From Dyella sp. SG609 (lineage in GTDB: Bacteria; Pseudomonadota; Gammaproteobacteria; Xanthomonadales; Rhodanobacteraceae), in the NCBI RefSeq assembly GCF_012275375.1, contig NZ_JAAZQJ010000003.1, positions 124,001 through 188,000 on the forward strand: a stretch of 64,000 bases of DNA, given 5' to 3'. Below the pieces are notes generated by a model, which did no database searches, was not told the DNA's origin, and worked only from the letters and a program-made list of their open reading frames with translations. Both the position numbers and the translations under genes were made by a program. Positions 1 through 64,000 of this stretch are shown piece by piece (the first letter of the stretch is position 1; the number at the start of each line of letters is the position of its first letter).

Positions 1-1165
1 GCAGGCGCGATTCGATCGCGGCCGAAGGAATCAGGCGTTCGCGCGACACGCGCACGCCGTCGCCGCTGCGCGTGAAGCGGCTGAGCTTCTTGTAGGCGGG
101 GTGGCGCTGGGTGGAATACAGCTCCGCCAGCACGCCCGGCGCGAGCTGCTCGAACGTGGCCGAGGCCTGGCTCTTGCCGGCGATCACCAGGAACGAGTTG
201 GCCATGTCGTCGAGCAGGCCGTTGCGCCCGAGCACGGCGAAGGCGCGGCTCATGGAGAACAGCGGCGAATAGCGGATCTGGCGGTCCTTGCGCGAGGCCT
301 GGCCGGCCAGCGAGGCGGCGTCGAAGGCGTCGCCGGCCTGCAGCGCCGCCGGCAGGATCACATTGCCCGGCAGCTTGTAGTCGGGGAACGGCATGGCCAC
401 TTCGCTGCGCGCATAGCCGGCGGCGGCGATGCGCCGCTGCAGCTCCTGCTTGCCGAAGGTGACCACGCCGTCGCGGCGGTAGCCGTCCTCGATGCCGGCC
501 ATGGCGCGGCCGAGGTGGTCCTCGGGAATGCCGGCGAAATACTTCAGGCCCAGCTGGTTCTCGATCGCCACGATCAGCACGCCGTCGTCGCTGAGCAGCT
601 GGTGCGCGCGGCGCAGCGTCTCGGCGATGGGATCCTCGCCGGCGGTGTACATGCGCGCGTATTCGAGCACGCCGATCAGGGTGACCACGTCGAACTTCGC
701 GTCGGTCTCCAGCGCGTCGAAGCGGTCGTTCATCACCGTCACGCCGGGCAGGTCGCGGCAGCGCGAGGCGGCGATGGAGGCGCGGCGCGGGCTGCCTTCC
801 AGCGCCAGCACCTGCGCACCGCATTCGCCCAGGTAGCGCGTGATGGCGCCGCAGCCGGCGCCGATCTCCAGCACGCGCGCGCCGGCGAACAGCTTGCCGA
901 TCGGGCGCAGCAGGTTCGCGCGGTCGGCGCTCAGGTGATAGACCGACGGCCAGTCGATCTGGTGGCGCTCAAGCTCGGTGGAAAACAGCGATACGTCGCT
1001 GCTCGAGGCGATCGCATGGCGGATGCGCTGCTCGACTTCGTCGCCGTCGGAATAGGCGAAGGGCTTGGCCGGACGGGTGGCATGCGACCACACGCGGTGC
1101 TCGGCGTCGAGCACGTAGCCGGCGCTGCGCAGCGCCTCGGCAAGAGATGCGGCGGCAACGTTCAT
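1..1165 (-). CDS. SAM-dependent methyltransferase, partial (C-terminus beyond the left edge)
   Basis: Reading the complement from ATG at 1165 gives an open frame of 388 codons to the window edge. Residues about 98-106 hold a class I methyltransferase glycine-rich motif (VLEIGAGCGAITRYL), followed by an acidic position after the next strand (LALEG), as expected for SAM binding. The N-terminal 90 residues are unassigned. The ATG shares one base with the TGA of the upstream ABC ATPase gene (TGATG), which implies translational coupling. Its place directly after a Wzm/Wzt-type exporter suggests it modifies the exported glycan, perhaps capping the chain end as known Wzt-linked methyltransferases do; that role is inference. 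The missing 3' end could carry further domains. Confidence 0.85.
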   Translation of the reverse strand, partial: MNVAAASLAEALRSAGYVLDAEHRVWSHATRPAKPFAYSDGDEVEQRIRHAIASSSDVSLFSTELERHQIDWPSVYHLSADRANLLRPIGKLFAGARVLEIGAGCGAITRYLGECGAQVLALEGSPRRASIAASRCRDLPGVTVMNDRFDALETDAKFDVVTLIGVLEYARMYTAGEDPIAETLRRAHQLLSDDGVLIVAIENQLGLKYFAGIPEDHLGRAMAGIEDGYRRDGVVTFGKQELQRRIAAAGYARSEVAMPFPDYKLPGNVILPAALQAGDAFDAASLAGQASRKDRQIRYSPLFSMSRAFAVLGRNGLLDDMANSFLVIAGKSQASATFEQLAPGVLAELYSTQRHPAYKKLSRFTRSGDGVRVSRERLIPSAAIESRL

Positions 1166-2532
1166 CAGGGGCTCTCCTTGGCGTCCATCCGCACGTCGAG
1201 CATGGCCAGGCCGAAAAAGCCCTTGCCGTTGACGTTCAGATGGATGGAATCGTAGCGGCGGTCGTGCGGCACGACTTCGACGCCGTTATGGCTGGCAACC
1301 CCCACCGACAGGAAATAGTCGCCCGGTCCAAGGCGACAATCGAATTCGAAACTGACGTCCGCGGTGGTGCCGCGTCCGCCCAGGCGATCGACGTCGTATT
1401 CGATCAGCTCCGAGTTGGTGCCGAACACGGTGACGCCGTCCTTCGTCTTCACGGTCAGGCCGAAGATCGGCCGCGGGATGGCTTCTTCGAAGCGCACGCG
1501 CAGCATCAGCTTGAGGCGGTCCCCGGGTTCCACTGTCGACGGATCCCAGGCGTGCGAGGACTGCATGCGGAAATCCTCGATGCGCACCGTGCCGTCGCCC
1601 CAGCGGTATTCGTAGGGGTTGTAGTTCGGGCGCGTCTCGAAGCCGCCGCTGACCAGCACGCCGTCGGCATCGGCGTCGGCTTCGCCCGGTGCCGTGCCGG
1701 CCGCGGCTTCGTCGCGGGCGATGGCGCGCCGGGCCTTGCCGAACAGCAGGTCCAGATAGGTGTGGACCACGTCCTTGGGCTGGCCTTCCTGGTGCATCAG
1801 GCCTTCGTGCAGCAGGATGGCGCGGTCGCAGTGGCTGACGATCTGCTCGGTGGAATGCGACACGAACAGGATCGAGGTGCCGGCTTCCTTCAGCGTATCC
1901 AGGCGCGCGAAGCACTTGGACTGGAACTTGGCGTCGCCTACCGAGAGCGCTTCGTCGACGATGAGCACGTCCGGATCGACCTGTGCCTGCACCGCGAAGG
2001 CCAGGCGCACCACCATGCCGCTGGAATAGGTCTTGACCGGGCGGTTGACGAAGTCGCCGATGTCGGCGAACGCGAGGATCGCGTCCATGCGCTGGTCGAG
2101 CTCCGCCGCCGACAGCCCGAGCACCGCCGCGTTGAGGCGGATGTTCTCGATGCCGGTGAAATCCGGATTGAAGCCCGAACCCAGTTCCAGCAGCGCGGCC
2201 ACGCGGCCGTGGACTTCGATGTCGCCCGCAGTCGGCGCCAGGGTGCCGGCGATCATCTGCAGCAGGGTGGACTTGCCGGAACCGTTCTTGCCGACCACGC
2301 CGATGGTCTCGCCGCGGCGCACCTGGAAGTCGATGCCGCGCAGGGCCCAGAATTCCTTGTAGTGGCGGCGCTCGCGCAGCTGGCCGGCGAGGCGCTGCGC
2401 GCCGACGCTGCCGATCACCCGCGCCGCGCGCGGATAGAACGACTGCACCAGCCGGTGCATCGGGCTTTCATAAATGTTGTAGCACTTGCTTACGCCGCTG
2501 ACGCGGATGGCCAGATCAGAGGACATCGGCAA
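1165..2532 (-). CDS. wzt: Polysaccharide ABC exporter ATP-binding protein, Wzt type with C-terminal glycan-binding domain
   Basis: This 455-residue protein has an ABC ATPase domain in its first ~270 residues: Walker A GKNGSGKST at about 81-89, a degenerate signature YSSGM near 169-173, and Walker B DVLIVDEALSVGD near 188-200. The C-terminal ~170 residues are a separate beta-rich domain (VEPGDRLKLMLRV, then GPGDYFLSVGVA) matching the Wzt C-terminal carbohydrate-binding module, which reads the finished chain end before export. Length and architecture fit O-antigen/capsule exporters rather than short TagH proteins. It overlaps the permease stop by 17 bases if ATG 2532 is used; ATG at 2526 is an alternative. 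It forms an operon with the permease and the downstream methyltransferase. Confidence 0.93.
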   Translation of the reverse strand: MPMSSDLAIRVSGVSKCYNIYESPMHRLVQSFYPRAARVIGSVGAQRLAGQLRERRHYKEFWALRGIDFQVRRGETIGVVGKNGSGKSTLLQMIAGTLAPTAGDIEVHGRVAALLELGSGFNPDFTGIENIRLNAAVLGLSAAELDQRMDAILAFADIGDFVNRPVKTYSSGMVVRLAFAVQAQVDPDVLIVDEALSVGDAKFQSKCFARLDTLKEAGTSILFVSHSTEQIVSHCDRAILLHEGLMHQEGQPKDVVHTYLDLLFGKARRAIARDEAAAGTAPGEADADADGVLVSGGFETRPNYNPYEYRWGDGTVRIEDFRMQSSHAWDPSTVEPGDRLKLMLRVRFEEAIPRPIFGLTVKTKDGVTVFGTNSELIEYDVDRLGGRGTTADVSFEFDCRLGPGDYFLSVGVASHNGVEVVPHDRRYDSIHLNVNGKGFFGLAMLDVRMDAKESP

Positions 2533-3361
2533 AACCCCGGCGCGTGCGCTGGAACCACCAGAAGCCGAAGCTGGCGATCAGCAGGCCGCCCAGCGTGAAG
2601 AGGCCGAGCATGCCCCAGTCGGGCAGCGTGCCCAGGATCAGCACCTTGCGCGATTCGCCCATCAGGAAGGTCATTGGATTCAAATAGAACAGCGAACGAA
2701 AGCTCTCCGGAATCGCCGTGACCGGATAGAACAGCGGCGACAGGAACATGGTCATCATCACCAGGTGGCCGACCAGCTGGCCGATGTCGCGCAGGTACAC
2801 GCCCAGCGCCGACAGAAACCACACCACGCCCAGCACTAGCAGCACCAGCGGCACGAACACCAGCGGGATCAGCACGAAGGTCCACGGCGGCACGCCCTTC
2901 ATCACCACGTGCGCCAGCAGCAGGATGCCCAGGCTGATGGCCGCCTGGAACAGGCTGGAGCCGGCGATGACCCAGGCCTGGGTTTCCAGCGGAAAGACGA
3001 TCTTCTTGACCAGGTTGGGCGTGGCGGTGACCGCGCCCGGCGCGCGATTCACGCACTCGGCAAAGAAATTGAAGACCAGCATGCCGGCGAACAGCATCAG
3101 CGCGAATTCCGACGGATCGGTGGCGGTGCCGCCCCAGCGCATCTTGAACACCTGGCTGAACACGAAGGTGTAGATCAGCAGCATGATCAGCGGATTGAGA
3201 ATGGCCCACGCCATGCCCAGCGCCGAACCGCGATAGCGCGAGGCGATGTCGCGGCGGATCAGGGAGGCGATCAGCGCCCGGTGGCTTAAGAAGCTCCCGG
3301 CAATCGCCCTGGGGCCGCTGCGGTACTGCTGGCGGGAACTGAGTATGGTCGATGGCGTCAT
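2516..3361 (-). CDS. wzm: Polysaccharide ABC exporter permease, Wzm type (ABC-2 family)
   Basis: A 281-residue inner-membrane protein with about six hydrophobic segments. The N-terminal amphipathic stretch ending RRDIASRYRGSALGMAW is the typical ABC-2 polysaccharide permease signature, followed by NPLIMLLIYTFVFSQVF as the first membrane helix. With the adjacent Wzt-type ATPase it would move a lipid-linked polysaccharide across the inner membrane. It is the first gene of the minus-strand operon; the following ATPase start lies inside its last codons. ATG at 3361 is preceded by a weak CAGG-type ribosome site. Confidence 0.92.
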   Translation of the reverse strand: MTPSTILSSRQQYRSGPRAIAGSFLSHRALIASLIRRDIASRYRGSALGMAWAILNPLIMLLIYTFVFSQVFKMRWGGTATDPSEFALMLFAGMLVFNFFAECVNRAPGAVTATPNLVKKIVFPLETQAWVIAGSSLFQAAISLGILLLAHVVMKGVPPWTFVLIPLVFVPLVLLVLGVVWFLSALGVYLRDIGQLVGHLVMMTMFLSPLFYPVTAIPESFRSLFYLNPMTFLMGESRKVLILGTLPDWGMLGLFTLGGLLIASFGFWWFQRTRRGFADVL

Positions 3362-3412
3362 AAGTGCCTGAATAGTCTGGACTGACTTCCGGTCAAGGCC
3401 GTCATCGCTAAA

Positions 3413-3428
3413 CCGGTAATTATACCGG
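3413..3428. promoter_or_regulatory. Palindrome CCGGTA-ATTA-TACCGG containing a TATAAT -10 element on the minus strand
   Basis: The 249-bp divergent region between the exporter operon and the membrane glycosyltransferase contains the inverted repeat CCGGTA-N4-TACCGG. On the minus strand its centre reads TATAAT, a perfect sigma70 -10 hexamer, about 55 bp upstream of the permease start. I see no good -35 at 16-18 bp, so the promoter may need an activator, or the palindrome may be a repressor site covering the -10. Confidence 0.4.
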
Positions 3429-3610
3429 CTGCCCTGGGATGAGAGTAGGAAAATTGCCCGGCGTGGCTGACCGTGCGGTAAATTAGAAGATTCCGGCGGC
3501 GCAGGGGCGGGATGGCTGCTTCCGTAGGGGATTCATCGGCAATCGGCGGAATTCGGCACGGCCCGCGGCTCGTTTCCGCGGCGCGGGCATTGAAGGCCAA
3601 GAGGAAATGC

Positions 3611-5788
3611 ATGGATACAAGAATTGACGGTGGTCCCGGCGAAAACGCCGGAAACGCACCGCGCCTGTTGTGGATGGCCATGCTCGTGGCGTTTTTCCTG
3701 ATGGCGATCCGCGTGGCGTCGATCAATTCGCCGGTGATGGGCAGCGACGAGTACGCGTATTTCCATGCCGCGAAATACGAGGCCTCGGGCGAGCAGCTGT
3801 TTGCGCTCGATCCTTACCTGCAGCGCGTGGACAACAAGGTCTATCCCTGGCTTTACCGCGCCTGGGCCACCGGTTCGGTGCAGCATGCCGACACCGTGGG
3901 CCGCCTGTTCAACAGCCTGCTGTACTGCCTCGGCGGCTGGCTGCTGTTCGGCATCTTCCGCCGCTGCATGGACCGGCGTTCGGCGGTGCTGGCCGCCTTG
4001 CTGTATCTGGCCATGCCGTTTTCGTTCTATGCGACGACGTTGCTGCCGGAAGTGGAATTCCAGATTTCGATCTATCTGCTCGTGCTGGTTTGGCTGGCCG
4101 AGCGCGGCGCCAGTTCCTGGCGGCAGGTGGTGCTGGCGGCGCTGGTCAGCGCGACCGGTTACCTGATCAAGCCGCATGCGGCGGCGGCCATCCTGGCCAG
4201 CGCGGCGTATCTGGCGTGGAGCCGCGTGGGACTCGCCGCGGGCGGATCGGCGTTGAAGCGCGCGGGGCTGGGCCTGCTGCAGGCGGTGGGGTATCTGGCC
4301 TGCACGGTGCTCCTGATCAAGCTGCTGAGGCACGTGCTGGATCCGGCCGGGTCCTCGGCCATCGTCGCCTCGTTTTACCAGGCCTACCTCGACCAGCTGC
4401 GCGATCCGCATTACCTGCTGAAGAGCCTGGGTTCGATCGCCGGCTATGTGGGCGGACACGTGTGGGTGTGGCTGGTGTTCTTCGCGCCGGGCGTGGTGGC
4501 GCTGCTGGCGGATCTGCGCCATTGGCTGCCGCGGCGCCGCGCGTCCGCGCCGGTGGCGGCCGCGGACGAGGGCATCGACGAAGCGCGCCGCAAGCTCACG
4601 CTGTTCCTGTTCCTGCTGGCGGCGGCGATGCTCAGCATGGTGGCGCTGTTCACCGATGCCGCGGCCGCCGGTTCGGAATTCGAGCGCGGCCGCCTGCACG
4701 GGCGCTATCTCGAGGCGCTGCTGCCGTTCCTGCTGGCCTATGGCCTGTGGTGGACGGGGCGTGGCGCTCCGCGCTGGGTCGCGCTGCTGGGCTTCGCGGC
4801 GATGGTGAGCTTCGTGCTGTGGGGCCGCTTCTGGTTCCATCTCTACCCCTGGGACTACCCGGATCTGTTCGGCCTGTTTGACCGCAAGATCCCTTACTGG
4901 GGTTTCGACCACGTCGCGCGCTGGCCGCTGCGGCTGTCGCTGGCGCTGGCCCTGGTGTGCTGGGCGGCATTCGCGTTCACCCGGCGCAGGTGGCTGGCTT
5001 ATGTGGTGTTCGTTGCCGGCGCGATGCTGGCCGCGCACGGCCAGATGTCCGCCTGGCTGAAGGCCGAGAACGAGCTGACCCGCCAGGTGCTGGCCGATGG
5101 CGCGGCGATCCGTGCCTTCCTTGGCGAGGAAGCGCCCGGCACCGGCCTGGTGGCCACCTATGAGCGTTTCGGCCAGGCCTCGTATCTGCTGGCGGCGCTG
5201 GATACCCAGCAGCACGTGCTGGAACTGGCGCCCGGTACGGCGCTGGAGGCGCAGCACGTGCCCAAGGGCGCACAGTGGATCGTGGCCCCGGCGAGCATGG
5301 ACGTGCGGCTGCCGGAGGCATGGAAGATCGATCTCGGCACGCAGCGCCTGTATCTGCTGGAAGACGCGCGCGTACGCCCCGTCGCGCCGCAGAAGCCGGT
5401 GTGGGACGGCGTGCCGCTGTCGATCGACACCAGCAGCGCGGCCAATCCGTCGCGCTTCCGTGGCTTCCGTCCCGGCGAGGGCTGGGGGCGCTGGTCCACG
5501 GCGCAGCGCGCGAACATCGAATTGCCGGTGCTGGTATCGGGCCGGGTGCGCGTGGAGTTCTTCGGCTGGGCCGCGGACGCGGCGAAGATCCCGTCGATTA
5601 CGGTCGGAGTGGGCACCGCGGCAGCCAAGGTGCCGATGAGCGCCGGCGGACAGGATCATCAGCTGGTGCTCGACGTGAGCACGCCCAGCGACAGCCTGTG
5701 GTTCGAAAGCACGCCGGTGAACGACGGCGGCGTGCCGCTCGGCGTGGCCGTGGCGCGCGTCCGCGTGACGGCGCTGCCGGCGCAGTAA
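3611..5788 (+). CDS. Polytopic GT-C-type glycosyltransferase (PMT/ArnT-like)
   Basis: This protein of 725 residues opens with a short soluble N-terminus and a membrane helix (LLWMAMLVAFFLMAIRVASI), then an acidic first loop GSDEYAYFHAAKY. That loop is the hallmark of GT-C enzymes that take sugar from a polyprenyl-phosphate donor. About ten further hydrophobic helices run to about residue 485. The last ~200 residues are soluble and beta-rich, probably periplasmic. ATG 3611 is chosen because GAGGAA lies 4-9 bases before it; an in-frame ATG at 3512 would add 33 residues of low plausibility. It converges on a GT2/GtrA gene pair, so the three may form a Gtr-type glycan decoration system (inference). 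Substrate unknown. Confidence 0.75.
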   Translation: MDTRIDGGPGENAGNAPRLLWMAMLVAFFLMAIRVASINSPVMGSDEYAYFHAAKYEASGEQLFALDPYLQRVDNKVYPWLYRAWATGSVQHADTVGRLFNSLLYCLGGWLLFGIFRRCMDRRSAVLAALLYLAMPFSFYATTLLPEVEFQISIYLLVLVWLAERGASSWRQVVLAALVSATGYLIKPHAAAAILASAAYLAWSRVGLAAGGSALKRAGLGLLQAVGYLACTVLLIKLLRHVLDPAGSSAIVASFYQAYLDQLRDPHYLLKSLGSIAGYVGGHVWVWLVFFAPGVVALLADLRHWLPRRRASAPVAAADEGIDEARRKLTLFLFLLAAAMLSMVALFTDAAAAGSEFERGRLHGRYLEALLPFLLAYGLWWTGRGAPRWVALLGFAAMVSFVLWGRFWFHLYPWDYPDLFGLFDRKIPYWGFDHVARWPLRLSLALALVCWAAFAFTRRRWLAYVVFVAGAMLAAHGQMSAWLKAENELTRQVLADGAAIRAFLGEEAPGTGLVATYERFGQASYLLAALDTQQHVLELAPGTALEAQHVPKGAQWIVAPASMDVRLPEAWKIDLGTQRLYLLEDARVRPVAPQKPVWDGVPLSIDTSSAANPSRFRGFRPGEGWGRWSTAQRANIELPVLVSGRVRVEFFGWAADAAKIPSITVGVGTAAAKVPMSAGGQDHQLVLDVSTPSDSLWFESTPVNDGGVPLGVAVARVRVTALPAQ

Positions 5789-5810
5789 GTGAGGGCGCCC
5801 CCGGGCGCCT

Positions 5811-6824
5811 TCAGTGCTGGCGTTCCCTGCTGCGCGTGCGCATCGGCGAACGCCGGTGGATGGCGCGGGACGGCAGGTGGGACACGTCGTAGTTCAGGAA
5901 CGCCAGCAGCAACTGGAACCCGCACAGGATCGACAGCGCGGCGATGATGATCGTGCCTACCGGGGTGGCCACGTGCGCCGCGGCCGAGCGCATCCAGTGC
6001 ACCAGCCCGAAAATCAGGCCGAACAGCAGGATCAGCGTGCCGAACACCAGTTCCAGCGATGCCACCGACATGTCGCGCAGGAAGTAGTTGTAGAAGATCC
6101 GCTTGATCGTATTGCGGATGTGCTTGGTCAGAAACTCGCTGAAAATGCGCGAAATCTTCAGGTTGCTGACTTCATCGCCATACTTCGCGTCCATCGGCAC
6201 GTCGACCACGGCGGCGCGGAAGGTGCCGAGGCGGAACAGGATGTCCGTCTCGAAGAAATACCGCTCGCTGATGCGGTTGAACGGCAACCGGCGCGCGACG
6301 TCGGCATGGATGGCCGTATAGCCGTTGGTGGGATCGAACAGGTCCCAGTAACCGGTGGAAACCTTCGCCATCAGCGAAAGAACCGCATTGCCGAACACGC
6401 GAAGCCTGGGCATGTTGCCCAGGCTTTCCAGGTCGTAGAAGCGGTTGCCCTTGGTGTAGTCGGCTTCGCCGCGCAGGATGGGGTCCACGAAATCGTCGAT
6501 CAGGGCCGGGTCCATCTGGCCATCGCCATCGATCTTGACGATGACGTCGGCACCGCCTTCGATGGCCGCCCGATAGCCGGTCATGACGGCGCCGCCGACG
6601 CCGCGGTTGACCTCGTGGAAGACCACGGTGACGCGCGGATCGGTGCAGTGTTCCTGCACATGCCTGCCCGAGCCGACCGGGCAGGCGTCGTCCACCACGT
6701 AGATCTGCTGGATGCGGGCGGGGACCGAGGCCACCACGTCGAGGACGAAGTCCTTGACCTTGTAGCTGGGAATGACCACCGCGATGACCGGCATGGCGAT
6801 GGAAGGCGAGGCCGCTTCGTTCAT
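5811..6824 (-). CDS. GT2 family polyprenyl-phosphate glycosyltransferase (DPM1/GtrB-like)
   Basis: The 337-residue protein has a GT2 fold: [11 protein letters not shown] near the N-terminus, the nucleotide/metal motif [11 protein letters not shown] near residue 100, and two C-terminal membrane helices ([18 protein letters not shown] and [16 protein letters not shown]). Such enzymes charge undecaprenyl- or dolichyl-phosphate with a hexose at the cytoplasmic face. ATG at 6824 overlaps the stop of the GtrA gene by four bases (ATGA), so I prefer it to the upstream TTG at 6836. Coupling to GtrA fits a donor-making enzyme working with a flippase. Confidence 0.88.
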
Positions 6825-7204
6825 TTGTAGATCCAATACTTCGAGGCGATGAAGCCGACGCCGGCCAGCGCGACGTCGGCGACGGGCTTGACCGCCCAGG
6901 CCATGTGCAGTCCATGGAGCCGGGTTGCCAGCATGACCGCGCCGGTGCTGAGCAGCGTGGTCAGCGTCCAGGTGACGAGGTACTTCATGGCGTGCTTGGT
7001 GCGCAGGGGGCGGGCCTCGTCACCGGCGAAGGTGAAGCGCCCATTCAGCCAGAAACCGAGCGAGGCGCCGACCACGCGGCCGGTGACGTTGGCCGGTCCC
7101 GTCACGACGCCGAGCTGGGTGAGGCCGATGAAGGTCAGCCAGTCGACGACGATCTGGATGATCCCGATGAAGCCGTAGCTGATCCCCTGTTTGACTATGC
7201 TCAT
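6821..7204 (-). CDS. GtrA family membrane protein (putative lipid-linked sugar flippase)
   Basis: A 127-residue protein with four predicted membrane helices and the GtrA signature: the early [18 protein letters not shown] segment, [15 protein letters not shown] between helices 2 and 3, and a terminal [10 protein letters not shown]. Family members are thought to flip or assist flipping of polyprenyl-phosphate sugars. Its stop overlaps the start of the GT2 gene, so the two are translated together. It is an integral inner-membrane protein with no catalytic residues to inspect. Confidence 0.88.
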
Positions 7205-7291
7205 ACGCTCGCCGAAGACGGTGCCGGAACCTGCACAACGATCCAGTCTAGCGTGAAGCCCGGCATCCCGCAGGGGCGCAAGCGCCGCCGT

Positions 7292-8020
7292 TCAGCGCTT
7301 GCGGATGACGAAAACCTCGTTGAAGGCCGCGTCGATGCCCATGTCGCGGTTGCGGGTATGGAAGGTGTTCACGCTGATGCCGCCCACCCAGTCCGAGGCC
7401 AGCACTTCGAAATCGCTGCCGTAGTCCCAGGTGACCAGCGCCTTGCCGTCGCCCACCGGATTGCCGTGGTACTGCGCTTCGAGCAGGTGGTTCACCTGGC
7501 CCTGCGCGTCCAGCTCGGCGCGGCGCACCGACGTAGCCAGGCCGGCATGCTTGGGCGCGGTGAAGATGTGCGCGCCGCCGGGCTTCAGCACGCGATGGAT
7601 GTCGCGCAGCGCCTGGGCCGGGTCGAATACGTGTTCCAGCACGTCCTGGGTGATGAAGATATCGAAGGTCCCGTCCGGGAAAGTGAGATGTTCGATGTCT
7701 TCGCAACGCACGCCGCGGAAGGTCTTGCCGTGCGGCTGGTCGGGGAAATATTGCGAATAGCTGTAGCCCTTGCAGGCCTTGGCGATCAGGTTGTTGGACG
7801 GCGAGGACTCATGAATGCTCAGCGAGCGCCACTCCGGATACAGCTCGCCCATGATCAGCATCAGATGCCGCTGGCGCGGAATGGAGCGGCAGTTGTCGCA
7901 AAGATATTCGTCGCGCAGCCACGGGCCATGCTCGACGAACCGCGTGTTCTTGCCGCAGCACGGGCAATAGCCGGGGTTCGAGGGAAGCTCGCGTTTTGCC
8001 TTGGCTTTGAAGAAATCCAT
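7292..8020 (-). CDS. Class I methyltransferase with N-terminal zinc-ribbon-like segment
   Basis: The 242-residue protein begins with two cysteine clusters, YCPCC at 19-22 and CDNC at 41-44, suggesting a small zinc ribbon. A Methyltransf_11-type domain follows, including [16 protein letters not shown] and [13 protein letters not shown]. The usual glycine-rich SAM motif I is weak here ([10 protein letters not shown] region), which is common in sugar-related methyltransferases of this type. ATG 8020 is preceded by AAAGGCCCGGA; the frame stays open upstream but only as an out-of-frame shadow of etfA. Neighbouring polysaccharide genes suggest a glycan or lipid substrate, but that is inference. Confidence 0.82.
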
Positions 8021-8194
8021 TCCGGGCCTTTCTATGAAATGACGCGACGGCGACGCATCCACATGGTGTTGATGACTTGTCAAGGTCAGCAGGACACCAA
8101 TATCGCGCGATTCGCAAGGTATTTCGGGATAACACCACAAGGCCTGGTGGAGTTCAACCGGCGCCGCGGGAATACGCGGCTTTCTGATAAGGAA

Positions 8195-8223
8195 AATAAA
8201 AAGGGGTGGCCTTCGCCACCCCT
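8195..8223 (-). terminator. Rho-independent terminator of the etfBA unit
   Basis: On the minus strand the sequence folds as AGGGGTGGC-GAAG-GCCACCCCT followed by TTTTATTTT. It lies about 30 bp past the etfA stop. The rest of the 233-bp gap up to 8020 shows no gene. Confidence 0.85.
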
Positions 8224-8253
8224 CGAGGTCGAACGCGAGCTTGAAAAGATCGC

Positions 8254-9195
8254 TCAGAGCGCCTGTTCGATGTCCGGAATCAGCTTGAACAGATCGCCCA
8301 CCAGACCGATGTCGGCGATCTCGAAGATCGGCGCTTCGCCGTCCTTGTTGATCGCCACGATGGTGCCGGCGTCCTTGATGCCGGTCAGGTGCTGGATAGC
8401 GCCGGAAATGCCGAAGGCGAGGTACAGCTCCGGCGCGATGATCTTGCCGGTCTGGCCGACCTGCAGTTCGTTCGGCACGTAGCCCGCATCCACCGCGGCG
8501 CGCGAAGCGCCCACGGCGGCGCCGATCTTGTCGGCGAGCTTGAAGATGATCTCGAAGTTTTCCTTCGAGCCGACACCGCGGCCGCCGGAGACCACCTTGC
8601 TGGCGCTCTGCAGGTCGGGGCGGTCGCTCTTGCCCTGCTGGAGATTGACGAAGCGCGTATGCGTCGGCAGCGCGGCATCGACGCTGACGGCTTCCACCGG
8701 CGCGCTGTTCGCACCCGTGGCGGCAGCCGGCCAGGAGGCCGTGCGGATGGTGGCGACCACGGCGTGCGCCGGGTTCGCTTCCACCGTGACGATGGCGTTG
8801 CCCGCGTAGATCGGGCGCTTGAAGGTGTGCGCGCTTTCCACCGACATCACGTCGCTCACCTGCGCCACGCCGAGCAGGGCAGCGGCGCGCGGCGCCACGT
8901 CCTTGCCGAAGGTGGTGGAGGGAAAGAATACGTGGCTGTAGCCGGCGGCGGCCTTGGCCACCTGCGGCGCCAGCACGGCGGCCAGCGGATGCGCGTTCTC
9001 GGCTCGCGCGATGGTGAGCACCTTGCTCACGCCCTCGATGCGCGCGGCCTCGGCGGCGATGGCGTCGACGTTGTCGGCCAGCACCAGCACGTCGATCGCT
9101 TCGCCCTTGACGGCGGCGGCGGCGCTGACGGCGCGGGCGGTGGAGGGGTTCAGCTTGCCGTTGAGGTGTTCGGCGATAACCAGAATCTTGCTCAT
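8254..9195 (-). CDS. etfA: Electron transfer flavoprotein, alpha subunit
   Basis: The 313-residue protein matches EtfA throughout. The N-terminal domain begins [19 protein letters not shown]. The C-terminal FAD domain contains [13 protein letters not shown], the [19 protein letters not shown] stretch and [20 protein letters not shown]. Together with EtfB it accepts electrons from acyl-CoA and other dehydrogenases and passes them to ETF-ubiquinone oxidoreductase, which is encoded at 12171-13772. ATG 9195 has a GGGAGA ribosome site. It follows etfB by 21 bp and ends in a strong terminator. A fadE acyl-CoA dehydrogenase is also in this window. Confidence 0.97.
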
Positions 9196-9216
9196 ATCGA
9201 TCTCCCGGCAACCTGC

Positions 9217-9963
9217 TTAGAGCAGGCCCTTCTGCTTGAGCGCGGCCACCAGTTCGGCGGCGTCCTTGACCATCACACCCTTGCTGCGCTTCGGCGGCGC
9301 GGCGTACTGCGTGGTCTTGAGCTGGTCGTGGGCTTCCACGCCTAGCGAGCCGAACTCGATGGTGTCGATCGGCTTGGACTTGGCTTTCATGATGTCCGGC
9401 AGCTTGATGAAGCGCGGCTCGTTGAGGCGCAGGTCGGTGGTGATCACCGCCGGCAGCTGCGCTTCGATCGTCTCAAGGCCCGCGTCCACTTCGCGGGTAA
9501 CCGTGGCCTTGCCGTCGGCGATCTCCACCTTGCTGGCGAAAGTGGCCTGCGGGCGGTCCCACAGCGCGGCCAGCATCTGGCCGGTCTGGTTGGCGTCGTC
9601 GTCGATCGCCTGCTTGCCCAGGATGACCAGCTCGGGCTGCTCCTTCTCGACCAGCTTGAGCAGGGTGCGCGCGGCGGTGAGCGGCTGCACTTCGTCGGCG
9701 GTGACCACGTGGATGGCGCGGTTGGCGCCCATCGCCAGGCCATTGCGCAGGTGCGCGGTCAGGTCGGCCGGGCCGATGCCCACTACCACCACTTCGGTGG
9801 CGATGCCTTTCTCGCGCAGGCGCAGGGCCTCTTCGAGGGCGATGTCGTCGAACGGGTTGGCCGACAGCTTGACGCCGTCGGTCATCACACCCGTGCCATC
9901 GGGCTTGACCTGGATGCGGACGTTGAAGTCCACCACACGCTTGTAGCCGACAAGAATCTTCAT
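9217..9963 (-). CDS. etfB: Electron transfer flavoprotein, beta subunit
   Basis: EtfB homologue of 248 residues, starting MKILVGYKRVVDFNVRIQVK, with the AMP-site region LGKQAIDDDANQTGQMLAALW near 130-150 and the recognition-loop region ETIEAQLPAVITTDLRLNEP. The start is set at 9963 because AAGGA sits seven bases before it; the upstream in-frame ATG at 9978 has no ribosome site and adds five residues atypical of the family. It is the first gene of a two-gene unit with etfA. Confidence 0.96.
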   Translation of the reverse strand: MKILVGYKRVVDFNVRIQVKPDGTGVMTDGVKLSANPFDDIALEEALRLREKGIATEVVVVGIGPADLTAHLRNGLAMGANRAIHVVTADEVQPLTAARTLLKLVEKEQPELVILGKQAIDDDANQTGQMLAALWDRPQATFASKVEIADGKATVTREVDAGLETIEAQLPAVITTDLRLNEPRFIKLPDIMKAKSKPIDTIEFGSLGVEAHDQLKTTQYAAPPKRSKGVMVKDAAELVAALKQKGLL

Positions 9964-10008
9964 CTGCGGGTCCTTCATGGTGAGCCGCCCGCCAGGGCGG
10001 AAGCCTCC

Positions 10009-10038
10009 ATTCTAACCATTTTCAAACACTTGTATGAA
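10009..10038 (-). promoter_or_regulatory. Putative sigma70 promoter of etfBA
   Basis: On the minus strand, TTCATA (10038-10033) and TAGAAT (10014-10009) are 18 bp apart, in the gap between the glycosyltransferase stop and etfB. A CCGCCC-GCCA-GGGCGG hairpin lies between the promoter and the gene. Confidence 0.45.
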
Positions 10039-10069
10039 GGAGGCCGCGGCGCGGCCCGGCTGGGCGCGT

Positions 10070-12106
10070 TCAGTTCAATACGCGCTGCAAGGTGCGCGTG
10101 GCCGCTTCGACCGAGAAGTAATGGCGGATATTGTCCAGGCCCGCGGCGGAAAGCCGCGACCACAGCGCCGGGTCGTCGCGCAGCTGGCGATAGGCCGCGG
10201 CGAAGGCTTCGGCCTCGCCGGCCAGCAGCACGTTGTCGCGGTCGTGCAGGTGCATGCCCTCGACCGCGAGCGGCGTGGCGATCACCGGCAGCCCGTAGCT
10301 CATCGACATGTTGATCTTGCCCTTCACTCCGGCGCCGAAACGCAGCGGCGCCAGCGAGGCGAGGCAGGTTTCCATCCACGGATCGAGGTCGGCCACGCGG
10401 CCGTGCAACTGCAGGCCGTCCTGCGCCAGCTCGGCGCGCAGCGCATCCGAAATGTCGCCCAGGATGTGCACGACGACGTCCGGATCGACCTTGCGCAGCT
10501 CCGGCAGGATGGCGCCGGCGATCCAGCGCATCGCATCCACATTCGGCGGATGCCCGTGGCCGCCGACGAACAGCAGGCCGCGGCGCTCCGCATGCGGTTT
10601 GGTGCAGCCGTGGATCACGTGGATATTGGACACCAGCTCCACCCGCGCGGCCGGCGCCAGGCTGCGCAGCAGGGCCTGCTCGTCGGGGCTGACCACGAAG
10701 GTGACGTCGCTGTCGGCGATCAGGGTCAGTTCGCTCTGCCGCGACAATTTGGCCTGGCGCAGCATCGAGGCCTGCCCGCTCAGTTCCGCCGCGCGCTGTT
10801 CGCGCACGAAATGCAGGTCGACCGTATCGAAGATCAGCTTCGCCTGCGGCGCATGCTGCCGCACGATATGCAGGTACTGCCCGGCCACGGTGTGGCGGCA
10901 CAGCATCACCGCGCGCAGTTCCTTGCCGTGCTCGGCCAGCCAGCGCGGCAGGCCTTCGGCGGAGGACAACGCCAGGATCTCCACGCCGAAACGCCCCAGC
11001 CGGTGCATGTCCGCGCGCGAGGTGCGCGTGTCGTCCGGACAGAAGGTGACGCTCCAGCCGAGGCTGCGGAAGATCTCGAACATCTCCATCAGGCGCAGCG
11101 AACCCGAATCGCGCGAGGCATCGGGCGTGGTGCCGTCCACCACCAGCAGGCGGCCGCGCGCGCGCCAGTGCACGGCCTGGTCCAGCGCGGTCTGCCGCGA
11201 CGGATGGCCGGCCAGCACGCCGCGCCACTTGGCCACGAACTTGTCCTGGTTGATGGTCTGGAAGCGCTTCATGCCGCTGCTCAGATCCGTGCCGGCACTG
11301 ATGCCCTCGCAATGGATCACCATGCTGGCGGGCTCGTAGTACACGCGCCAGCCGGCGGCGCGCACGGCGAAGGCCAGGTCGGTGTCGTCGTAATAGGCCG
11401 GCGAAAGCAAGGTATCGAAGCAGCCGACGTATTCGAACAGCGTGCGGCGGATCATCAGCGCCGCGCCGGAGACGTAGTCCACCTCGCGCCGGAACTGCCA
11501 GGCCGGCGCATCGCGGCTCTCGAAGCGCCCCAGGTTCCAGCAGCTGCCGTCGTCGAACACCAGCCCGCCCGCTTCCTGCAGCCGGCCGTCGGGATAGACC
11601 AGCTTGCTGCCGGCGATGCCGCAGTCGGAGCGCTCGGCGAAGCATTGCAGCAGCGCCTCCATCCAGCCGGAGGTGACCTGCGTGTCGTTATTGAGGAACA
11701 GCAGGAACTCGCCGCGCGCCGCCTGCGCACCGGCGTTGCAGCTGCCGATGAAGCCCAGGTTGCGTTCGTTGCGCAGCACGCGCAGGCCCGTTACGCCGGC
11801 CAGCACCGCGGCGCTGTCGTCGGGCGCGGCGTCGTCGACCACGATGATCTCGATCGGCGTGGCGCTGGCATGCAGCACGATCGAGCGCAGGCAGGCCAGC
11901 GTGTAGGGCAGCTTGCCGTAGGTGGGAATGACGATGGACACGCGCGGCGCCTCGGCGCGCGGTACCGCGAACGGCGCGAACGGCTCGTCCAGCGGCAGCA
12001 GCGACAGTGCTTCGTCTTCTTCGGGAATCCGGCGGAATTCCTGCAGCACGCGTTGCGCTGTCCCATGCCAGCCGCGCAGCGCCAGGCTGGCGCGCGCGCG
12101 CTGCAA
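10070..12106 (-). CDS. Two-domain glycosyltransferase (GT2 + GT4), start codon uncertain
   Basis: An N-terminal GT2 domain (SIVIPTYGKLPYTLACL, EIIVVDDAAPD, FLFLNNDTQVTSGW) occupies about residues 50-260. A C-terminal GT4-like domain (FVGGHGHPPNVDAMRW, KGKINMSMSYGLPVIATPLA) occupies about 340-670. Such fusions assemble O-antigen or exopolysaccharide chains in the cytoplasm. The given start is TTG 12106, the longest standard one, but it lacks a ribosome site. The frame stays open into the upstream gene and encodes a plausible lead-in (QLAAKLYWRFKRLGYLLQ). A CTG at 12151 sits eight bases after GAGG, so the real protein may be about 15 residues longer. The gene sits between the ETF-QO gene and etfBA. 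Confidence 0.85.
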   Translation of the reverse strand: MQRARASLALRGWHGTAQRVLQEFRRIPEEDEALSLLPLDEPFAPFAVPRAEAPRVSIVIPTYGKLPYTLACLRSIVLHASATPIEIIVVDDAAPDDSAAVLAGVTGLRVLRNERNLGFIGSCNAGAQAARGEFLLFLNNDTQVTSGWMEALLQCFAERSDCGIAGSKLVYPDGRLQEAGGLVFDDGSCWNLGRFESRDAPAWQFRREVDYVSGAALMIRRTLFEYVGCFDTLLSPAYYDDTDLAFAVRAAGWRVYYEPASMVIHCEGISAGTDLSSGMKRFQTINQDKFVAKWRGVLAGHPSRQTALDQAVHWRARGRLLVVDGTTPDASRDSGSLRLMEMFEIFRSLGWSVTFCPDDTRTSRADMHRLGRFGVEILALSSAEGLPRWLAEHGKELRAVMLCRHTVAGQYLHIVRQHAPQAKLIFDTVDLHFVREQRAAELSGQASMLRQAKLSRQSELTLIADSDVTFVVSPDEQALLRSLAPAARVELVSNIHVIHGCTKPHAERRGLLFVGGHGHPPNVDAMRWIAGAILPELRKVDPDVVVHILGDISDALRAELAQDGLQLHGRVADLDPWMETCLASLAPLRFGAGVKGKINMSMSYGLPVIATPLAVEGMHLHDRDNVLLAGEAEAFAAAYRQLRDDPALWSRLSAAGLDNIRHYFSVEAATRTLQRVLN

Positions 12107-12170
12107 CAGGTAACCGAGGCGCTTGAACCGCCAGTAGAGCTTGGCTGCCAGCTGGATACCCTCGTTCCGC

Positions 12171-13772
12171 TCAGAGGTTCTGGTAGTTCGGGCCCGAACC
12201 GCCCTCGGGAGTGACCCAGTTGATGATCTGGTACGGGTCCTTGATGTCGCAGGTCTTGCAGTGCACGCAGTTGGCGGCGTTGATCTGCAGCCGCTTGCCG
12301 GCTTCGTCCTGCACGATCTCGTAGACGTTGGCGGGGCAGAAGCGCTGGCAGGGGTTGCCGTACTCCTCAGCGCACCTGGTCACGCAGATCGAGGTGTCGG
12401 CCACGTGCAGGTGCACGGGCTGGTCTTCGTCGTGCTCGGTGGCGGCGAAGTACACGCCGGCCAGGCGGTCGCGCGGCGGCAGTTCGCGCTGCACGTAGTC
12501 GCGCTTGGGTTCTTCCTGCTGGCCGAGCTTGTGCAGCGACGACCAGTCGGCCTTGTTCTTGAGCGTCCACGGCGACGCGCCGCCGGTGACGGTTTCCCAG
12601 GCGGCGTTGAGCATGCCGAACCACAGGCCCTTCTTGAAGGCGGGCTTGATGTTGCGGACCTTCTTGAGTTCCGCCATCACGTCCGAGCCGCGCAGCTTCG
12701 CGTCGAAGCCGGTCGGGTTCAATGCGCTGGCGGCGAGATGTTCGGCGGCGAGCATGCCGCTGCGGATCGCCTGGTGCGTGCCCTTGATCTTCGGCACGTT
12801 GAGCAGGCCGGCGGTGTCGCCGATCAGCAGGGCGCCGGGCATCTCCAGCTTCGGCAGCGACTGCCAGCCGCCGGTGACGATGGCGCGCGCGCCGGCCGAC
12901 AGGATGCTGCCGCCTTCCAGCAGCGGCTTCATCGACGGGTGGTTCTTCCACTGCTGGAAGGCTTCCCACGGCTGGTAGTCCGGGTCGCTGTAGTCCAGGC
13001 CGCTGACGTAGCCCAGCGCCACGCGGTCCTTGTCCAGGTGATACAGGAAGCTGCCGCCGTAGGTGTGGCTGTCGGCCGGCCAGCCGAAGCTGTGCACGAT
13101 CTTGCCGGGGGTGACGCGGCCGGGCGGCAGTTGCCACAGCTCCTTGATGCCGATGGAGTAGCCCTGCGGGTCGCTGTCCTTGTCCAGCTCGAAGCGCTTG
13201 ATCAGCTGCTTGGTGAGGCTGCCGCGCGCGCCTTCGGCCAGCACGGTGACCTTGGCCTTGATGTCGATGCCCTGGGTATAGCCGGGCTTGTGCGAGCCGT
13301 CCTTCGCCACGCCCATGTCGCCGATGCGCACGCCGGCGACGGCGCCATGTTCGTCGTAGATGTTGTCGGCGGCGGCAAAGCCTGGGAACACGTCCACGCC
13401 CAGCGCTTCGGCCTGCGGCGCCAGCCAGGCGCACATGGCGCCCAGCGAGACGATGAAGTTGCCCTTGTTGTGCATGCCTGGCGGGATCGGCAGGCTGCGG
13501 TGGCCGGTCTTGCTGAGCAGCCAGAACTCGTCTTCCACGGCCGGCACGCAGATCGGCGGAGGGTTGTCGCGCCAGCCGGGCAGCAGCGCATCCAGCGGCT
13601 GCGGTTCGATCACGGCGCCGGACAGGATCTGCGCGCCGATGGTCGAGGCCTTCTCGATCACGCACACGCTCACCTCGGGCTTGAGCTGCTTGAGCCGGAT
13701 CGCGAACGACAGGCCGGCGGGGCCCGCGCCCACGACGACGACGTCGTATTCCATGATTTCGCGTTCGCTCAT
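12171..13772 (-). CDS. Electron transfer flavoprotein-ubiquinone oxidoreductase (ETF-QO)
   Basis: The 533-residue membrane-associated flavoprotein begins with a dinucleotide-binding motif, YDVVVVGAGPAGLSFAIRL. It ends with a ferredoxin-like 4Fe-4S domain whose cysteines are visible in CPANVYEI and NCVHCKTCDIKDP, followed by the conserved end GGSGPNYQNL. It oxidises reduced EtfAB and reduces ubiquinone, feeding fatty-acid and amino-acid oxidation into the respiratory chain. ATG 13772 is used; a second ATG at 13754 (MEYDVVVVG) is possible. The downstream glycosyltransferase frame begins at or before its stop codon. Confidence 0.96.
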   Translation of the reverse strand: MSEREIMEYDVVVVGAGPAGLSFAIRLKQLKPEVSVCVIEKASTIGAQILSGAVIEPQPLDALLPGWRDNPPPICVPAVEDEFWLLSKTGHRSLPIPPGMHNKGNFIVSLGAMCAWLAPQAEALGVDVFPGFAAADNIYDEHGAVAGVRIGDMGVAKDGSHKPGYTQGIDIKAKVTVLAEGARGSLTKQLIKRFELDKDSDPQGYSIGIKELWQLPPGRVTPGKIVHSFGWPADSHTYGGSFLYHLDKDRVALGYVSGLDYSDPDYQPWEAFQQWKNHPSMKPLLEGGSILSAGARAIVTGGWQSLPKLEMPGALLIGDTAGLLNVPKIKGTHQAIRSGMLAAEHLAASALNPTGFDAKLRGSDVMAELKKVRNIKPAFKKGLWFGMLNAAWETVTGGASPWTLKNKADWSSLHKLGQQEEPKRDYVQRELPPRDRLAGVYFAATEHDEDQPVHLHVADTSICVTRCAEEYGNPCQRFCPANVYEIVQDEAGKRLQINAANCVHCKTCDIKDPYQIINWVTPEGGSGPNYQNL

Positions 13773-13895
13773 CGGTCGCTCCGGAAGGTTCTGGCTGGCT
13801 GGTGGTGTGCAGGCTGTGGCGAGGTGGCCGGGGCCATCTCAGCGCGCCATTGTCCGGTTTCGTGCACTGTGCGGCAACGCATGGTGCAGCACCGC

Positions 13896-13926
13896 TTGCA
13901 AACGCTTAACCCGCGCCATCGATAAT
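13896..13926 (+). promoter_or_regulatory. Putative promoter of the amidase gene
   Basis: TTGCAA (13896-13901) and GATAAT (13921-13926) are separated by 19 bp in the 178-bp divergent gap between the ETF-QO and amidase genes. The spacing is slightly long. Confidence 0.3.
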
Positions 13927-13950
13927 CGATCCCGCCACCAGGGAGACTTC

Positions 13951-15360
13951 ATGAATCCATTGCCGCCGATCTCCGACCATGACCAGCGTCGCGCCACGCT
14001 TTGCCAACTGCTGCACTGGCTTGCCGCCGGGAGGGTCCAGCCGGAGGGACTGGCCGAGGTCTACCAGGAAGCCATCGAGCGTCTGAATCCGCAGCTCAAT
14101 GCTTTCGTGGGCTTGAGCCCCGGCCTGCTGCGCGAACAGGCCCGCGCGGCGCAGCATCGCCGCCGCGACGGTGTGCTGGGCCGGCTCGACGGCCTGCCGG
14201 TGGCGATCAAGGACAACTTCGACGTGGCCGGCTGGCCCACCCGCGCCGGCCTGCCGGGCCGCGCGCAGGCGGCGGAAGGCGACGCCCATGCGGTGGCGCG
14301 GCTGCGCGCTTCCGGCGCGGTGCTGCTGGGCAAGACCAATATGGACGAGGGCGCGCTGGGCGCGGCCACCGACAATCCGCACTACGGCCCCACCCACAAC
14401 CCGCATCGCCATGGCTATACCGCCGGCGGCTCCTCCGGCGGCGCGGCCGCGGCGGTGGCTTCGGGCCTGGCGGTGGCGGCGATCGGTTCGGACAGCCTCG
14501 GCTCGATCCGCATCCCCGCCAGCTATTGCGGCGTATACGCGCTGAAGCCCACCCACGGCGAAATCTCCGCGCGCGGCCTGGTGCCCGCGGCGCGTCGCCT
14601 GGATGCGGTGGGCCTGCTGGCGCGCAGCGCCAACGATCTGACCGTGCTGCTGCAGGTGCTGGCCGGCTACGACGCCGACGATGCGCGCTCGCGCCGCCGC
14701 CGCGTGGCCTTCGCGCCGCCGGACTGGGAGCCGGGCAACCTGCGCTGCGGCCTGCTGCCGGACCTCGCCGCGGTGGGCGTGGAGCCGGCGGTGATCGACG
14801 TGTTCGAAGACGCGCTGTCGCGCCTGCCGCGCGAACTGGGCGAACGCCGCGCGGTGGACTTCACCGACTGGGACTTCGCCCGCACCCGCCGCGCCGGCCT
14901 GTTCCTGATGGAAGCGGAGATGCTCAGCACCTTCGCCGCCGACCTGGAAGACCGCGCGCATCCGCCGTCGGAACGCTTCCGCCACATGCTTTCCTACGCC
15001 GCCACCAAGAGCGCGGCCGATTACGCCGTGGCCGACCGCGTGCTGGACGCGGCCACGCTGAAGATGCGCCGCCTGTTCGCCCAGGTCGACGTGCTGGTGC
15101 TGCCGACCACGCCGCAGGGCGCGTTCCCGCTGGGCGGCGCGGTGCCGGATTCGCAGGCCGACCTGACCAGCTTCGCCAGCCTCGCCGGCTGTCCGGCGGT
15201 GAGCATTCCGATGGGCACGCTGCCGGACGGCATGCCGGTGGGCATGCAGCTGGTCGGCGCGCGCGGTTCGGATCTGCGCCTGCTGGAGCTGGCCGAGGTG
15301 TGCGCGGCGACGCTCGATGCGGAACCGGTCTACCCCGTGGAGCCGCGTCCGCTCGCATGA
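13951..15360 (+). CDS. Amidase signature family hydrolase
   Basis: The 469-residue protein carries the amidase signature triad region. The catalytic lysine is in LPVAIKDNFDVAG, the Gly/Ser-rich loop is TAGGSSGGAAAAVASGLAV, and the nucleophile segment is GSDSLGSIRIPASYCGVYALKPTHG, where the final serine of SLGS acts. This family cleaves amides or transfers ammonia; without a GatB neighbour this is unlikely to be GatA, and the substrate cannot be read from sequence. ATG 13951 follows GGGAGACTTC; longer in-frame versions reach back over the divergent promoter and are rejected. Its stop overlaps the next gene (ATGA). Confidence 0.9.
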   Translation: MNPLPPISDHDQRRATLCQLLHWLAAGRVQPEGLAEVYQEAIERLNPQLNAFVGLSPGLLREQARAAQHRRRDGVLGRLDGLPVAIKDNFDVAGWPTRAGLPGRAQAAEGDAHAVARLRASGAVLLGKTNMDEGALGAATDNPHYGPTHNPHRHGYTAGGSSGGAAAAVASGLAVAAIGSDSLGSIRIPASYCGVYALKPTHGEISARGLVPAARRLDAVGLLARSANDLTVLLQVLAGYDADDARSRRRRVAFAPPDWEPGNLRCGLLPDLAAVGVEPAVIDVFEDALSRLPRELGERRAVDFTDWDFARTRRAGLFLMEAEMLSTFAADLEDRAHPPSERFRHMLSYAATKSAADYAVADRVLDAATLKMRRLFAQVDVLVLPTTPQGAFPLGGAVPDSQADLTSFASLAGCPAVSIPMGTLPDGMPVGMQLVGARGSDLRLLELAEVCAATLDAEPVYPVEPRPLA

Positions 15361-15974
15361 CCTTGTTTGCGCAGCCATGGCAGCCGATCCCGTTGCCGGG
15401 CGCGGAACTGCGCCTGCTGCCGCACTGGCTGGCGCAGGACGAAGCGGACAGCTTGCTGGAGGAACTGCGCGGTTCGATCGCCTGGGAGGTGCACCGCATC
15501 CGCATGTTCGGGCGCGAGGTGGATTCGCCGCGCCTGAGCTGCTGGGTCGGCGACTCCGACGCCACCTATGTTTATTCGCGCACCCGCTTCGAGCCTCACC
15601 CGTGGACCGAAGCACTGGCCTCGCTGCGCTGGCGCGCGCAGCAGGCCTGCGGCGCGCGCTTCAACAGCGTGCTGGCCAATCTCTACCGCGACGGGCGCGA
15701 TGCGATGGGTTGGCATAGCGACGACGAACCGGAGCTGGGGCCGCGGCCGGTGATCGCCTCGGTGAGCCTGGGCGCGGAGCGGCGCTTCTGCCTGCGTCCG
15801 CGCGCGAAAGATGCCAGCCCGCGCGACGTGCGCGGCCTGGAACTGCCACATGGCAGCCTGCTGTGCATGTCGGGCGAAACGCAGCGGAACTACCAGCACT
15901 CATTGCCGCGCACTTCGGCGGCGGTCGGCCCGCGCATCAACCTTACCTTCCGCTGGATCGACGCGCGCCGCTGA
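15357..15974 (+). CDS. AlkB-like 2-oxoglutarate/Fe(II) dioxygenase
   Basis: A 205-residue protein with AlkB-family landmarks: substrate-lid region YVYSRTRFEPHPW, iron ligands in MGWHSDDEPELG (HxD) and in YQHSLPR, and the 2-oxoglutarate-binding arginines in RINLTFRW near the C-terminus. Proteins of this size (AlkB2/ALKBH2-3-like) remove alkyl groups from DNA or RNA bases by oxidative demethylation. The ATG at 15357 overlaps the amidase stop by four bases, so the two are translationally coupled, although no shared pathway is obvious. It converges with the lipoprotein gene at 15979, leaving only four bases between stops. Confidence 0.9.
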   Translation: MTLFAQPWQPIPLPGAELRLLPHWLAQDEADSLLEELRGSIAWEVHRIRMFGREVDSPRLSCWVGDSDATYVYSRTRFEPHPWTEALASLRWRAQQACGARFNSVLANLYRDGRDAMGWHSDDEPELGPRPVIASVSLGAERRFCLRPRAKDASPRDVRGLELPHGSLLCMSGETQRNYQHSLPRTSAAVGPRINLTFRWIDARR

Positions 15975-15978
15975 GCGG

Positions 15979-16605
15979 TCAGTCGCGTGCCGCCGCGCGC
16001 TGTTCCAGCGTCCAGCCCACCACCTGCGCCGCCAGCGCGTCGCCGGCCTGGCCGAACGCCGCCACCACCTGCGGTACGCCGGTGCCGTTCACCGGCTGGG
16101 TGACTTCGAAGCGGCGCGCCGCGACGATCTTCAGCCCGCTGTTGCGCACCAGCCGCGCGTCGTAGCGCAGCACCACCACCGGCTGCTTGCCGCGGTACTC
16201 CGACTGGAACGCGGTGAGGTCGGCGCTGAGCACGTAGTCGGCCTGCAGGTTGGTGTCGTCGCTGCTCAGCGCGGCGATGCGGCCGTCGTTGCGGAAACCT
16301 TCGAGCAGGCGATTGCGCAGCAGCACGGGCACGCGGTCGCTCCAGCGCGCGCCCTTGTACACGCTGACCACGTCGCCTTCGGGCAGTACCGCGATGCGCG
16401 CGCTGTCGAGCATGCGTTCGGCCTGCGGCGTATCCACCCGCAGCGACCAGTTCACCGCGCCGGCCTGGGCCTGCGGCAGCGGCGCGGCGGGCAGCCGGTA
16501 AACATCCGGCGATTCGGCTTTCGGCAGCACCGAGCAGGCGGCGACGGCGAGCAGGGCCGCCAGCAGCGGCGCGCGGCGGGCGGCGGTCGTCAGGGCACGG
16601 GTCAT
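15979..16605 (-). CDS. ABC-type transport auxiliary lipoprotein (DUF330/PqiC-like)
   Basis: The 208-residue product starts with a lipoprotein signal (LLAALLAVAACS, lipid-modified cysteine at about residue 24). The rest matches the auxiliary-lipoprotein family that accompanies MCE transporters (YRLPAAPLPQ near the start, then WSDRVPVLLRNRLLEGF). It is likely anchored to the outer membrane and receives lipid from the MCE protein. ATG 16605 overlaps the upstream MCE gene stop (ATGA). It is the last gene of the operon. Confidence 0.87.
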   Translation of the reverse strand: MTRALTTAARRAPLLAALLAVAACSVLPKAESPDVYRLPAAPLPQAQAGAVNWSLRVDTPQAERMLDSARIAVLPEGDVVSVYKGARWSDRVPVLLRNRLLEGFRNDGRIAALSSDDTNLQADYVLSADLTAFQSEYRGKQPVVVLRYDARLVRNSGLKIVAARRFEVTQPVNGTGVPQVVAAFGQAGDALAAQVVGWTLEQRAAARD

Positions 16606-17540
16606 GGCACGAACTCCTTGCTGCGGTCGCGGCCGAGCAGGAAGCCGGCCGGGTTGTCGTCGAGCTTGCGGGTGATGCCGCGCAGCGAATTGGCGGCGTC
16701 GCGCAGTTCGCGCACCGCCGGGCCCAGTTCGCCCAGGCCTTGCATGCCGCCGTCGAGCGAGGCGCGGTTGTCGTTGAGCAGGCGATCGATCGCCGCGGTG
16801 GAACGCTCCAGCGAGGCCATCGCATTGCGCGCGCTTTCCAGCGTGGCGCGGCCCTGCTGGTCGACCAGGCCGTTGGCGCTGCGCGCCAGCTGCTCGGTCT
16901 GTTCCAGGGTGGCGGTGGCCTGCTTGCTGGCCAGGGCCAGCTGGCTGAGCAGGGCGCGGATATCGTCGCGCTGGTCGGCTACCGCGCCGGTGGCCTTGTC
17001 CAGGTGGTCGAGCGTGCGGCTGATGCGCGCCACGTTCTCGTCGGACATCAGCTGGCTGGCGCGCGAGACCACGTCGTTGATATTGGTCATCACGTCCTCG
17101 CCGTTGGACAGCAGTTTGCTGAGCGGCGAAGGGTCGGCCACGATCACCGGCAGGCCGCCGTCCGGCGCGGTGAGCGCGGGGCTGCCGGGCGAACCGCCGC
17201 TGAGCTGGATCACCGCCATGCCGGTGACGCTGGTGAGCGCGAGCTTGGCGTGGGTGTCCTGCTTGATCGGCGTGTCGGCGCCCAGGCGGATGCGCGCCAG
17301 CACGCGGCGCGGGTCCTTCGGGTCGAGCTTGAGCTGGTTGACGTCGCCGACCTTGATGCCGTTGTACTGCACGGCGCTGCCCTGCGAGAGGCCGCTGACC
17401 GCCTCGTTGAATACGATCTGGTATTCGGCGAACTGGCGGTCGGTGCTGGACTTGGCCAGCCACAGGCCGAACAGCAGGGCGGCCGCCACCACGATCACGG
17501 TGAACAGGCCGATCAATACGTGATGAGCGCGGGTTTCCAT
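16602..17540 (-). CDS. MCE-domain protein (MlaD-like) of a lipid transporter
   Basis: A 312-residue protein with one N-terminal membrane helix (HVLIGLFTVIVVAAALLFGLWL) and an MCE domain over about residues 40-120, including VSGLSQGSAVQYNGIKVGDV and LTSVTGMAVIQLSGG. A long helical region rich in ARISRTLDHLDKATG-like heptads to about 290 suggests a coiled coil or tube. MCE proteins form hexameric channels carrying lipids through the periplasm. It is coupled to the lipoprotein gene by ATGA and starts one base after the ATPase stop. Confidence 0.93.
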   Translation of the reverse strand: METRAHHVLIGLFTVIVVAAALLFGLWLAKSSTDRQFAEYQIVFNEAVSGLSQGSAVQYNGIKVGDVNQLKLDPKDPRRVLARIRLGADTPIKQDTHAKLALTSVTGMAVIQLSGGSPGSPALTAPDGGLPVIVADPSPLSKLLSNGEDVMTNINDVVSRASQLMSDENVARISRTLDHLDKATGAVADQRDDIRALLSQLALASKQATATLEQTEQLARSANGLVDQQGRATLESARNAMASLERSTAAIDRLLNDNRASLDGGMQGLGELGPAVRELRDAANSLRGITRKLDDNPAGFLLGRDRSKEFVP

Positions 17541-17541
17541 C

Positions 17542-18354
17542 TCACTTCACCTCTTGCGTCTTTTCCGCGGCATCGAGCGCGGCACGGCCGCGCGGGCCAT
17601 GGAAATACGACTGGACCCAGGGGTCGGGGTTCTGCGCGACTGCTTCCAGCCGGTCGCACACCAGCACCTTCTTCTGCGACAGCACGGCCACGCGGTCGCA
17701 GATGGTGTAGAGCGTGTCCAGGTCGTGGGTGACCAGGAACACGGTGAGGCCGAGCGCATCGCGCAGGGTCAGGATCAGCTGGTCGAACGCGGCCGCGCTG
17801 ATCGGGTCCAGGCCCGCCGTGGGTTCGTCCAGGAACAGGATCTCCGGATCCAGCGCCAGCGCACGCGCCAGCGCCGCGCGCTTGACCATGCCGCCGGAAA
17901 GCTCGGACGGATATTTATGTTCGGTGCCCTGCGGCAGCCCGGCCAGGGCCAGCTTCACCGCGCCCAGCGCCTCGGCATCCGGCCGCTTCAGGCCCGCGTG
18001 CTCGATCAGCGGCATGGCAATGTTCTCGACCACATTCTGCGACGAGAACAGCGCGCCGTTCTGGAACAGCACGCCGAAGCGCCGCTCGATGCGCGAGCGC
18101 TGTTCCGGCGGCAGGCGCAGCAGGTCCTGGCCGAACACCTGCACCTGTCCGGAGGTGGGCCGGCGCAGGCCGACGATGGTGCGCAGCAAGACCGACTTGC
18201 CGGTGCCCGAGCCGCCGACCACGCCGAGGATCTCGCCGCGGCGCACGTCCAGGTCCAGGTGCTCGTGCACGGCCTGCGCGCCGAAGCGGTTGACCAGGTC
18301 GCGCACCTGGATCACGTCTTCCTGCGCTGCGGTCTGCTGCGCGACGGCGTTCAC
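17542..18354 (-). CDS. ABC transporter ATPase, MlaF-like
   Basis: The 270-residue ATPase shows Walker A GVVGGSGTGKSVLLR, Q-loop VLFQNGALF, signature LSGGMVKRAALARALALDP, Walker B EILFLDEPTAGLD and H-loop VTHD, all intact. The LSGGM signature and the FSSQNVVENIAMPL segment are typical of MCE-associated ATPases. The start is GTG 18354, which overlaps the permease stop (GTGA) and has GGAG upstream. It powers lipid movement through the neighbouring permease and MCE protein. Confidence 0.94.
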   Translation of the reverse strand: MNAVAQQTAAQEDVIQVRDLVNRFGAQAVHEHLDLDVRRGEILGVVGGSGTGKSVLLRTIVGLRRPTSGQVQVFGQDLLRLPPEQRSRIERRFGVLFQNGALFSSQNVVENIAMPLIEHAGLKRPDAEALGAVKLALAGLPQGTEHKYPSELSGGMVKRAALARALALDPEILFLDEPTAGLDPISAAAFDQLILTLRDALGLTVFLVTHDLDTLYTICDRVAVLSQKKVLVCDRLEAVAQNPDPWVQSYFHGPRGRAALDAAEKTQEVK

Positions 18355-19496
18355 CAGTTCATCTCCATGAAGAACAGCGCGGCCACGGCGTCCAGCAGGA
18401 TCACCACGAAGATCGACTGCACCACGCTGGAGGTGGTGTGCTCGCCCACCGACTGCGCGCTGCCGCTGACCTTGAAGCCTTCCAGGCAGCCGATCACCGC
18501 GATCAGGAAGGCGAAGACCGGCGCCTTGGACAGGCCGACCAGGAAATGGCGCACGCCGATGTCGGCCTTGAACAAGGTCAGGAACATGGTCGGCGAGATA
18601 TCCAGAGTGAGCGCGCATACCACCGCGCCGCCGGCCAGGCCCGACAGCATGGCCAGGAAGGTGAGCATCGGCAGCGATACCAGCAGGGCCAGCACGCGCG
18701 GCAGCACCAGCAGTTCCACCGGATCCAGGCCGAGCGCGCGGATCGCGTCGATCTCCTCGTTGGCCTTCATCGAGCCGATCTGCGCGGTAAAGGCGCTGGC
18801 GGTGCGGCCGGCCATCAGGATGGCGGTGAGCAGCACGCCGAATTCGCGCAGGAAGGAAAACGCGATCAGGTCCACCGTATAGATGGTGGCGCCGAAGTCG
18901 GCCAGCACGGTGGAACCGAGGAAGGCCACTACCGCGCCGACCATGAAGGTGAGCAGGGCCACGATCGGCACCGCGTCCAGCCCGGTCTGCTCCACGTGCG
19001 CCACCAGCGAGGTGACGCGCCAGCGGCGCGGGTGCGGCAGGCCGCGCGCCAGCGACTCCAGGGTCATGCCGATGAAACCTAGCAGCTGCAGCTGCTGGCG
19101 CCACACGCTGTCCATGGCGCGGCCGATGCGCGCCAGCACTTCGGTGATGGCGGAGTGGTGGCGGCGCGGTTTCTGCGGCGTGCGGTAGGCGTCGAGCGCC
19201 TTGCCTACGGTGTCGAGCAGGGCGCGCCGCGCGGGCGGCAGTCCGTCGGCCTGCGCCAGTTCGGCGACGCGGTCGGTGCCGAGCAGGCGCACCAGCAGCG
19301 AGGCGCCGGCGGTATCCAGCGCCGAAAGGCCGGCGAGGTCGATCTGCGTGCCTTGCGGCAGCGGGGCGGCGAAGGCATCGACGCGGCGTTCGAGTGCGGC
19401 GTAGTGGGCCAGGGTCCAGTCGCCGGCGACGCGCAGCCGCGGCGGTTGCGCGCTGGCATCGAGTTCGGCGCTTCCTGTCGCGGTCGATGGACTCAT
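18351..19496 (-). CDS. MlaE-like permease with N-terminal STAS domain
   Basis: The 381-residue protein has a STAS-like domain at about residues 15-95 (LRVAGDWTLAHY, LAGLSALDTAGASLLVRLL), then an MlaE permease domain with five or six helices: FMVGAVVAFLGSTVLADFGA, the family motif REFGVLLTAILMAGRTASAF and the coupling-helix region MKANEEIDAIRALGLDPVEL. In E. coli the STAS subunit is the separate protein MlaB; here it is fused. It leads a four-gene operon with ATPase, MCE protein and lipoprotein, and no MlaC-like periplasmic carrier is present. Confidence 0.94.
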   Translation of the reverse strand: MSPSTATGSAELDASAQPPRLRVAGDWTLAHYAALERRVDAFAAPLPQGTQIDLAGLSALDTAGASLLVRLLGTDRVAELAQADGLPPARRALLDTVGKALDAYRTPQKPRRHHSAITEVLARIGRAMDSVWRQQLQLLGFIGMTLESLARGLPHPRRWRVTSLVAHVEQTGLDAVPIVALLTFMVGAVVAFLGSTVLADFGATIYTVDLIAFSFLREFGVLLTAILMAGRTASAFTAQIGSMKANEEIDAIRALGLDPVELLVLPRVLALLVSLPMLTFLAMLSGLAGGAVVCALTLDISPTMFLTLFKADIGVRHFLVGLSKAPVFAFLIAVIGCLEGFKVSGSAQSVGEHTTSSVVQSIFVVILLDAVAALFFMEMNW

Positions 19497-19633
19497 GAAG
19501 AACGATCTTATAGGGCAGCGCCGTGTTTTGTATGCGCGGCGCCGTGAAGCAGCAGCCTACGGGAAAACGGCGACATCGTCCCGGACGTCCATGCGGCCGC
19601 GTACCTGCCGCCGCATCGCAGCATCGCCGCGGC

Positions 19634-19663
19634 TTGGAATGCGGTGCGGCGCCCGGCGATAAT
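19634..19663 (+). promoter_or_regulatory. Putative sigma70 promoter of gcvT
   Basis: TTGGAA (19634-19639) and GATAAT (19658-19663) are 18 bp apart and would start transcription about 20 bases before gcvT, leaving no room for a glycine riboswitch downstream. The 192-bp gap also holds a single GGACGTCC at 19583-19590. Confidence 0.5.
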
Positions 19664-19688
19664 GCGGCTTTTCCCCAGGCGCATTCCG

Positions 19689-20789
19689 ATGACCGAGAAG
19701 ACCGTACTCAATGCCACCCACCGCGCGCTCGGCGCGCGCATGGTCGATTTCGGCGGCTGGGACATGCCCATCAACTACGGCTCGCAGATCGAGGAGCACC
19801 ACGCGGTGCGCCAGGACGCCGGCATGTTCGACGTCTCGCACATGACCGTGGTCGACCTGCACGGCGCGCGCACCCGGGAGTTCCTGCGCCACCTGCTGGC
19901 CAACAACGTCGACAAGCTGAAGGTGCAGGGCAAGGCGCTGTACTCCTGCATGCTGGACGAGCAGGGCGGGGTGATCGACGACCTGATCGTGTATTTCTTC
20001 GACGACGCGCACTTCCGCCTGGTGGTGAACGCCGCCACCCGCGCCAAGGACCTGGCCTGGATCGAGCAGCAGGCCAAGGCCTTCGCCGTCGAGGTGAAGG
20101 AGCGGCCGGACTTCTCCATGATCGCCGTGCAGGGTCCGAACGCCCGCGACAAGACGATCGGCCTGCTGCACGAGGTGGACCGCGAGCGCATCCGCAAGCT
20201 CGGCAAGTTCGTCGCCGCCGCGGCGCAGGGTCCGCACGGCATGCCGCTGTTCATCGCCCGCACCGGCTACACCGGCGAGGACGGCTTCGAGATCCTGGTG
20301 CCGGAAGACCACGCCGTCGCGCTGTGGGAGGCACTGGCGGCGGCCGGCGTGAAGCCGGCGGGCCTCGGCGCGCGCGACACGCTGCGGCTGGAAGCCGGCA
20401 TGAACCTCTACGGCCAGGACATGGACGAGACCGTCAGCCCCTGGGAAGCCAACCTCGGCTGGACCATCGCACTGGACGAAGGCCGCGACTTCATCGGCCG
20501 CAAGGCGCTGGAAGCGCAGAAGGCCGCCGGCGTGAAGCGCGTGATGGTCGGCCTGGTGCTGGACGAGAAGGGCGTGCTGCGCCACGGCCAGAAGGTGCTC
20601 ACCGCCAACGGCGAGGGCGAGATCCTGTCCGGCAGCTTCGCGCCGACGCTCAACAAGGCGGTGGCGTTCGCGCGCATTCCGGCCGGCGATCCTGGCGAGG
20701 TGCGGGTGGACATCCGCGGCCGCGAGGTGCCGGTGCGCGTGGTGAAGTACCCGTTCGTGCGCGACGGCAAGCCCTGCGAAGGCATCTGA
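19689..20789 (+). CDS. gcvT: Glycine cleavage system T protein (aminomethyltransferase)
   Basis: The 366-residue T protein transfers the aminomethyl carbon from lipoylated H protein to tetrahydrofolate, releasing ammonia. Landmarks are [21 protein letters not shown] at the start (folate pocket), MFDVSHM, the [16 protein letters not shown] motif near 195 and [25 protein letters not shown]. The start is ATG 19689; an upstream in-frame ATG at 19644 lies in the promoter. gcvH follows after 104 bp, while gcvP is not in this window. Confidence 0.97.
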
Positions 20790-20804
20790 AGCGGCGGCCG
20801 AGTG

Positions 20805-20832
20805 TTGCCCTTCCGGTGAAGCGGCTTAGAAT
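20805..20832 (+). promoter_or_regulatory. Putative promoter of gcvH
   Basis: TTGCCC (20805-20810) and TAGAAT (20827-20832) are 16 bp apart between gcvT and gcvH, suggesting gcvH can be transcribed separately. Confidence 0.4.
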
Positions 20833-20893
20833 GCCGCGCATCGTCTGACCCCCATACCACCCAACCTCCTTCAACCCAGGACTGGACCCGATC

Positions 20894-21289
20894 ATGAGCG
20901 AGATTCCCGGCGATCTGAAATTCCTCAAGTCCCACGAGTGGGCTCGCGCCGAAGACAACGGCAACGTCCGCGTGGGCATCTCCGACCATGCCCAGGGCCA
21001 GCTCGGCGACGTGGTGTACGTGGAGCTGCCCGAAGTCGGCGCCAGCGTGCAGGTCGGCCACGGCGTGGCGACGGTGGAATCGGTCAAGGCCGCTTCCGAC
21101 ATCTACACGCCGGTGTCCGGCGAGATCGTCGAGGTCAACGAGGCGCTGGCCGACTCGCCCGAGACCATCAACGAAGACGCCTATGGCGAAGGCTGGCTGT
21201 TCGTGGTGAAGCCGAGCGATCGCGCCGAGCTCAACGAACTGCTCGACGCCGACGCGTATGCCGAGCAGCTGGAGAACGAAGACCACTGA
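20894..21289 (+). CDS. gcvH: Glycine cleavage system H protein (lipoyl carrier)
   Basis: The 131-residue H protein begins [16 protein letters not shown] and has the lipoylation motif [20 protein letters not shown], in which the lysine of ESVKA carries lipoate. The C-terminal [12 protein letters not shown] matches the family. It shuttles the aminomethyl group between the P and T proteins. It is followed by a strong terminator. Confidence 0.98.
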
Positions 21290-21316
21290 TCGCGAATGCG
21301 CGAAAGTGGATCGAAC

Positions 21317-21345
21317 GACGGCCGCGCAAGCGGCCGTCGGTTTGT
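21317..21345 (+). terminator. Terminator of gcvH
   Basis: Perfect 9-bp stem GACGGCCGC-GCAA-GCGGCCGTC followed by GGTTTGTGTG, 28 bp after the gcvH stop. Confidence 0.7.
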
Positions 21346-21794
21346 GTGAGGCGGCTCGCGCGAGAAGCTCGATCGAGGAGCTCGACGGAGCCGGTCGCGG
21401 GGGGATGGCGGCCCTCGGGCGGGTCGGAAGGGTCGCCGAGGGGCCTCCGGTCGAAATTCGTTCATCCACCCGAAAACACCCCCGCGAGGGGTCTAAGCCC
21501 TTGCTCGCCAAGGGGTTAGGCGTTCAGCTTGATTGGCTCACGCGATTATGAGCGAGTGGCGCGGAATAGCGCGTTTTATGCGGGATTTAGGCCGGTTTTT
21601 GATTTTTTCCGATTTTCTCGTATGGCCGTATGGACGTCCAAACGGATAATCCATTCCGGACCCGCGGAGCCTTGTGGGACGGGGCTTCCGGGGTGGATGC
21701 GGCAGGTCGGCCGGATTGAATTCCCGGTTGAAATCAATTGACAGCCGAAATAATCGGGAATAGTTTTCGCACCAGATAACGGGGAACAGGCGTT
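21346..21794 (+). promoter_or_regulatory. AT-richer upstream region of metJ with two met-box-like 8-mers and two candidate promoters
   Basis: No gene is visible between the gcvH terminator and the MetJ-like gene. The second half is clearly richer in A+T than its surroundings. Adjacent 8-mers GGACGTCC (21632-21639) and AAACGGAT (21640-21647) resemble the MetJ operator consensus AGACGTCT. Candidate promoters are TTGAAA (21728) -17- TAATCG (21751) and TTGACA (21738) -17- TAGTTT (21761). A small hairpin, CCCTTG-CTCGC-CAAGGG, lies at 21498-21514. The met-box-like pair is about 90 bp above the better promoters, so repression from there would need looping or an unrecognised upstream promoter; GATAAT at 21645 overlaps the boxes but has no good -35. 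Confidence 0.45.
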
Positions 21795-22349
21795 ATGGCA
21801 CCATCGAAGTTCATCAAGCCGTATGTGGAACACGGCGAGAAAGCCGGAGCGGTACGCAAGATCACCGTCTCCATTCCGGTCCACGTTTTGCGGCTGCTGT
21901 CGGACGAACGTACCCGTCGTCAAGTGAACAATTTAAGGCACGCCACCAACAGCGATCTGCTGGTTGAGGCGTTCCTACATGCTTTTACTGGGCAACCACT
22001 GCCAACTGATGAGGAGCTGAGACGAACTATGGCCACTGCCAAGAAAGCTGCGAAGAAACCGGCCGCCAAGAAGGCTGCCAAGAAGACCACCGCGAAGAAG
22101 GCCGCTACCAAGCGTCCGGTCGCGAAGAAGCCGGCCGCCAAGAAGGCCGTCAAGAAGACTGCGAAGAAGGCTGCCGCGCGCAAGCGTCCGGCTGCTGCCA
22201 AGAAGGCGTCCGTCAAGAAGGTCGCCGTGAAGAAGGTTGCCAAGAAGGCCGCCAAGAAGGTTGCCAAGAAGCGCACCGTGAAGAAGGCTGCCGCTGCCAA
22301 GGTGGTCAAGGCCACCAAGACGGCCAAGCCCAAGGCTGCCAAGAAGTAA
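21795..22349 (+). CDS. metJ: MetJ-family methionine repressor with a histone H1-like Ala/Lys-rich C-terminal tail
   Basis: Residues about 8-76 read as a MetJ ribbon-helix-helix repressor: [53 protein letters not shown]. As I recall E. coli MetJ, this core is nearly identical. The usual C-terminal ~30 residues are replaced by about 105 residues of AAKK-type repeats ([29 protein letters not shown]), like the DNA-compacting tails of histone H1-like, HC2 or AlgP proteins. MetJ binds tandem 8-bp met boxes with SAM as corepressor; the tail would add strong non-specific DNA affinity. The two parts share one frame with no stop. An in-frame ATG at 22029, 12 bases after GAGGAG, could also yield the tail alone. 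Confidence 0.9.
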
Positions 22350-22381
22350 GCACGACTAAAAAAGCTTTACCTCGATTTTCT

Positions 22382-22407
22382 CTCCCTGCGGTGCCCAGCG
22401 CAGGGAG
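22382..22407. terminator. Hairpin downstream of metJ
   Basis: CTCCCTGCG-GTGCCCAG-CGCAGGGAG is a perfect 9-bp stem 32 bp after the stop. It lacks a T run, so it may stabilise the 3' end rather than terminate. Confidence 0.45.
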
Positions 22408-22427
22408 GGGCACTTCGAAAAAGTTTT

Positions 22428-22460
22428 CGTCCCGGCCTTCGTGCCGGGACGCTTCGTTTC
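22428..22460 (+). terminator. Second hairpin downstream of metJ, terminator-like
   Basis: CGTCCCGGC-CTTCGT-GCCGGGACG is a perfect 9-bp stem followed by CTTCGTTTC. The remaining ~240 bp up to the next gene hold one GGACGTCC (22501-22508) and no convincing gene. Confidence 0.5.
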
Positions 22461-22703
22461 AGGGGTATGGAAATGGCCGGCGCACGCGCCCACAGGGTCC
22501 GGACGTCCGTTTTCCGTCGCCATCCGGCCGGCCGCCGCTAGCGCATTCCCCCTTCCAGCACCGTGAAATTAAGCGCGATTTGCCGTAGTGCTGCATTGCG
22601 GTTACCTTTCGCGTATCCGCGCCGCGGCAGGCCGGGGGGTCCGCCGCTCCTGGGTACACAGGGGGAAAAAGCGCGGGTATCTGATGACACTCAGCGAGAG
22701 ACC

Positions 22704-23732
22704 ATGGATACCCGATACATACGTCATGCGCGCACGCACGCGCGCGGGGCTATCCAGCCCATTGTCATAGCCGTCCTGGTGGTCGTCGTCGTGTTGGCGG
22801 CAGCGGCCTGGTTCCTCATCATCAAACCGCATCAGGACCTGATGCAGGCGGACAACGGCGGACATCCGTCCACGCCGGTCTCGGCCGGTACGGAAGCGGC
22901 GCCGCCGCCGGCGAACGTGGAGGCGATGAGCGTCAACCAGCTGCTCGCCGAAGCGCGCCGCGCCATGAACGAGCAGCGCCTGCTCGCGCCGGCCGGCAAC
23001 AATGCGTTCGAGTTCTACCAGAAGGTGCTGCAGAAGCAGCCCGGCAACCAGGTGGCCACCGACGCGCTGCGCGAAACCTTCCCGTTCGCCGCCAACGCGG
23101 CCGAGCAGGCCATCAACCAGCGCGACTTCAACGATGCGCAGCGCCAGATCGACCTGCTGGCCAAGGCGGATCCGGCCAACTACACGCTGACCATCCTGCG
23201 CTCCAAGCTGGACGCCCAGCGCAAGCTGCTCGACCGCGAACAGCAGCTGGCCGCCGACAAGGAGAAGCAGGCGCAATTGGCCGCCCAGAAGGCCGCCGCG
23301 GACAAGGCCGAAGCCGACCGCCAGGCCGAGCTGAAGACCCAGCAGGCCGCCGCCGCCGAGCAGGCGCGCGTGGCGCAGGCGCGCCAGGCGCAGCAGCAGC
23401 AGGCCGAAGCCGCCCGCCAGCCGCAGGTCGCGGCACCGGCGGCCGCCGCACCCAGCGATGCGGCGACGCATGGCGCGGTGCTGGTGAAGAACACCGCGCC
23501 GCGCTATCCGACCGCGGCGATGCGTTCCAACCAGGAAGGCTGGGTGGAGCTGTCGTTCACCATCACGACCGGCGGCGACGTCAGCGACGTGAAGGTGGTC
23601 GACGCGCAGCCGCGCCACGTGTTCGACCGCGCGGCGATCGACGCGGTGAGCCGCTGGAAGTACCAGCCGGCGACCCAGGACGGCACGCCGGTGGCATCGA
23701 CCAAGCGCCAGCGCATCGAGTTCAAGCTGTAA
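22704..23732 (+). CDS. TonB-family energy transducer-like protein
   Basis: The 342-residue protein has a short basic N-terminus, one membrane helix (PIVIAVLVVVVVLAAAAWFLI) and a linker. A long Ala/Gln/Lys helical region follows at about 175-255 (AADKEKQAQLAAQKAAADKA), and then a TonB C-terminal domain from about 260 (NTAPRYPTAAMRSNQEGWVE, AIDAVSRWKYQPA). TonB proteins link the proton motive force to outer-membrane receptors. The usual Pro-rich spacer is replaced by an Ala/Gln/Lys helix, and no ExbB/ExbD is adjacent. ATG 22704 follows GCGAGAGACC; longer starts lack support. Confidence 0.85.
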   Translation: MDTRYIRHARTHARGAIQPIVIAVLVVVVVLAAAAWFLIIKPHQDLMQADNGGHPSTPVSAGTEAAPPPANVEAMSVNQLLAEARRAMNEQRLLAPAGNNAFEFYQKVLQKQPGNQVATDALRETFPFAANAAEQAINQRDFNDAQRQIDLLAKADPANYTLTILRSKLDAQRKLLDREQQLAADKEKQAQLAAQKAAADKAEADRQAELKTQQAAAAEQARVAQARQAQQQQAEAARQPQVAAPAAAAPSDAATHGAVLVKNTAPRYPTAAMRSNQEGWVELSFTITTGGDVSDVKVVDAQPRHVFDRAAIDAVSRWKYQPATQDGTPVASTKRQRIEFKL

Positions 23733-23755
23733 GGCCGGGCGACCGGCAGACGAAG

Positions 23756-23785
23756 GAGGCGCCGCATTGCGGCGCCTCTTTTTTT
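23756..23785 (+). terminator. Rho-independent terminator of the TonB-like gene
   Basis: GAGGCGCCGC-ATT-GCGGCGCCTC followed by seven T residues. Confidence 0.95.
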
Positions 23786-23811
23786 GCGCGCGGGTTGCGT
23801 GCGCGGCCGAT

Positions 23812-23836
23812 AAAAAAGGCGCCACCAGGGCGCCTT
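23812..23836 (-). terminator. Rho-independent terminator of the serine hydrolase gene
   Basis: On the minus strand AAGGCGCC-CTGGT-GGCGCCTT is followed by TTTTAT, 22 bp past the serine hydrolase stop. It sits back to back with the plus-strand terminator. Confidence 0.85.
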
Positions 23837-23858
23837 CTGCGGATCCGCGGCTACCAGC

Positions 23859-25316
23859 TCAGCGCCGATGCCCGCGCTTGCTCGATGCGGCCTTGGTGCC
23901 GCCGCTCTTGCGCGCCTTGAGCTTGCCCTTGCCGGTCGACTTGGCCGCCGCGACCACCGGTGCATCGCTCTCGACGCCGGCCCAGTCCACGTGCTCCAGG
24001 CCCAGCATGCTGTCGAACACCATCGGCATCAGGCCGGACGGCATCGGGCTGGCGGAATTCCACATCGTCACCACGCCCGTGCGGTACTTCGGAAAGAAAC
24101 CGATCATGGTGCGGTAACCCTCGACCGCGCCCGCATGGAAGATCAGCGTCTCGCCGCCGTACTGGAACACGCGCCAGCCGAGCGCGTACGAGGCCTCGGT
24201 CAGCCGCTCGCGGCGCCACGGGGTGGAGCGCAGCTCCACCGGCGTGCTCACTTCCGGCGCGTGCAGGGTTTCCAGCAGCCTGGGCGGAAGGACGTCCGGA
24301 CGGCCGCCCATCTGCGCCACCAGCCACTGCTCCATGTCGCGCAGGCTGGCGTTGACGCCGGCGGCGGGGGCCACGCGGTAGTAGGCCTCCTTCGGCTCGA
24401 ACGGACGCCAGGTGCCGGCGCCCGCGGGGCGGTGCGGGCGCGCCCAGCTTGCGCTGTTCTCCAGCGCCTCGCGGCCGTAGCTGGCGGTCTTCATGCCGAG
24501 CGGGAAGAAGATGCGCTTGTCGACCTGGCGGTAGAAGAAGTCGCCGGTCATGCCGTAGATCACGTCGCCGATCATGCTGAAGGCCACGTTCTGGTAGCCA
24601 TAGCACTGGCCGACGCCGCAGGTCATCTTCACTTCGTCGAGCCGGCGCACCAGCTCCTCGTAGGGCACGTCGCCTTCGAGCATGTTGTCGTAGGTGTTGC
24701 GCGGCAGGCCCAGGCGCTGGCCGAGGATGTCGCGCACGGTGGCCTTCTCGGCGGCCGCGGCGTCCTTGAGCTTGAAGAACGGCAGCACGTCGGCCAGCCT
24801 GGTGTCCCAGCTGAAGCGACCGTCGTTCACCAGCACGCCGGCCACCGCGGTGGCGAAGGCCTTGGACAGCGAGGCGAGGCGGAACACCGTCTCCGGCGTG
24901 ATCGGCTCCTGCGTGCTGGCGTTGGCGTAACCCAGCGTGTGCTCGTACACCACTTTGTTGTCCACCACGATCGCGGTGGCCAGGCCGGCGACGGCGTGGC
25001 GTTCGTCGAGCTTCTGCAGCCAGTCCTGGTAGGCGGCGACGGTGGCCTTGATCCGATCGTCCGGCAGGTGCTGCGGCGCGGGATTCGCGCTCTGCATGGA
25101 CACCTGCGGCTGGGTCGGCGGCGGCGTCACCTGCGAAGGAATCGCGACCTGGGGCAAGGCACCGTGGGGCAAGGTGGCCTGGGGCGAGCTGGCTTGAGGT
25201 GGACTGGCCTGAGATAAGCCGGCCTGAGCCGGCGCGGACGCGGCTTCGGCGGGGAGTGGACCGCCGGCGAGGCCGAGCACACCGGCGATCAACAGAAAGA
25301 GATGGCGAAACTGCAT
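23859..25316 (-). CDS. Exported serine hydrolase of the beta-lactamase/penicillin-binding (class C) family
   Basis: The 485-residue product has a signal peptide (HLFLLIAGVLGLAGGPLPAEA), then a low-complexity Gln/Ala/Pro segment of short degenerate repeats at about 28-75. The hydrolase domain has a serine nucleophile in RLASLSKAFATA (SxxK), a tyrosine in YGYQNVAFS (YxN) and HAGAVEG replacing the third KTG box (HxG). This triad is typical of esterase/DD-peptidase-like family members rather than true beta-lactamases. The last ~35 residues are a Lys/Arg-rich tail (KSTGKGKLKARKSGG). Secreted or periplasmic; substrate unknown. Confidence 0.88.
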   Translation of the reverse strand: MQFRHLFLLIAGVLGLAGGPLPAEAASAPAQAGLSQASPPQASSPQATLPHGALPQVAIPSQVTPPPTQPQVSMQSANPAPQHLPDDRIKATVAAYQDWLQKLDERHAVAGLATAIVVDNKVVYEHTLGYANASTQEPITPETVFRLASLSKAFATAVAGVLVNDGRFSWDTRLADVLPFFKLKDAAAAEKATVRDILGQRLGLPRNTYDNMLEGDVPYEELVRRLDEVKMTCGVGQCYGYQNVAFSMIGDVIYGMTGDFFYRQVDKRIFFPLGMKTASYGREALENSASWARPHRPAGAGTWRPFEPKEAYYRVAPAAGVNASLRDMEQWLVAQMGGRPDVLPPRLLETLHAPEVSTPVELRSTPWRRERLTEASYALGWRVFQYGGETLIFHAGAVEGYRTMIGFFPKYRTGVVTMWNSASPMPSGLMPMVFDSMLGLEHVDWAGVESDAPVVAAAKSTGKGKLKARKSGGTKAASSKRGHRR

Positions 25317-25474
25317 GCTGCTCTGGCGTCGTATGGGCGCCGCTGGCGCCGTAAACGGGAGTACCTGGATTCCCTGAGGCTATCGGCGGGATCCTTCCCG
25401 GTTTTAGACATTCCAATTGTGGGGCACTTCGTGCCGCTCTACAACGGACCGCCGTCGGCCTGCCGTGGCCCCAG

Positions 25475-27124
25475 TCACGCGGCGGACGGCTGCGCAGCCG
25501 GCCTCGACGACAGGTCGGCTTCCAGCATCAGCGCCGCGGCACGCTCGGCCAGCATCAAGGTGGGTGCATTGGTGTTGCCGGTGATCAGCGTGGGCATTAC
25601 CGAAGCATCCACCACGCGCAGGCCCGGCACGCCCCACACGCGCAGCTCGCTGTCCACCACGGCCTCGTGTTCGCGCCCCATGCGGCAGGTGCCCACGGGG
25701 TGGTAGATGGTCTCGGCGCGGCGGCGGATGAAGTCCTCGTATTCCGCGTCGGTGCGCAGTTCCGTGGCCGGTTGCACCGGTGCGCCGCGGAAGGCGTCGA
25801 ACGGTGCCTGCGCGAAGATCTCGCGGGACAGGCGTGCGGCCTCGATCATCATCTTCAGATCGTGGCCTTCCGCATCGCCGAGGTAGTTGGCGTGGATGGC
25901 GATGGGCGCCGCCGGATTCGCCGAACGCAGGCGCAGCTGCCCGCGGCTGCGCGGATGCAGATAGCACGCGTGCACGGTGTAGCCCCGGCCGGGCAGGGCG
26001 CGTGCGCCGTGGTCGTCCAGCTGCGCGGGGATGAAATGGAACTGGATATCGCAACGCTCGTCCGGCGCGTGCCGGCTGCGCACGAAGCCGCCGGCTTCGG
26101 CGGCGTTGGAGGTACCGATGCCGTCGCGGTGCCGCGCATAGCGCCAGGCCACGGCCAGGTCGTTGAGATGGTCGAAGGTGGCGCGGCTGTGGGTGCCGGT
26201 GACGCTGCAGATGTCGAGGTGATCCTGCAGGTGGGCGCCGACGTGCGGCTGGTCCAGTGCCACCGCCACGCCGTGTTCGCGCAGATGATCGGCCGGGCCG
26301 ATGCCGGACAGCATCAGCAACTGCGGCGTGTTGATCGCGCCGGCGGCGAGGATCACCTCGCCGGCCTCGACGCGCCGTCCATCGATCTGCACCCCCACCG
26401 CACGGCCTCGCTCGATCAGCACCCGCTGCGCCAGCACGCCGGTGCGCACTTCCAGATTGGCGCGCTGCAGGGCGGGCCGCAGATACGCCACCGCGGCCGA
26501 GCAGCGCGCGCCGTCGCGCTGGGTCACCTGGTACAGGCCGAAGCCGTCCTGCCGTTCGCCGTTGAAGTCGGGGTTGCGGTAATAACCCGCGGCGACACCG
26601 GCATCGATGAAGGCACCCGACAGCTCGCTGTGGAAGCGCAGGTCCGCCACGCCCAGCGGCCCGCCCGTGCCATGCCAGAGGCCGGCGCCGCGCGCGTTGT
26701 CCTCGCCGCGCAGGAACCACGGCAGCACGGCGTTCCAGCTCCAGCGTGCATCGCCGGTGGCCTGCGCCCAGGCGTCGTAGTCGGCCGCGGCGCCGCGGAT
26801 GTAGCACATGGCATTGATCGAACTGGAACCGCCCAGCGTCTTGCCGCGCGGCCACCACAGGCGGCGGTGGCCGAGCTGCGCTTCGGGTTCGGTGCGGTAG
26901 CCCCAGTTGATGCGCTGGCTGCCGTAGATCCGCGCCAGGCCGCGATGGTCGCCGACCAGCTTGGCGATGCCGGCGGGCATGTGGATCAGCGGATTCAGGT
27001 CGCGCGGCCCGGCTTCCAGCAGCAACACGCGTTTGCCCGGGTGTGCGCTCAGCCGGTTGGCCAGCACGCAGCCGGCGGAGCCGCCGCCGACGATCACATA
27101 GTCGTAGTCCATGCGCTTGCCCAT
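25475..27124 (-). CDS. GMC-family flavin oxidoreductase (choline/alcohol dehydrogenase-like)
   Basis: A 549-residue FAD enzyme. The N-terminal dinucleotide fold reads YVIVGGGSAGCVLANRL, and GMC signature 1 is in GKTLGGSSSINAMCYIRG. Signature 2 is GAINTPQLLMLSGIGPADHL. The active-site histidine region is YHPVGTCRMG, and the C-terminal VDASVMPTLITGNTNAPTLM matches BetA/AlkJ-type enzymes. Without betB or betI nearby, an alcohol dehydrogenase role is as likely as choline oxidation. ATG 27124 follows GGGGGAGA; the longer start at 27157 has no ribosome site and ATG 27112 is also possible. It diverges from the MFS gene with only ~70 bp between. Confidence 0.92.
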   Translation of the reverse strand: MGKRMDYDYVIVGGGSAGCVLANRLSAHPGKRVLLLEAGPRDLNPLIHMPAGIAKLVGDHRGLARIYGSQRINWGYRTEPEAQLGHRRLWWPRGKTLGGSSSINAMCYIRGAAADYDAWAQATGDARWSWNAVLPWFLRGEDNARGAGLWHGTGGPLGVADLRFHSELSGAFIDAGVAAGYYRNPDFNGERQDGFGLYQVTQRDGARCSAAVAYLRPALQRANLEVRTGVLAQRVLIERGRAVGVQIDGRRVEAGEVILAAGAINTPQLLMLSGIGPADHLREHGVAVALDQPHVGAHLQDHLDICSVTGTHSRATFDHLNDLAVAWRYARHRDGIGTSNAAEAGGFVRSRHAPDERCDIQFHFIPAQLDDHGARALPGRGYTVHACYLHPRSRGQLRLRSANPAAPIAIHANYLGDAEGHDLKMMIEAARLSREIFAQAPFDAFRGAPVQPATELRTDAEYEDFIRRRAETIYHPVGTCRMGREHEAVVDSELRVWGVPGLRVVDASVMPTLITGNTNAPTLMLAERAAALMLEADLSSRPAAQPSAA

Positions 27125-27191
27125 CCGTCTCCCCCGTGGCCGCCGCTGGCGCGTCATGCTCGCATGCTAGTCTGCGCGCGACCTACGCAGG

Positions 27192-28478
27192 ATGTCCCCG
27201 GTGAACTCACCTCGTCCTACCGCGACCGGCCAGGCCCATGCCCCCGTGCTGTCCGCCGTGGCGTTCTTCTTCGTGATGGCGGGCTACTACATCATCCGGC
27301 CGGTGCGCGACCAGCTCGGCGGCGCGGTGGGCGCGCAGGCGCTGCCGCTGTTCTACGCCGCGGTGCTGCTGGTGATGCTGCTGCTCACGCCGCTGTTCGG
27401 CATCCTGGTGGCGCGCTTTCCGCGCAAGCAGCTGCTGAGCTGGAGCTACTGCTTCTTCGCGCTGTGCCTGCTGGCCTTCGTGCCCGCCTTCGTGGCGCAG
27501 GACCGCATCGGCGCACGCTCGCTGGGCATGGCGTTCTATGTGTTCGGCAGCGTGTTCAATCTGTTCGTGGTGTCGCTGTTCTGGAGCTTCATGGCGGACA
27601 TCTTCGACAGCGCCGGGGCGCGCAAGGTGTTCTCGCTGATCGCCCTGGGCGGCATGGCGGGCGCGGTGGCCGGCCCTGTCATCACCAAGCTGCTGGTGAC
27701 GGCGATCGGCGTGGCGCCGCTGCTGGTGGTGTCGGCGGCGAGCCTGCTGGTGGCGCTGGCCTTGCTGCTGTCGCTCTCCGGCAGCCAGCAGCGCGGAGCC
27801 GGCGCGGACCAGCCCTTGGGCGGCTCGATCTGGGCCGGCATCAAGGAGCTGTGGTCGCGGCCTTTCCTGCGCTACATGGCGATTTTGATGCTGCTGGGCG
27901 ACGGCATCGGCACGCTCGCCTATGCGCTGATGGCCGACTACACCAAGGCGCACATCGCCGACAAAGTGGCGCGCACCGCCTTCTACAACGACATCGACCT
28001 CTACACCAATGTGATCGGCGCGGTGCTGCAGCTGACCGTCACGCGCTGGCTGATGATGCGCCACGGCGCGGGCTGGGGCCTGGTGGTGCCGGCACTGGTG
28101 AACCTGGTGCTGCTGCTGGGGCTGGCCCTGGTCGGCACCGGCCAGATCGCGCTGTTCGGCTATGCGGTGCCGATGCTGGCGGTGACCATGGTCGGCTCGC
28201 GCGCCTTCGCCTACGGCATGACCAAGCCGGCGCAGGACGCGCTGTACACCCGCGTGCCGCGCGAGACGCGCTACAAGGGCAAGAACTTCGTGGAGACCGC
28301 GGTGTGGCGCTTCGGCGACGTGCTGGTCACCAGCGGCGTCAACCTGTTCGGCATGCTGGGCGTGACGCTGTCGGGCATGGCCTCGGTCGGCGTCGGCATT
28401 TCGGCGCTGGCGGCGTGGATCGCGCGCCGCGCGGGCCGGGCGCCGGACCTTGCGCCGGACGCGCCCGCGAAGCCCTGA
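27192..28478 (+). CDS. MFS transporter, resembling NTP/NDP exchange-type (ATP:ADP antiporter-like) carriers
   Basis: The 428-residue integral membrane protein has about twelve hydrophobic helices. It starts with a helix containing FFFVMAGYYIIRPVRDQLGG; the YYIIRPVRD element recalls the first helix of bacterial ATP:ADP-translocase-related MFS proteins. GSVFNLFVVSLFWSFMADIF and the late loop RETRYKGKNFVETAVWRFGD are also characteristic of that group. Free-living bacteria carry these as uncharacterised transporters, so substrate is unknown. ATG 27192 lies right after GCAGG; GTG 27201, eight bases after AGGA, may be the true start. Confidence 0.8.
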   Translation: MSPVNSPRPTATGQAHAPVLSAVAFFFVMAGYYIIRPVRDQLGGAVGAQALPLFYAAVLLVMLLLTPLFGILVARFPRKQLLSWSYCFFALCLLAFVPAFVAQDRIGARSLGMAFYVFGSVFNLFVVSLFWSFMADIFDSAGARKVFSLIALGGMAGAVAGPVITKLLVTAIGVAPLLVVSAASLLVALALLLSLSGSQQRGAGADQPLGGSIWAGIKELWSRPFLRYMAILMLLGDGIGTLAYALMADYTKAHIADKVARTAFYNDIDLYTNVIGAVLQLTVTRWLMMRHGAGWGLVVPALVNLVLLLGLALVGTGQIALFGYAVPMLAVTMVGSRAFAYGMTKPAQDALYTRVPRETRYKGKNFVETAVWRFGDVLVTSGVNLFGMLGVTLSGMASVGVGISALAAWIARRAGRAPDLAPDAPAKP

Positions 28479-28496
28479 CAACCTTTCGAGGGTGAA

Positions 28497-28616
28497 TCCT
28501 TCTCCCCTCGGGAGAAGGTGGCGGCAGCCGGATGAGGGTACGGGCGGAGTGGGACGTTTCACTTCGCCCGTACCCTCACCCCAACCCCTCTCCCGGAGGG
28601 AGAGGGGCTTCAATCA
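28497..28616. repeat. Intergenic palindromic repeat element
   Basis: Between the MFS and CBS genes lies a nested palindrome. GAGGGTACGGGCGGAGTG (28534-28551) pairs with CACTTCGCCCGTACCCTC (28560-28577) with one G-U, flanked by TCTCCCCTCGGGAGA and CCTCTCCCGGAGGGAGAGG hairpins. This layout is typical of REP-like elements dispersed in Xanthomonadales intergenic regions; only one copy lies in this window. It may also end transcripts from both sides. Confidence 0.7.
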
Positions 28617-28621
28617 AGGAA

Positions 28622-29053
28622 TCAGCGCCCGGCGATATACTGCTCGAGGTGGTCGATCTGTTCGGCCTGTTCCTCGATCACCGCCTTGACCAGATCGCCG
28701 ATCGAGATCACCCCGATCACGCGGCTGTCGTGCACCACCGGCAGGTGGCGGATGCGGCTGTCGGTGCACAGGCGCATGCAGTATTCGACTTCCGTGTCGG
28801 GGCCGACGGTGAGTGCGGGGCTGCTCATGATCTCGGCCACCGAAGTCTGCGCCGAAGAGCGGCCCTGCAGGATCACCTTGCGCGCGTAGTCGCGCTCGGA
28901 AACCATGCCGACAAGCTGCTCGCCGCGCATCACCAGCAACGCGCCGACCTGGCGTTCGGCCATGTGCTTGATGGCGTCCAGCACCGTCGCGTCTTCCGCG
29001 ATGCTGAAGACCTGATGCCCCTTGCTGTCCAGCAGATGCTTGACCTGACGCAT
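28622..29053 (-). CDS. Two-CBS-domain protein
   Basis: A 143-residue soluble protein made of two CBS motifs: residues about 10-65 (AEDATVLDAIKHMAERQVGALLV) and about 72-130 (VAEIMSSPALTVGPDTEVE, RIRHLPVVHDSRVIGVISIGD). CBS pairs bind adenosine nucleotides such as AMP, ATP or SAM and act as energy or redox sensors. It is unfused and has no obvious partner. ATG 29053 has GGAGG upstream. Confidence 0.93.
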   Translation of the reverse strand: MRQVKHLLDSKGHQVFSIAEDATVLDAIKHMAERQVGALLVMRGEQLVGMVSERDYARKVILQGRSSAQTSVAEIMSSPALTVGPDTEVEYCMRLCTDSRIRHLPVVHDSRVIGVISIGDLVKAVIEEQAEQIDHLEQYIAGR

Positions 29054-29146
29054 GCCTGGCCTCCGGAGTGAAGGTGGACGATCGCCGCATCAGTCTAGCG
29101 CCGCTGCCTGCTGGAGGTGTAGCGCGGACGTGAATCCGCCCGGCGC

Positions 29147-30094
29147 TCAGCCGCGTCCGCCGCGGCGCCGTTCCTCGATGAAGTACAGCGGCCGCTGCTT
29201 GCTCTCCGCGTAGCTGCGGCCCAGGTATTCGCCGATCACGCCCAGCGCCAGCAGCTGGATGCCGCCGAGGAACAGGATCACCAGCATCAAGGTGGGATAG
29301 CCGCGCACCGCGTCGCCCCAGATCAAGGCCTTGGCCAGCACCCATACGCCGTAGGCGAAAGCCAGCAGCGAGGCGCTGATGCCGATCCAGGTGGCCAGGC
29401 GCAGCGGCGCGGTGGAAAACGAAGTGATGCCTTCCACCGCCAGCTGGGTCAGGCGCCAGTAGTTCCATTTGGTCTGGCCGGCGTGGCGCGGGTCGCGTTC
29501 GTAGCGCACCGACGTCTGGCGGTAGCCGATCCAGGCGAACAGGCCTTTCATGAAGCGCTGCCTTTCGCGCAGCTGGCGCAGCGCGTCCAGGGCGCGGCGC
29601 GAGAGCAGGCGGAAGTCGCCGGTGTCGCGCGGCACGGCGGTGTCGGAGAGCTTTTCCATCGTGCGGTAGAACGCCGCCGAGGTGAACCGCTTCAAGCCGG
29701 TTTCGCCGGCGCGGGCGCTGCGGGTGGCGTAGACCACGTCGTAGCCGGCGCGCCACTGTTCGACCAGGGCGGGGATCAGTTCGGGCGGGTCCTGCAGGTC
29801 GGCGTCGATCACCACCACCGCGTCGGCGTCGGCTTCGTCCAGGCCGGCGGTCATTGCCGCCTCCTTGCCGAAGTTGCGCGAGAGCTTGAGGCCCGCGGCG
29901 CGCGGGTCGCGCTGGGTGAGCGCTTCGATGATGTCCCAGGTGCGGTCCGCGCTGCCGTCGTCCACGTACAGCACGCTGCAGTCGAGCGGCAGCTGGTCGA
30001 GCACGCCCGCCAGGCGCTGGTGGAAGGTGTCGAGCACCGCCGCTTCGTTATAGGCGGGCACGATGACGGTCAGCTGCGGCATGCGCGGGTCCAT
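29147..30094 (-). CDS. GT2 glycosyltransferase, GtrB/bactoprenol-glucosyltransferase type
   Basis: The 315-residue protein has a GT2 domain: TVIVPAYNEAAVLDTFHQRL, VLYVDDGSADRTWDII, SRNFGKEAAMTAGLDEA and VVVIDADLQDPPELIP. A conserved TKWNYWRLTQLAVEGITSFS segment and two C-terminal membrane helices follow. This is the GtrB/ArnC pattern that makes undecaprenyl-phosphate sugar at the inner membrane. It stands alone here without gtrA. ATG 30094 is used; ATG 30082 (MPQLTVIVP) is nearly as good. Confidence 0.92.
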   Translation of the reverse strand: MDPRMPQLTVIVPAYNEAAVLDTFHQRLAGVLDQLPLDCSVLYVDDGSADRTWDIIEALTQRDPRAAGLKLSRNFGKEAAMTAGLDEADADAVVVIDADLQDPPELIPALVEQWRAGYDVVYATRSARAGETGLKRFTSAAFYRTMEKLSDTAVPRDTGDFRLLSRRALDALRQLRERQRFMKGLFAWIGYRQTSVRYERDPRHAGQTKWNYWRLTQLAVEGITSFSTAPLRLATWIGISASLLAFAYGVWVLAKALIWGDAVRGYPTLMLVILFLGGIQLLALGVIGEYLGRSYAESKQRPLYFIEERRRGGRG

Positions 30095-30143
30095 GCGGGA
30101 AACCCGCGCATGCTAGCGGACCGCCCGTGCGGCGGCGACGTTT

Positions 30144-30884
30144 TCAGCGCGTGCGGCGCACCTGCGCCGGCGTGTCGCCGCGCAGATAGCCCGGGCCGCC
30201 CAATTGGCCCATCTGCTGCTGGATCCAGGCGGCACGGCTCAGCACGTAGGGGCTGGGCTGGGCCACCTTGAAGCGGCGCGGGCTGGGCAGCACCGCGGCC
30301 AGGCGCGCCGCCTGGGTCGGCGCCAGCCGGGCGGGCGCCGTATGGAAATACGCATCGCTGGCCGCGCCCACGCCGTAGACGCCGTCGCCCAGCTCCGCGA
30401 TGTTCATGTACACCTCGAGGATGCGCTGCTTGGGCCAGGTCGCCTCGATCAGCACGGTGAAATACGCCTCCAGCCCCTTGCGCACGAAGCTGCGGCCATT
30501 CCACAGGAACAGGTTCTTGGCGGTCTGCTGGCTGATCGTGCTGGCGCCGCGCAGGCGCTTGCCGTCTTCGGCGGCGTCCATGGCGTTCTGGATGGAGTCG
30601 AAGTCGAAGCCGTGGTGGAACGGGAATTTCTGGTCCTCGCCGGCCACCATCGCCATCGGCACGTAGGGCGACACTTCCGACCATGGCACCCAGCGGTAGC
30701 GCAGGTGGAAATCCGGCTCGCCGTGGATCAGAGCGCTCAGGCGCCGTTCCATCATCACCGCCGACGTCCACGGCGGCACGAAGCGCAGCACCAGTACCGC
30801 GAACCAGCTCAGGGCAAGCCAGGCAAGCGCCAGGATGGCGACCGGGCGCAGCAGGCGGACGATGAGGGAGCGGCTGGGCGGCAT
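30144..30884 (-). CDS. mtgA: Monofunctional biosynthetic peptidoglycan transglycosylase
   Basis: A 246-residue glycosyltransferase family 51 enzyme that polymerises lipid II into glycan strands in the periplasm. One N-terminal membrane helix (PVAILALAWLALSWFAVLVL) is followed by the catalytic motifs MAMVAGEDQKFPFHHGFDFD (glutamate nucleophile region), RGASTISQQTAKNLFLW and RILEVYMNIAELGDGVYG. ATG 30884 is chosen; a TTG at 30938 would add residues with no ribosome site. Confidence 0.96.
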   Translation of the reverse strand: MPPSRSLIVRLLRPVAILALAWLALSWFAVLVLRFVPPWTSAVMMERRLSALIHGEPDFHLRYRWVPWSEVSPYVPMAMVAGEDQKFPFHHGFDFDSIQNAMDAAEDGKRLRGASTISQQTAKNLFLWNGRSFVRKGLEAYFTVLIEATWPKQRILEVYMNIAELGDGVYGVGAASDAYFHTAPARLAPTQAARLAAVLPSPRRFKVAQPSPYVLSRAAWIQQQMGQLGGPGYLRGDTPAQVRRTR

Positions 30885-31056
30885 GGGAACGCGGTCATAA
30901 GGGACGCGGCAGTATAAGAGGCCGCCCGGCCGCGCCAAGCCGGCCCGCCGGCCCGGCTGGCATACACTGGGCTGCGCTGCCGCCTCCCGGCCTGCCGGCT
31001 TGCATGCCCGCGCGACGCCCCCATCTCTGCGCGCTTGTCCTTAGAGGTCCGAATCC

Positions 31057-31953
31057 GTGGAAACCGTTCTTGTCGAAGACGTGCTGCACCGCTTCCTGCT
31101 CGAGCGCGCCGGCGTGCGCGGCGTGCTGGTGCGGCTGGGCGCCGCCTGGCGCGAAGTGGCCGGGCGCGCGGACTATCCGCCGGCGCTGCGTTCCCTGCTG
31201 GGCGAATCGCTGGCGGCCAGCGCGCTGCTGACCGGCAACATCAAGCTGGAAGGCAATCTGTCGATCGAGCTCAAGAGCAGCGGCGCGCTGCGCCTGCTGT
31301 TCACCGAATGCACCGACCAGGGCCGCCTGCGCGGCCTGGCGCGCTGGGACGGCGTGCTGCCGGCGCCGCTCGCGCTGGAGGAGCTGCCGGAGGCGGTCAT
31401 GGCCATCACCATCGGCCACGCCGAGCGCGGCCAGCGCTACCAGGGCCTGGTCGACCTGCGCCATCCGCAGCTCGGCGGCGCGCTGGAAGGCTATTTCACC
31501 CAGTCCGAGCAGCTGCCGGCGCGCATCCTGCTGGCTGCCGACGGCGAGCACGCCGTCGGCCTGATGCTGCAGCGCCTGCCCGGCGAAGGCGGCCGCGATG
31601 GCGTGCAGGACGACGACGCCTGGCCGCGCATCGGCCACCTGGTCGACACGCTGGGCAAGGAAGAAATGCTCGCCACCGCGCCGGAGGAGCTGCTGTACCG
31701 GCTGTTCCACGAGGAATCCGTGCGCCTGTTCGACCCGCGCCCGCTGGCCTTCGGCTGCAGCTGCACGCGCGAGCGCGTGGAATCGATGCTGCGCTCGCTG
31801 GGCCGCGAGGAAGTGGAAGCCGCGCTGGAAGCGCGCGAGGGCGAGATCGAGGTGACCTGCGAGTTCTGCGCGCAGCGCTATACCTTCGACCGCATTGACG
31901 CCGAACACCTGCTCAGCCATTCCGCGGTGAGCGCGCCGGGCACGGCGCAGTAA
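31057..31953 (+). CDS. hslO: Redox-regulated holdase chaperone Hsp33
   Basis: The 298-residue Hsp33 has an N-terminal core (ASALLTGNIKLEGNLSIELK, CTDQGRLRGLARWDG). The C-terminal zinc switch is CSC at about 233-235 and CEFC at about 268-271, which coordinate zinc in the reduced, inactive form and form disulfides under oxidative stress. The start codon is GTG 31057 with AGAGG upstream. It converges on the GGDEF-EAL gene with 13 bp between stops. Confidence 0.97.
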   Translation: METVLVEDVLHRFLLERAGVRGVLVRLGAAWREVAGRADYPPALRSLLGESLAASALLTGNIKLEGNLSIELKSSGALRLLFTECTDQGRLRGLARWDGVLPAPLALEELPEAVMAITIGHAERGQRYQGLVDLRHPQLGGALEGYFTQSEQLPARILLAADGEHAVGLMLQRLPGEGGRDGVQDDDAWPRIGHLVDTLGKEEMLATAPEELLYRLFHEESVRLFDPRPLAFGCSCTRERVESMLRSLGREEVEAALEAREGEIEVTCEFCAQRYTFDRIDAEHLLSHSAVSAPGTAQ

Positions 31954-31966
31954 AGCCGGTGGTGCT

Positions 31967-34861
31967 TCAGGGCAGCGCGAAGTGATATTCGCGCTGCAGC
32001 CACACGTCCGCGGCATGCGGCGTGGCGAACAGGAAACCCTGGCCGTAGCGGCAGCCGACGCGCAGCAGCGCCTCGCGCTGGTCTTCCTGCTCGATGCCTT
32101 CGGCGATCACCTGCATCTGCAATGAGTCCGCCAGCACCTGGATGGCGCGCACCACGGCCAGGCTGTGGCCGCCTTCGCGCGGCAGTTCGGTGATGAAGGA
32201 GCGGTCCACCTTCAGCGTGCTGATCGGGTACTGATGCAGGTAGCTCAGCGACGAGTAGCCGGTGCCGAAATCGTCCAGCGCGATGCCGACGTCGTGGGCG
32301 CGCAGGTTGTCCAGGATGCGCTTCACCTGTGAGGCGTTTTCCAGCAGGGCGCGCTCGGTGACTTCGATGCGCAGGCAGCGCGTGGGCACGCCATGCGCGG
32401 CCAGCAGGTCGAGCAGGCGGCGGTCCAGGTCCGGCGAGCGGAAGTGGCGGCCGGACACATTGATGCTGACGAAGCCGTCGCTGCCGGTAAGCGCCTCGGC
32501 CTGGGCGCAGACCTGTTCGAAGATCTGCCAGTCGATGCTTTCCGAGCAGCCGCTTTCCTCCGCCACGGCGAGGAAGTCGCTGGGCGTGAGCAGGCCGCGG
32601 TCCGGATGGCGCCAGCGCAGCAGCGCCTCGTAGCCCACGGTGCGGCCGTCTTCCAGCGAGACGATGGGCTGGTAGAACGGCACGAATTCGTTGCGGCTCA
32701 GCGCGCGGCGCAGGTCGCCTTCCATTTCCAGCAGGGACAGCGCCTCGCGGCGCAGGCGGTCGTCGAACACCGCGGCGCGGTGGCGGCCTTCGTCCTTGGC
32801 TCGGTACATGGCGGCGTCGGCATCGCGCAGCAGTTCTTCCGGGCGCTGGTAATGCGGGCCGGGCAGGGCGATGCCGATCGAGGCGGAGGTGAAGATCTCC
32901 TTGGCTCCCAGGCGGAACGGCGTCTGCAGCTCGGCGATGATGCGCTCGGCGATGACCAGCGCCATGCGGTAGTCGGTGATGCCTTCGGCCAGCACGGCGA
33001 ATTCGTCGCCGCCCAGGCGCGCCACCACGTCGCGGGTCTTCAGGCAGGCGCGGATGCGTCCGCCCACCTGGAACAGCAGGTCGTCGCCGACCAGATGCCC
33101 GACCGAATCGTTGATGACCTTGAAGCGATCCAGGTCGATGAACAGCACCGCGAACATGTCCTGCGGACTGCCGTGATAGCGCTGCAGCGCCTGTTCCAGC
33201 CGCTGCAGCAGCAGGGTGCGGTTGGGCAGGCCGGTGAGCGAGTCGTGCAGGGTTTCGTACTTGAGGCGGCGCTCCACGCGCTCGCGCTCGGCGATCTGTT
33301 CGCGCAGGTCGCGGTTGGCCAGCGCCAGCGCGCGGGTGCGCTCGGTGACGCGGCGTTCCAGGCTGGCGTAGGCCTGCTTCAGCGATTCGGTGGTGTGCTT
33401 GCGCTGCAGCGCATTGGCCACGTGGTAGCTGACGAAGGTGAGCAGCTCCTGGTCGCGCACGTCGTAGGTGTGCTCGGGCGAATAGCTCTGCACCGCCAGC
33501 ACGCCCATGGCGCGCTCGCCCCAGATCAGCGGCACGCCCAGCCAGCACACCGAGCGCGAGCCGTGCTGGCCGATCTCGCCCTGGCGGGCCAGGCGGTCGA
33601 TGTCGTCCGGCGAGGCCAGCAGCGGCTTGCCATGGCGCAGCACGTATTCGGTGAGGCCGCGGCCGTGCGAGCGCGGCAGGCGCACGGTGTCGAATTCGTC
33701 GACCGAATACGGGAAGGTGAGCTGGTTCGGTTCTTCGTCCAGCAGCGCGATATAGAAGTTGCGCGCGTACAGCAGGCCGCCGATGACGCGGTGCACGGCG
33801 GCGTAGAAGTTGTCCAGGCTTTCCGAGGCGTTGGCCAGTTCCGCGATGCGGAACAGCGCCGCCTGCAGGCGTTCGCCGCGCTGGCGCTGCAGCACCTGCT
33901 GGCGCAGCACGCGGTTGGCTTCGCGCAGCGCGGCGGTGCGGCTGGCCACGCGGCGTTCCAGTTCGGCGTGGGCTTCGCGGCGTTCCAGTGCCGTCTGCAC
34001 GTGCTTGGCCACGTAGCTGAGCAGTTCGCGGTCGTGCTCGGTGTAGTGGGTGTCCTCGCGGTAGCTCTGCACCACGATGCCGCCGACCACGCGGCCGTCG
34101 CGCTGCAGCGGCACGCCGAGCCAGTCCTCGCACACCGGGCCGAGCAGCACGAACTGGCCGGCGAACTGGCGCGAGAGTTCCTCCACCGAACCCATGATCG
34201 GCTGGCCGCCCTGCAGCAGGTTCCAGGTGAGGCTGTGGCGCATGTCCTGCAGCGGCACGCTCTGGTCGGGCAGGGGCGGGTCCTTGTCCATGGTGTCGAC
34301 GTAGTACGGGAAGCGCACGCTGTCGGTGGCCGGGTCGTACAGGGCGACGTAGAAATTTTCCGCGTACATCAGGCTGCCGAGGATGCCGTGCAGCGCGTGC
34401 ATCATCTCGGCCATGTTGTGTTCGGTGCTGGCCTGGTCGGCGATGGCGTAGAGCGCGCGCTGCAGGCGCTCGGCCATGGCCAGGCGGGAGATGGCCTCGT
34501 ACAGGCGCGAGGTCTCGGCCAGCTGGCGCAGGCGGGCGGCGGCCATGCGGCCCAGCCAGGCGATTTCCTCGGTGTCCGCGGCCGGCACCGGCCCTTCCGC
34601 GGCCAGGACCAGCAGGCGCTGGCACTGGGGATCCTCGGCCAGGGCCAGCTGGCCCGGCAGGAGCGGGTCGGCCGGCGATTCCAGCGCACGCCAGAGCAGG
34701 GCGCCGCGTACCCCGAGCGCTCGCAGCACGGCCCCGCACACCTCGGTGACCCCGGCCGCGTCGCCGGCCCGGAACAGGCCTTCCACGGCCGCATGCAACG
34801 CCGCGGAGTGGGACTCCGCAGACGGAAACATCGGGGTGGAACTGGTGGGTACTGAACTCAT
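31967..34861 (-). CDS. GAF-GAF-GGDEF-EAL cyclic-di-GMP signalling protein
   Basis: About 964 residues without membrane helices. After an Ala/Leu-rich N-terminal region come two GAF-like sensor domains (FYVALYDPATDSVRFPYYVD and FYIALLDEEPNQLTFPYSVD), each followed by a coiled coil ending VASRTAALREANR or VTERTRALALANR. The GGDEF domain has an intact RLGGDEFAVL near residue 617. The I-site reads KTRD rather than RxxD, so product inhibition may be weak. The EAL domain is intact (VGYEALLRWRHPDRG near 745; IALDDFGTGYSSLSYLHQYP), so both synthesis and breakdown are possible. ATG 34861 is tentative; GTG 34975 would add 38 residues. Confidence 0.9.
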   Translation of the reverse strand: MSSVPTSSTPMFPSAESHSAALHAAVEGLFRAGDAAGVTEVCGAVLRALGVRGALLWRALESPADPLLPGQLALAEDPQCQRLLVLAAEGPVPAADTEEIAWLGRMAAARLRQLAETSRLYEAISRLAMAERLQRALYAIADQASTEHNMAEMMHALHGILGSLMYAENFYVALYDPATDSVRFPYYVDTMDKDPPLPDQSVPLQDMRHSLTWNLLQGGQPIMGSVEELSRQFAGQFVLLGPVCEDWLGVPLQRDGRVVGGIVVQSYREDTHYTEHDRELLSYVAKHVQTALERREAHAELERRVASRTAALREANRVLRQQVLQRQRGERLQAALFRIAELANASESLDNFYAAVHRVIGGLLYARNFYIALLDEEPNQLTFPYSVDEFDTVRLPRSHGRGLTEYVLRHGKPLLASPDDIDRLARQGEIGQHGSRSVCWLGVPLIWGERAMGVLAVQSYSPEHTYDVRDQELLTFVSYHVANALQRKHTTESLKQAYASLERRVTERTRALALANRDLREQIAERERVERRLKYETLHDSLTGLPNRTLLLQRLEQALQRYHGSPQDMFAVLFIDLDRFKVINDSVGHLVGDDLLFQVGGRIRACLKTRDVVARLGGDEFAVLAEGITDYRMALVIAERIIAELQTPFRLGAKEIFTSASIGIALPGPHYQRPEELLRDADAAMYRAKDEGRHRAAVFDDRLRREALSLLEMEGDLRRALSRNEFVPFYQPIVSLEDGRTVGYEALLRWRHPDRGLLTPSDFLAVAEESGCSESIDWQIFEQVCAQAEALTGSDGFVSINVSGRHFRSPDLDRRLLDLLAAHGVPTRCLRIEVTERALLENASQVKRILDNLRAHDVGIALDDFGTGYSSLSYLHQYPISTLKVDRSFITELPREGGHSLAVVRAIQVLADSLQMQVIAEGIEQEDQREALLRVGCRYGQGFLFATPHAADVWLQREYHFALP

Positions 34862-35115
34862 CCGGCGCGGACCGGTCCATGCGTTGCTCACATGCGCCTT
34901 TATATCGTCTCTGTTCAGCGTTGTCGCTGACGGGACGGGCGGGGGCGGACGCTTTTCGCCCTGATCGGACTCCACGTTTTTTTGCGGTCCCGGTCACCCA
35001 ATTACCAGGGCAAAAAGCTCGCTTGCAAAAGTTAAATTGTGGTAAGCTGCGCCCACCCGAGCCCTGGGGAGGGTGTGGGTTCCATCCACGTAGAGCCTTG
35101 ATTCGGTCCAATTCC

Positions 35116-36027
35116 ATGCGCCGCCTGTTGTTGTCCGTGCCATTCCTGCTGATGCCGCTCGCCGCGGCAGGGCAGTCGCTGGCCGGCGATACGCATGAAC
35201 TGGCCAACCGGCTGCTCACCCAGAAGCCCGACCAGGTGGTTCAGCTCGGTCCGGATGCGGCCGTGCCCCTGTGGCGTGGCAGCGACGGCCGCTGGCTGGC
35301 GCTCAAGGCCGACAGCAGCAGCTTCGGCGCTGCTCAGCGCAACGACGGCCCCCTGCAGTTCACCGTGGTCGACGCCTCGCGCGCCGTTTCCACCGACCTT
35401 ACTTATGGCCTGGGTTCCAACCTGCAGGCCCATGTGGGCGTCAGCGAGCACACCTGGATCAACAACCGCGTGCCGCGTGTCATCGGCAGCGAGATCGGCG
35501 CCACCTACAGCAGCGGCCGCTACAGCGTGGGGCTCAGCCTGGGCGCCAACAGCACGCCGAACAACTCGGTGCTGCCGCGCCTGCTGCCGGGCGCCCCGGC
35601 CGGGGTCAACGGCCTGAGCGCGTTCGACAGCAGCGCGCAGCTCAATGCCCGCGGCCGCGTCGCGCTGGACAGCAAGAGCGGCATCGACCTCGGCGCCAGC
35701 GTGGGCCGCGTCCGCCTGCTGCCGGGCAACCTGCTGGGCGTGAACACCCTGGACCAGAAGGCGCTGAGCTTCGGCGTCGACCGCGGCCCGCTCAGCGGCG
35801 GTGTGGTCGGCCGCGTGATGCAGCCGGCGCTGCCGGGCACGGGCTACAACAGCGACCGCCGCTGGAGCAGCATCGACCTCGGCGTCACCCTGCGCCTGCC
35901 CTGGCAGGGCGAGCTGAGCATCGGCGCGCAGAACGTGTGGTCGTCCGGCAATGCGGTGAATACGCCGGTGGGTCCGGAGCCGGACCAGTCGCGCACCCCG
36001 TACGTGCAGTACCACCAGGATCTCTAA
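35116..36027 (+). CDS. Exported protein of unknown function, beta-rich (possible outer-membrane protein)
   Basis: The 303-residue product has a clear signal peptide (RRLLLSVPFLLMPLAAAGQS). The mature part alternates short polar/hydrophobic beta strands (DLTYGLGSNLQAHVGVSEH, YSVGLSLGANSTPNNS, GIDLGASVGRVRLLPG, LGVTLRLPWQGELSIGAQNVW) of the kind found in outer-membrane barrels. I do not recognise the family. ATG 35116 is chosen because the signal peptide starts there; an in-frame extension to 34879 runs into the divergent gene. It stands alone and ends at a bidirectional terminator. Confidence 0.75.
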   Translation: MRRLLLSVPFLLMPLAAAGQSLAGDTHELANRLLTQKPDQVVQLGPDAAVPLWRGSDGRWLALKADSSSFGAAQRNDGPLQFTVVDASRAVSTDLTYGLGSNLQAHVGVSEHTWINNRVPRVIGSEIGATYSSGRYSVGLSLGANSTPNNSVLPRLLPGAPAGVNGLSAFDSSAQLNARGRVALDSKSGIDLGASVGRVRLLPGNLLGVNTLDQKALSFGVDRGPLSGGVVGRVMQPALPGTGYNSDRRWSSIDLGVTLRLPWQGELSIGAQNVWSSGNAVNTPVGPEPDQSRTPYVQYHQDL

Positions 36028-36064
36028 GCTGCCGTCTTCCGCGGAAGCTTGAACGCCACAAAGC

Positions 36065-36103
36065 AAGAAGCCGTCGCCTCGCAGCGACGGCTTCTTCGTT
36101 TAC
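36065..36103. terminator. Bidirectional terminator between two convergent genes
   Basis: AAGAAGCCGTCGC-CTCGCA-GCGACGGCTTCTT, a perfect 13-bp stem with T-rich sequence on the plus side (CGTTT) and GCTTTGTGG on the minus side. Confidence 0.85.
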
Positions 36104-36124
36104 GGCGGCGGCAACCGCCCGCCT

Positions 36125-37027
36125 TCAATCCTGCCTGCGGATCTTCAGGTCGCCGCTGAAGGTTTCCAGCTTGATATTGGCGCCGCCGCTGCCGGCGTTG
36201 GCATCCAGCTCCATGCCGGGGCCGTGTTCCACCTTGCGCGGCGAACCGAAGTCGCTGCGCAGGTCGCCGCTGAACGTGTTGGCGTGGATGCGTGCGGAAA
36301 CATTGCCCGGCACCTGCACCTGCACGTCGCCGCTCATGCTGTCGACATTCATATCGCCGCCGGCCTGCATGCCGCCGCCCACCTGCACGTCGCCGGAGAC
36401 GGTGCTGAGATTGAGCCGCTTCCACGGCCCGCCATTCACGCGGATGCGTCCGGACACCGTCTGCAGTTCGGCCTCGCGTCCCACCGACGGGGCGAGGATG
36501 TCGCCGCTCACCGTCTGCAGGTCCACCTTGTCCGCATGGCCGGCCAGTTCCAGGCTGCCGCTGACGCTCTCGGCTTCCACCGAGGGCGAGCGCGCATTGA
36601 TGCGCACCTTGCCGCTCACCGAATTGATCTTGATGGTGCCGCCGTCGATGCCGTCGATGCTGGCCGGTGCGCTCACCACCTCCACTTCCAGCGAGGCGGC
36701 CTTGGGCACGCGCACGTCCAGCGTGGTGCTGCCCATCGAGGTGTCGTTGTTGAAGTTGAACCAGCGCGACTTGCCGGTGGATTCCACCTTCAGTTCCAGG
36801 TTGCCGTTGTCGCCTTCGAGCTCCAGCGGCCTGGCGCCGTCGCCGAGGCGGCCGGTGACCTGCACCTGGTTGCGGTCCCAGGCGGTGACGGTGACCGAGC
36901 CTTTGACGTTGCTGATCTGCAGCTGCACGTTGGGCTTGGCGTCGTGGCTGAGGTTGATCGGCGTGTCGGCATAGGCCTGGCCGATTGCCAGCGCCAGCAG
37001 GACAGGGAGATAGCGTGCGGTTTTCAT
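36125..37027 (-). CDS. Exported DUF4097-like repeat protein
   Basis: The 300-residue protein has a signal peptide (RYLPVLLALAIGQAYA) and a chain of short beta repeats centred on VSG (INSVSGKVRI, ESVSGSLEL, QTVSGDILA, QTVSGRIRV, STVSGDVQV, DSMSGDVQV, NTFSGDLRS, ETFSGDLKI) about 20-25 residues apart. This is the DUF4097-type beta-solenoid fold seen in putative adhesin heads and envelope-stress proteins. It follows an ECF sigma factor and a small membrane protein in one operon, so it is probably a periplasmic target or part of that pathway (inference). Confidence 0.8.
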   Translation of the reverse strand: MKTARYLPVLLALAIGQAYADTPINLSHDAKPNVQLQISNVKGSVTVTAWDRNQVQVTGRLGDGARPLELEGDNGNLELKVESTGKSRWFNFNNDTSMGSTTLDVRVPKAASLEVEVVSAPASIDGIDGGTIKINSVSGKVRINARSPSVEAESVSGSLELAGHADKVDLQTVSGDILAPSVGREAELQTVSGRIRVNGGPWKRLNLSTVSGDVQVGGGMQAGGDMNVDSMSGDVQVQVPGNVSARIHANTFSGDLRSDFGSPRKVEHGPGMELDANAGSGGANIKLETFSGDLKIRRQD

Positions 37028-37044
37028 GATTGTGCTCCGGTGGC

Positions 37045-37476
37045 TCAGCCTGCCTGTTGTTCCATCTGACGCAGTTGCGATTGACGTTTGGCCGTGCGGT
37101 CCAGCAGACGCTGCAGGGCCGGGGAATGCGGGGCCTGCTCGATGGCCTGCTGCAGTTCGACGCGTGCGGCGTCCAGTTCCACCGCCGCACCGGCCAGGCG
37201 CGGGTCGGTGGGTTTCCAGTTCGCTGGCACCTGCGCTTCGAGCGTCGCGGGCGTTTCCACCCGCCACTGGTGATTGAGGGCGACGGCCAGCAGCGACAGC
37301 CCCGCGAAGCTTGCCGCGAGCAGCCAGCGCTGGCCGCGCCGGGCGCGCGGCGCCGTGGTGACGGCGGCCGGCGTGCCGGCATCGAGCTTCGCTTCGATGT
37401 CGGCCCACAGGTCGCGCCGCGGGGACACCGGTTCGCGCAGGGCGCGCATCTGGCGATGCCATTCGAATTCGTTCAT
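37045..37476 (-). CDS. Small single-pass membrane protein, putative anti-sigma factor
   Basis: A 143-residue protein with a cytoplasmic N-terminus (FEWHRQMRALREPVSPRRDLW), one membrane helix (WLLAASFAGLSLLAVALN, about 50-68) and a helical periplasmic C-terminus. It has no clear zinc-binding anti-sigma motif. The call rests on position: its ATG overlaps the stop of the ECF sigma gene (ATGA), the classic arrangement for a sigma/anti-sigma pair. Confidence 0.65.
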   Translation of the reverse strand: MNEFEWHRQMRALREPVSPRRDLWADIEAKLDAGTPAAVTTAPRARRGQRWLLAASFAGLSLLAVALNHQWRVETPATLEAQVPANWKPTDPRLAGAAVELDAARVELQQAIEQAPHSPALQRLLDRTAKRQSQLRQMEQQAG

Positions 37477-38024
37477 GACGCTTCTCCAAGTACCTTTCGC
37501 AGCAGTCCGCGTGCGCGGTGCAGCTGCGCTTTCGACGAGCCGACGGCCATGCCGAGCTCGGCGCTGATTTCCTCGTGCCGCCAGCCTTCCACATCGTGCA
37601 GGACCAGCACGGCGCGTGCGCGTGGCGGCAGTTTGCCGATCGCACGTTCCAGTTCGTCGCGTTCGGCGGCACAGAACGGGGTTTCGCCGCGGTCGGGCAG
37701 GCTGTCCTCGTCCATCATGCTGACCGGGTCGGCGCCGCGCGAGCGGATGTCCATCAGCGCCACGTTCACCGCCAGGCGGTACAGCCAGGTGCCGAACGCG
37801 CTTTCGTGGCGGAAGCCGGCCAGTTTCTGCCAGGCGCGCACGAAGGCGTCCTGGGTCAGATCCTCGGCGCGTGCGTGGTCATAGCCGGCCAGGCGGTAGA
37901 CGGCGCCATAGACGCGGTCGGCATGCCGGCGATAGAGCCGCTGGAAGGCCGCGCGGTCGCCGTCCGCGGCCGCGCGCACGTCGGCGACGTCGTCGTCGGG
38001 CGCTGCGACGGGGGCAGGCGGCAT
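37473..38024 (-). CDS. ECF-type RNA polymerase sigma factor
   Basis: A protein of 183 residues with sigma region 2 (FQRLYRRHADRVYGAVYRL, ARAEDLTQDAFVRAWQKL, FGTWLYRLAVNVALMDIR) and region 4 (LERAIGKLPPRARAVLVLHD, HEEISAELGMAVGSSKAQLH). It recruits RNA polymerase to promoters, probably of its own operon. The start is uncertain: ATG 38024 gives a typical ECF length, while ATG 38057 or 38117 add poorly conserved residues. It is cotranslated with the downstream small membrane protein. Confidence 0.92.
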   Translation of the reverse strand: MPPAPVAAPDDDVADVRAAADGDRAAFQRLYRRHADRVYGAVYRLAGYDHARAEDLTQDAFVRAWQKLAGFRHESAFGTWLYRLAVNVALMDIRSRGADPVSMMDEDSLPDRGETPFCAAERDELERAIGKLPPRARAVLVLHDVEGWRHEEISAELGMAVGSSKAQLHRARGLLRKVLGEAS

Positions 38025-38174
38025 GGAGGTTCCGGTGGCGGCGCAGGCGCTGATCATCTTGCCAGCTTGGATGCACCGTGGCGCTGCAGGGTTTAGAGAA
38101 AGGCGCTCATCCGCCATCAGTCATGGATGGCGGGAAGCGGCGGCCGGGCCTTGCGCCACGGCCGCCGCGGACGG

Positions 38175-39950
38175 TCACGAGGCGACCGCCGAAACCCGCG
38201 GCGCGCCGGCGAGCGCGGCGGCCACGCGTTCGAGTTCGTCGTGCAGGCGCTGCGGCATGCGCTGGCCGAATTCGCGCAGGTAGTCGCCGATGGCGGCGGC
38301 TTCGGCCTGCCAGCCGGCCTCGTCGACGTGCAGCAGCTCGTCCAGCGCGGCGCCATCCAGCGCCAGGCCTTCGGTGCGCAGTTCGCCGCGCGCCGGCAGG
38401 GTGCCGATCGGCGTGTCGACGCCGGCGGCCTTGCCTTCGACGCGGGCGATCATCCACTCCAGCACGCGCAGGTTGTCGCCGAAGCCCGGCCACAGGAACT
38501 TGCCGTCCCTGCCTTTGCGGAACCAGTTGACGTGGAAGATCTTCGGCAGCTGCGCGCCCGGCCGGTCGAACGACAGCCAGTGCCGGAAATAATCGCCGTA
38601 GTGGTAGCCGCAGAACGGCTTCATCGCCATCGAATCGCGGCGCAGCACGCCCACCGCGCCGGTGGCCGCGGCGGTGGTTTCCGAACCCATCGCGCCGCCG
38701 ACCAGCACGCCGTGCGCCCAGTCGCGCGCCTCGAACACCAGCGGCACCAGCGAAGGACGGCGGCCGCCGAACACGATGGCGCTGATCGGCACGCCCTGCG
38801 CGTCCTCGGACTTGGGCGACCAGGTCGGGCACTGCTTCGCACTGACGGTGAAGCGCGCATTCGGATGCGCGGCCGGGCCATTGGCCGGGTCGTAGGCGCG
38901 GCCTTGCCAGTCCAATGCCGGCTCGCCCGGCAGGCCTTCCCACCAGGGCTGGTTGTCGGCGGTGACGGCGACGTTGGTGAAGATGGTGTCGCACGCGATG
39001 CTGGCCAGCGCGTTCGGATTGCTGCCCGCGTTGGTGCCCGGCGCCACGCCGAAGAAGCCGGCTTCCGGGTTGATCGCGTACAGGCGGCCGTCGGCGCCGG
39101 GGCGCATCCAGCAGATGTCGTCGCCCACGGTCCACACCTTCCAGCCGTCGCGGCGATAGCCTTCCGGCGGGATCAGCATGGCCAGGTTGGTCTTGCCGCA
39201 GGCCGACGGGAACGCGGCGGCGACGTAGTGCGTCTGCCCCTGCGGGTTCTCGATGCCCACGATCAGCATGTGCTCGGCCAGCCAGCCCTCGGACCTGGCC
39301 TGCCAGCTGGCGATGCGCAGCGCATGGCACTTCTTGCCCAGCAGCGCATTGCCGCCGTAGCCGGAACCGTAGGACTTGATGGTCAGGTCCTCGGGGAAAT
39401 GCATGATGAAGCGGCGCTCCGGATCGAGCTCGCCGGTGGAGTGCAGCCCCTTCACGAACGTGCCTTCGCGCTCGATGCGCGCCTGCGCCGCGGCGCCCAT
39501 GCGCGTCATGGTGCGCATGTTGGCCACCACGTAGGGGCTGTCGGTGATTTCCACGCCGCAGCGGGCCAGCGGCGAATCGATCGGGCCCATGCAGTACGGA
39601 ATGACGTACATGGTGCGGCCTTCCATGCAGCCGGCGAACAGGCCGTCCATCTTGGCGTTCGCCTCGGCCGGGTCCATCCAGTGGTTGTTCGGGCCGGCAT
39701 CTTCCTGCTCCTTCGTGCAGACGAAGGTGAGGTGCTCGACGCGGGCCACGTCGGAAGGACTCGACCGGTGCAGGTAGCAGCCTGGATGGGTCTGCTGGTT
39801 CAGTTCGACCAGGTCGCCGGTCTGCAGCATCTGCTGCACCAGGGCCTGGTATTCGGCGTCAGAGCCATCGCACCAATGGATGCGGGCGGGGCGGGTCAGC
39901 GCCGCCACCTCGTCCACCCAGCGCTGCAGCGCCGCCAGCTTGCTCGCCAT
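38175..39950 (-). CDS. pckG: Phosphoenolpyruvate carboxykinase (GTP)
   Basis: The 591-residue enzyme converts oxaloacetate and GTP to phosphoenolpyruvate in gluconeogenesis. Landmarks are the substrate and metal site MGPIDSPLARCGVEITDSPYV, the kinase P-loop AFPSACGKTNLAML, the following VGDDICWM, and the GTP-type loop NPEAGFFGVAPGTN. The GTP-dependent class is unusual in enteric bacteria but normal in Xanthomonadales. ATG 39950 has GAGGAA upstream. The 126-bp gap before it shows TTGCAA-17-TACCGT on the minus strand as a weak promoter candidate. Confidence 0.97.
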   Translation of the reverse strand: MASKLAALQRWVDEVAALTRPARIHWCDGSDAEYQALVQQMLQTGDLVELNQQTHPGCYLHRSSPSDVARVEHLTFVCTKEQEDAGPNNHWMDPAEANAKMDGLFAGCMEGRTMYVIPYCMGPIDSPLARCGVEITDSPYVVANMRTMTRMGAAAQARIEREGTFVKGLHSTGELDPERRFIMHFPEDLTIKSYGSGYGGNALLGKKCHALRIASWQARSEGWLAEHMLIVGIENPQGQTHYVAAAFPSACGKTNLAMLIPPEGYRRDGWKVWTVGDDICWMRPGADGRLYAINPEAGFFGVAPGTNAGSNPNALASIACDTIFTNVAVTADNQPWWEGLPGEPALDWQGRAYDPANGPAAHPNARFTVSAKQCPTWSPKSEDAQGVPISAIVFGGRRPSLVPLVFEARDWAHGVLVGGAMGSETTAAATGAVGVLRRDSMAMKPFCGYHYGDYFRHWLSFDRPGAQLPKIFHVNWFRKGRDGKFLWPGFGDNLRVLEWMIARVEGKAAGVDTPIGTLPARGELRTEGLALDGAALDELLHVDEAGWQAEAAAIGDYLREFGQRMPQRLHDELERVAAALAGAPRVSAVAS

Positions 39951-40076
39951 GCGTTCCTCACTCTGGTCTTAGAACAAAAAAGAGCAGAAACGGTAGTTTG
40001 CGTGTACTGGCATTGCAAGGCGGGGTGCAGCAAAGCGGCCCTGGAATGCCGCCAAGCCGCTGATGCGGCTGGTCTT

Positions 40077-40655
40077 TCAGCCCGGCGTGAGCGTCTTGAT
40101 CATGTGCTCGACGTAGGCATCGAAGTCTTCATGGCTGATGCGCGGTAGACCCAGCGTGAAGTTGAGCTGCAGGAAGCCTACGTAGGCCGCGTAGGTGAGG
40201 CGCGCGCGGTTCAGCGCCTCGGCCGGGGCCAGGCCGGCTTCGCGGTAGATGGTGGTGAGGAATTCCATGCGCCGCTGCGACACGCGGGCCATCACCGGCA
40301 CCACCTGGGGGTGATCCAGCGCCTTGAGCAGGGCGGCGTAGACGCGGTGCGGGGCGATTTCGTGCGCGACCCGGCGGAACAGTTCCGGCAGGCGGGCGCG
40401 CGGGTCGGGCATGGCCTCGATCTGGCTGATCACCTCGCGCTCGCCGTACTGCTCCCAGCGTTCCAGCGCGGCCTGCAGCAGGGCTTCGCGGGTGCGGAAG
40501 TGCCAGTAGAAGCTGCCCTTGGTTACCCCGAGCTGGCGGGCCAGGGCCTCGACGGCGAGGGCGCCGACACCCTGGTCGGCAATCAGCTTGAGGGCGGCAT
40601 CTTCCCAATCTTCGGCGGAAAGACGGGTACGTTCGGGTTTGGCGCTGGCATTCAT
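40077..40655 (-). CDS. TetR-family transcriptional regulator
   Basis: The 192-residue regulator has an N-terminal TetR helix-turn-helix (AALKLIADQGVGALAVEALA, RQLGVTKGSFYWHFRTREALL) and a helical ligand-binding C-terminus with Phe/Leu-rich character. It is divergent from an alpha/beta hydrolase gene, with an inverted repeat in the 86-bp gap, so it likely represses that operon. fadE lies just beyond, making a fatty-acyl or ester ligand plausible (inference). Confidence 0.93.
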   Translation of the reverse strand: MNASAKPERTRLSAEDWEDAALKLIADQGVGALAVEALARQLGVTKGSFYWHFRTREALLQAALERWEQYGEREVISQIEAMPDPRARLPELFRRVAHEIAPHRVYAALLKALDHPQVVPVMARVSQRRMEFLTTIYREAGLAPAEALNRARLTYAAYVGFLQLNFTLGLPRISHEDFDAYVEHMIKTLTPG

Positions 40656-40704
40656 TCGAGCATGGTAGCCCCAGTCCTAGGCTTTGCAATCCGAACGGCC
40701 GTGG

Positions 40705-40741
40705 TTGACGGCGGCTCGGACGGCAATCCATACTCGTCCGT
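40705..40741 (+). promoter_or_regulatory. Divergent promoter region with inverted repeat; possible leaderless start
   Basis: TTGACG (40705-40710) and CATACT (40729-40734) are 18 bp apart, and transcription would start at about 40741, practically at the hydrolase ATG. Inverted repeat CGGACG-N12-CGTCCG (40717-40740) covers the -10 and start site, a plausible TetR operator. No ribosome site precedes the ATG. Confidence 0.4.
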
Positions 40742-41620
40742 ATGGTTACCATCGCGCCAGCCGCCGTTTCGTCCCACTCCTATGCCGCCGCCGATGGCGT
40801 GCGCCTGGCGGTGGACGTACGCCAGCCCGACGGCCGGCCCGCCCTGCTGTTCGCCCACGGCTTCGGCCAGACCCGCCACGCCTGGACGGCCACCGCCGCC
40901 GCGCTGGCAGGCGAGGGCTTGCGCTGCGTCACTTTCGACAGCCGCGGCCATGGCGAAAGCGGCCGCGTGCCCGGCGGCGACTACCACATGGAACAGTTCG
41001 TGGCCGACCTGGTCGGGCTCGCTCGTTCTCAGCCGGAACCGCCGGTGCTGGTCGGCGCCTCGATGGGCGGCCTGCTCGGCCTGGTGGTGGCCGGCGAGAT
41101 CGACCCCGGCCTGTTCCGCGCCCTGGTGCTGGTGGACATCACCCCGCGCTGGGAAACCGCCGGCGTCGAACGCATCCTCGCTTTCATGCAGGCGCATCCG
41201 GACGGCTTCGCCGATTACGCCGAAGCGGCCGAACAGATCGCCGCCTACCTGCCGCACCGCGCCGGCCGCAAGAGCGAAGACCAGTTGCGCCCCCTGCTGC
41301 GCGAAGGCGCCGACGGCCGCCTGCGCTGGCATTGGGACCCGGCCCTGCTCGGCGGCGACCTGGTGCGCGAGGCCGAGCGCTACCAGCCGCGCCTGATGAG
41401 CGCCGCGGCCAACGTGCGCGTGCCATTGCTGCTGCTGTCGGGCGGACGCAGCGACGTGGTCTCGCGCGACACCGTCGACGAATTCCTCCGCCTCGCCCCG
41501 CATGCCGAACACGTGGAGCTGCCGCGTGCCACGCATATGGTGGCGGGCGACGCCAACGACGCTTTCACCCGTGAGATCGCACGATTCCTGCGCACTCTGG
41601 ACGGTGGAGCAACGCATTGA
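40742..41620 (+). CDS. Alpha/beta hydrolase
   Basis: The 292-residue enzyme shows the alpha/beta-hydrolase fold: oxyanion region FAHGFGQTRHAW, nucleophile elbow VGASMGGLLGLV (Ser near residue 107), acid in GGRSDVVSRDTVDEF and catalytic His in LPRATHMVAGD. It is cytoplasmic with no signal peptide. It may hydrolyse esters or thioesters. Divergent transcription from a TetR gene and proximity to fadE (84 bp downstream, same strand) suggest a role in acyl or aromatic ester metabolism, but the substrate is unknown. Confidence 0.88.
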   Translation: MVTIAPAAVSSHSYAAADGVRLAVDVRQPDGRPALLFAHGFGQTRHAWTATAAALAGEGLRCVTFDSRGHGESGRVPGGDYHMEQFVADLVGLARSQPEPPVLVGASMGGLLGLVVAGEIDPGLFRALVLVDITPRWETAGVERILAFMQAHPDGFADYAEAAEQIAAYLPHRAGRKSEDQLRPLLREGADGRLRWHWDPALLGGDLVREAERYQPRLMSAAANVRVPLLLLSGGRSDVVSRDTVDEFLRLAPHAEHVELPRATHMVAGDANDAFTREIARFLRTLDGGATH

Positions 41621-41704
41621 ATGCCCGCACGGACGCGGTTTTCCTGACTGAGTAATGCCCATGCCTGTCCATCGCCACAACGCCATTCGCGACGAGGTGC
41701 TTTC

Positions 41705-44173
41705 ATGTCCGTGATCCTCACCCTGCTGGCGGCCCTCATCGCCACCGGCGCCTGTGCCTACCATCGCAGCAGCCTGCGGACCTGGGCGATCGTCACCGTC
41801 GGCGCCACCCTGGTCGTGGGCCTGATCGCCGGCGCGCCGGCCACCACGGTCGTGCTGCTGATCCTCGAGCTGGTGGTCGCCGTGCCGCTGCTGATGATCG
41901 ACTTCCGCCGCAAGAAGATCAGCGCGCCGCTGCTGAAGCTGTTCGCCAAGGTCACGCCGAAGCTGTCGGAAACCGAGCAGACCGCGCTGGAAGCCGGCAC
42001 CGTCGGTTTCGAAGGCCAGCTGTTCTCCGGCAAGCCGGACTGGCACGAGCTGATGAAGCAGCCCAAGCCGGAGCTGAGCACCGAGGAACAGGCCTATATG
42101 GACGGCCCGGTGGAACAGCTGTGCGGCATGCTCAACGACTGGCAGATCACCCACGAGCTGGCCGACCTGCCGCCGGACGTCTGGGCCTTCATCAAGAAGC
42201 ACAAGTTCTTCGGCATGATCATCCCGAAGCAGTACGGCGGCCTGGGCTTCTCCGCGCTGGCGCATTCGGCGGTGCTGCAGAAGCTGGCGACCATGTCGGC
42301 CACCGTGGCCTCCACCGTCGCCGTGCCCAATTCGCTCGGCCCGGCCGAGCTGCTGCTGCACTACGGCAGCGACGAGCAGAAGAACTACTACCTGCCGCGC
42401 CTGGCGGTGGGCGAGGAGATTCCCTGCTTCGCGCTTACCGGCCCGTATGCCGGCTCCGACGCCACCTCGATCACCGACTTCGGCATCGTCTGCAAGCAGA
42501 CGGTGGACGGCGTCGAGACGCTCGGCATCCGCCTCACCTTCGACAAGCGCTACATCACGCTGGCGCCGATCGCCACCGTGGTCGGCCTGGCCTTCCGCAT
42601 GTACGACCCGGAGAAGCTGCTGGGCGACAAGGAAGACCTGGGCATCACCCTGGCGCTGATTCCGCGCTCCACCGCGGGCCTGGAAATCGGCCGCCGCCAC
42701 TTCCCGCTCAACATCCCGTTCCAGAACGGCCCGGTGCACGGCAAGGACATCTTCGTGCCGATGTCGGTGCTGATCGGCGGGCCGAGCATGGCCGGCCACG
42801 GCTGGCGCATGCTGGTGGAATGCCTGTCGGTAGGCCGCGCCATTTCGCTGCCGTCCAATGCCACCGGCGGCGTGCGTTCCGCCGTGGCCGCCACCGGCGC
42901 CTATGCGCGCATGCGCAAGCAGTTCGGTCTCTCCATCGCGCGTTTCGAAGGCGTGGAAGAAGCGCTCGCGCGCATCGGCGGCCTGACCTATGCCACCGCG
43001 GCGCTGTCGCGCGCCACGGCTGCCGCGGTGGACCGCGGCGAGAAGCCGGCCGTGCCGTCGGCCATCGCCAAGTACCACGCCACCGAGTGGGGCCGCATCA
43101 TCGCCGGCGACGCCATGGACGTGCATGGCGGCAAGGCCGTGCAGCTGGGCCCGAAGAACTACGCCGGCCGCGCCTGGCAGGGCGTGCCGATCGCCATCAC
43201 GGTGGAAGGCGCGAACATCATGACGCGCAGCCTGATGATCTTCGGCCAGGGCGCGATCCGCTGCCATCCGTACGTGCTGAAGGAAATGCAGGCGCTGTCG
43301 ATCGCCGACTACGGCGACCGCCTGAAGACCTTCGACCGCCTGCTGTTCAGCCATATCGGCTTCGGCATTTCCAATGCGGTGCGCGCCTTCACCCTGGGCT
43401 TCACCGGTTCGCGCATCGGCGAGGCCGCGGGCGACGCCTATACGCGCCGCTACTACCGCAAGCTCGACCGCTATTCGGCCGCGCTGGCGCTGTGCGCGGA
43501 CACCTTCATGGGCGTGCTCGGCGGCAAGCTGAAGTTCAAAGAGAAACTGTCGGCGCGCCTGGGCGACGTGCTGAGCTATCTGTACATCGCCAGCGCCATG
43601 CTCAAGCGCTACGAGGACACCGGCCGTCCGGAAGCGGACCGTCCGCTGCTGGCCTGGGCCTTCCACGAGTGCATGTGGCGTACGCAGATGGCGCTGGACG
43701 GCGCGATCCGCAACTTCCCGGTGCGCCCGGTCTCCTGGCTGCTGCGCGTGCTGGTGTTCCCGTTCGGCCGCCGCGAAGTGCCGCCGTCGGACCGCCTGGG
43801 CCGCCGCGTCGCCGCCATCATCACGGCGCCGGGCGAAGCGCGCGACCGCCTGCTGGAGTGGGTGTATCTCACCCCGACGGCGAACAACACGGTCGGCCGC
43901 ATGAACGAGCTGCTGCCGGACGTGATCGCCGCCGAGCCGGTGGAGCGCAAGTTCCTCAAGGCGCAGAAGGCCGGCCAGTTCAAGTCGCACGACTACTTCG
44001 GCCAGCTGGCCGAGGCCGAGAAGGCCGGCATCATCGACAGCGCCGAGGCGGCCCTGCTCAAGCGCGTGCGCGAGGGCGTGTTCGAGTTCATCTCGGTCGA
44101 CGATTTCGACCCGTCGGAACTGGGCGCGGCGAAGACCAAGGAAGAGATCAAGAAGCTCGCCGACGCGGCCTGA
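41705..44173 (+). CDS. fadE: Membrane-associated acyl-CoA dehydrogenase FadE
   Basis: The 822-residue length matches FadE-type dehydrogenases (~815) rather than the ~380-residue soluble family. Two N-terminal hydrophobic helices (SVILTLLAALIATGACAY, TVVLLILELVVAVPLLMI) are followed by the dehydrogenase core with IPKQYGGLGFSALAHS, ALTGPYAGSDATS, ARMRKQFGLSIARFEGVEEA and VHGGKAVQLGPKNY, then the FadE-specific C-terminal domain. It catalyses the first oxidation step of beta-oxidation, passing electrons to EtfAB and then ETF-QO, both encoded in this window. Confidence 0.96.
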   Translation: MSVILTLLAALIATGACAYHRSSLRTWAIVTVGATLVVGLIAGAPATTVVLLILELVVAVPLLMIDFRRKKISAPLLKLFAKVTPKLSETEQTALEAGTVGFEGQLFSGKPDWHELMKQPKPELSTEEQAYMDGPVEQLCGMLNDWQITHELADLPPDVWAFIKKHKFFGMIIPKQYGGLGFSALAHSAVLQKLATMSATVASTVAVPNSLGPAELLLHYGSDEQKNYYLPRLAVGEEIPCFALTGPYAGSDATSITDFGIVCKQTVDGVETLGIRLTFDKRYITLAPIATVVGLAFRMYDPEKLLGDKEDLGITLALIPRSTAGLEIGRRHFPLNIPFQNGPVHGKDIFVPMSVLIGGPSMAGHGWRMLVECLSVGRAISLPSNATGGVRSAVAATGAYARMRKQFGLSIARFEGVEEALARIGGLTYATAALSRATAAAVDRGEKPAVPSAIAKYHATEWGRIIAGDAMDVHGGKAVQLGPKNYAGRAWQGVPIAITVEGANIMTRSLMIFGQGAIRCHPYVLKEMQALSIADYGDRLKTFDRLLFSHIGFGISNAVRAFTLGFTGSRIGEAAGDAYTRRYYRKLDRYSAALALCADTFMGVLGGKLKFKEKLSARLGDVLSYLYIASAMLKRYEDTGRPEADRPLLAWAFHECMWRTQMALDGAIRNFPVRPVSWLLRVLVFPFGRREVPPSDRLGRRVAAIITAPGEARDRLLEWVYLTPTANNTVGRMNELLPDVIAAEPVERKFLKAQKAGQFKSHDYFGQLAEAEKAGIIDSAEAALLKRVREGVFEFISVDDFDPSELGAAKTKEEIKKLADAA

Positions 44174-44175
44174 GC

Positions 44176-44308
44176 GTAGGTTGGGGTGAGCGCAGCGAAC
44201 CCCAACAGACCACCCCGGTTACCGCGCCGTCGAGCGTGGTAACCGGAAGATCGGACGTATCGATGGCGTGAGAGGCTTGTTGGGGTTCGCTGCGCTCACC
44301 CCAACCTG
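44176..44308. repeat. Inverted pair of GTAGGTTGGGGTGAGC repeats
   Basis: The left copy at 44176-44206 and the right copy at 44279-44308 are near-perfect inverted repeats of about 30 bp (GTTGGGGTGAGCGCAGCGAA and its complement). They enclose a second inverted repeat, CCGGTTACC (44215) with GGTAACCGG (44238). The same family occurs at 54692 and 59236. This is a REP-doublet-like structure located between convergent genes. Confidence 0.85.
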
Positions 44309-44320
44309 CGGCGCCGTTCT

Positions 44321-45316
44321 TCAGGGGGCCATGACGCAGCGGTTCTTGCCGTCTTCCTTGGCCTTGTACAGCGCGCGGTCGGCGGCCTGGATCAGGTCCT
44401 CGTCGCTGCGCGCGTCGCCGCTCCACAGCGCGATGCCCTGGCTGGCGCTCACCTGCGCCACGAACGGACCGCGGCTGCCGTCCAGCGGGTAGGGCGCGGC
44501 CAGTTCGCCGCCCAGTTCCTGGCAGCGGTGCAGCAGTGCCGCGGCATCGGAGACGTCTTCCAGGATCAGCGCGAATTCGTCGCCGCCCAGGCGCGCGACG
44601 GTGTCGTTCGCGCGCAGCGCCGCGTGCAGGCGCGCGGCGATCGCGCGCAACAGCGCATCGCCGGCCGGATGCCCGTGGTCGTCGTTGATGCCCTTGAAGC
44701 CGTCGATGTCCAGCAGCACCAGCGCGAACGCCATGCCGTGGCGCGGCGCGCGTTGCATGGCGGTGCGCAGGCGGTCGTGGAACAGCACGCGGTTGGGCAG
44801 GCCGGTGAGCATGTCGTGGGTGGCCTGGTGGCGGATCTGCGCTTCCACCCGCTCGCGCTCGGCCATCTCGATGCCGAGCTGGCGGTTGCGCTCCGAAAGC
44901 TCGTCCAGCGTGGCGCGCAGCTGCGCGCGCGCTTCGTACAGCTCCAGGAACACGCGCACCTTCGACTGCAGGATGGCGTCGTTCACCGGCTTGGCGATGT
45001 AGTCCACCGCGCCGAAGCGGTAGCCCTTGAGCCGATGGAGGTCGTCCGCATAGGCCGCGGTGACGAAAATGATCGGCGTCTCCTGCAGCTGGCCGGATTC
45101 GCCCAGCAGCGAGGCCACCTCGAAGCCGTCCATGTCCGGCATGTTCACGTCCAGCAGGATCAGCGCGAACTCATGGTCCAGGCACATCGCCAGCGCCTGG
45201 TTGCCGCTGCTGGCTTCCAGCAGCTCGGCGCCGCAATCGGCCAGCAGCACGCGCATCGCCACCAGGTTGGCATGGGTGTCGTCGACGACGAGGATCTTGG
45301 GGCGGGCGATATTCAT
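44321..45316 (-). CDS. Response regulator with diguanylate cyclase (REC-GGDEF) output
   Basis: The 331-residue protein has an N-terminal receiver domain (ILVVDDTHANLVAMRVLL; phosphoacceptor Asp in LILLDVNMPDMDG; Lys in YIAKPVND), a short coiled coil and a GGDEF domain with intact RLGGDEFALILED and the opening HDMLTGLPNRVLFHDRL. It should make cyclic di-GMP when phosphorylated. As the last gene of the four-gene operon, it is the likely output of the hybrid kinase. ATG 45316 overlaps the CheB-like stop (ATGA). Confidence 0.93.
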   Translation of the reverse strand: MNIARPKILVVDDTHANLVAMRVLLADCGAELLEASSGNQALAMCLDHEFALILLDVNMPDMDGFEVASLLGESGQLQETPIIFVTAAYADDLHRLKGYRFGAVDYIAKPVNDAILQSKVRVFLELYEARAQLRATLDELSERNRQLGIEMAERERVEAQIRHQATHDMLTGLPNRVLFHDRLRTAMQRAPRHGMAFALVLLDIDGFKGINDDHGHPAGDALLRAIAARLHAALRANDTVARLGGDEFALILEDVSDAAALLHRCQELGGELAAPYPLDGSRGPFVAQVSASQGIALWSGDARSDEDLIQAADRALYKAKEDGKNRCVMAP

Positions 45317-45882
45317 GCGAGACAGAGCCGGTTGAGCAGCGGCGGGATCTGCGCCAGGGGCAGGCAATGATCGGCGCCGGCGCGCTCCAGCGCGGCCTGC
45401 GGCATGGTCGGTACTTCCGCGTCGCCGGGCTCCTGCACGATGGCGATGCCTCCCTGCGCGCGGATCGCCGCCAGTCCTTCGGCGCCGTCGCTGTTGGCGC
45501 CGGTGAGCACCACGCCGACCAGGCGTTCGCGGTACGCCTCGGCGGCGGAATCGAATAGTACGTCGATCGAGGGGCGCGCGTAGCTCACCCGCGGGTCCAC
45601 GCTGAGCGCAAAGCGGCGGTCGTGCTCCAACAGCAGGTGATAGCCGCTGGGCGCCACGTGCACCGTGCCGGGCGCCGGCAGTTCGCGCTCGCGCGCCTCG
45701 GTCACCGCCAGGCGGGTGTGCCGCGCCAGCAGCTCGCACATCAGCTCGACCGTGGCCGAGCCGGTATGGCAGCACACCAGCAGGGTCTGCGGCAGGCGTG
45801 GATCCAGTTGCGCCAGCAGCCGCTCCAGCGCGGTGAGGCCGCCGGCCGAGCATCCGATCGCGATGGCTTCCGGCGCCGCCAC
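45313..45882 (-). CDS. cheB: Stand-alone CheB-type methylesterase domain
   Basis: A 189-residue CheB catalytic domain without the usual receiver. The serine nucleophile is in AIGCSAGGLTAL, the histidine is probably in CCHTGSA (classical CheB has a QHMP-like sequence there) and the aspartate in VLTGANSDGAEGL. CheB removes methyl groups from glutamates. The lack of a receiver implies regulation by the partner kinase or by abundance. It starts at GTG 45882, two bases after the CheR stop. Confidence 0.9.
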   Translation of the reverse strand: MAAPEAIAIGCSAGGLTALERLLAQLDPRLPQTLLVCCHTGSATVELMCELLARHTRLAVTEARERELPAPGTVHVAPSGYHLLLEHDRRFALSVDPRVSYARPSIDVLFDSAAEAYRERLVGVVLTGANSDGAEGLAAIRAQGGIAIVQEPGDAEVPTMPQAALERAGADHCLPLAQIPPLLNRLCLA

Positions 45883-45883
45883 G

Positions 45884-46743
45884 TCAGGCCGCCTGCGGCG
45901 CCTTGGCGCCGAGCCGGTAGATGCGCAGGCCCGCGTCGACGGCGGTGAAATCCGCGGCGGAAGGGGCGAAATCCAGGCTTTCGCGGGTGCCCAGGCAAAG
46001 GAAGCCGCCGCGCACCAGGCTGTCGCGGAACAGGCCCAGGGTACGGTCCTGCAGCGGGTCGGAGAAATAGATCAGCACGTTGCGGCACAACACCAGGTGC
46101 GCTTCGCAGAACACTTCGTCGGTGACCAGGTTGTGGTTGGCGAAGATCACGTTGCGGCGCAGGCGGCTGTCCAGCTTCAGCAGTTCGTAGCGCGCGCTGT
46201 AGTAGTCGGCGAGCGTATGGCTGCCGCCGGCCGCCAGGTAGTTGCGCGACCACAGCTGCGCCTCGCGCGCCGGATAGATGCCTTCCTGCGCATGGCGCAG
46301 CGCGGCTTCGTTGAAGTCGGTGGCGTAGATCTGGGTGCGCTCGTACAGCCCGGCTTCTTCCAGCAGGATGGCCAGCGAATAGACCTCCTGCCCGTGCGCG
46401 CAGCCGGCCTGCCAGATATTGATCTGCGGATACGACGCCAGCACCGGCAACACCTGCTGGCGCAGCGCGCTGAACACTTCCGGGTCGCGGAACATTTCCG
46501 ACACCGGCACCGACAGGCCTTCCAGCACCTGCGCCAGGAACGCCGGCTCGTGCAGCAGGCGGCCGGTGAGCGCGCTGATGGTACCGGTGTGGTGGGCGAT
46601 CACCAGCTGCTGCACGCGGCGCTTGAGCGAGGCCGGCGCGTACTGGCTGAAGTCGTAGCCGTGGCGCGCCTGCAGCGCGCGCACGAACAGTTCGACCTCG
46701 ATGTCCTCGAGTTCGCCGTCCGTCCTGCCGGCGCCGCGCTCCT

Positions 46744-46747
<4 letters not shown>
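45884..46747 (-). CDS. cheR: CheR-type SAM-dependent protein methyltransferase
   Basis: The 287-residue protein has the CheR helical N-domain (HGYDFSQYAPASLKRRV) and catalytic domain: VSEMFRDPEVF, SAM motif IWQAGCAHGQEVYSLAILL, ATDFNEAALRHAQEGIYP and the late LVLCRNVLIYFSD. CheR methylates glutamates of receptors; no chemoreceptor or cheA/cheW is nearby, so its substrate may be the operon's own kinase. ATG 46747 overlaps the kinase gene stop (ATGA). Confidence 0.93.
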
Positions 46748-50409
<3,662 letters not shown>

Positions 50410-50482
50410 GCGGGTTCCCTGTATCGATGGCCCGGCGCACAGCCTTCTGCCAGGCGTTCGGCGCAGGGTAGCGCAGCGGGCG

Positions 50483-51427
50483 TCAGCCCGGTGTGGTCGG
50501 TGTGGCCGATGCGGTCGGGGGAATGCGCCGCTGCCATGCCGGCGGCACGATCGAGCCGCGGCGCAGCGCCATCGCCAGCAGCACGCCGCTGAGCGAGGTG
50601 CACACCAGCAGGGCCACCACCGAGGCCTCGGCGCCGAAGTCGCCGCCGCTGAGCCAGCCCGGGCCGGTCATCTTCGCCACCAGGAAGCCATCCGGCGGCA
50701 GGCCGGATACGGCGATGCCGAACACGGTGCCCTGCAGCACGTTCCAGGCCAGGTGCATGCCCGCGCAGATCCACAGCGAGCGGGTGACGTGATAGAGCAG
50801 GCCCAGCAGGATGCCGGCCTCGATCGCGATCGAGAGCGAGCTCCATAGCGTGGCGCCGGGATTGTTCAGATGCACGGCGCCGAAGAACAGCGCCGAAATG
50901 GCCAGCGACCACCAGGTGCCCAGCCCTTCCTCGACGATGCGGAACAGCACGCCGCGGAACAGGATCTCCTCGCCCAGCCCGGCCCCGACGCCCACCACCA
51001 GCACGGCCGGCGCCCAGTCGGCGGCGGGGTTGGTGTGCAGCACGTGGTAGCTGCCCAGCAGCCACAGCACGGCCACGGTGAGGCTCATCAGGCCGATGCC
51101 GATGGCCAGGCCGAGGCCGCCCTGTGCGGGCAGGCGGCGCAGCGACAGCTCGGCGACGGGACGGCTTTCCACGCCGCGCACCAGGATCAGGTAGGCGACC
51201 AGGGCCGGCAGCAGGCGCCCGATCATCTCGGCCACGGCGCGCAGCAGCGGATCGGCGTCCTTGGCATTCCAGCCCAGCACATGGAACACCGAGCCGACCA
51301 CGAAGCCCGCGGCGATCATCGTCACTACGAAGTTGACGATGCGCCCCAGCGGCGAGAACACCAGCCGGCGTTGCCAGACGGTGGCGTGGGCGGGGGGGAC
51401 GAAGGCCAGTTGGGAGTTAGCGTCCAT
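50483..51427 (-). CDS. CPBP-family intramembrane metalloprotease
   Basis: The 314-residue polytopic protein has the CPBP (CAAX protease/bacteriocin-processing) motifs: motif 1 GLGEEILFRGVLF (EExxxR), motif 2 FGAVHLNNP and motif 3 CAGMHLAWNVLQG, which supply glutamates and histidines for the metal site inside the membrane. About eight helices are visible. The function of most bacterial members is unknown; some process peptides or act in immunity or secretion. No bacteriocin gene is adjacent. Its ribosome site is unusual (see the triple repeat just upstream). Confidence 0.9.
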   Translation of the reverse strand: MDANSQLAFVPPAHATVWQRRLVFSPLGRIVNFVVTMIAAGFVVGSVFHVLGWNAKDADPLLRAVAEMIGRLLPALVAYLILVRGVESRPVAELSLRRLPAQGGLGLAIGIGLMSLTVAVLWLLGSYHVLHTNPAADWAPAVLVVGVGAGLGEEILFRGVLFRIVEEGLGTWWSLAISALFFGAVHLNNPGATLWSSLSIAIEAGILLGLLYHVTRSLWICAGMHLAWNVLQGTVFGIAVSGLPPDGFLVAKMTGPGWLSGGDFGAEASVVALLVCTSLSGVLLAMALRRGSIVPPAWQRRIPPTASATPTTPG

Positions 51428-51429
51428 GC

Positions 51430-51471
51430 GTTCCTTGAAGAACGTTCCTTGAAAAACGTTCTTTGAAATAT
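51430..51471 (-). repeat. Three tandem 14-bp repeats, each carrying a Shine-Dalgarno-like AAGGAA/AAAGAA
   Basis: On the plus strand the units are GTTCCTTGAAGAAC, GTTCCTTGAAAAAC and GTTCTTTGAAATAT, exactly 14 bp apart, lying between prfC and the CPBP gene. Read on the minus strand each contributes an AAGGAAC- or AAAGAAC-type ribosome site, and the last one is correctly spaced for ATG 51427. Confidence 0.9.
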
Positions 51472-53072
51472 CAGACGTCGACGGAGGCGGCGTGCTCGCG
51501 CGTGGCCGAGAAGCGTACCTGCGGCCAGCGCTCCTGCGCCAGCTGCAGGTTGACCCGCGACGGCGCCAGGTAGACCAGCTCGCCGGCCGCGTCCACCGCC
51601 AGGTTCATGGCGTTCTTCTCGCGGAATTCTTCCAGCTTCTTTTCATCGCCGCAGTGCACCCAGCGCGCCGTGGCTACGCCCACCGGCTCGAACGCGGCGT
51701 CGACGCCGTATTCGTCCTTCAGCCGGTACGCCACCACGTCGAACTGCAGCACGCCCACCGCGCCCAGCACCAGGTCGTTGCTCATCAGCGGACGGAAGAA
51801 CTGCGTGGCGCCTTCTTCCGAGAGCTGCGCCAGGCCCTTCTGCAACGCCTTCATCTTGAGCGGATCGCGCAGGCGCGCGCGGCGGAACAATTCCGGCGCG
51901 AAGTTGGGGATGCCGGTGAACGACACCGGCTCGCCTTCGCTGAAGGTGTCGCCGATGCTGATGGTGCCGTGGTTGTGCAGGCCGATCACGTCGCCGGGGA
52001 AAGCGCTTTCGACGATCTCGCGGTCGCTGGCCATGAAGGTGAGCGCGTTGGCGATGCGCACTTCCTTGCCGGTGCGGGTCTGGATCATCTTCATGCCGGC
52101 GGTATAGGTGCCCGAGCACACGCGCATGAAGGCGACGCGGTCGCGGTGCGCCGGGTCCATGTTGGCCTGGATCTTGAACACGAAGCCGGTGAGTTTTTCC
52201 TCGGTCGGCTCGATCTCGCGGCTGAGCGTGGCGCGCGGCTTGGGCGAGGGCGCGTGCTCGACGAAGAAGTCCAGCAGCAGCTGCACGCCGAAGTTGTTCA
52301 CCGCCGAGCCGAAGAACACCGGCGTGAGCTTGCCGGCCAGGTACTGCTGCAGGTCGAACGGATGCGAGGCGCCCTGCACCAGTTCCAGTTCGTCGCGCAG
52401 TTCCTTCATCGCCTCGGCGCCGATGGCGGCTTCGAGGCCGGGCGCGTCGAGGCCCTTGAAGATGGTCGAATCCTGCCGCGTGAAGTTCTTGCCCGGCTCG
52501 AACACATGCACTTCGTCCAGCAGCATGTGATAGACGCCCTTCAGGCGCTTGCCCATGCCGATCGGCCAGGTCAGAGGCGCGCAGGCGATGCCGAGCACCG
52601 ATTCCACTTCGTCCAGCAGCTCGATCGGCGAGCGGCCTTCGCGGTCCAGCTTGTTGATGAAGGTCATGATCGGCGTGTCGCGCAGGCGGCACACCTCCAT
52701 CAGCTTAATGGTGCGCTCCTCCACGCCCTTGGCGCAGTCGATCACCATCAGCGCGGAGTCCACCGCGGTGAGCACGCGGTAGGTGTCTTCCGAGAAGTCC
52801 GCGTGGCCGGGGGTGTCGAGCAGGTTGACGATCTTGCCTTCGTACGGGAACTGCATCACCGACGAGGTGACCGAGATGCCGCGCTCCTTTTCCAGCGCCA
52901 TCCAGTCCGAGGTGGCATGGCGCGCAGCCTTGCGCCCCTTCACCGAGCCGGCCATCTGGATGGCGCCGCCGAACAGCAGCAGCTTTTCCGTGAGCGTGGT
53001 CTTGCCGGCGTCAGGGTGGCTGACGATGGCGAAGGTGCGGCGGCGGAGGGTTTCGTCGAGGTGGGTGTACAT
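51471..53072 (-). CDS. prfC: Peptide chain release factor 3
   Basis: The 533-residue translational GTPase recycles RF1/RF2 from ribosomes. G motifs are [15 protein letters not shown] (G1), [12 protein letters not shown] (G2), [16 protein letters not shown] (G3) and INKLDREG (G4). The segment [20 protein letters not shown] is specific for RF3 rather than EF-G. The C-terminal domains are complete. ATG 53072 is the only start giving the conserved N-terminus; longer frames belong to upstream shadow sequence. Confidence 0.98.
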
Positions 53073-53107
53073 GCGGGGATCGGGGCGGTCGATGCGAACC
53101 CGACATT

Positions 53108-53611
53108 CTAGCGTGGCTGGGCGTCCCCTGGCCCTTCGAGGGCCGCCCGCCGCCGCTCCAGGCTCTCCGCCGTCCACACCTCGCTGCGCCGGTAGAACTC
53201 CGGCACCGCCCGCGCGCCCTCCGGAATCACCACCCACGGCTGCTTGCTGGCGGTGAAGACGTGGATGTCCGGCGGCAGGCGGTCCGGGTCGTCCAGGGTG
53301 CCGACCCGCACGTAGGCGAAGGTGGCGCCGCCGCCGGCGTAGTGGCTCCACAGGGCGACCATGCAGTCCGGGCAGCGGGCGACCTGCTGGCCCTTGCCGC
53401 TGAAGCTGGGGATGGTTTCGACGAGCGGGCGGCTGCGCAGCAGGCGCAGGCGGTCGGTTTCGATCATGGCGTTGAGGGCGAAGGCGGCGCCGCTTTCGCG
53501 CTGGCACCAGCGGCAGTGGCAGCAGTGCACGATCAGCGGGCCGCTGCCGAGGCGGTAGCGGACTTCGCCGCAGGTGCAGCCCCCGTCCAGGGGCAGGAAC
53601 TCGACCGCCAT
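53108..53611 (-). CDS. GFA/CENP-V-type zinc protein
   Basis: A 167-residue protein with the zinc-binding cysteine pattern of the glutathione-dependent formaldehyde-activating (GFA) family: [22 protein letters not shown] and a later CPDC. The fold is a small beta domain binding two zinc ions. Despite the name, most members have no proven formaldehyde role. It neighbours an M24-like gene 32 bp upstream on the same strand. Confidence 0.88.
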
Positions 53612-53643
53612 CGCGCTGGCTCCCGAGATTCGGACGGCCCAGC

Positions 53644-54306
53644 CTACTCGACCAGCAGGTCCTCGTAGAAGGCGCCGTAGGGCTCGCTGGGGTGGGCGAT
53701 CTGGATCTCCAGGATCCACAGGCCGCCGGACGGGGCCTGCTCCAGCGTGCCCAGGTCGCCGGCCTTGTGGATGGCGTGGGGGAAATCGCCCACGCGGTGG
53801 CCCTTGATGGCGTGGTTGAGGCGCCAGCCCATCGCTTCGGCCCGCTCGGCGGCGAAGGCGTACAGCGCCTCGCCGCTCAGGCCCCGGGTGCGCCAGGCCG
53901 CGGCCACTTCGTCGAACAGGGTGCGGGCGGCCTCGGCGCAGGCCTGCCTGGCCGCGTCGGCGCCGGTGGTGAAGGTGTCGCCGACATCGCCCTCGTGGCC
54001 GTCGAAGACCAGGCCCAGGTCGATGAAATAGATGTCGTCCGCGCCCAGCCGCAGCGCCGGGTCGGAGGCTTCGCGGAAGGTCTTGAGGGTGTTGGCGCCG
54101 ATGCGGATCACCACCGGGTGCCACAGCCGCTCCAGCCCATGGGCGCGGAACACCTCGGCGGCCTCGGTCCGGGCTTCTTCCTCGCTGATGCCCGGGCGCA
54201 TGCGCTCGCGGATGCCCTGCAGCACGGCCCAGCTGCGCTCGCGGGCGCGCAGCATCAGGGCGGGGTCGTAGGGGGCGCCGACGGCTTCGCGCGGGGTCGC
54301 GGTCAT
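53644..54306 (-). CDS. M24-family (creatinase/aminopeptidase P fold) metallopeptidase-like protein
   Basis: The 220-residue protein is a pita-bread fold without the N-terminal domain of aminopeptidase P. Likely metal ligands are Asp in [12 protein letters not shown] and DVGDTFTTG, His in GDFPHAIHK, and Glu in [12 protein letters not shown]. It is short for the family (~260 or more), and its ligand set is only partly canonical, so it may be non-peptidase. ATG 54306 lies five bases after the DUF1304 stop. Confidence 0.8.
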
Positions 54307-54311
54307 GGCGC

Positions 54312-54665
54312 TCAGATCCACAGCAGGATCAGGCCCAGCGCCGCCGGCACGGCCTGGAACAGCAGGATGCGGCGCGAGGCGGTAAAGCCGCCGTAAAGCC
54401 CGGCCACCAGTACGCAGCCCAGGAAGAAGCGCGCCACGGCGAGGCCGTCCGTGCCCAGCCACAGCGACCACAGCAGGCCGGCGCTGAGAAAGCCGTTGTA
54501 CAGGCCCTGGTTGGCGGCGAGCACCTTCGATTGCGCGGCGAATTCCGCGGTGGTGCCGAAGGCCCTGCGGCCGGCCGGCTTGTCCCACAGGAACATTTCC
54601 AGCACCAGGAACCATACGTGCAGCAGGGCGACCAGGGCGATGACGATTTGGGCGGCAATGGACAC
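54312..54665 (-). CDS. DUF1304-family membrane protein
   Basis: A 117-residue protein with four membrane helices (IVIALVALLHVWFLVLEMFLW, then LYNGFLSAGLLWSLWL, ARFFLGCVLVAGLYGGF and VPAALGLILLWI) and the family elements FLWDKPAGRRAFG and VLAANQGLYNGFL. Function is unknown. The GTG at 54665 is chosen because AAGGAG lies five bases before it; it is the first gene of a unit with the M24 and GFA genes. Confidence 0.9.
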   Translation of the reverse strand: MSIAAQIVIALVALLHVWFLVLEMFLWDKPAGRRAFGTTAEFAAQSKVLAANQGLYNGFLSAGLLWSLWLGTDGLAVARFFLGCVLVAGLYGGFTASRRILLFQAVPAALGLILLWI

Positions 54666-54691
54666 GGCGGCTCCTTGGTTGAACATCCATT

Positions 54692-54730
54692 GTAGGTTGG
54701 GGTGAGCCATCGGCGAACCCCAACCTACGC
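54692..54730. repeat. Second copy of the GTAGGTTGGGGTGAGC repeat (single palindrome)
   Basis: GTAGGTTGGGGTGAGC and GCGAACCCCAACCTACGC form one hairpin with CATCG at its tip. It overlaps the last codon of the 2OG dioxygenase gene, and the repeat itself supplies that gene's TAG stop (54725-54727). Confidence 0.85.
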
Positions 54731-55474
54731 CTTGCGGAAGGTCACCACCAGCACGTCGCGGTGCGCGGCCCGGCCGGGGTCGCGCGGCGTCACCGGCGTC
54801 ACCCCGTGGAACACCCGCGCATCGTCCACCAGCGCCGCATCCAGCGGGTGGGTGAGGGTGAAGCTGCCCAGCAGGCTGCCGTCGGCGGTGTGGATGGTGG
54901 TGGTGCCGCTTTCGATGTTCTCGCGCTCCACCAGCAGCACCAGCACGTAATCCACCCCGTCGCGGTGCACGCCCTCGGGCGTGGGCTCGCCGGCCAGCCC
55001 GGCGCGGGCCTCGATGCGGAACTGGTGCACCTCCACCTGCCACCGCGCCACCTGCGGCGCCAGCGCGCCGAAGAAATCGCGGGCGAAGGCCAGGATGCGC
55101 TGCAGGCTGGGGCCTTCGGCAATGGCCGGGAGTACCGGCTCGAACCAGCGTTCGATGCCGCCCTGCAGATTGTTGTAGTCCAGGCTCTGGTAGTGCGGCT
55201 GACGCGGGCGCAGCTCGAACGGGCCCGCCGCGCCGGCCGCGAACACCGCATGGCGGCGGCGCCGGTGGCGGCCCTTGGCGGCCAGGTAATCGTCCGGGCC
55301 CAGCGCGTTCCAGCTGTCGGCGAATGCGGCCCAGTCCGCCATCGCCTGCCGGGAGCCGTCTTCCAGCAGGCGCTCCATCGCCAGGTGGGTGGCGAAGGCA
55401 AAGCCGTCGCGCTGGAGCAGCTCGCGCAGGGCCGGGGCGGACGTGGCCTGGTGTTCGGGGGCGGTCATGGACAT
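54725..55474 (-). CDS. 2OG-Fe(II) dioxygenase family protein (PF10014-like)
   Basis: The 249-residue protein has an HxD iron motif in PEGVHRDGVDYVLVLLV, a later iron histidine in ARVFHGVTPVTP, and the 2OG-contact arginine in AAHRDVLVVTFR. The region HYQSLDYNNLQGGIERWFEP is typical of the family that includes amino-acid hydroxylases such as isoleucine dioxygenase, so free-amino-acid hydroxylation is a fair guess. ATG 55474 is used; ATG 55468, five bases after GGGA, may be the real one. The divergent neighbour is the met operon. Confidence 0.85.
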   Translation of the reverse strand: MSMTAPEHQATSAPALRELLQRDGFAFATHLAMERLLEDGSRQAMADWAAFADSWNALGPDDYLAAKGRHRRRRHAVFAAGAAGPFELRPRQPHYQSLDYNNLQGGIERWFEPVLPAIAEGPSLQRILAFARDFFGALAPQVARWQVEVHQFRIEARAGLAGEPTPEGVHRDGVDYVLVLLVERENIESGTTTIHTADGSLLGSFTLTHPLDAALVDDARVFHGVTPVTPRDPGRAAHRDVLVVTFRKA

Positions 55475-55618
55475 CCCGGGGAGTGGGAAAGCGGCCAAGC
55501 ATAGCGCCGACGCAGGCGCGGCACATGGCCGGCAGCTGGCGTGCCGCAGGGCTGCTGGCGCCTTGTCTGGCGCGGCCTGGCGGGTTTGTGCGAATAATCT
55601 TGAACCGATTGGGCGTGT

Positions 55619-55634
55619 AGACGTTTAGACGGCC
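55619..55634. promoter_or_regulatory. Two adjacent met-box-like 8-mers (putative MetJ operator)
   Basis: AGACGTTT (55619-55626) and AGACGGCC (55627-55634) are adjacent near-matches to the MetJ box AGACGTCT and end six bases before the -35 of the met operon promoter. MetJ binds such 8-mers cooperatively in tandem. The pair GGACGTCC-AAACGGAT upstream of the metJ gene has the same pattern. Confidence 0.6.
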
Positions 55635-55640
55635 AAACTA

Positions 55641-55670
55641 TTGACACGGCCGAGCGGGCGCCGATACAGT
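55641..55670 (+). promoter_or_regulatory. Promoter of the metX-metB-hom operon
   Basis: Perfect -35 TTGACA (55641-55646) and -10 TACAGT (55665-55670) with 18-bp spacing. Transcription would begin at about 55677, right at the 5' edge of the riboswitch. Confidence 0.8.
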
Positions 55671-55676
55671 CCGCAT

Positions 55677-55792
55677 CACTCATCGAGACCGGCTGAGGGA
55701 CAGGCCCTTTGAAGCCGGGGCAACCTGCGGGATTTCCCGCCACGGTGCCAACTCCTGCGGAGGCGCAATCAGGCGCCGCCGAGAGATGGGCG
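55677..55792 (+). ncRNA. SAM-I (S-box) riboswitch aptamer
   Basis: The leader has the conserved S-box core: GAGGGACAGGCCC, TTTGAAGCCGGGGCAACC and GGTGCCAACTCCTGC. P1 is closed by CTCATC (55679-55684) and GATGGG (55785-55790). It binds S-adenosylmethionine in the nascent RNA. No intrinsic terminator follows, so control is probably translational through the expression platform at 55781-55867. Confidence 0.95.
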
Positions 55793-55867
55793 AGCTTCGT
55801 GCCGGCACTCATGCCGGCGGCGTGGCGACCTCTCTCCGATCCGCAGGGCGATGCCCGAACCGGAGAG
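55781..55867 (+). promoter_or_regulatory. Translational expression platform of the SAM-I riboswitch
   Basis: CTCTCCG (55832-55838) is exactly complementary to CGGAGAG (55861-55867), the metX Shine-Dalgarno sequence. TCTCTC (55831-55836) is also complementary to GAGAGA (55781-55786), which overlaps the 3' strand of P1. With SAM, P1 forms and the anti-SD blocks metX; without SAM, GAGAGA takes the anti-SD and frees the ribosome site. A GCCGGC-ACTCAT-GCCGGC hairpin (55801-55818) lies between. Confidence 0.8.
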
Positions 55868-55871
55868 CGAG

Positions 55872-56891
55872 ATGTCCAGCCAGCCCCAGCCCGTCACCAG
55901 CGCCACTGCCCCCTGTACCCAGGCGGGCGTTGTCCGCGCGGACCTCACGACGCAGCGCAGCTCCCGCCGCATCCGTCTCTCGCCCAAGTACGGCAGCCGT
56001 CCCTGCGAAGTCGACGTGCGCTACCTGTGGTGCGGCGCGCCGGACGCGCCCACCGTGATCGTGCAGGGCGGCATCTCCGCCAACCGCGACGTGGTGGCGC
56101 TGGACGACGAAGCCGCCCCCGGCTGGTGGCAGGAAGCCGTCGGCGCCGGCCGCCCGATCGACCTCGACCGCTACCGCGTGCTGTGCATCGACTGGCTGAC
56201 CCCGGCCGAACTCGATGGCGCCACCGCCGTCTCCAGCGAAGACCAGGCCGACGCCCTGGCCGCCTTGGTCGAGGCGCTGGGCATCGTGCGCGTGCATGCC
56301 TTCATCGGTTCTTCCTACGGCGCCATGGCCGGCCTGGCCTTCGCCGCGCGCCACCCCTATGCGCTGGACCGCCTGGTGCTGCTGGCCGGCGCGCACCGCC
56401 CGCATCCGCTGGCCACCGCGCAGCGCGCCGTGCAGCGCGGCATCGTGCGGCTGGGCCTGGAGACCGGGCAGCCGGAGCAGGCGCTGTCGCTGGCGCGCCA
56501 GCTGGCCATGACCACCTACCGCGGCAGCGAGGAGTTCTCGCGCCGTTTCACCGCCGCGCCGGAATTCCGCGAAGGGCGCTTCCATTTCCCGGTCGAGGAC
56601 TACCTGGTGCACCAGGGCCGCCGCTTCGTCGAGCGTTTCGACGTGGAGCGCTTCCTCGCCCTGTCCGAATCGATCGACCTGCACGACGTGACGCCGGAGC
56701 GCATCGCCGCGCCCGCCACGCTGATCGGTTTTCCGTCCGATCGCCTGGTGCCGCTGTCGGACCTGTGCGAACTGCAGCGCCGCCTGCATGGCCCGGCCAC
56801 GCTCGAGGTGCTCGAGTCGCCGTACGGCCACGACGCCTTCCTCAAGGAAACCCATCGCCTCGCGCCGCTGCTGCGCGAAGCGCTGGCCTGA
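55872..56891 (+). CDS. metX: MetX-family homoserine O-acyltransferase (acyl donor not assigned)
   Basis: The 339-residue alpha/beta-hydrolase-fold acyltransferase should make O-acetyl- or O-succinyl-homoserine for MetB. Seen: oxyanion region VIVQGGISANRDV, nucleophile elbow FIGSSYGAMAGLAF (instead of the usual GGSMGGM), acid in IGFPSDRLVPLSDL and His in SPYGHDAFLKE. Xanthomonadales MetX-like proteins are reported to include succinyl-CoA users and serine acyltransferases, so donor and acceptor need testing; the neighbours metB and hom favour homoserine. ATG 55872 follows GGAGAG, the ribosome site controlled by the riboswitch; the longer start at 55851 would bypass it. Confidence 0.88.
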   Translation: MSSQPQPVTSATAPCTQAGVVRADLTTQRSSRRIRLSPKYGSRPCEVDVRYLWCGAPDAPTVIVQGGISANRDVVALDDEAAPGWWQEAVGAGRPIDLDRYRVLCIDWLTPAELDGATAVSSEDQADALAALVEALGIVRVHAFIGSSYGAMAGLAFAARHPYALDRLVLLAGAHRPHPLATAQRAVQRGIVRLGLETGQPEQALSLARQLAMTTYRGSEEFSRRFTAAPEFREGRFHFPVEDYLVHQGRRFVERFDVERFLALSESIDLHDVTPERIAAPATLIGFPSDRLVPLSDLCELQRRLHGPATLEVLESPYGHDAFLKETHRLAPLLREALA

Positions 56892-56943
56892 ACCCATTCG
56901 TCCCCACGCCCTTGCGCACCAGCAACAAGAAACGGAGATCACC

Positions 56944-58143
56944 ATGAGCGACACCACCGCCCCCTGTAGCACCAGCACCTGCGCGGTGCGCGCCGGCATC
57001 GAGTCGGACACCCAGCACGGCGCGGTGGTGCCGCCGCTGCACCTGTCGACCAACTACGCCTTCGAAGGCCTGGGCGGCAAGCGCGCCTACGACTACTCGC
57101 GCAGCGGCAACCCCACGCGCGACCTGCTCGGCAATGCGCTGGCCGAACTGGAACAGGGCGCGGGCGCGGTGGTGACGGCCAGCGGCATGGCGGCGGTGGC
57201 GCTGGCGCTGGAACTGGTGCCGGCGGGCGGCCGCGTGCTGGCCGCGCACGACTGCTACGGCGGCACCTGGCGCCTGCTCGACGCCTGGGCCAAGAAGGGC
57301 CGCTTCACGCTCGACTTCGTCGACCTCACCGACAGCGTGGCGCTGGCCGCCGGCCTGGCCGGCAAGCCTTCGCTGGTGTGGGTGGAGACGCCGTCCAACC
57401 CGCTGCTGCGCATCACCGACATCCGCCACGTGGCACAGGCCGCGCATGCCGCCGGTGCGCTGGTGGTGGTGGACAACACCTTCCTCTCGCCCGCGCTGCA
57501 GCAGCCGCTGGTGCTGGGCGCGGACGTGGTGGTGCATTCCACCACCAAGTACATCAATGGCCACAGCGACGTGGTGGGCGGCGCGGTGATCGCGCGCGAC
57601 CAGGCGGTGGCCGACCAGCTGAAGTGGTGGGGCAACTGCAATGGCCTGACCGGCGCGCCGTTCGACAGCTTCCTCACCCTGCGCGGCCTGCGCACGCTGA
57701 GCGTGCGCCTGCGCCAGCATCAGGAAAACGCGCAGCGCATCGCCGACCTGCTCGACGGCCATGCCGCCGTGCGCAAGGTCTACTACCCGGGCCTGGACAG
57801 CCACTCCGGCCACGCCCTGGCCGCGCGCCAGCAAGCCGGCTTCGGCGCCATGCTGAGCTTCGAGCTGGAAGGCGAGGTGGCGCAGATCGAAGCCTTCGTC
57901 AACGAGCTGCAGTATTTCTCGCTGGCCGAATCGCTGGGGGGCGTGGAAAGCCTGATCGCGCACCCGGCCTCCATGACCCATGCCTCGATGGCGCCGGAAG
58001 CACGCCGCACCGCCGGCATCGCCGACAGCCTGCTGCGCATCTCGGTGGGCATCGAGGACGGCGACGACCTGGTGCGCGACATCGACGCCGCCCTGGGCCG
58101 TGCGTTCGCCTCGCTGGCCAACAAACGCCGGGTGACCGCATGA
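56944..58143 (+). CDS. metB: Cystathionine gamma-synthase (Cys/Met metabolism PLP enzyme)
   Basis: The 399-residue PLP enzyme condenses O-acyl-homoserine with cysteine to cystathionine. Signature elements are DYSRSGNPTRDLL, SGMAAVALALELV, VETPSNPLLRITDI, VVDNTFLSPALQQPL and the PLP lysine in HSTTKYINGHSDVVGG. MetB, MetC and MetZ are hard to separate by eye; the operon context with metX and hom supports MetB or an O-acyl-homoserine sulfhydrylase. ATG 56944 has GGAG upstream. Its stop overlaps hom (ATGA). Confidence 0.92.
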   Translation: MSDTTAPCSTSTCAVRAGIESDTQHGAVVPPLHLSTNYAFEGLGGKRAYDYSRSGNPTRDLLGNALAELEQGAGAVVTASGMAAVALALELVPAGGRVLAAHDCYGGTWRLLDAWAKKGRFTLDFVDLTDSVALAAGLAGKPSLVWVETPSNPLLRITDIRHVAQAAHAAGALVVVDNTFLSPALQQPLVLGADVVVHSTTKYINGHSDVVGGAVIARDQAVADQLKWWGNCNGLTGAPFDSFLTLRGLRTLSVRLRQHQENAQRIADLLDGHAAVRKVYYPGLDSHSGHALAARQQAGFGAMLSFELEGEVAQIEAFVNELQYFSLAESLGGVESLIAHPASMTHASMAPEARRTAGIADSLLRISVGIEDGDDLVRDIDAALGRAFASLANKRRVTA

Positions 58144-59228
58144 GCGCGGTGCTGGCGGAAGCGGACGTCCGGACGTCCAAGCCCGCCGCGGCCGCCAGCG
58201 GCACGGCCATCGTGCTGCTCGGCACCGGCGTGGTCGGCGGCGCGCTGCTCAAGCTGCTCAATACCCCGGCCGCCGCTTCGCTACGCCTGGTGGCCGCGGC
58301 GAACTCGCGCCGCCAGCAGACCGATTCCCAGCAACTGGCCGACCGCGCCCTGCGCGAGAAGCTCAAGAGCCATGGCGAGCCGCGCGACGACGCAGCCCTG
58401 CTGCGCGCGCTGGACGGCAGCGGCGCGGCGGTGAAAGTCATCATCGACGCCACCGCCAACGCCAGCCTTGCCGCACGCCACGCCGACTGGCTGGCGCGCG
58501 GCTATCACGTGGTCACCGCCAACAAGGCGCTGGCCGGCGGCGAGCTGCCCGGCTGGCGCGCGCTGCAGGCAGCGATAGCCGAAGGCGGCCGCTATGGCGA
58601 CTCCGCCACGGTGGGCGCCGGCCTGCCGGTGCTGTCCACCCTGCGCCGCCTGCGCGGCTGCGGCGATGCGCTGCTCACGCTGGAAGGCGTGTTCTCCGGT
58701 TCGCTGTCCTACCTGTTCAACCAGTACGACGGCAGCCAGCCGTTCTCCGCGCTGCTGCGCGAGGCGCGCAAGCTGGGCTATACCGAACCCGATCCGCGTT
58801 CCGATCTTTCCGGCGAAGACGTGGCGCGCAAGCTGCTGATCATCGCGCGCAATGCGGGCTTTGCGCTGGGCACCGACGAAGTGGACGTCGAAAGCCTGGT
58901 GCCCGAGGCGTTGCGCAACGTCGACACCGACACCTTCCTCGCCCGCCTGGAAGAACTCGACGAACCGCTGGCGCGCCGCCATGCCGAGGCGAAGGCGCGC
59001 GGCGGCGTGCTGCGTTTCCTGGCGCGGCTCAACCAGCGCGGCAAGGCGCGCGTCGGCCTGGTCGAAGTACCGGCGACGCACCCAGCGGCGCGGCTGTACG
59101 GCACGGACAACCAGTTCGCCCTCACCACCACGCGCTACCACTCGCAGCCGCTGGTGATCCAGGGGCCGGGCGCGGGGCCGGAGGTGACGGCGCAGGCGTT
59201 GTTGGGTGATGTGCTGGCCCTCGCCTGA
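58140..59228 (+). CDS. hom: Homoserine dehydrogenase without ACT regulatory domain
   Basis: The 362-residue protein matches the C-terminal catalytic half of ThrA/MetL: NAD(P) fold AIVLLGTGVVGGALLKLL, VVTANKALAGG, catalytic-domain ATVGAGLPVLSTLRRL, LEGVFSGSLSYLFNQYDG and YTEPDPRSDLSGEDVARKLL. It reduces aspartate semialdehyde to homoserine, the substrate of MetX. It lacks both an aspartokinase domain and the C-terminal ACT domain of typical stand-alone Hom proteins, so threonine feedback is not expected. It is coupled to metB by a four-base overlap; the codons near its start contain GGACGTCC twice in tandem (58163-58178). Confidence 0.93.
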   Translation: MSAVLAEADVRTSKPAAAASGTAIVLLGTGVVGGALLKLLNTPAAASLRLVAAANSRRQQTDSQQLADRALREKLKSHGEPRDDAALLRALDGSGAAVKVIIDATANASLAARHADWLARGYHVVTANKALAGGELPGWRALQAAIAEGGRYGDSATVGAGLPVLSTLRRLRGCGDALLTLEGVFSGSLSYLFNQYDGSQPFSALLREARKLGYTEPDPRSDLSGEDVARKLLIIARNAGFALGTDEVDVESLVPEALRNVDTDTFLARLEELDEPLARRHAEAKARGGVLRFLARLNQRGKARVGLVEVPATHPAARLYGTDNQFALTTTRYHSQPLVIQGPGAGPEVTAQALLGDVLALA

Positions 59229-59235
59229 CCTCGAC

Positions 59236-59327
59236 GTAGGTTGGGGTGAGCCAACGGCGAACCCCAACGGGGCGATGCGCTTGAAGGTGGTGATGTTGGG
59301 GTTCGCCGTTGGCTCACCCCAACCTAC
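59236..59327. repeat. Inverted pair of GTAGGTTGGGGTGAGC repeats downstream of hom
   Basis: The left arm at 59236-59268 and right arm at 59295-59327 are perfect or near-perfect complements of about 33 bp, separated by 26 bp. They belong to the same family as the copies at 44176 and 54692. Confidence 0.88.
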
Positions 59328-59355
59328 GCCGGCTTGCGTCGCCGGGACCTGAGCA

Positions 59356-59389
59356 TAAAAAAACGCGCGGCTTTCACCGCGCGTTTTTA
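59356..59389. terminator. Bidirectional terminator between hom and the permease gene
   Basis: AAAAAAACGCGCGG-CTTTCA-CCGCGCGTTTTTAT; the stem is 59363-59370 with 59377-59384, with A and T runs on both sides. Confidence 0.93.
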
Positions 59390-59407
59390 TCTGGACGTCC
59401 GCAAAGC

Positions 59408-61072
59408 TCAATGCTTCGCGATGCGCTCCGACTCGAACTCATCCGGCGGCACCACCGGCGCCCCCGGGTGCGCCTGCGCCTCGATCTCGGCCGCTTCCAC
59501 CGACGGCGTGCGCCAGCCGGACTTCACGCCCCACAGGTAGAACACCAGGCCGACCACGGCGACCACCGCCAGGTCCATGCCGTAGCTGAGGTAGCCCTTG
59601 CCGCCGAACGTGGTGCTGCCGGCCCAGGACACCAGGGCCAGGGTGGGCAGGTAGAAGATCAGCCACCATGCGCCCTTGAGCTGGCGGCCGAAGTCGTGCC
59701 AGCCGGCCTTGAGCTGGTAGTAGAAGTACACCGGCAGGGCCACGACCATCAGCAGGATGATTTCGCCGGTCAGCGGCCACTTGGCCCAGTACAGCAGTTC
59801 CGTCGCCATGATGAAGGCGATGCCGGCGAGCACCGGCAGGCCGGCGATGCGCAGCGGGCGGTGCAGGTTGGGGGCGGTGCGGCGCAGGGTCATCGCGCTG
59901 ACCGGGCCGGTGAGGTAGGAAATGATCGTCGCCACCGAGATCACGGCTGCCAGCGTGCCCCAGCCGCGGAACTTGAACAGGAACAGATAGGACACCGCCA
60001 GGTTGAACCACATCGCCGGACGCGGGATGCCCCACTTCGGATGGATGCGGCCCAGCAGCTTCGGCAGCGTGCCGTTGCGCTCCATGCCGTAGATCATGCG
60101 CGCCGTGGTGGCGGTGTAGGTGATGCCGGTGCCGCTGGGGCTGATGAAGGCGTCGACGTAGAGCAGCATCGCCAGCCAGTGCAGGTTGACGATGATCGCC
60201 AGCTCCGCGAACGGCGAGCGGAAATCGATGCCGTGCCAGCCGGACTTCGCCAGCATCTCCGGCGGCACCGCGCCGAGATAGGCCAGCTGCAGGATCACAT
60301 ACACGATAGTGGCCAGCACGATCGAGCCGATCACCGCGAACGGAATGCTCTTGCCCGGGTTGTGCGCTTCGCCGGCGAGGTTTACCGGGCTCTGGAAGCC
60401 GTTGAAGCTGAATACGATGCCCGCGGTGGCCACGGCGGTGAGCACTGCGGCGAAGTCGATCGCATGCGCGTCGCCGTGCACGCCCACCGAGAAGTTCTCG
60501 CTGTGGAAGCCGCTGGCGATCAGCGCCAGGCCGGTGGCGGCCGGCACGACCAGCTTGAACACGGTGATGGCCGTGTTGGAGCGGGCGAACAGCTTCACGC
60601 TCCAGAAGTTGAGCAGGAAGTACACGATCACCAGCACGGCGGAGATGGCGATGCCCGCGTTGCTGAGCTCGCCGGTGCCGTCGGGCATGTGCATGTACAG
60701 GTCTTGCGCCCATTTCCACGGCCACGAGGCCATGTACTGCACCGAGGCTTCGGCTTCGACCGGGATCACCGACACGATGGCGATCCAGTTGGCCCATGCG
60801 CCGATAAAGCCGACCAGCGAACCGTGCGAGTAGTGGCTGTAGCGCACCATGCCGCCGGACTCGGGGAACATCGCGCCCAGCTCCGCGTAGGTCAGCGCGA
60901 TCGTCATGATGATGGCCGCGCCGAGCACCCATGCCCAGATGGCGCCGGGGCCCGCCAGGCCCGCCGCGCGCCACGCGCCGAACAGCCAGCCGGAGCCGAT
61001 GATGGAGCCCAGGCCGGTAAGCATGAGCGCAAAAGGACCGACGTCGCGCCGGATGGAGCTGGAAGAGGACAT
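59408..61072 (-). CDS. APC-superfamily amino-acid permease
   Basis: The 554-residue inner-membrane transporter has about 12-14 helices. APC landmarks are the unwound first helix LMLTGLGSIIGSGWLFG (GSG motif), ALTYAELGAMFPESGGMVRY and FSFNGFQSPVNLAGEAHNPG. FISPSGTGITYTATTARMIYG is also conserved. The specific amino acid cannot be read by eye. Ser-rich N-terminus and acidic C-terminal tail. Transcription ends at the bidirectional terminator after hom. Confidence 0.93.
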   Translation of the reverse strand: MSSSSSIRRDVGPFALMLTGLGSIIGSGWLFGAWRAAGLAGPGAIWAWVLGAAIIMTIALTYAELGAMFPESGGMVRYSHYSHGSLVGFIGAWANWIAIVSVIPVEAEASVQYMASWPWKWAQDLYMHMPDGTGELSNAGIAISAVLVIVYFLLNFWSVKLFARSNTAITVFKLVVPAATGLALIASGFHSENFSVGVHGDAHAIDFAAVLTAVATAGIVFSFNGFQSPVNLAGEAHNPGKSIPFAVIGSIVLATIVYVILQLAYLGAVPPEMLAKSGWHGIDFRSPFAELAIIVNLHWLAMLLYVDAFISPSGTGITYTATTARMIYGMERNGTLPKLLGRIHPKWGIPRPAMWFNLAVSYLFLFKFRGWGTLAAVISVATIISYLTGPVSAMTLRRTAPNLHRPLRIAGLPVLAGIAFIMATELLYWAKWPLTGEIILLMVVALPVYFYYQLKAGWHDFGRQLKGAWWLIFYLPTLALVSWAGSTTFGGKGYLSYGMDLAVVAVVGLVFYLWGVKSGWRTPSVEAAEIEAQAHPGAPVVPPDEFESERIAKH

Positions 61073-61286
61073 GCAAACTCCCGCAGGATCTGGATCTCGA
61101 AGGCCGCCCCCGCGGACGGCACAAGGGCCGGATGATGACAGCCCCTAGCGCGGCTGTCAGCCCGGCGGGACGGAACTTCGGAAGATTCTGCGGGTGCGGC
61201 AAGTGCATGGCGCGGCGCAACATTTGCCGGGAGGGCAAGGGGTTTGCGGCACCTTCAGGGGCGTATGGAGGGCGCTTGGGAAGCAG

Positions 61287-61308
61287 GCGCGCCCATCCAT
61301 GGGCGCGC
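61287..61308. terminator. Terminator-like hairpin after the LysM protein gene
   Basis: GCGCGCCCA-TCCA-TGGGCGCGC is a perfect 9-bp stem in the 262-bp gap between the LysM gene stop and the permease start; only a short TT follows on the plus side. The rest of the gap shows no gene. Confidence 0.5.
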
Positions 61309-61334
61309 TTCTCCAGGCGGTGCTGCCTTGTGCC

Positions 61335-64000
61335 TTACGCGGTGATGTGGAGCTCCAGCCAGTCGGAGGCAGCCTGCAGCGCGGTCGCGGTCCGCAGATT
61401 CTCCGCCGGATCGCCCATGGTGTCGCTCCGTTCCTGCTGCGCGGTGGCGCGCAGGTCATCGGCCAGGGTCGCCTTGTTGCGCGCACCGCCGATGTTGAAC
61501 GCATTCGGATTGGAAAGTACCCGCATCACCTCGGCCGCGCCCACGCACGGTGCCTGCGCATCGGCGGCCTTGAGCATGTCGTAGACATCCTGGCCGCTGA
61601 GACCGGCGTCCTGCAGCCAGCCGATGGCGGGACCACCGGAATGGTTGCTCTGCAGGATGTTCGGAACGATCCGCGCCAGGTCCTGCAGTTCGTCGGGCGA
61701 GATGCCGGTGCCCAGCCATTGCTTGACCTGGCCGGGGTCGCTGCTGGCCATCATGTCGATGTCGCCCGGTTTCAGGTTCACGCCGTCCGCGCTCAGGTAT
61801 TTCTTGACGTCCGCGTGCACCTGATTGGCGTCCGTGATGTCGTCGATCAGGCCGCCGGCGAACTGGAACGGTGCCGCGACCAGGGAGCCGATGCCATTGA
61901 TAAAGGCGCCGGGCACTTCGACCCCGCCCACTTCCAGCGTGCTGCCGATCACCGAAAACAGATCGCCGACGACGGCGCCGGCGTAGACGGGGTTGCTTTG
62001 CATGCTGTCGAAATCCGACTTGCATGCGCTGCTTGCGGCGATCAGCGACAGGCCGGGAACCAGGCGTGCGCTGAACTCGGCCAGGCTCGCGGTCTTGGCG
62101 CCGGCCTTCTCGGCTTCCACCAGCGATTGCAGGGCGCCACTGGCAAGTCCCGCGGTGGTGCCGCCGGCGGTGGCATAGGAGTTGATCACTCCGCTGGCAT
62201 TGTCGCCGAGGGAGCCATTGATGGCGTTGACCATGATCGAAGCCATCGCCAACCCTTTGCCGCCCGGACCAAGCTCCTTGAACTCCTCGCCAAGCGCCTT
62301 CGCGGTAAAGGCATCTTCCTTGCCTTCGGCCATGCGCGTGTAGTTGGTAGTGATCTGCGACCAGCCGTCGTTGGCCTGGAACAGCGGCGCGGCCAGGGCG
62401 AGCAACTGCGTGGCCGCACCCTTGGCGTCGCCATGGCCTTCCACCAGCAACTGGCCTTGTGCCGCGGCGATGGCTTTGCCGATGAAGTCGGTCTGGTAAT
62501 CAGAGAAGCCGTTGAAGGCTTTCGTTGCCGCGGGATCCTTGTCGATGGCCACCACGAAGGCCAATGAGGTCTTGCCCTGGCCGGACTGATTCAGATCCTG
62601 CATGCACTGGTAAAGCTGCTTGGCATTGTCCGGACTGCGCCCGGCGGCGGCGATCAGGTCATCCTGATGCGCATTCATGTACGAGGCGAGGTCGCGCCCG
62701 GCATCAGTCTCGGCCTGGTACACCTTCGCGTTGTCGGGGTCGGCGCGATAAGCCTTGATAAACGCCAGCTTCTGCTGGTCGTTCAACGGCCCGGCGTGAT
62801 TGAGCAGTTCCGCCAGGTGCTCGTCCTTTTCCAGCTTGGCGCCATGCGCATCGTTGTAGGCCTTGAGCGGACTGTCCTGGGCGTTCGCGAGATAGCTTTG
62901 CTGGCCGATCGTGGCGGCGGCGATGATGTCCTGCGCTTGCTCGGCCCTGCCGTCGTTCTGCAGCGCATTGGCCAGGGCCATGGCGAGCGTGGGGCGAACG
63001 CCGCCGTTCATTGCCACCGTGACGGAATTGAGCGTCTGCTGGCTCCAGTCTTCGGCCTGGTGCAGATAGGCGCCGGCGACGTGGTTGGCCAGATCCTGCG
63101 CATCCGGTCCTTCGCCCAGCGCACTGATCACACGCTGCATGCTGCCGAAGGTCTGCTGGCCGGGTCCGTTCATCGAAACCTGCCCCATCTTCTGGATCGC
63201 CGGCAGGCTCTGGCGCACTACCGCCGCGGCAAGCGGCGGCGGCAGGCCCTGGATGCTCGCGAGCAGGGCGTGGGCGGCATCGAGCGAACCCGAGCCGTTC
63301 CTGCCATTGGCATAGGCCTGATCGACCTGGACGGCCGCTTCCTTGGCCCAGGCCTGCACGCGCGGATCCGCCGCGACGGCAGCGACCACTTCCGGCGGCT
63401 GTCCATTGAGCATGATGCCCTTGAGCTTGTCGGCCGCGCTGGTGCCGTCGGAGTACTCCGGGATCAGTCCGTTCACCTGGTTCTGGAACTTGTACGTGCC
63501 CACGGCGCCCTGGATCGTCGCGGCGAGTGACGCATCGCCAGGATGCCGCGCCGCGATCGCGTTGCCGGCGTTGTCGATCAGCTGATCGGTCGGCGTGCGG
63601 AATACGATCGGTGTGCCCTGGTTGCGGAACGCCACCTCGCCGGCCACTTCATCGGCGATGGCCTGATTCATGGTCTTCTTCGCCGCATCGATCCGATCCT
63701 GCCCGCTGCTGTCCAGGTCGGCGCGCAGGCCGGCGTTGCGTGGCGCGCTGCGCATATCGTCGTCGCGCTGCTTGAGCGCGGCCTGGTAAGCGGCAATCGC
63801 CGCATCCGTCTTCTGCGCCGGTGTCTGCGTTGCCGGCGCCGCTTGCGTGGCATTCGTCGCTGCATGCGGCGGAAGCGTCAGCATCTGCCCGGGCGACAGC
63901 GCAGTGTCGACGCTGATGTTGTTGCCGCGCGCCAGCTCTTCCGGCGCAACACCGTACTGCTGCGCAACCTGCGCGACCGTCTCGTTGCCGGTGACCGTAT
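61335..64000 (-). CDS. Large LysM-domain protein, partial (N-terminus beyond the right edge)
   Basis: The frame is open from the window edge to the stop at 61335, giving 888 residues. The visible N-terminal part is the end of a LysM module (TVTGNETVAQVAQQYGVAPE, GNNISVDTALSPGQML). A Pro/Ala/Thr linker and a long helical region follow, with a run of hydrophobic glycine/alanine helices near the middle (ATAGGTTAGLASGALQSLVE, AGAFINGIGSLVAAPFQFAG). I do not recognise the main domain. LysM binds peptidoglycan or chitin, so the protein is probably at the cell surface or secreted. Internal ATG 63884 is not the start, because it would cut the LysM module. Confidence 0.82.
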   Translation of the reverse strand, partial: TVTGNETVAQVAQQYGVAPEELARGNNISVDTALSPGQMLTLPPHAATNATQAAPATQTPAQKTDAAIAAYQAALKQRDDDMRSAPRNAGLRADLDSSGQDRIDAAKKTMNQAIADEVAGEVAFRNQGTPIVFRTPTDQLIDNAGNAIAARHPGDASLAATIQGAVGTYKFQNQVNGLIPEYSDGTSAADKLKGIMLNGQPPEVVAAVAADPRVQAWAKEAAVQVDQAYANGRNGSGSLDAAHALLASIQGLPPPLAAAVVRQSLPAIQKMGQVSMNGPGQQTFGSMQRVISALGEGPDAQDLANHVAGAYLHQAEDWSQQTLNSVTVAMNGGVRPTLAMALANALQNDGRAEQAQDIIAAATIGQQSYLANAQDSPLKAYNDAHGAKLEKDEHLAELLNHAGPLNDQQKLAFIKAYRADPDNAKVYQAETDAGRDLASYMNAHQDDLIAAAGRSPDNAKQLYQCMQDLNQSGQGKTSLAFVVAIDKDPAATKAFNGFSDYQTDFIGKAIAAAQGQLLVEGHGDAKGAATQLLALAAPLFQANDGWSQITTNYTRMAEGKEDAFTAKALGEEFKELGPGGKGLAMASIMVNAINGSLGDNASGVINSYATAGGTTAGLASGALQSLVEAEKAGAKTASLAEFSARLVPGLSLIAASSACKSDFDSMQSNPVYAGAVVGDLFSVIGSTLEVGGVEVPGAFINGIGSLVAAPFQFAGGLIDDITDANQVHADVKKYLSADGVNLKPGDIDMMASSDPGQVKQWLGTGISPDELQDLARIVPNILQSNHSGGPAIGWLQDAGLSGQDVYDMLKAADAQAPCVGAAEVMRVLSNPNAFNIGGARNKATLADDLRATAQQERSDTMGDPAENLRTATALQAASDWLELHITA

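Follow-up and report, generated by a model that had tools for sequence, protein, structure and literature searches.

In E. coli, metJ carries tandem Met boxes before its own gene, and CheA (with its long and short forms) and IF2 are familiar cases in which two products are made from one frame by internal initiation. The Met-box consensus is given as AGACGTCT in the available portion of the survey of Leyn et al. (2014, PMC4239095), which found MetJ to be absent from the four Xanthomonadales genomes surveyed; a paper on the MetJ regulon (PMC3228920) makes, in its available portion, no mention of Xanthomonas, Stenotrophomonas or Xylella. Among tailed DNA-binding proteins, AlgP of Pseudomonas aeruginosa and PhaF possess a Lys/Ala/Pro repeat region that has been likened to histone H1 and for which DNA tethering has been proposed (PMC9239181), and mycobacterial HupB is a DNA-binding protein with an indispensable eukaryote-like tail (PMC5676037). 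As far as the available parts of these two sources go, AlgP and HupB are the nearest tailed proteins that we have found. A 'Histone H1' of 156 aa, XC_1234, is recorded for Xanthomonas campestris in the available portion of PMC8578834, and its link to the gene behind gcvH discussed below is putative.

The locus reported here, from Dyella sp. SG609, is an open reading frame of 184 codons at 21795..22349 (+) of the window (the whole stretch of 64,000 nucleotides that was analysed), starting with ATG at 21795, ending with TAA at 22347-22349 and free of internal stops. It is composed of a MetJ core (codons 1-77, 21795..22025, +, ending in ...PTDEELRR) and an H1-like tail. The core resembles E. coli MetJ (PF01340, 1cma), its residues 5-84 aligning to residues 6-85 of 1cma, but the last ~20 residues of the E. 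coli protein are here replaced by the tail, and the 3' codons appear to double as the leader of another gene. In CheA and IF2, the short form truncates one protein, whereas here the short form looks like an originally separate gene. The N-terminal domain of AlgP and PhaF is, in contrast, alpha-helical and not MetJ, and a nested start is not mentioned in the available part of PMC9239181, while HupB is a general nucleoid protein of the HU family, and not an operator-specific metabolic repressor, according to the part of PMC5676037 available. The first-pass annotation had held such a fusion to be undescribed, which agrees with our own search of the open-licence literature: among the matches listed, neither a MetJ-H1 fusion nor the nested arrangement is described.

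The identity of the core relies on profile matches, on a structure match and on its relatives. Residues 5-82 match Pfam MetJ PF01340 with 126.9 bits (cut-off 25, E 3e-37) and residues 5-85 match NCBIfam MetJ with 131.7 bits (cut-off 110), both above the curated cut-offs, and the closest solved structure is the E. coli Met repressor 1cma (residues 5-84, E 3.8e-32). The E. coli-type C-terminal segment that follows ...DDADLRKE, i.e. the last ~20 residues, is lacking, and the Pfam match ends at profile position 82/97, in agreement with the earlier claim that the usual MetJ C-terminus is gone. Judged by homology, the core is nonetheless a MetJ despite its missing C-terminus, and the MetJ proteins of three other families (f8, f9 and f12, see below) are short too. 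A genome search finds this single MetJ in the Dyella genome, with no second copy.

Counted from Met79, the Lys/Ala-rich tail has 106 aa, and the net charge summed over the 107 residues past the core is +45. Its profile scores stay below the HC2/H1-like family cut-offs (21.8 bits versus 40 for PF07382, 17.7 versus 80 for NF038053), and in the latter, sub-cut-off match, position 1 of NF038053 aligns to residue 79. We therefore name the tail H1-like as judged from its composition and synteny, and not as a member of a profile family. HC2 and NF038053 searches are noisy on such simple sequence, and the many matches that they place on ~850-aa or antisense frames were disregarded. Many genomes of the order, and G000 at C5:362465-362674, have K/A-rich stretches within frames of ~850 aa, which are perhaps tails of DNA topoisomerase I. 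The synteny markers upstream of the fused frame are a gcvT-like gene (19644..20789, +) and gcvH, for the glycine cleavage H protein (20894..21289, +), which we take to be such from sequence recognition.

To describe the distribution of the fusion, 135 loci were examined, 55 of them from genomes of family f1 (the Dyella genome included) and 80 on named contigs found by similarity; the latter belong to Dyella, Luteibacter, Frateuria, Rhodanobacter, Tahibacter, Dokdonella and others, with many MAGs, and the named loci identify f1 as the Rhodanobacteraceae. As the same genome is present twice for some loci, the distinct tailed proteins number 117. The tail is in frame in 130 of the 135 loci, the other five (L023, L063, L065, L102 and L108) being cut by contig ends. 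From Met79 onwards, it comprises 35-309 residues, with a median of 99 over the 114 complete tails, and the median net charge is +40. The first-pass annotation had described a MetJ core running in frame into a Lys/Ala tail, and had proposed to look for such tails among MetJ relatives: its coordinates prove exact and the tail is found in frame in these 130 loci, throughout the Rhodanobacteraceae. A sequencing error hiding a stop near 22020, which it had listed among the possible refutations, is excluded because 130 loci carry the tail in the same frame.

MetJ itself is matched in 227 of the 233 f1 genomes, and in 190 of the 192 of good quality, figures that concern the presence of MetJ, tails having been read in a subset; PF01340 is above its cut-off in 226/233. 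Order-wide, MetJ is matched in 145 out of 398 genomes, namely, when split by hand, 125 in f1, 1 in f8, 13 in f9, 6 in f12 and 0 in f2. In f8, f9 and f12, MetJ has 79-97 aa and is tail-less (16 loci), and no K-rich ORF was found in the 1.5-3.2 kb around the gene at these 16 loci. Family f2 is probably the Xanthomonadaceae and, we infer, close kin of f1. That f2 is MetJ-less fits the absence of MetJ reported in the available portion of PMC4239095, and MetJ is now placed in an order where this four-genome survey had found none.

The 3' end of metJ is conserved in an unusual manner. Codons 63-77 (21981..22025, +) form a frozen segment, predicted to be the leader of an internal gene and characterized by silent-site conservation, rare codons and low GC3. 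On a tree of 103 representatives, third positions changed 2.8 times per codon in this segment versus 17.1 times elsewhere (p 3e-8). Against the 31 other codons that have no more than 2 first- and second-position changes, the figures are 2.8 versus 16.8 (p 4e-7). Because codons 63-77 were picked once the conservation had been viewed, neither p-value comes from blind testing; the magnitude of the difference holds regardless of this post hoc choice. The silent-site freeze is absent in the 16 tail-less MetJ genes. GC3 is 0.29 over codons 62-78, compared to 0.69 over codons 1-61 and 0.90 in the 37 confident CDS of the window; as the whole metJ is low in GC3 for this genome, already over codons 1-61, the segment's low value is in part a property of the gene. 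Several of the rarest synonyms are used there (share in window CDS: ACT 1.7%, AGA 0.5%, CGA 1.5%, CCA 3.2%), as well as GCT, together with the common codons CTG and GAG. At codon 68, which encodes P, Q, T, K or S depending on the locus, 132/133 loci have A as third base.

The segment contains two blocks, block A, ACTGGGC (21987..21993, +), whose pattern is shared with f2 leaders, and block B, ACTGATGAGGAG (22005..22016, +), which holds a Shine-Dalgarno-like GAGGAG at 22011-22016. Behind them, an internal H1-like ORF of 106 aa would start at Met79 (22029..22349, +), which is where the NF038053 alignment begins and where the stand-alone counterparts behind gcvTH in f2 and f3 start. Among the 117 distinct proteins, Met79 is encoded by ATG in 116 and by GTG in one, and it is followed by Ala in 116, while the residue before it is variable (T, D, I, A, V or none). 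GAGGAG is found upstream of the Met79 codon in 116/117, at a distance of 12 nt (105) or 9 nt (11). Computed anti-SD pairing amounts to -8.6 kcal/mol at Met79, a value attained by 2/312 internal ATGs and by 0/37 naive starts of window CDS, the naive starts being longest-ATG guesses; for metJ's own start, it is -5.7 kcal/mol. The 35-nt fold around the internal ATG is less stable than that of the core (-4.1 vs -6.5 kcal/mol), in part a simple consequence of the A/T richness of these codons. An unusually long SD-ATG distance (12 nt) counts against an internal start. Moreover, GAGGAG alone needs no 45 frozen bases, and the leader would have some further role.

A single locus, L132 (genome G236), has a GTG junction, and its leader is recoded with GC-rich codons; it keeps the fusion without the leader, which is thus not indispensable. 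The proposal made from the first reading, that of a fusion acting as one protein, holds as regards the frame, which is kept open, but it had overlooked the separate H1-like start inside metJ, and a second product is likely.

Stand-alone genes resembling the tail are present in genomes without a metJ match. In 7 of 12 gcvH loci outside f1, an H1-like gene whose start matches Met79 lies behind gcvT-gcvH, that is, in 6/7 loci of f2 (L212, L213, L216, L217, L219 and L221; not L218, by filter) and in 1/1 of f3 (L210); at the loci of f4, f10, f12 and f9, there is none behind gcvH (0/4; L214, L222 and L223 by filter, L224 by ORF listing). The tail ORF and the f2 gene have in common their place behind gcvH, an M-A-x-K-K start and a bipartite leader, as expected of counterparts. 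More generally, the f2 and f3 genes share with the tail ORF its synteny and an M-A-x-K-K or M-A-x-x-K start, with the bipartite leader in f2, but they are unfused. They encode 120-184 aa, except for L221 (79), and an in-frame stop precedes the ATG in 36/37 f2 loci, none being seen in L286.

The f2 leaders hold the metJ blocks ACTGGGC and ACTGACGAGGA, 11-39 nt apart. When the strict pattern ACTGGGC...ACTGAYGAGGA...ATGGC was searched in the 398 genomes, it was found once per genome in 185 of them, and the counts by family, made by hand, are 114/125 in f1, 71/128 in f2 and 0/145 in the other ten families; the reversed-pattern control gave 0/398. The absence of the strict pattern from 57/128 f2 and 11/125 f1 genomes counts against a general association. 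A K/A-rich ORF follows the leader in all 31 f2 loci fetched for the pattern, and 6 of the 7 K/A-rich ORFs found by synteny alone have the leader, the seventh, L210 (f3), having a variant missed by the pattern. A GC-rich hairpin-like stretch, GCGGGTCCGANNCCCGC, was also noticed by eye ~40-80 nt upstream of block A in many f2 loci (e.g. L279-L285), at a place where f1 has metJ codons.

The upstream region of metJ was considered with respect to the MetJ part of the protein. Three tandem Met-box-like octamers, GGCCGTAT GGACGTCC AAACGGAT (21624..21647, +), constitute a predicted metJ operator matching 16/24 consensus positions; their score is reached by 0/50 shuffles, and they correspond to the genome match C3:145624-145639. 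Over 135 upstream regions (119 f1-type and 16 tail-less), the best three-box score has a mean of 15.7 vs 12.1 after shuffling. In 104 of the 119 f1-type regions, at most 7/50 shuffles reach the score, and the upstream boxes to be expected of a MetJ are thereby found; 103 of these 104 well-scoring sites lie at -164 to -192. The 15 regions without standout Met boxes (at least 15 shuffles reach their score) are from Luteibacter or g9 in 8 cases, and otherwise Dyella-like or from g7. From its sequence, the core looks like a working MetJ and, in line with established MetJ biology, it would repress this locus and met genes in a SAM-dependent manner. In one Luteibacter MAG (L086, identical to L147), a nonsense codon interrupts the metJ core while leader and tail are intact, which fits an independent use of the inner gene; a MAG error could also explain this codon.

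Met-box-like sites are also present elsewhere in the genome. A two-box, family-style pattern with 1 mismatch gives 14 forward and 14 reverse matches at 16 places in the Dyella genome versus 0 and 0 for the reversed control, with the limits that the pattern was chosen after the boxes were viewed and that the reversed control is mismatched to the CpG-rich GACGTC. With the E. coli Met-box consensus and 3 mismatches, the excess is only twofold (15 and 15 vs 7 and 7 in the control); the family-style pattern performs better in 5 of 6 genomes, the counts in G110 being 2 and 2 vs 1 and 0. Three candidate sites are at places plausible for a MetJ regulon: one is located between cysG (above cut-off) and a gene for a CysB-family regulator (below cut-offs), another precedes a gene for a TonB-dependent receptor, best named as a B12 receptor (far below cut-off), and a third, in G110, lies before metX (above cut-off). 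Further matches lie inside genes or by genes without evident link. In the window, the candidate at 58163-58178 was rejected as a metB-linked operator, as it falls inside the first codons of a hom-like gene. The region 55619-59228 (+) holds a metX-metB-hom cluster, in which metB is named by NCBIfam and metX and hom are presumed from sequence recognition. A weak Met-box-like pair with 3 mismatches is found there at 55619-55634, the control being half as frequent at that stringency, and a SAM-I riboswitch (55677-55792, RF00162, 80.9 bits) comes directly after it. Double SAM control of metX-metB-hom is possible.

We consider it probable that one reading frame contains two overlapping genes, encoding a tailed MetJ and a free H1-like protein made by internal initiation at 22029. 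The outer gene would encode a MetJ-type repressor, i.e. a SAM-dependent ribbon-helix-helix dimer that binds tandem Met boxes and represses its own promoter, among others. The inner gene would encode, from Met79, an older H1-like DNA-coating protein, and the last 15 metJ codons would have a second role, providing it with an mRNA leader and a ribosome-binding site. Initiation at metJ would thus yield a repressor whose polycationic, presumably disordered tail has sequence-independent affinity for DNA, and initiation at GAGGAG-ATG would yield the free H1-like protein; if both are behind a MetJ-repressed promoter, H1-like synthesis would follow the methionine/SAM state. In the Dyella locus, the codons AGA/CGA at 76-77 are one change from TGA, yet stops between core and tail are seen in 0/130 loci, which argues that the fusion is kept, since a stop before the tail would be harmless if only the free H1-like protein mattered. 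Conversely, the silent-site freeze and the maintained ATG-GCx argue that more than the fusion alone matters. The first-pass annotation had set against its own proposal the case of two separate products only; the evidence rather favours both products, since the fusion frame is also kept open.

It is unlikely that the fusion alone matters, i.e. that the locus encodes a MetJ with a DNA-condensing tail and no start at Met79, the frozen codons being a DNA site, a metJ RNA signal or a slow-translation segment that aids core folding. The open frame of the 130 tailed loci would be expected, rare codons could slow ribosomes ahead of the tail and L132 has a fusion without the leader, but the conservation of ATG-GCx and GAGGAG, as well as the sharing of this leader by free-standing H1-like genes of metJ-less genomes, are left unexplained. 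That only the H1-like protein matters, metJ decaying at a locus kept for its nested gene and the fusion being made but useless, appears very improbable: the MetJ core is strongly conserved, with PF01340 above cut-off in nearly all f1 genomes (226/233), and Met-box-like sites are found upstream of metJ in 104/119 regions, with more elsewhere in the genome, even though the Luteibacter MAG combines a nonsense codon in metJ with an intact tail and leader, Met boxes do not stand out in 15/119 regions and f2 is without metJ.

The origin of the leader has also to be considered. Its blocks spell the MetJ residues TG(Q) and TDEE, and the TGQPLP motif is shared by the MetJ proteins of E. coli, f8, f9 and f12, the loci of the last three families having no K-rich ORF nearby; since the motif thus occurs in tail-less MetJ without an H1-like neighbour, the blocks probably come from metJ codons. 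An opposite order of events, in which H1-like genes had the leader first and metJ, once fused to them, took it over as the code for its C-terminus, is very unlikely. The leader is indeed present in f1 and f2, with a similar, out-of-phase one in f3 (L210), but TGQPLP.. is conserved in the MetJ proteins of E. coli and of f8, f9 and f12, and the DNA read around the genes of these three families has no H1-like gene next to them; this would then be a large coincidence. In addition, the motif is still in phase at L276, a locus of f2. A metJ end turned leader would be simpler than the reverse, and the f2 leader looks like a fossil of the metJ 3' end. When the core was compared by tblastn with 38 f2/f3 loci, L276 gave the one notable match (E 0.068). 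It has an in-phase TGQSEPTDEEL before the H1-like ATG, with a score of 50 compared to a shuffled mean of 27.8 and reached by 0/300 shuffles, in a frame whose stop is 14 codons upstream; the other 12 of the 13 f2/f3 loci scored are not significant (at least 6% of shuffles reach the score), so that the in-phase remnant concerns one locus, chosen after a weak tblastn match.

With regard to the evolution of the two overlapping genes, metJ would have arrived upstream of, and overlapping, the H1-like gene, and f2, in which metJ was presumably lost, would later have kept two blocks of its 3' end as an H1-like leader. We are evenly divided over the whole of this wider proposal, according to which the coding end of metJ was captured as a leader controlling H1-like translation, is still double-coded in the Rhodanobacteraceae and has persisted in a related family from which metJ has gone, while the promoter ties a DNA-coating protein and a tailed repressor to methionine/SAM. 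Should this hold, a bacterial family would encode a chromatin-like protein and a metabolic repressor in one shared frame, and coding sequence would have become an mRNA leader, with the states before and after both alive. It would also offer a direct route to asking whether SAM supply sets nucleoid protein levels, and annotation as a single 'MetJ' protein may hide a second gene.

Other functions were considered for the frozen segment. Rfam gives no match at the leader in the Dyella locus or in 7 f2/f3 loci, and exact matches to the leader in viral contigs number 0. An internal promoter or sigma-54 site was sought by eye only, with no convincing match, and an overlapping +1-frame peptide was rejected, also by eye, its start not being conserved. 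A hammerhead-like core, CUGAUGAG...CGAA, was rejected because both its ends vary across the family. A weak GGCA/TGCC stem appears in many single folds of the leader RNA but, by eye, is not kept in f2 leaders, and the f1 copies are nearly invariant. An apparent second copy in G380 is a contig-end overlap. Metagenome assemblies are broken right at the leader in the five truncated loci listed above and in G380, and probably in G398 and G399, a pattern to be expected where related species contribute near-identical copies that collide during assembly. Finally, just past the stop of the fused frame, positions 22362-22459 (+) give sub-threshold Rfam matches to isrO and anti-hemB, and perhaps form a terminator-like hairpin.
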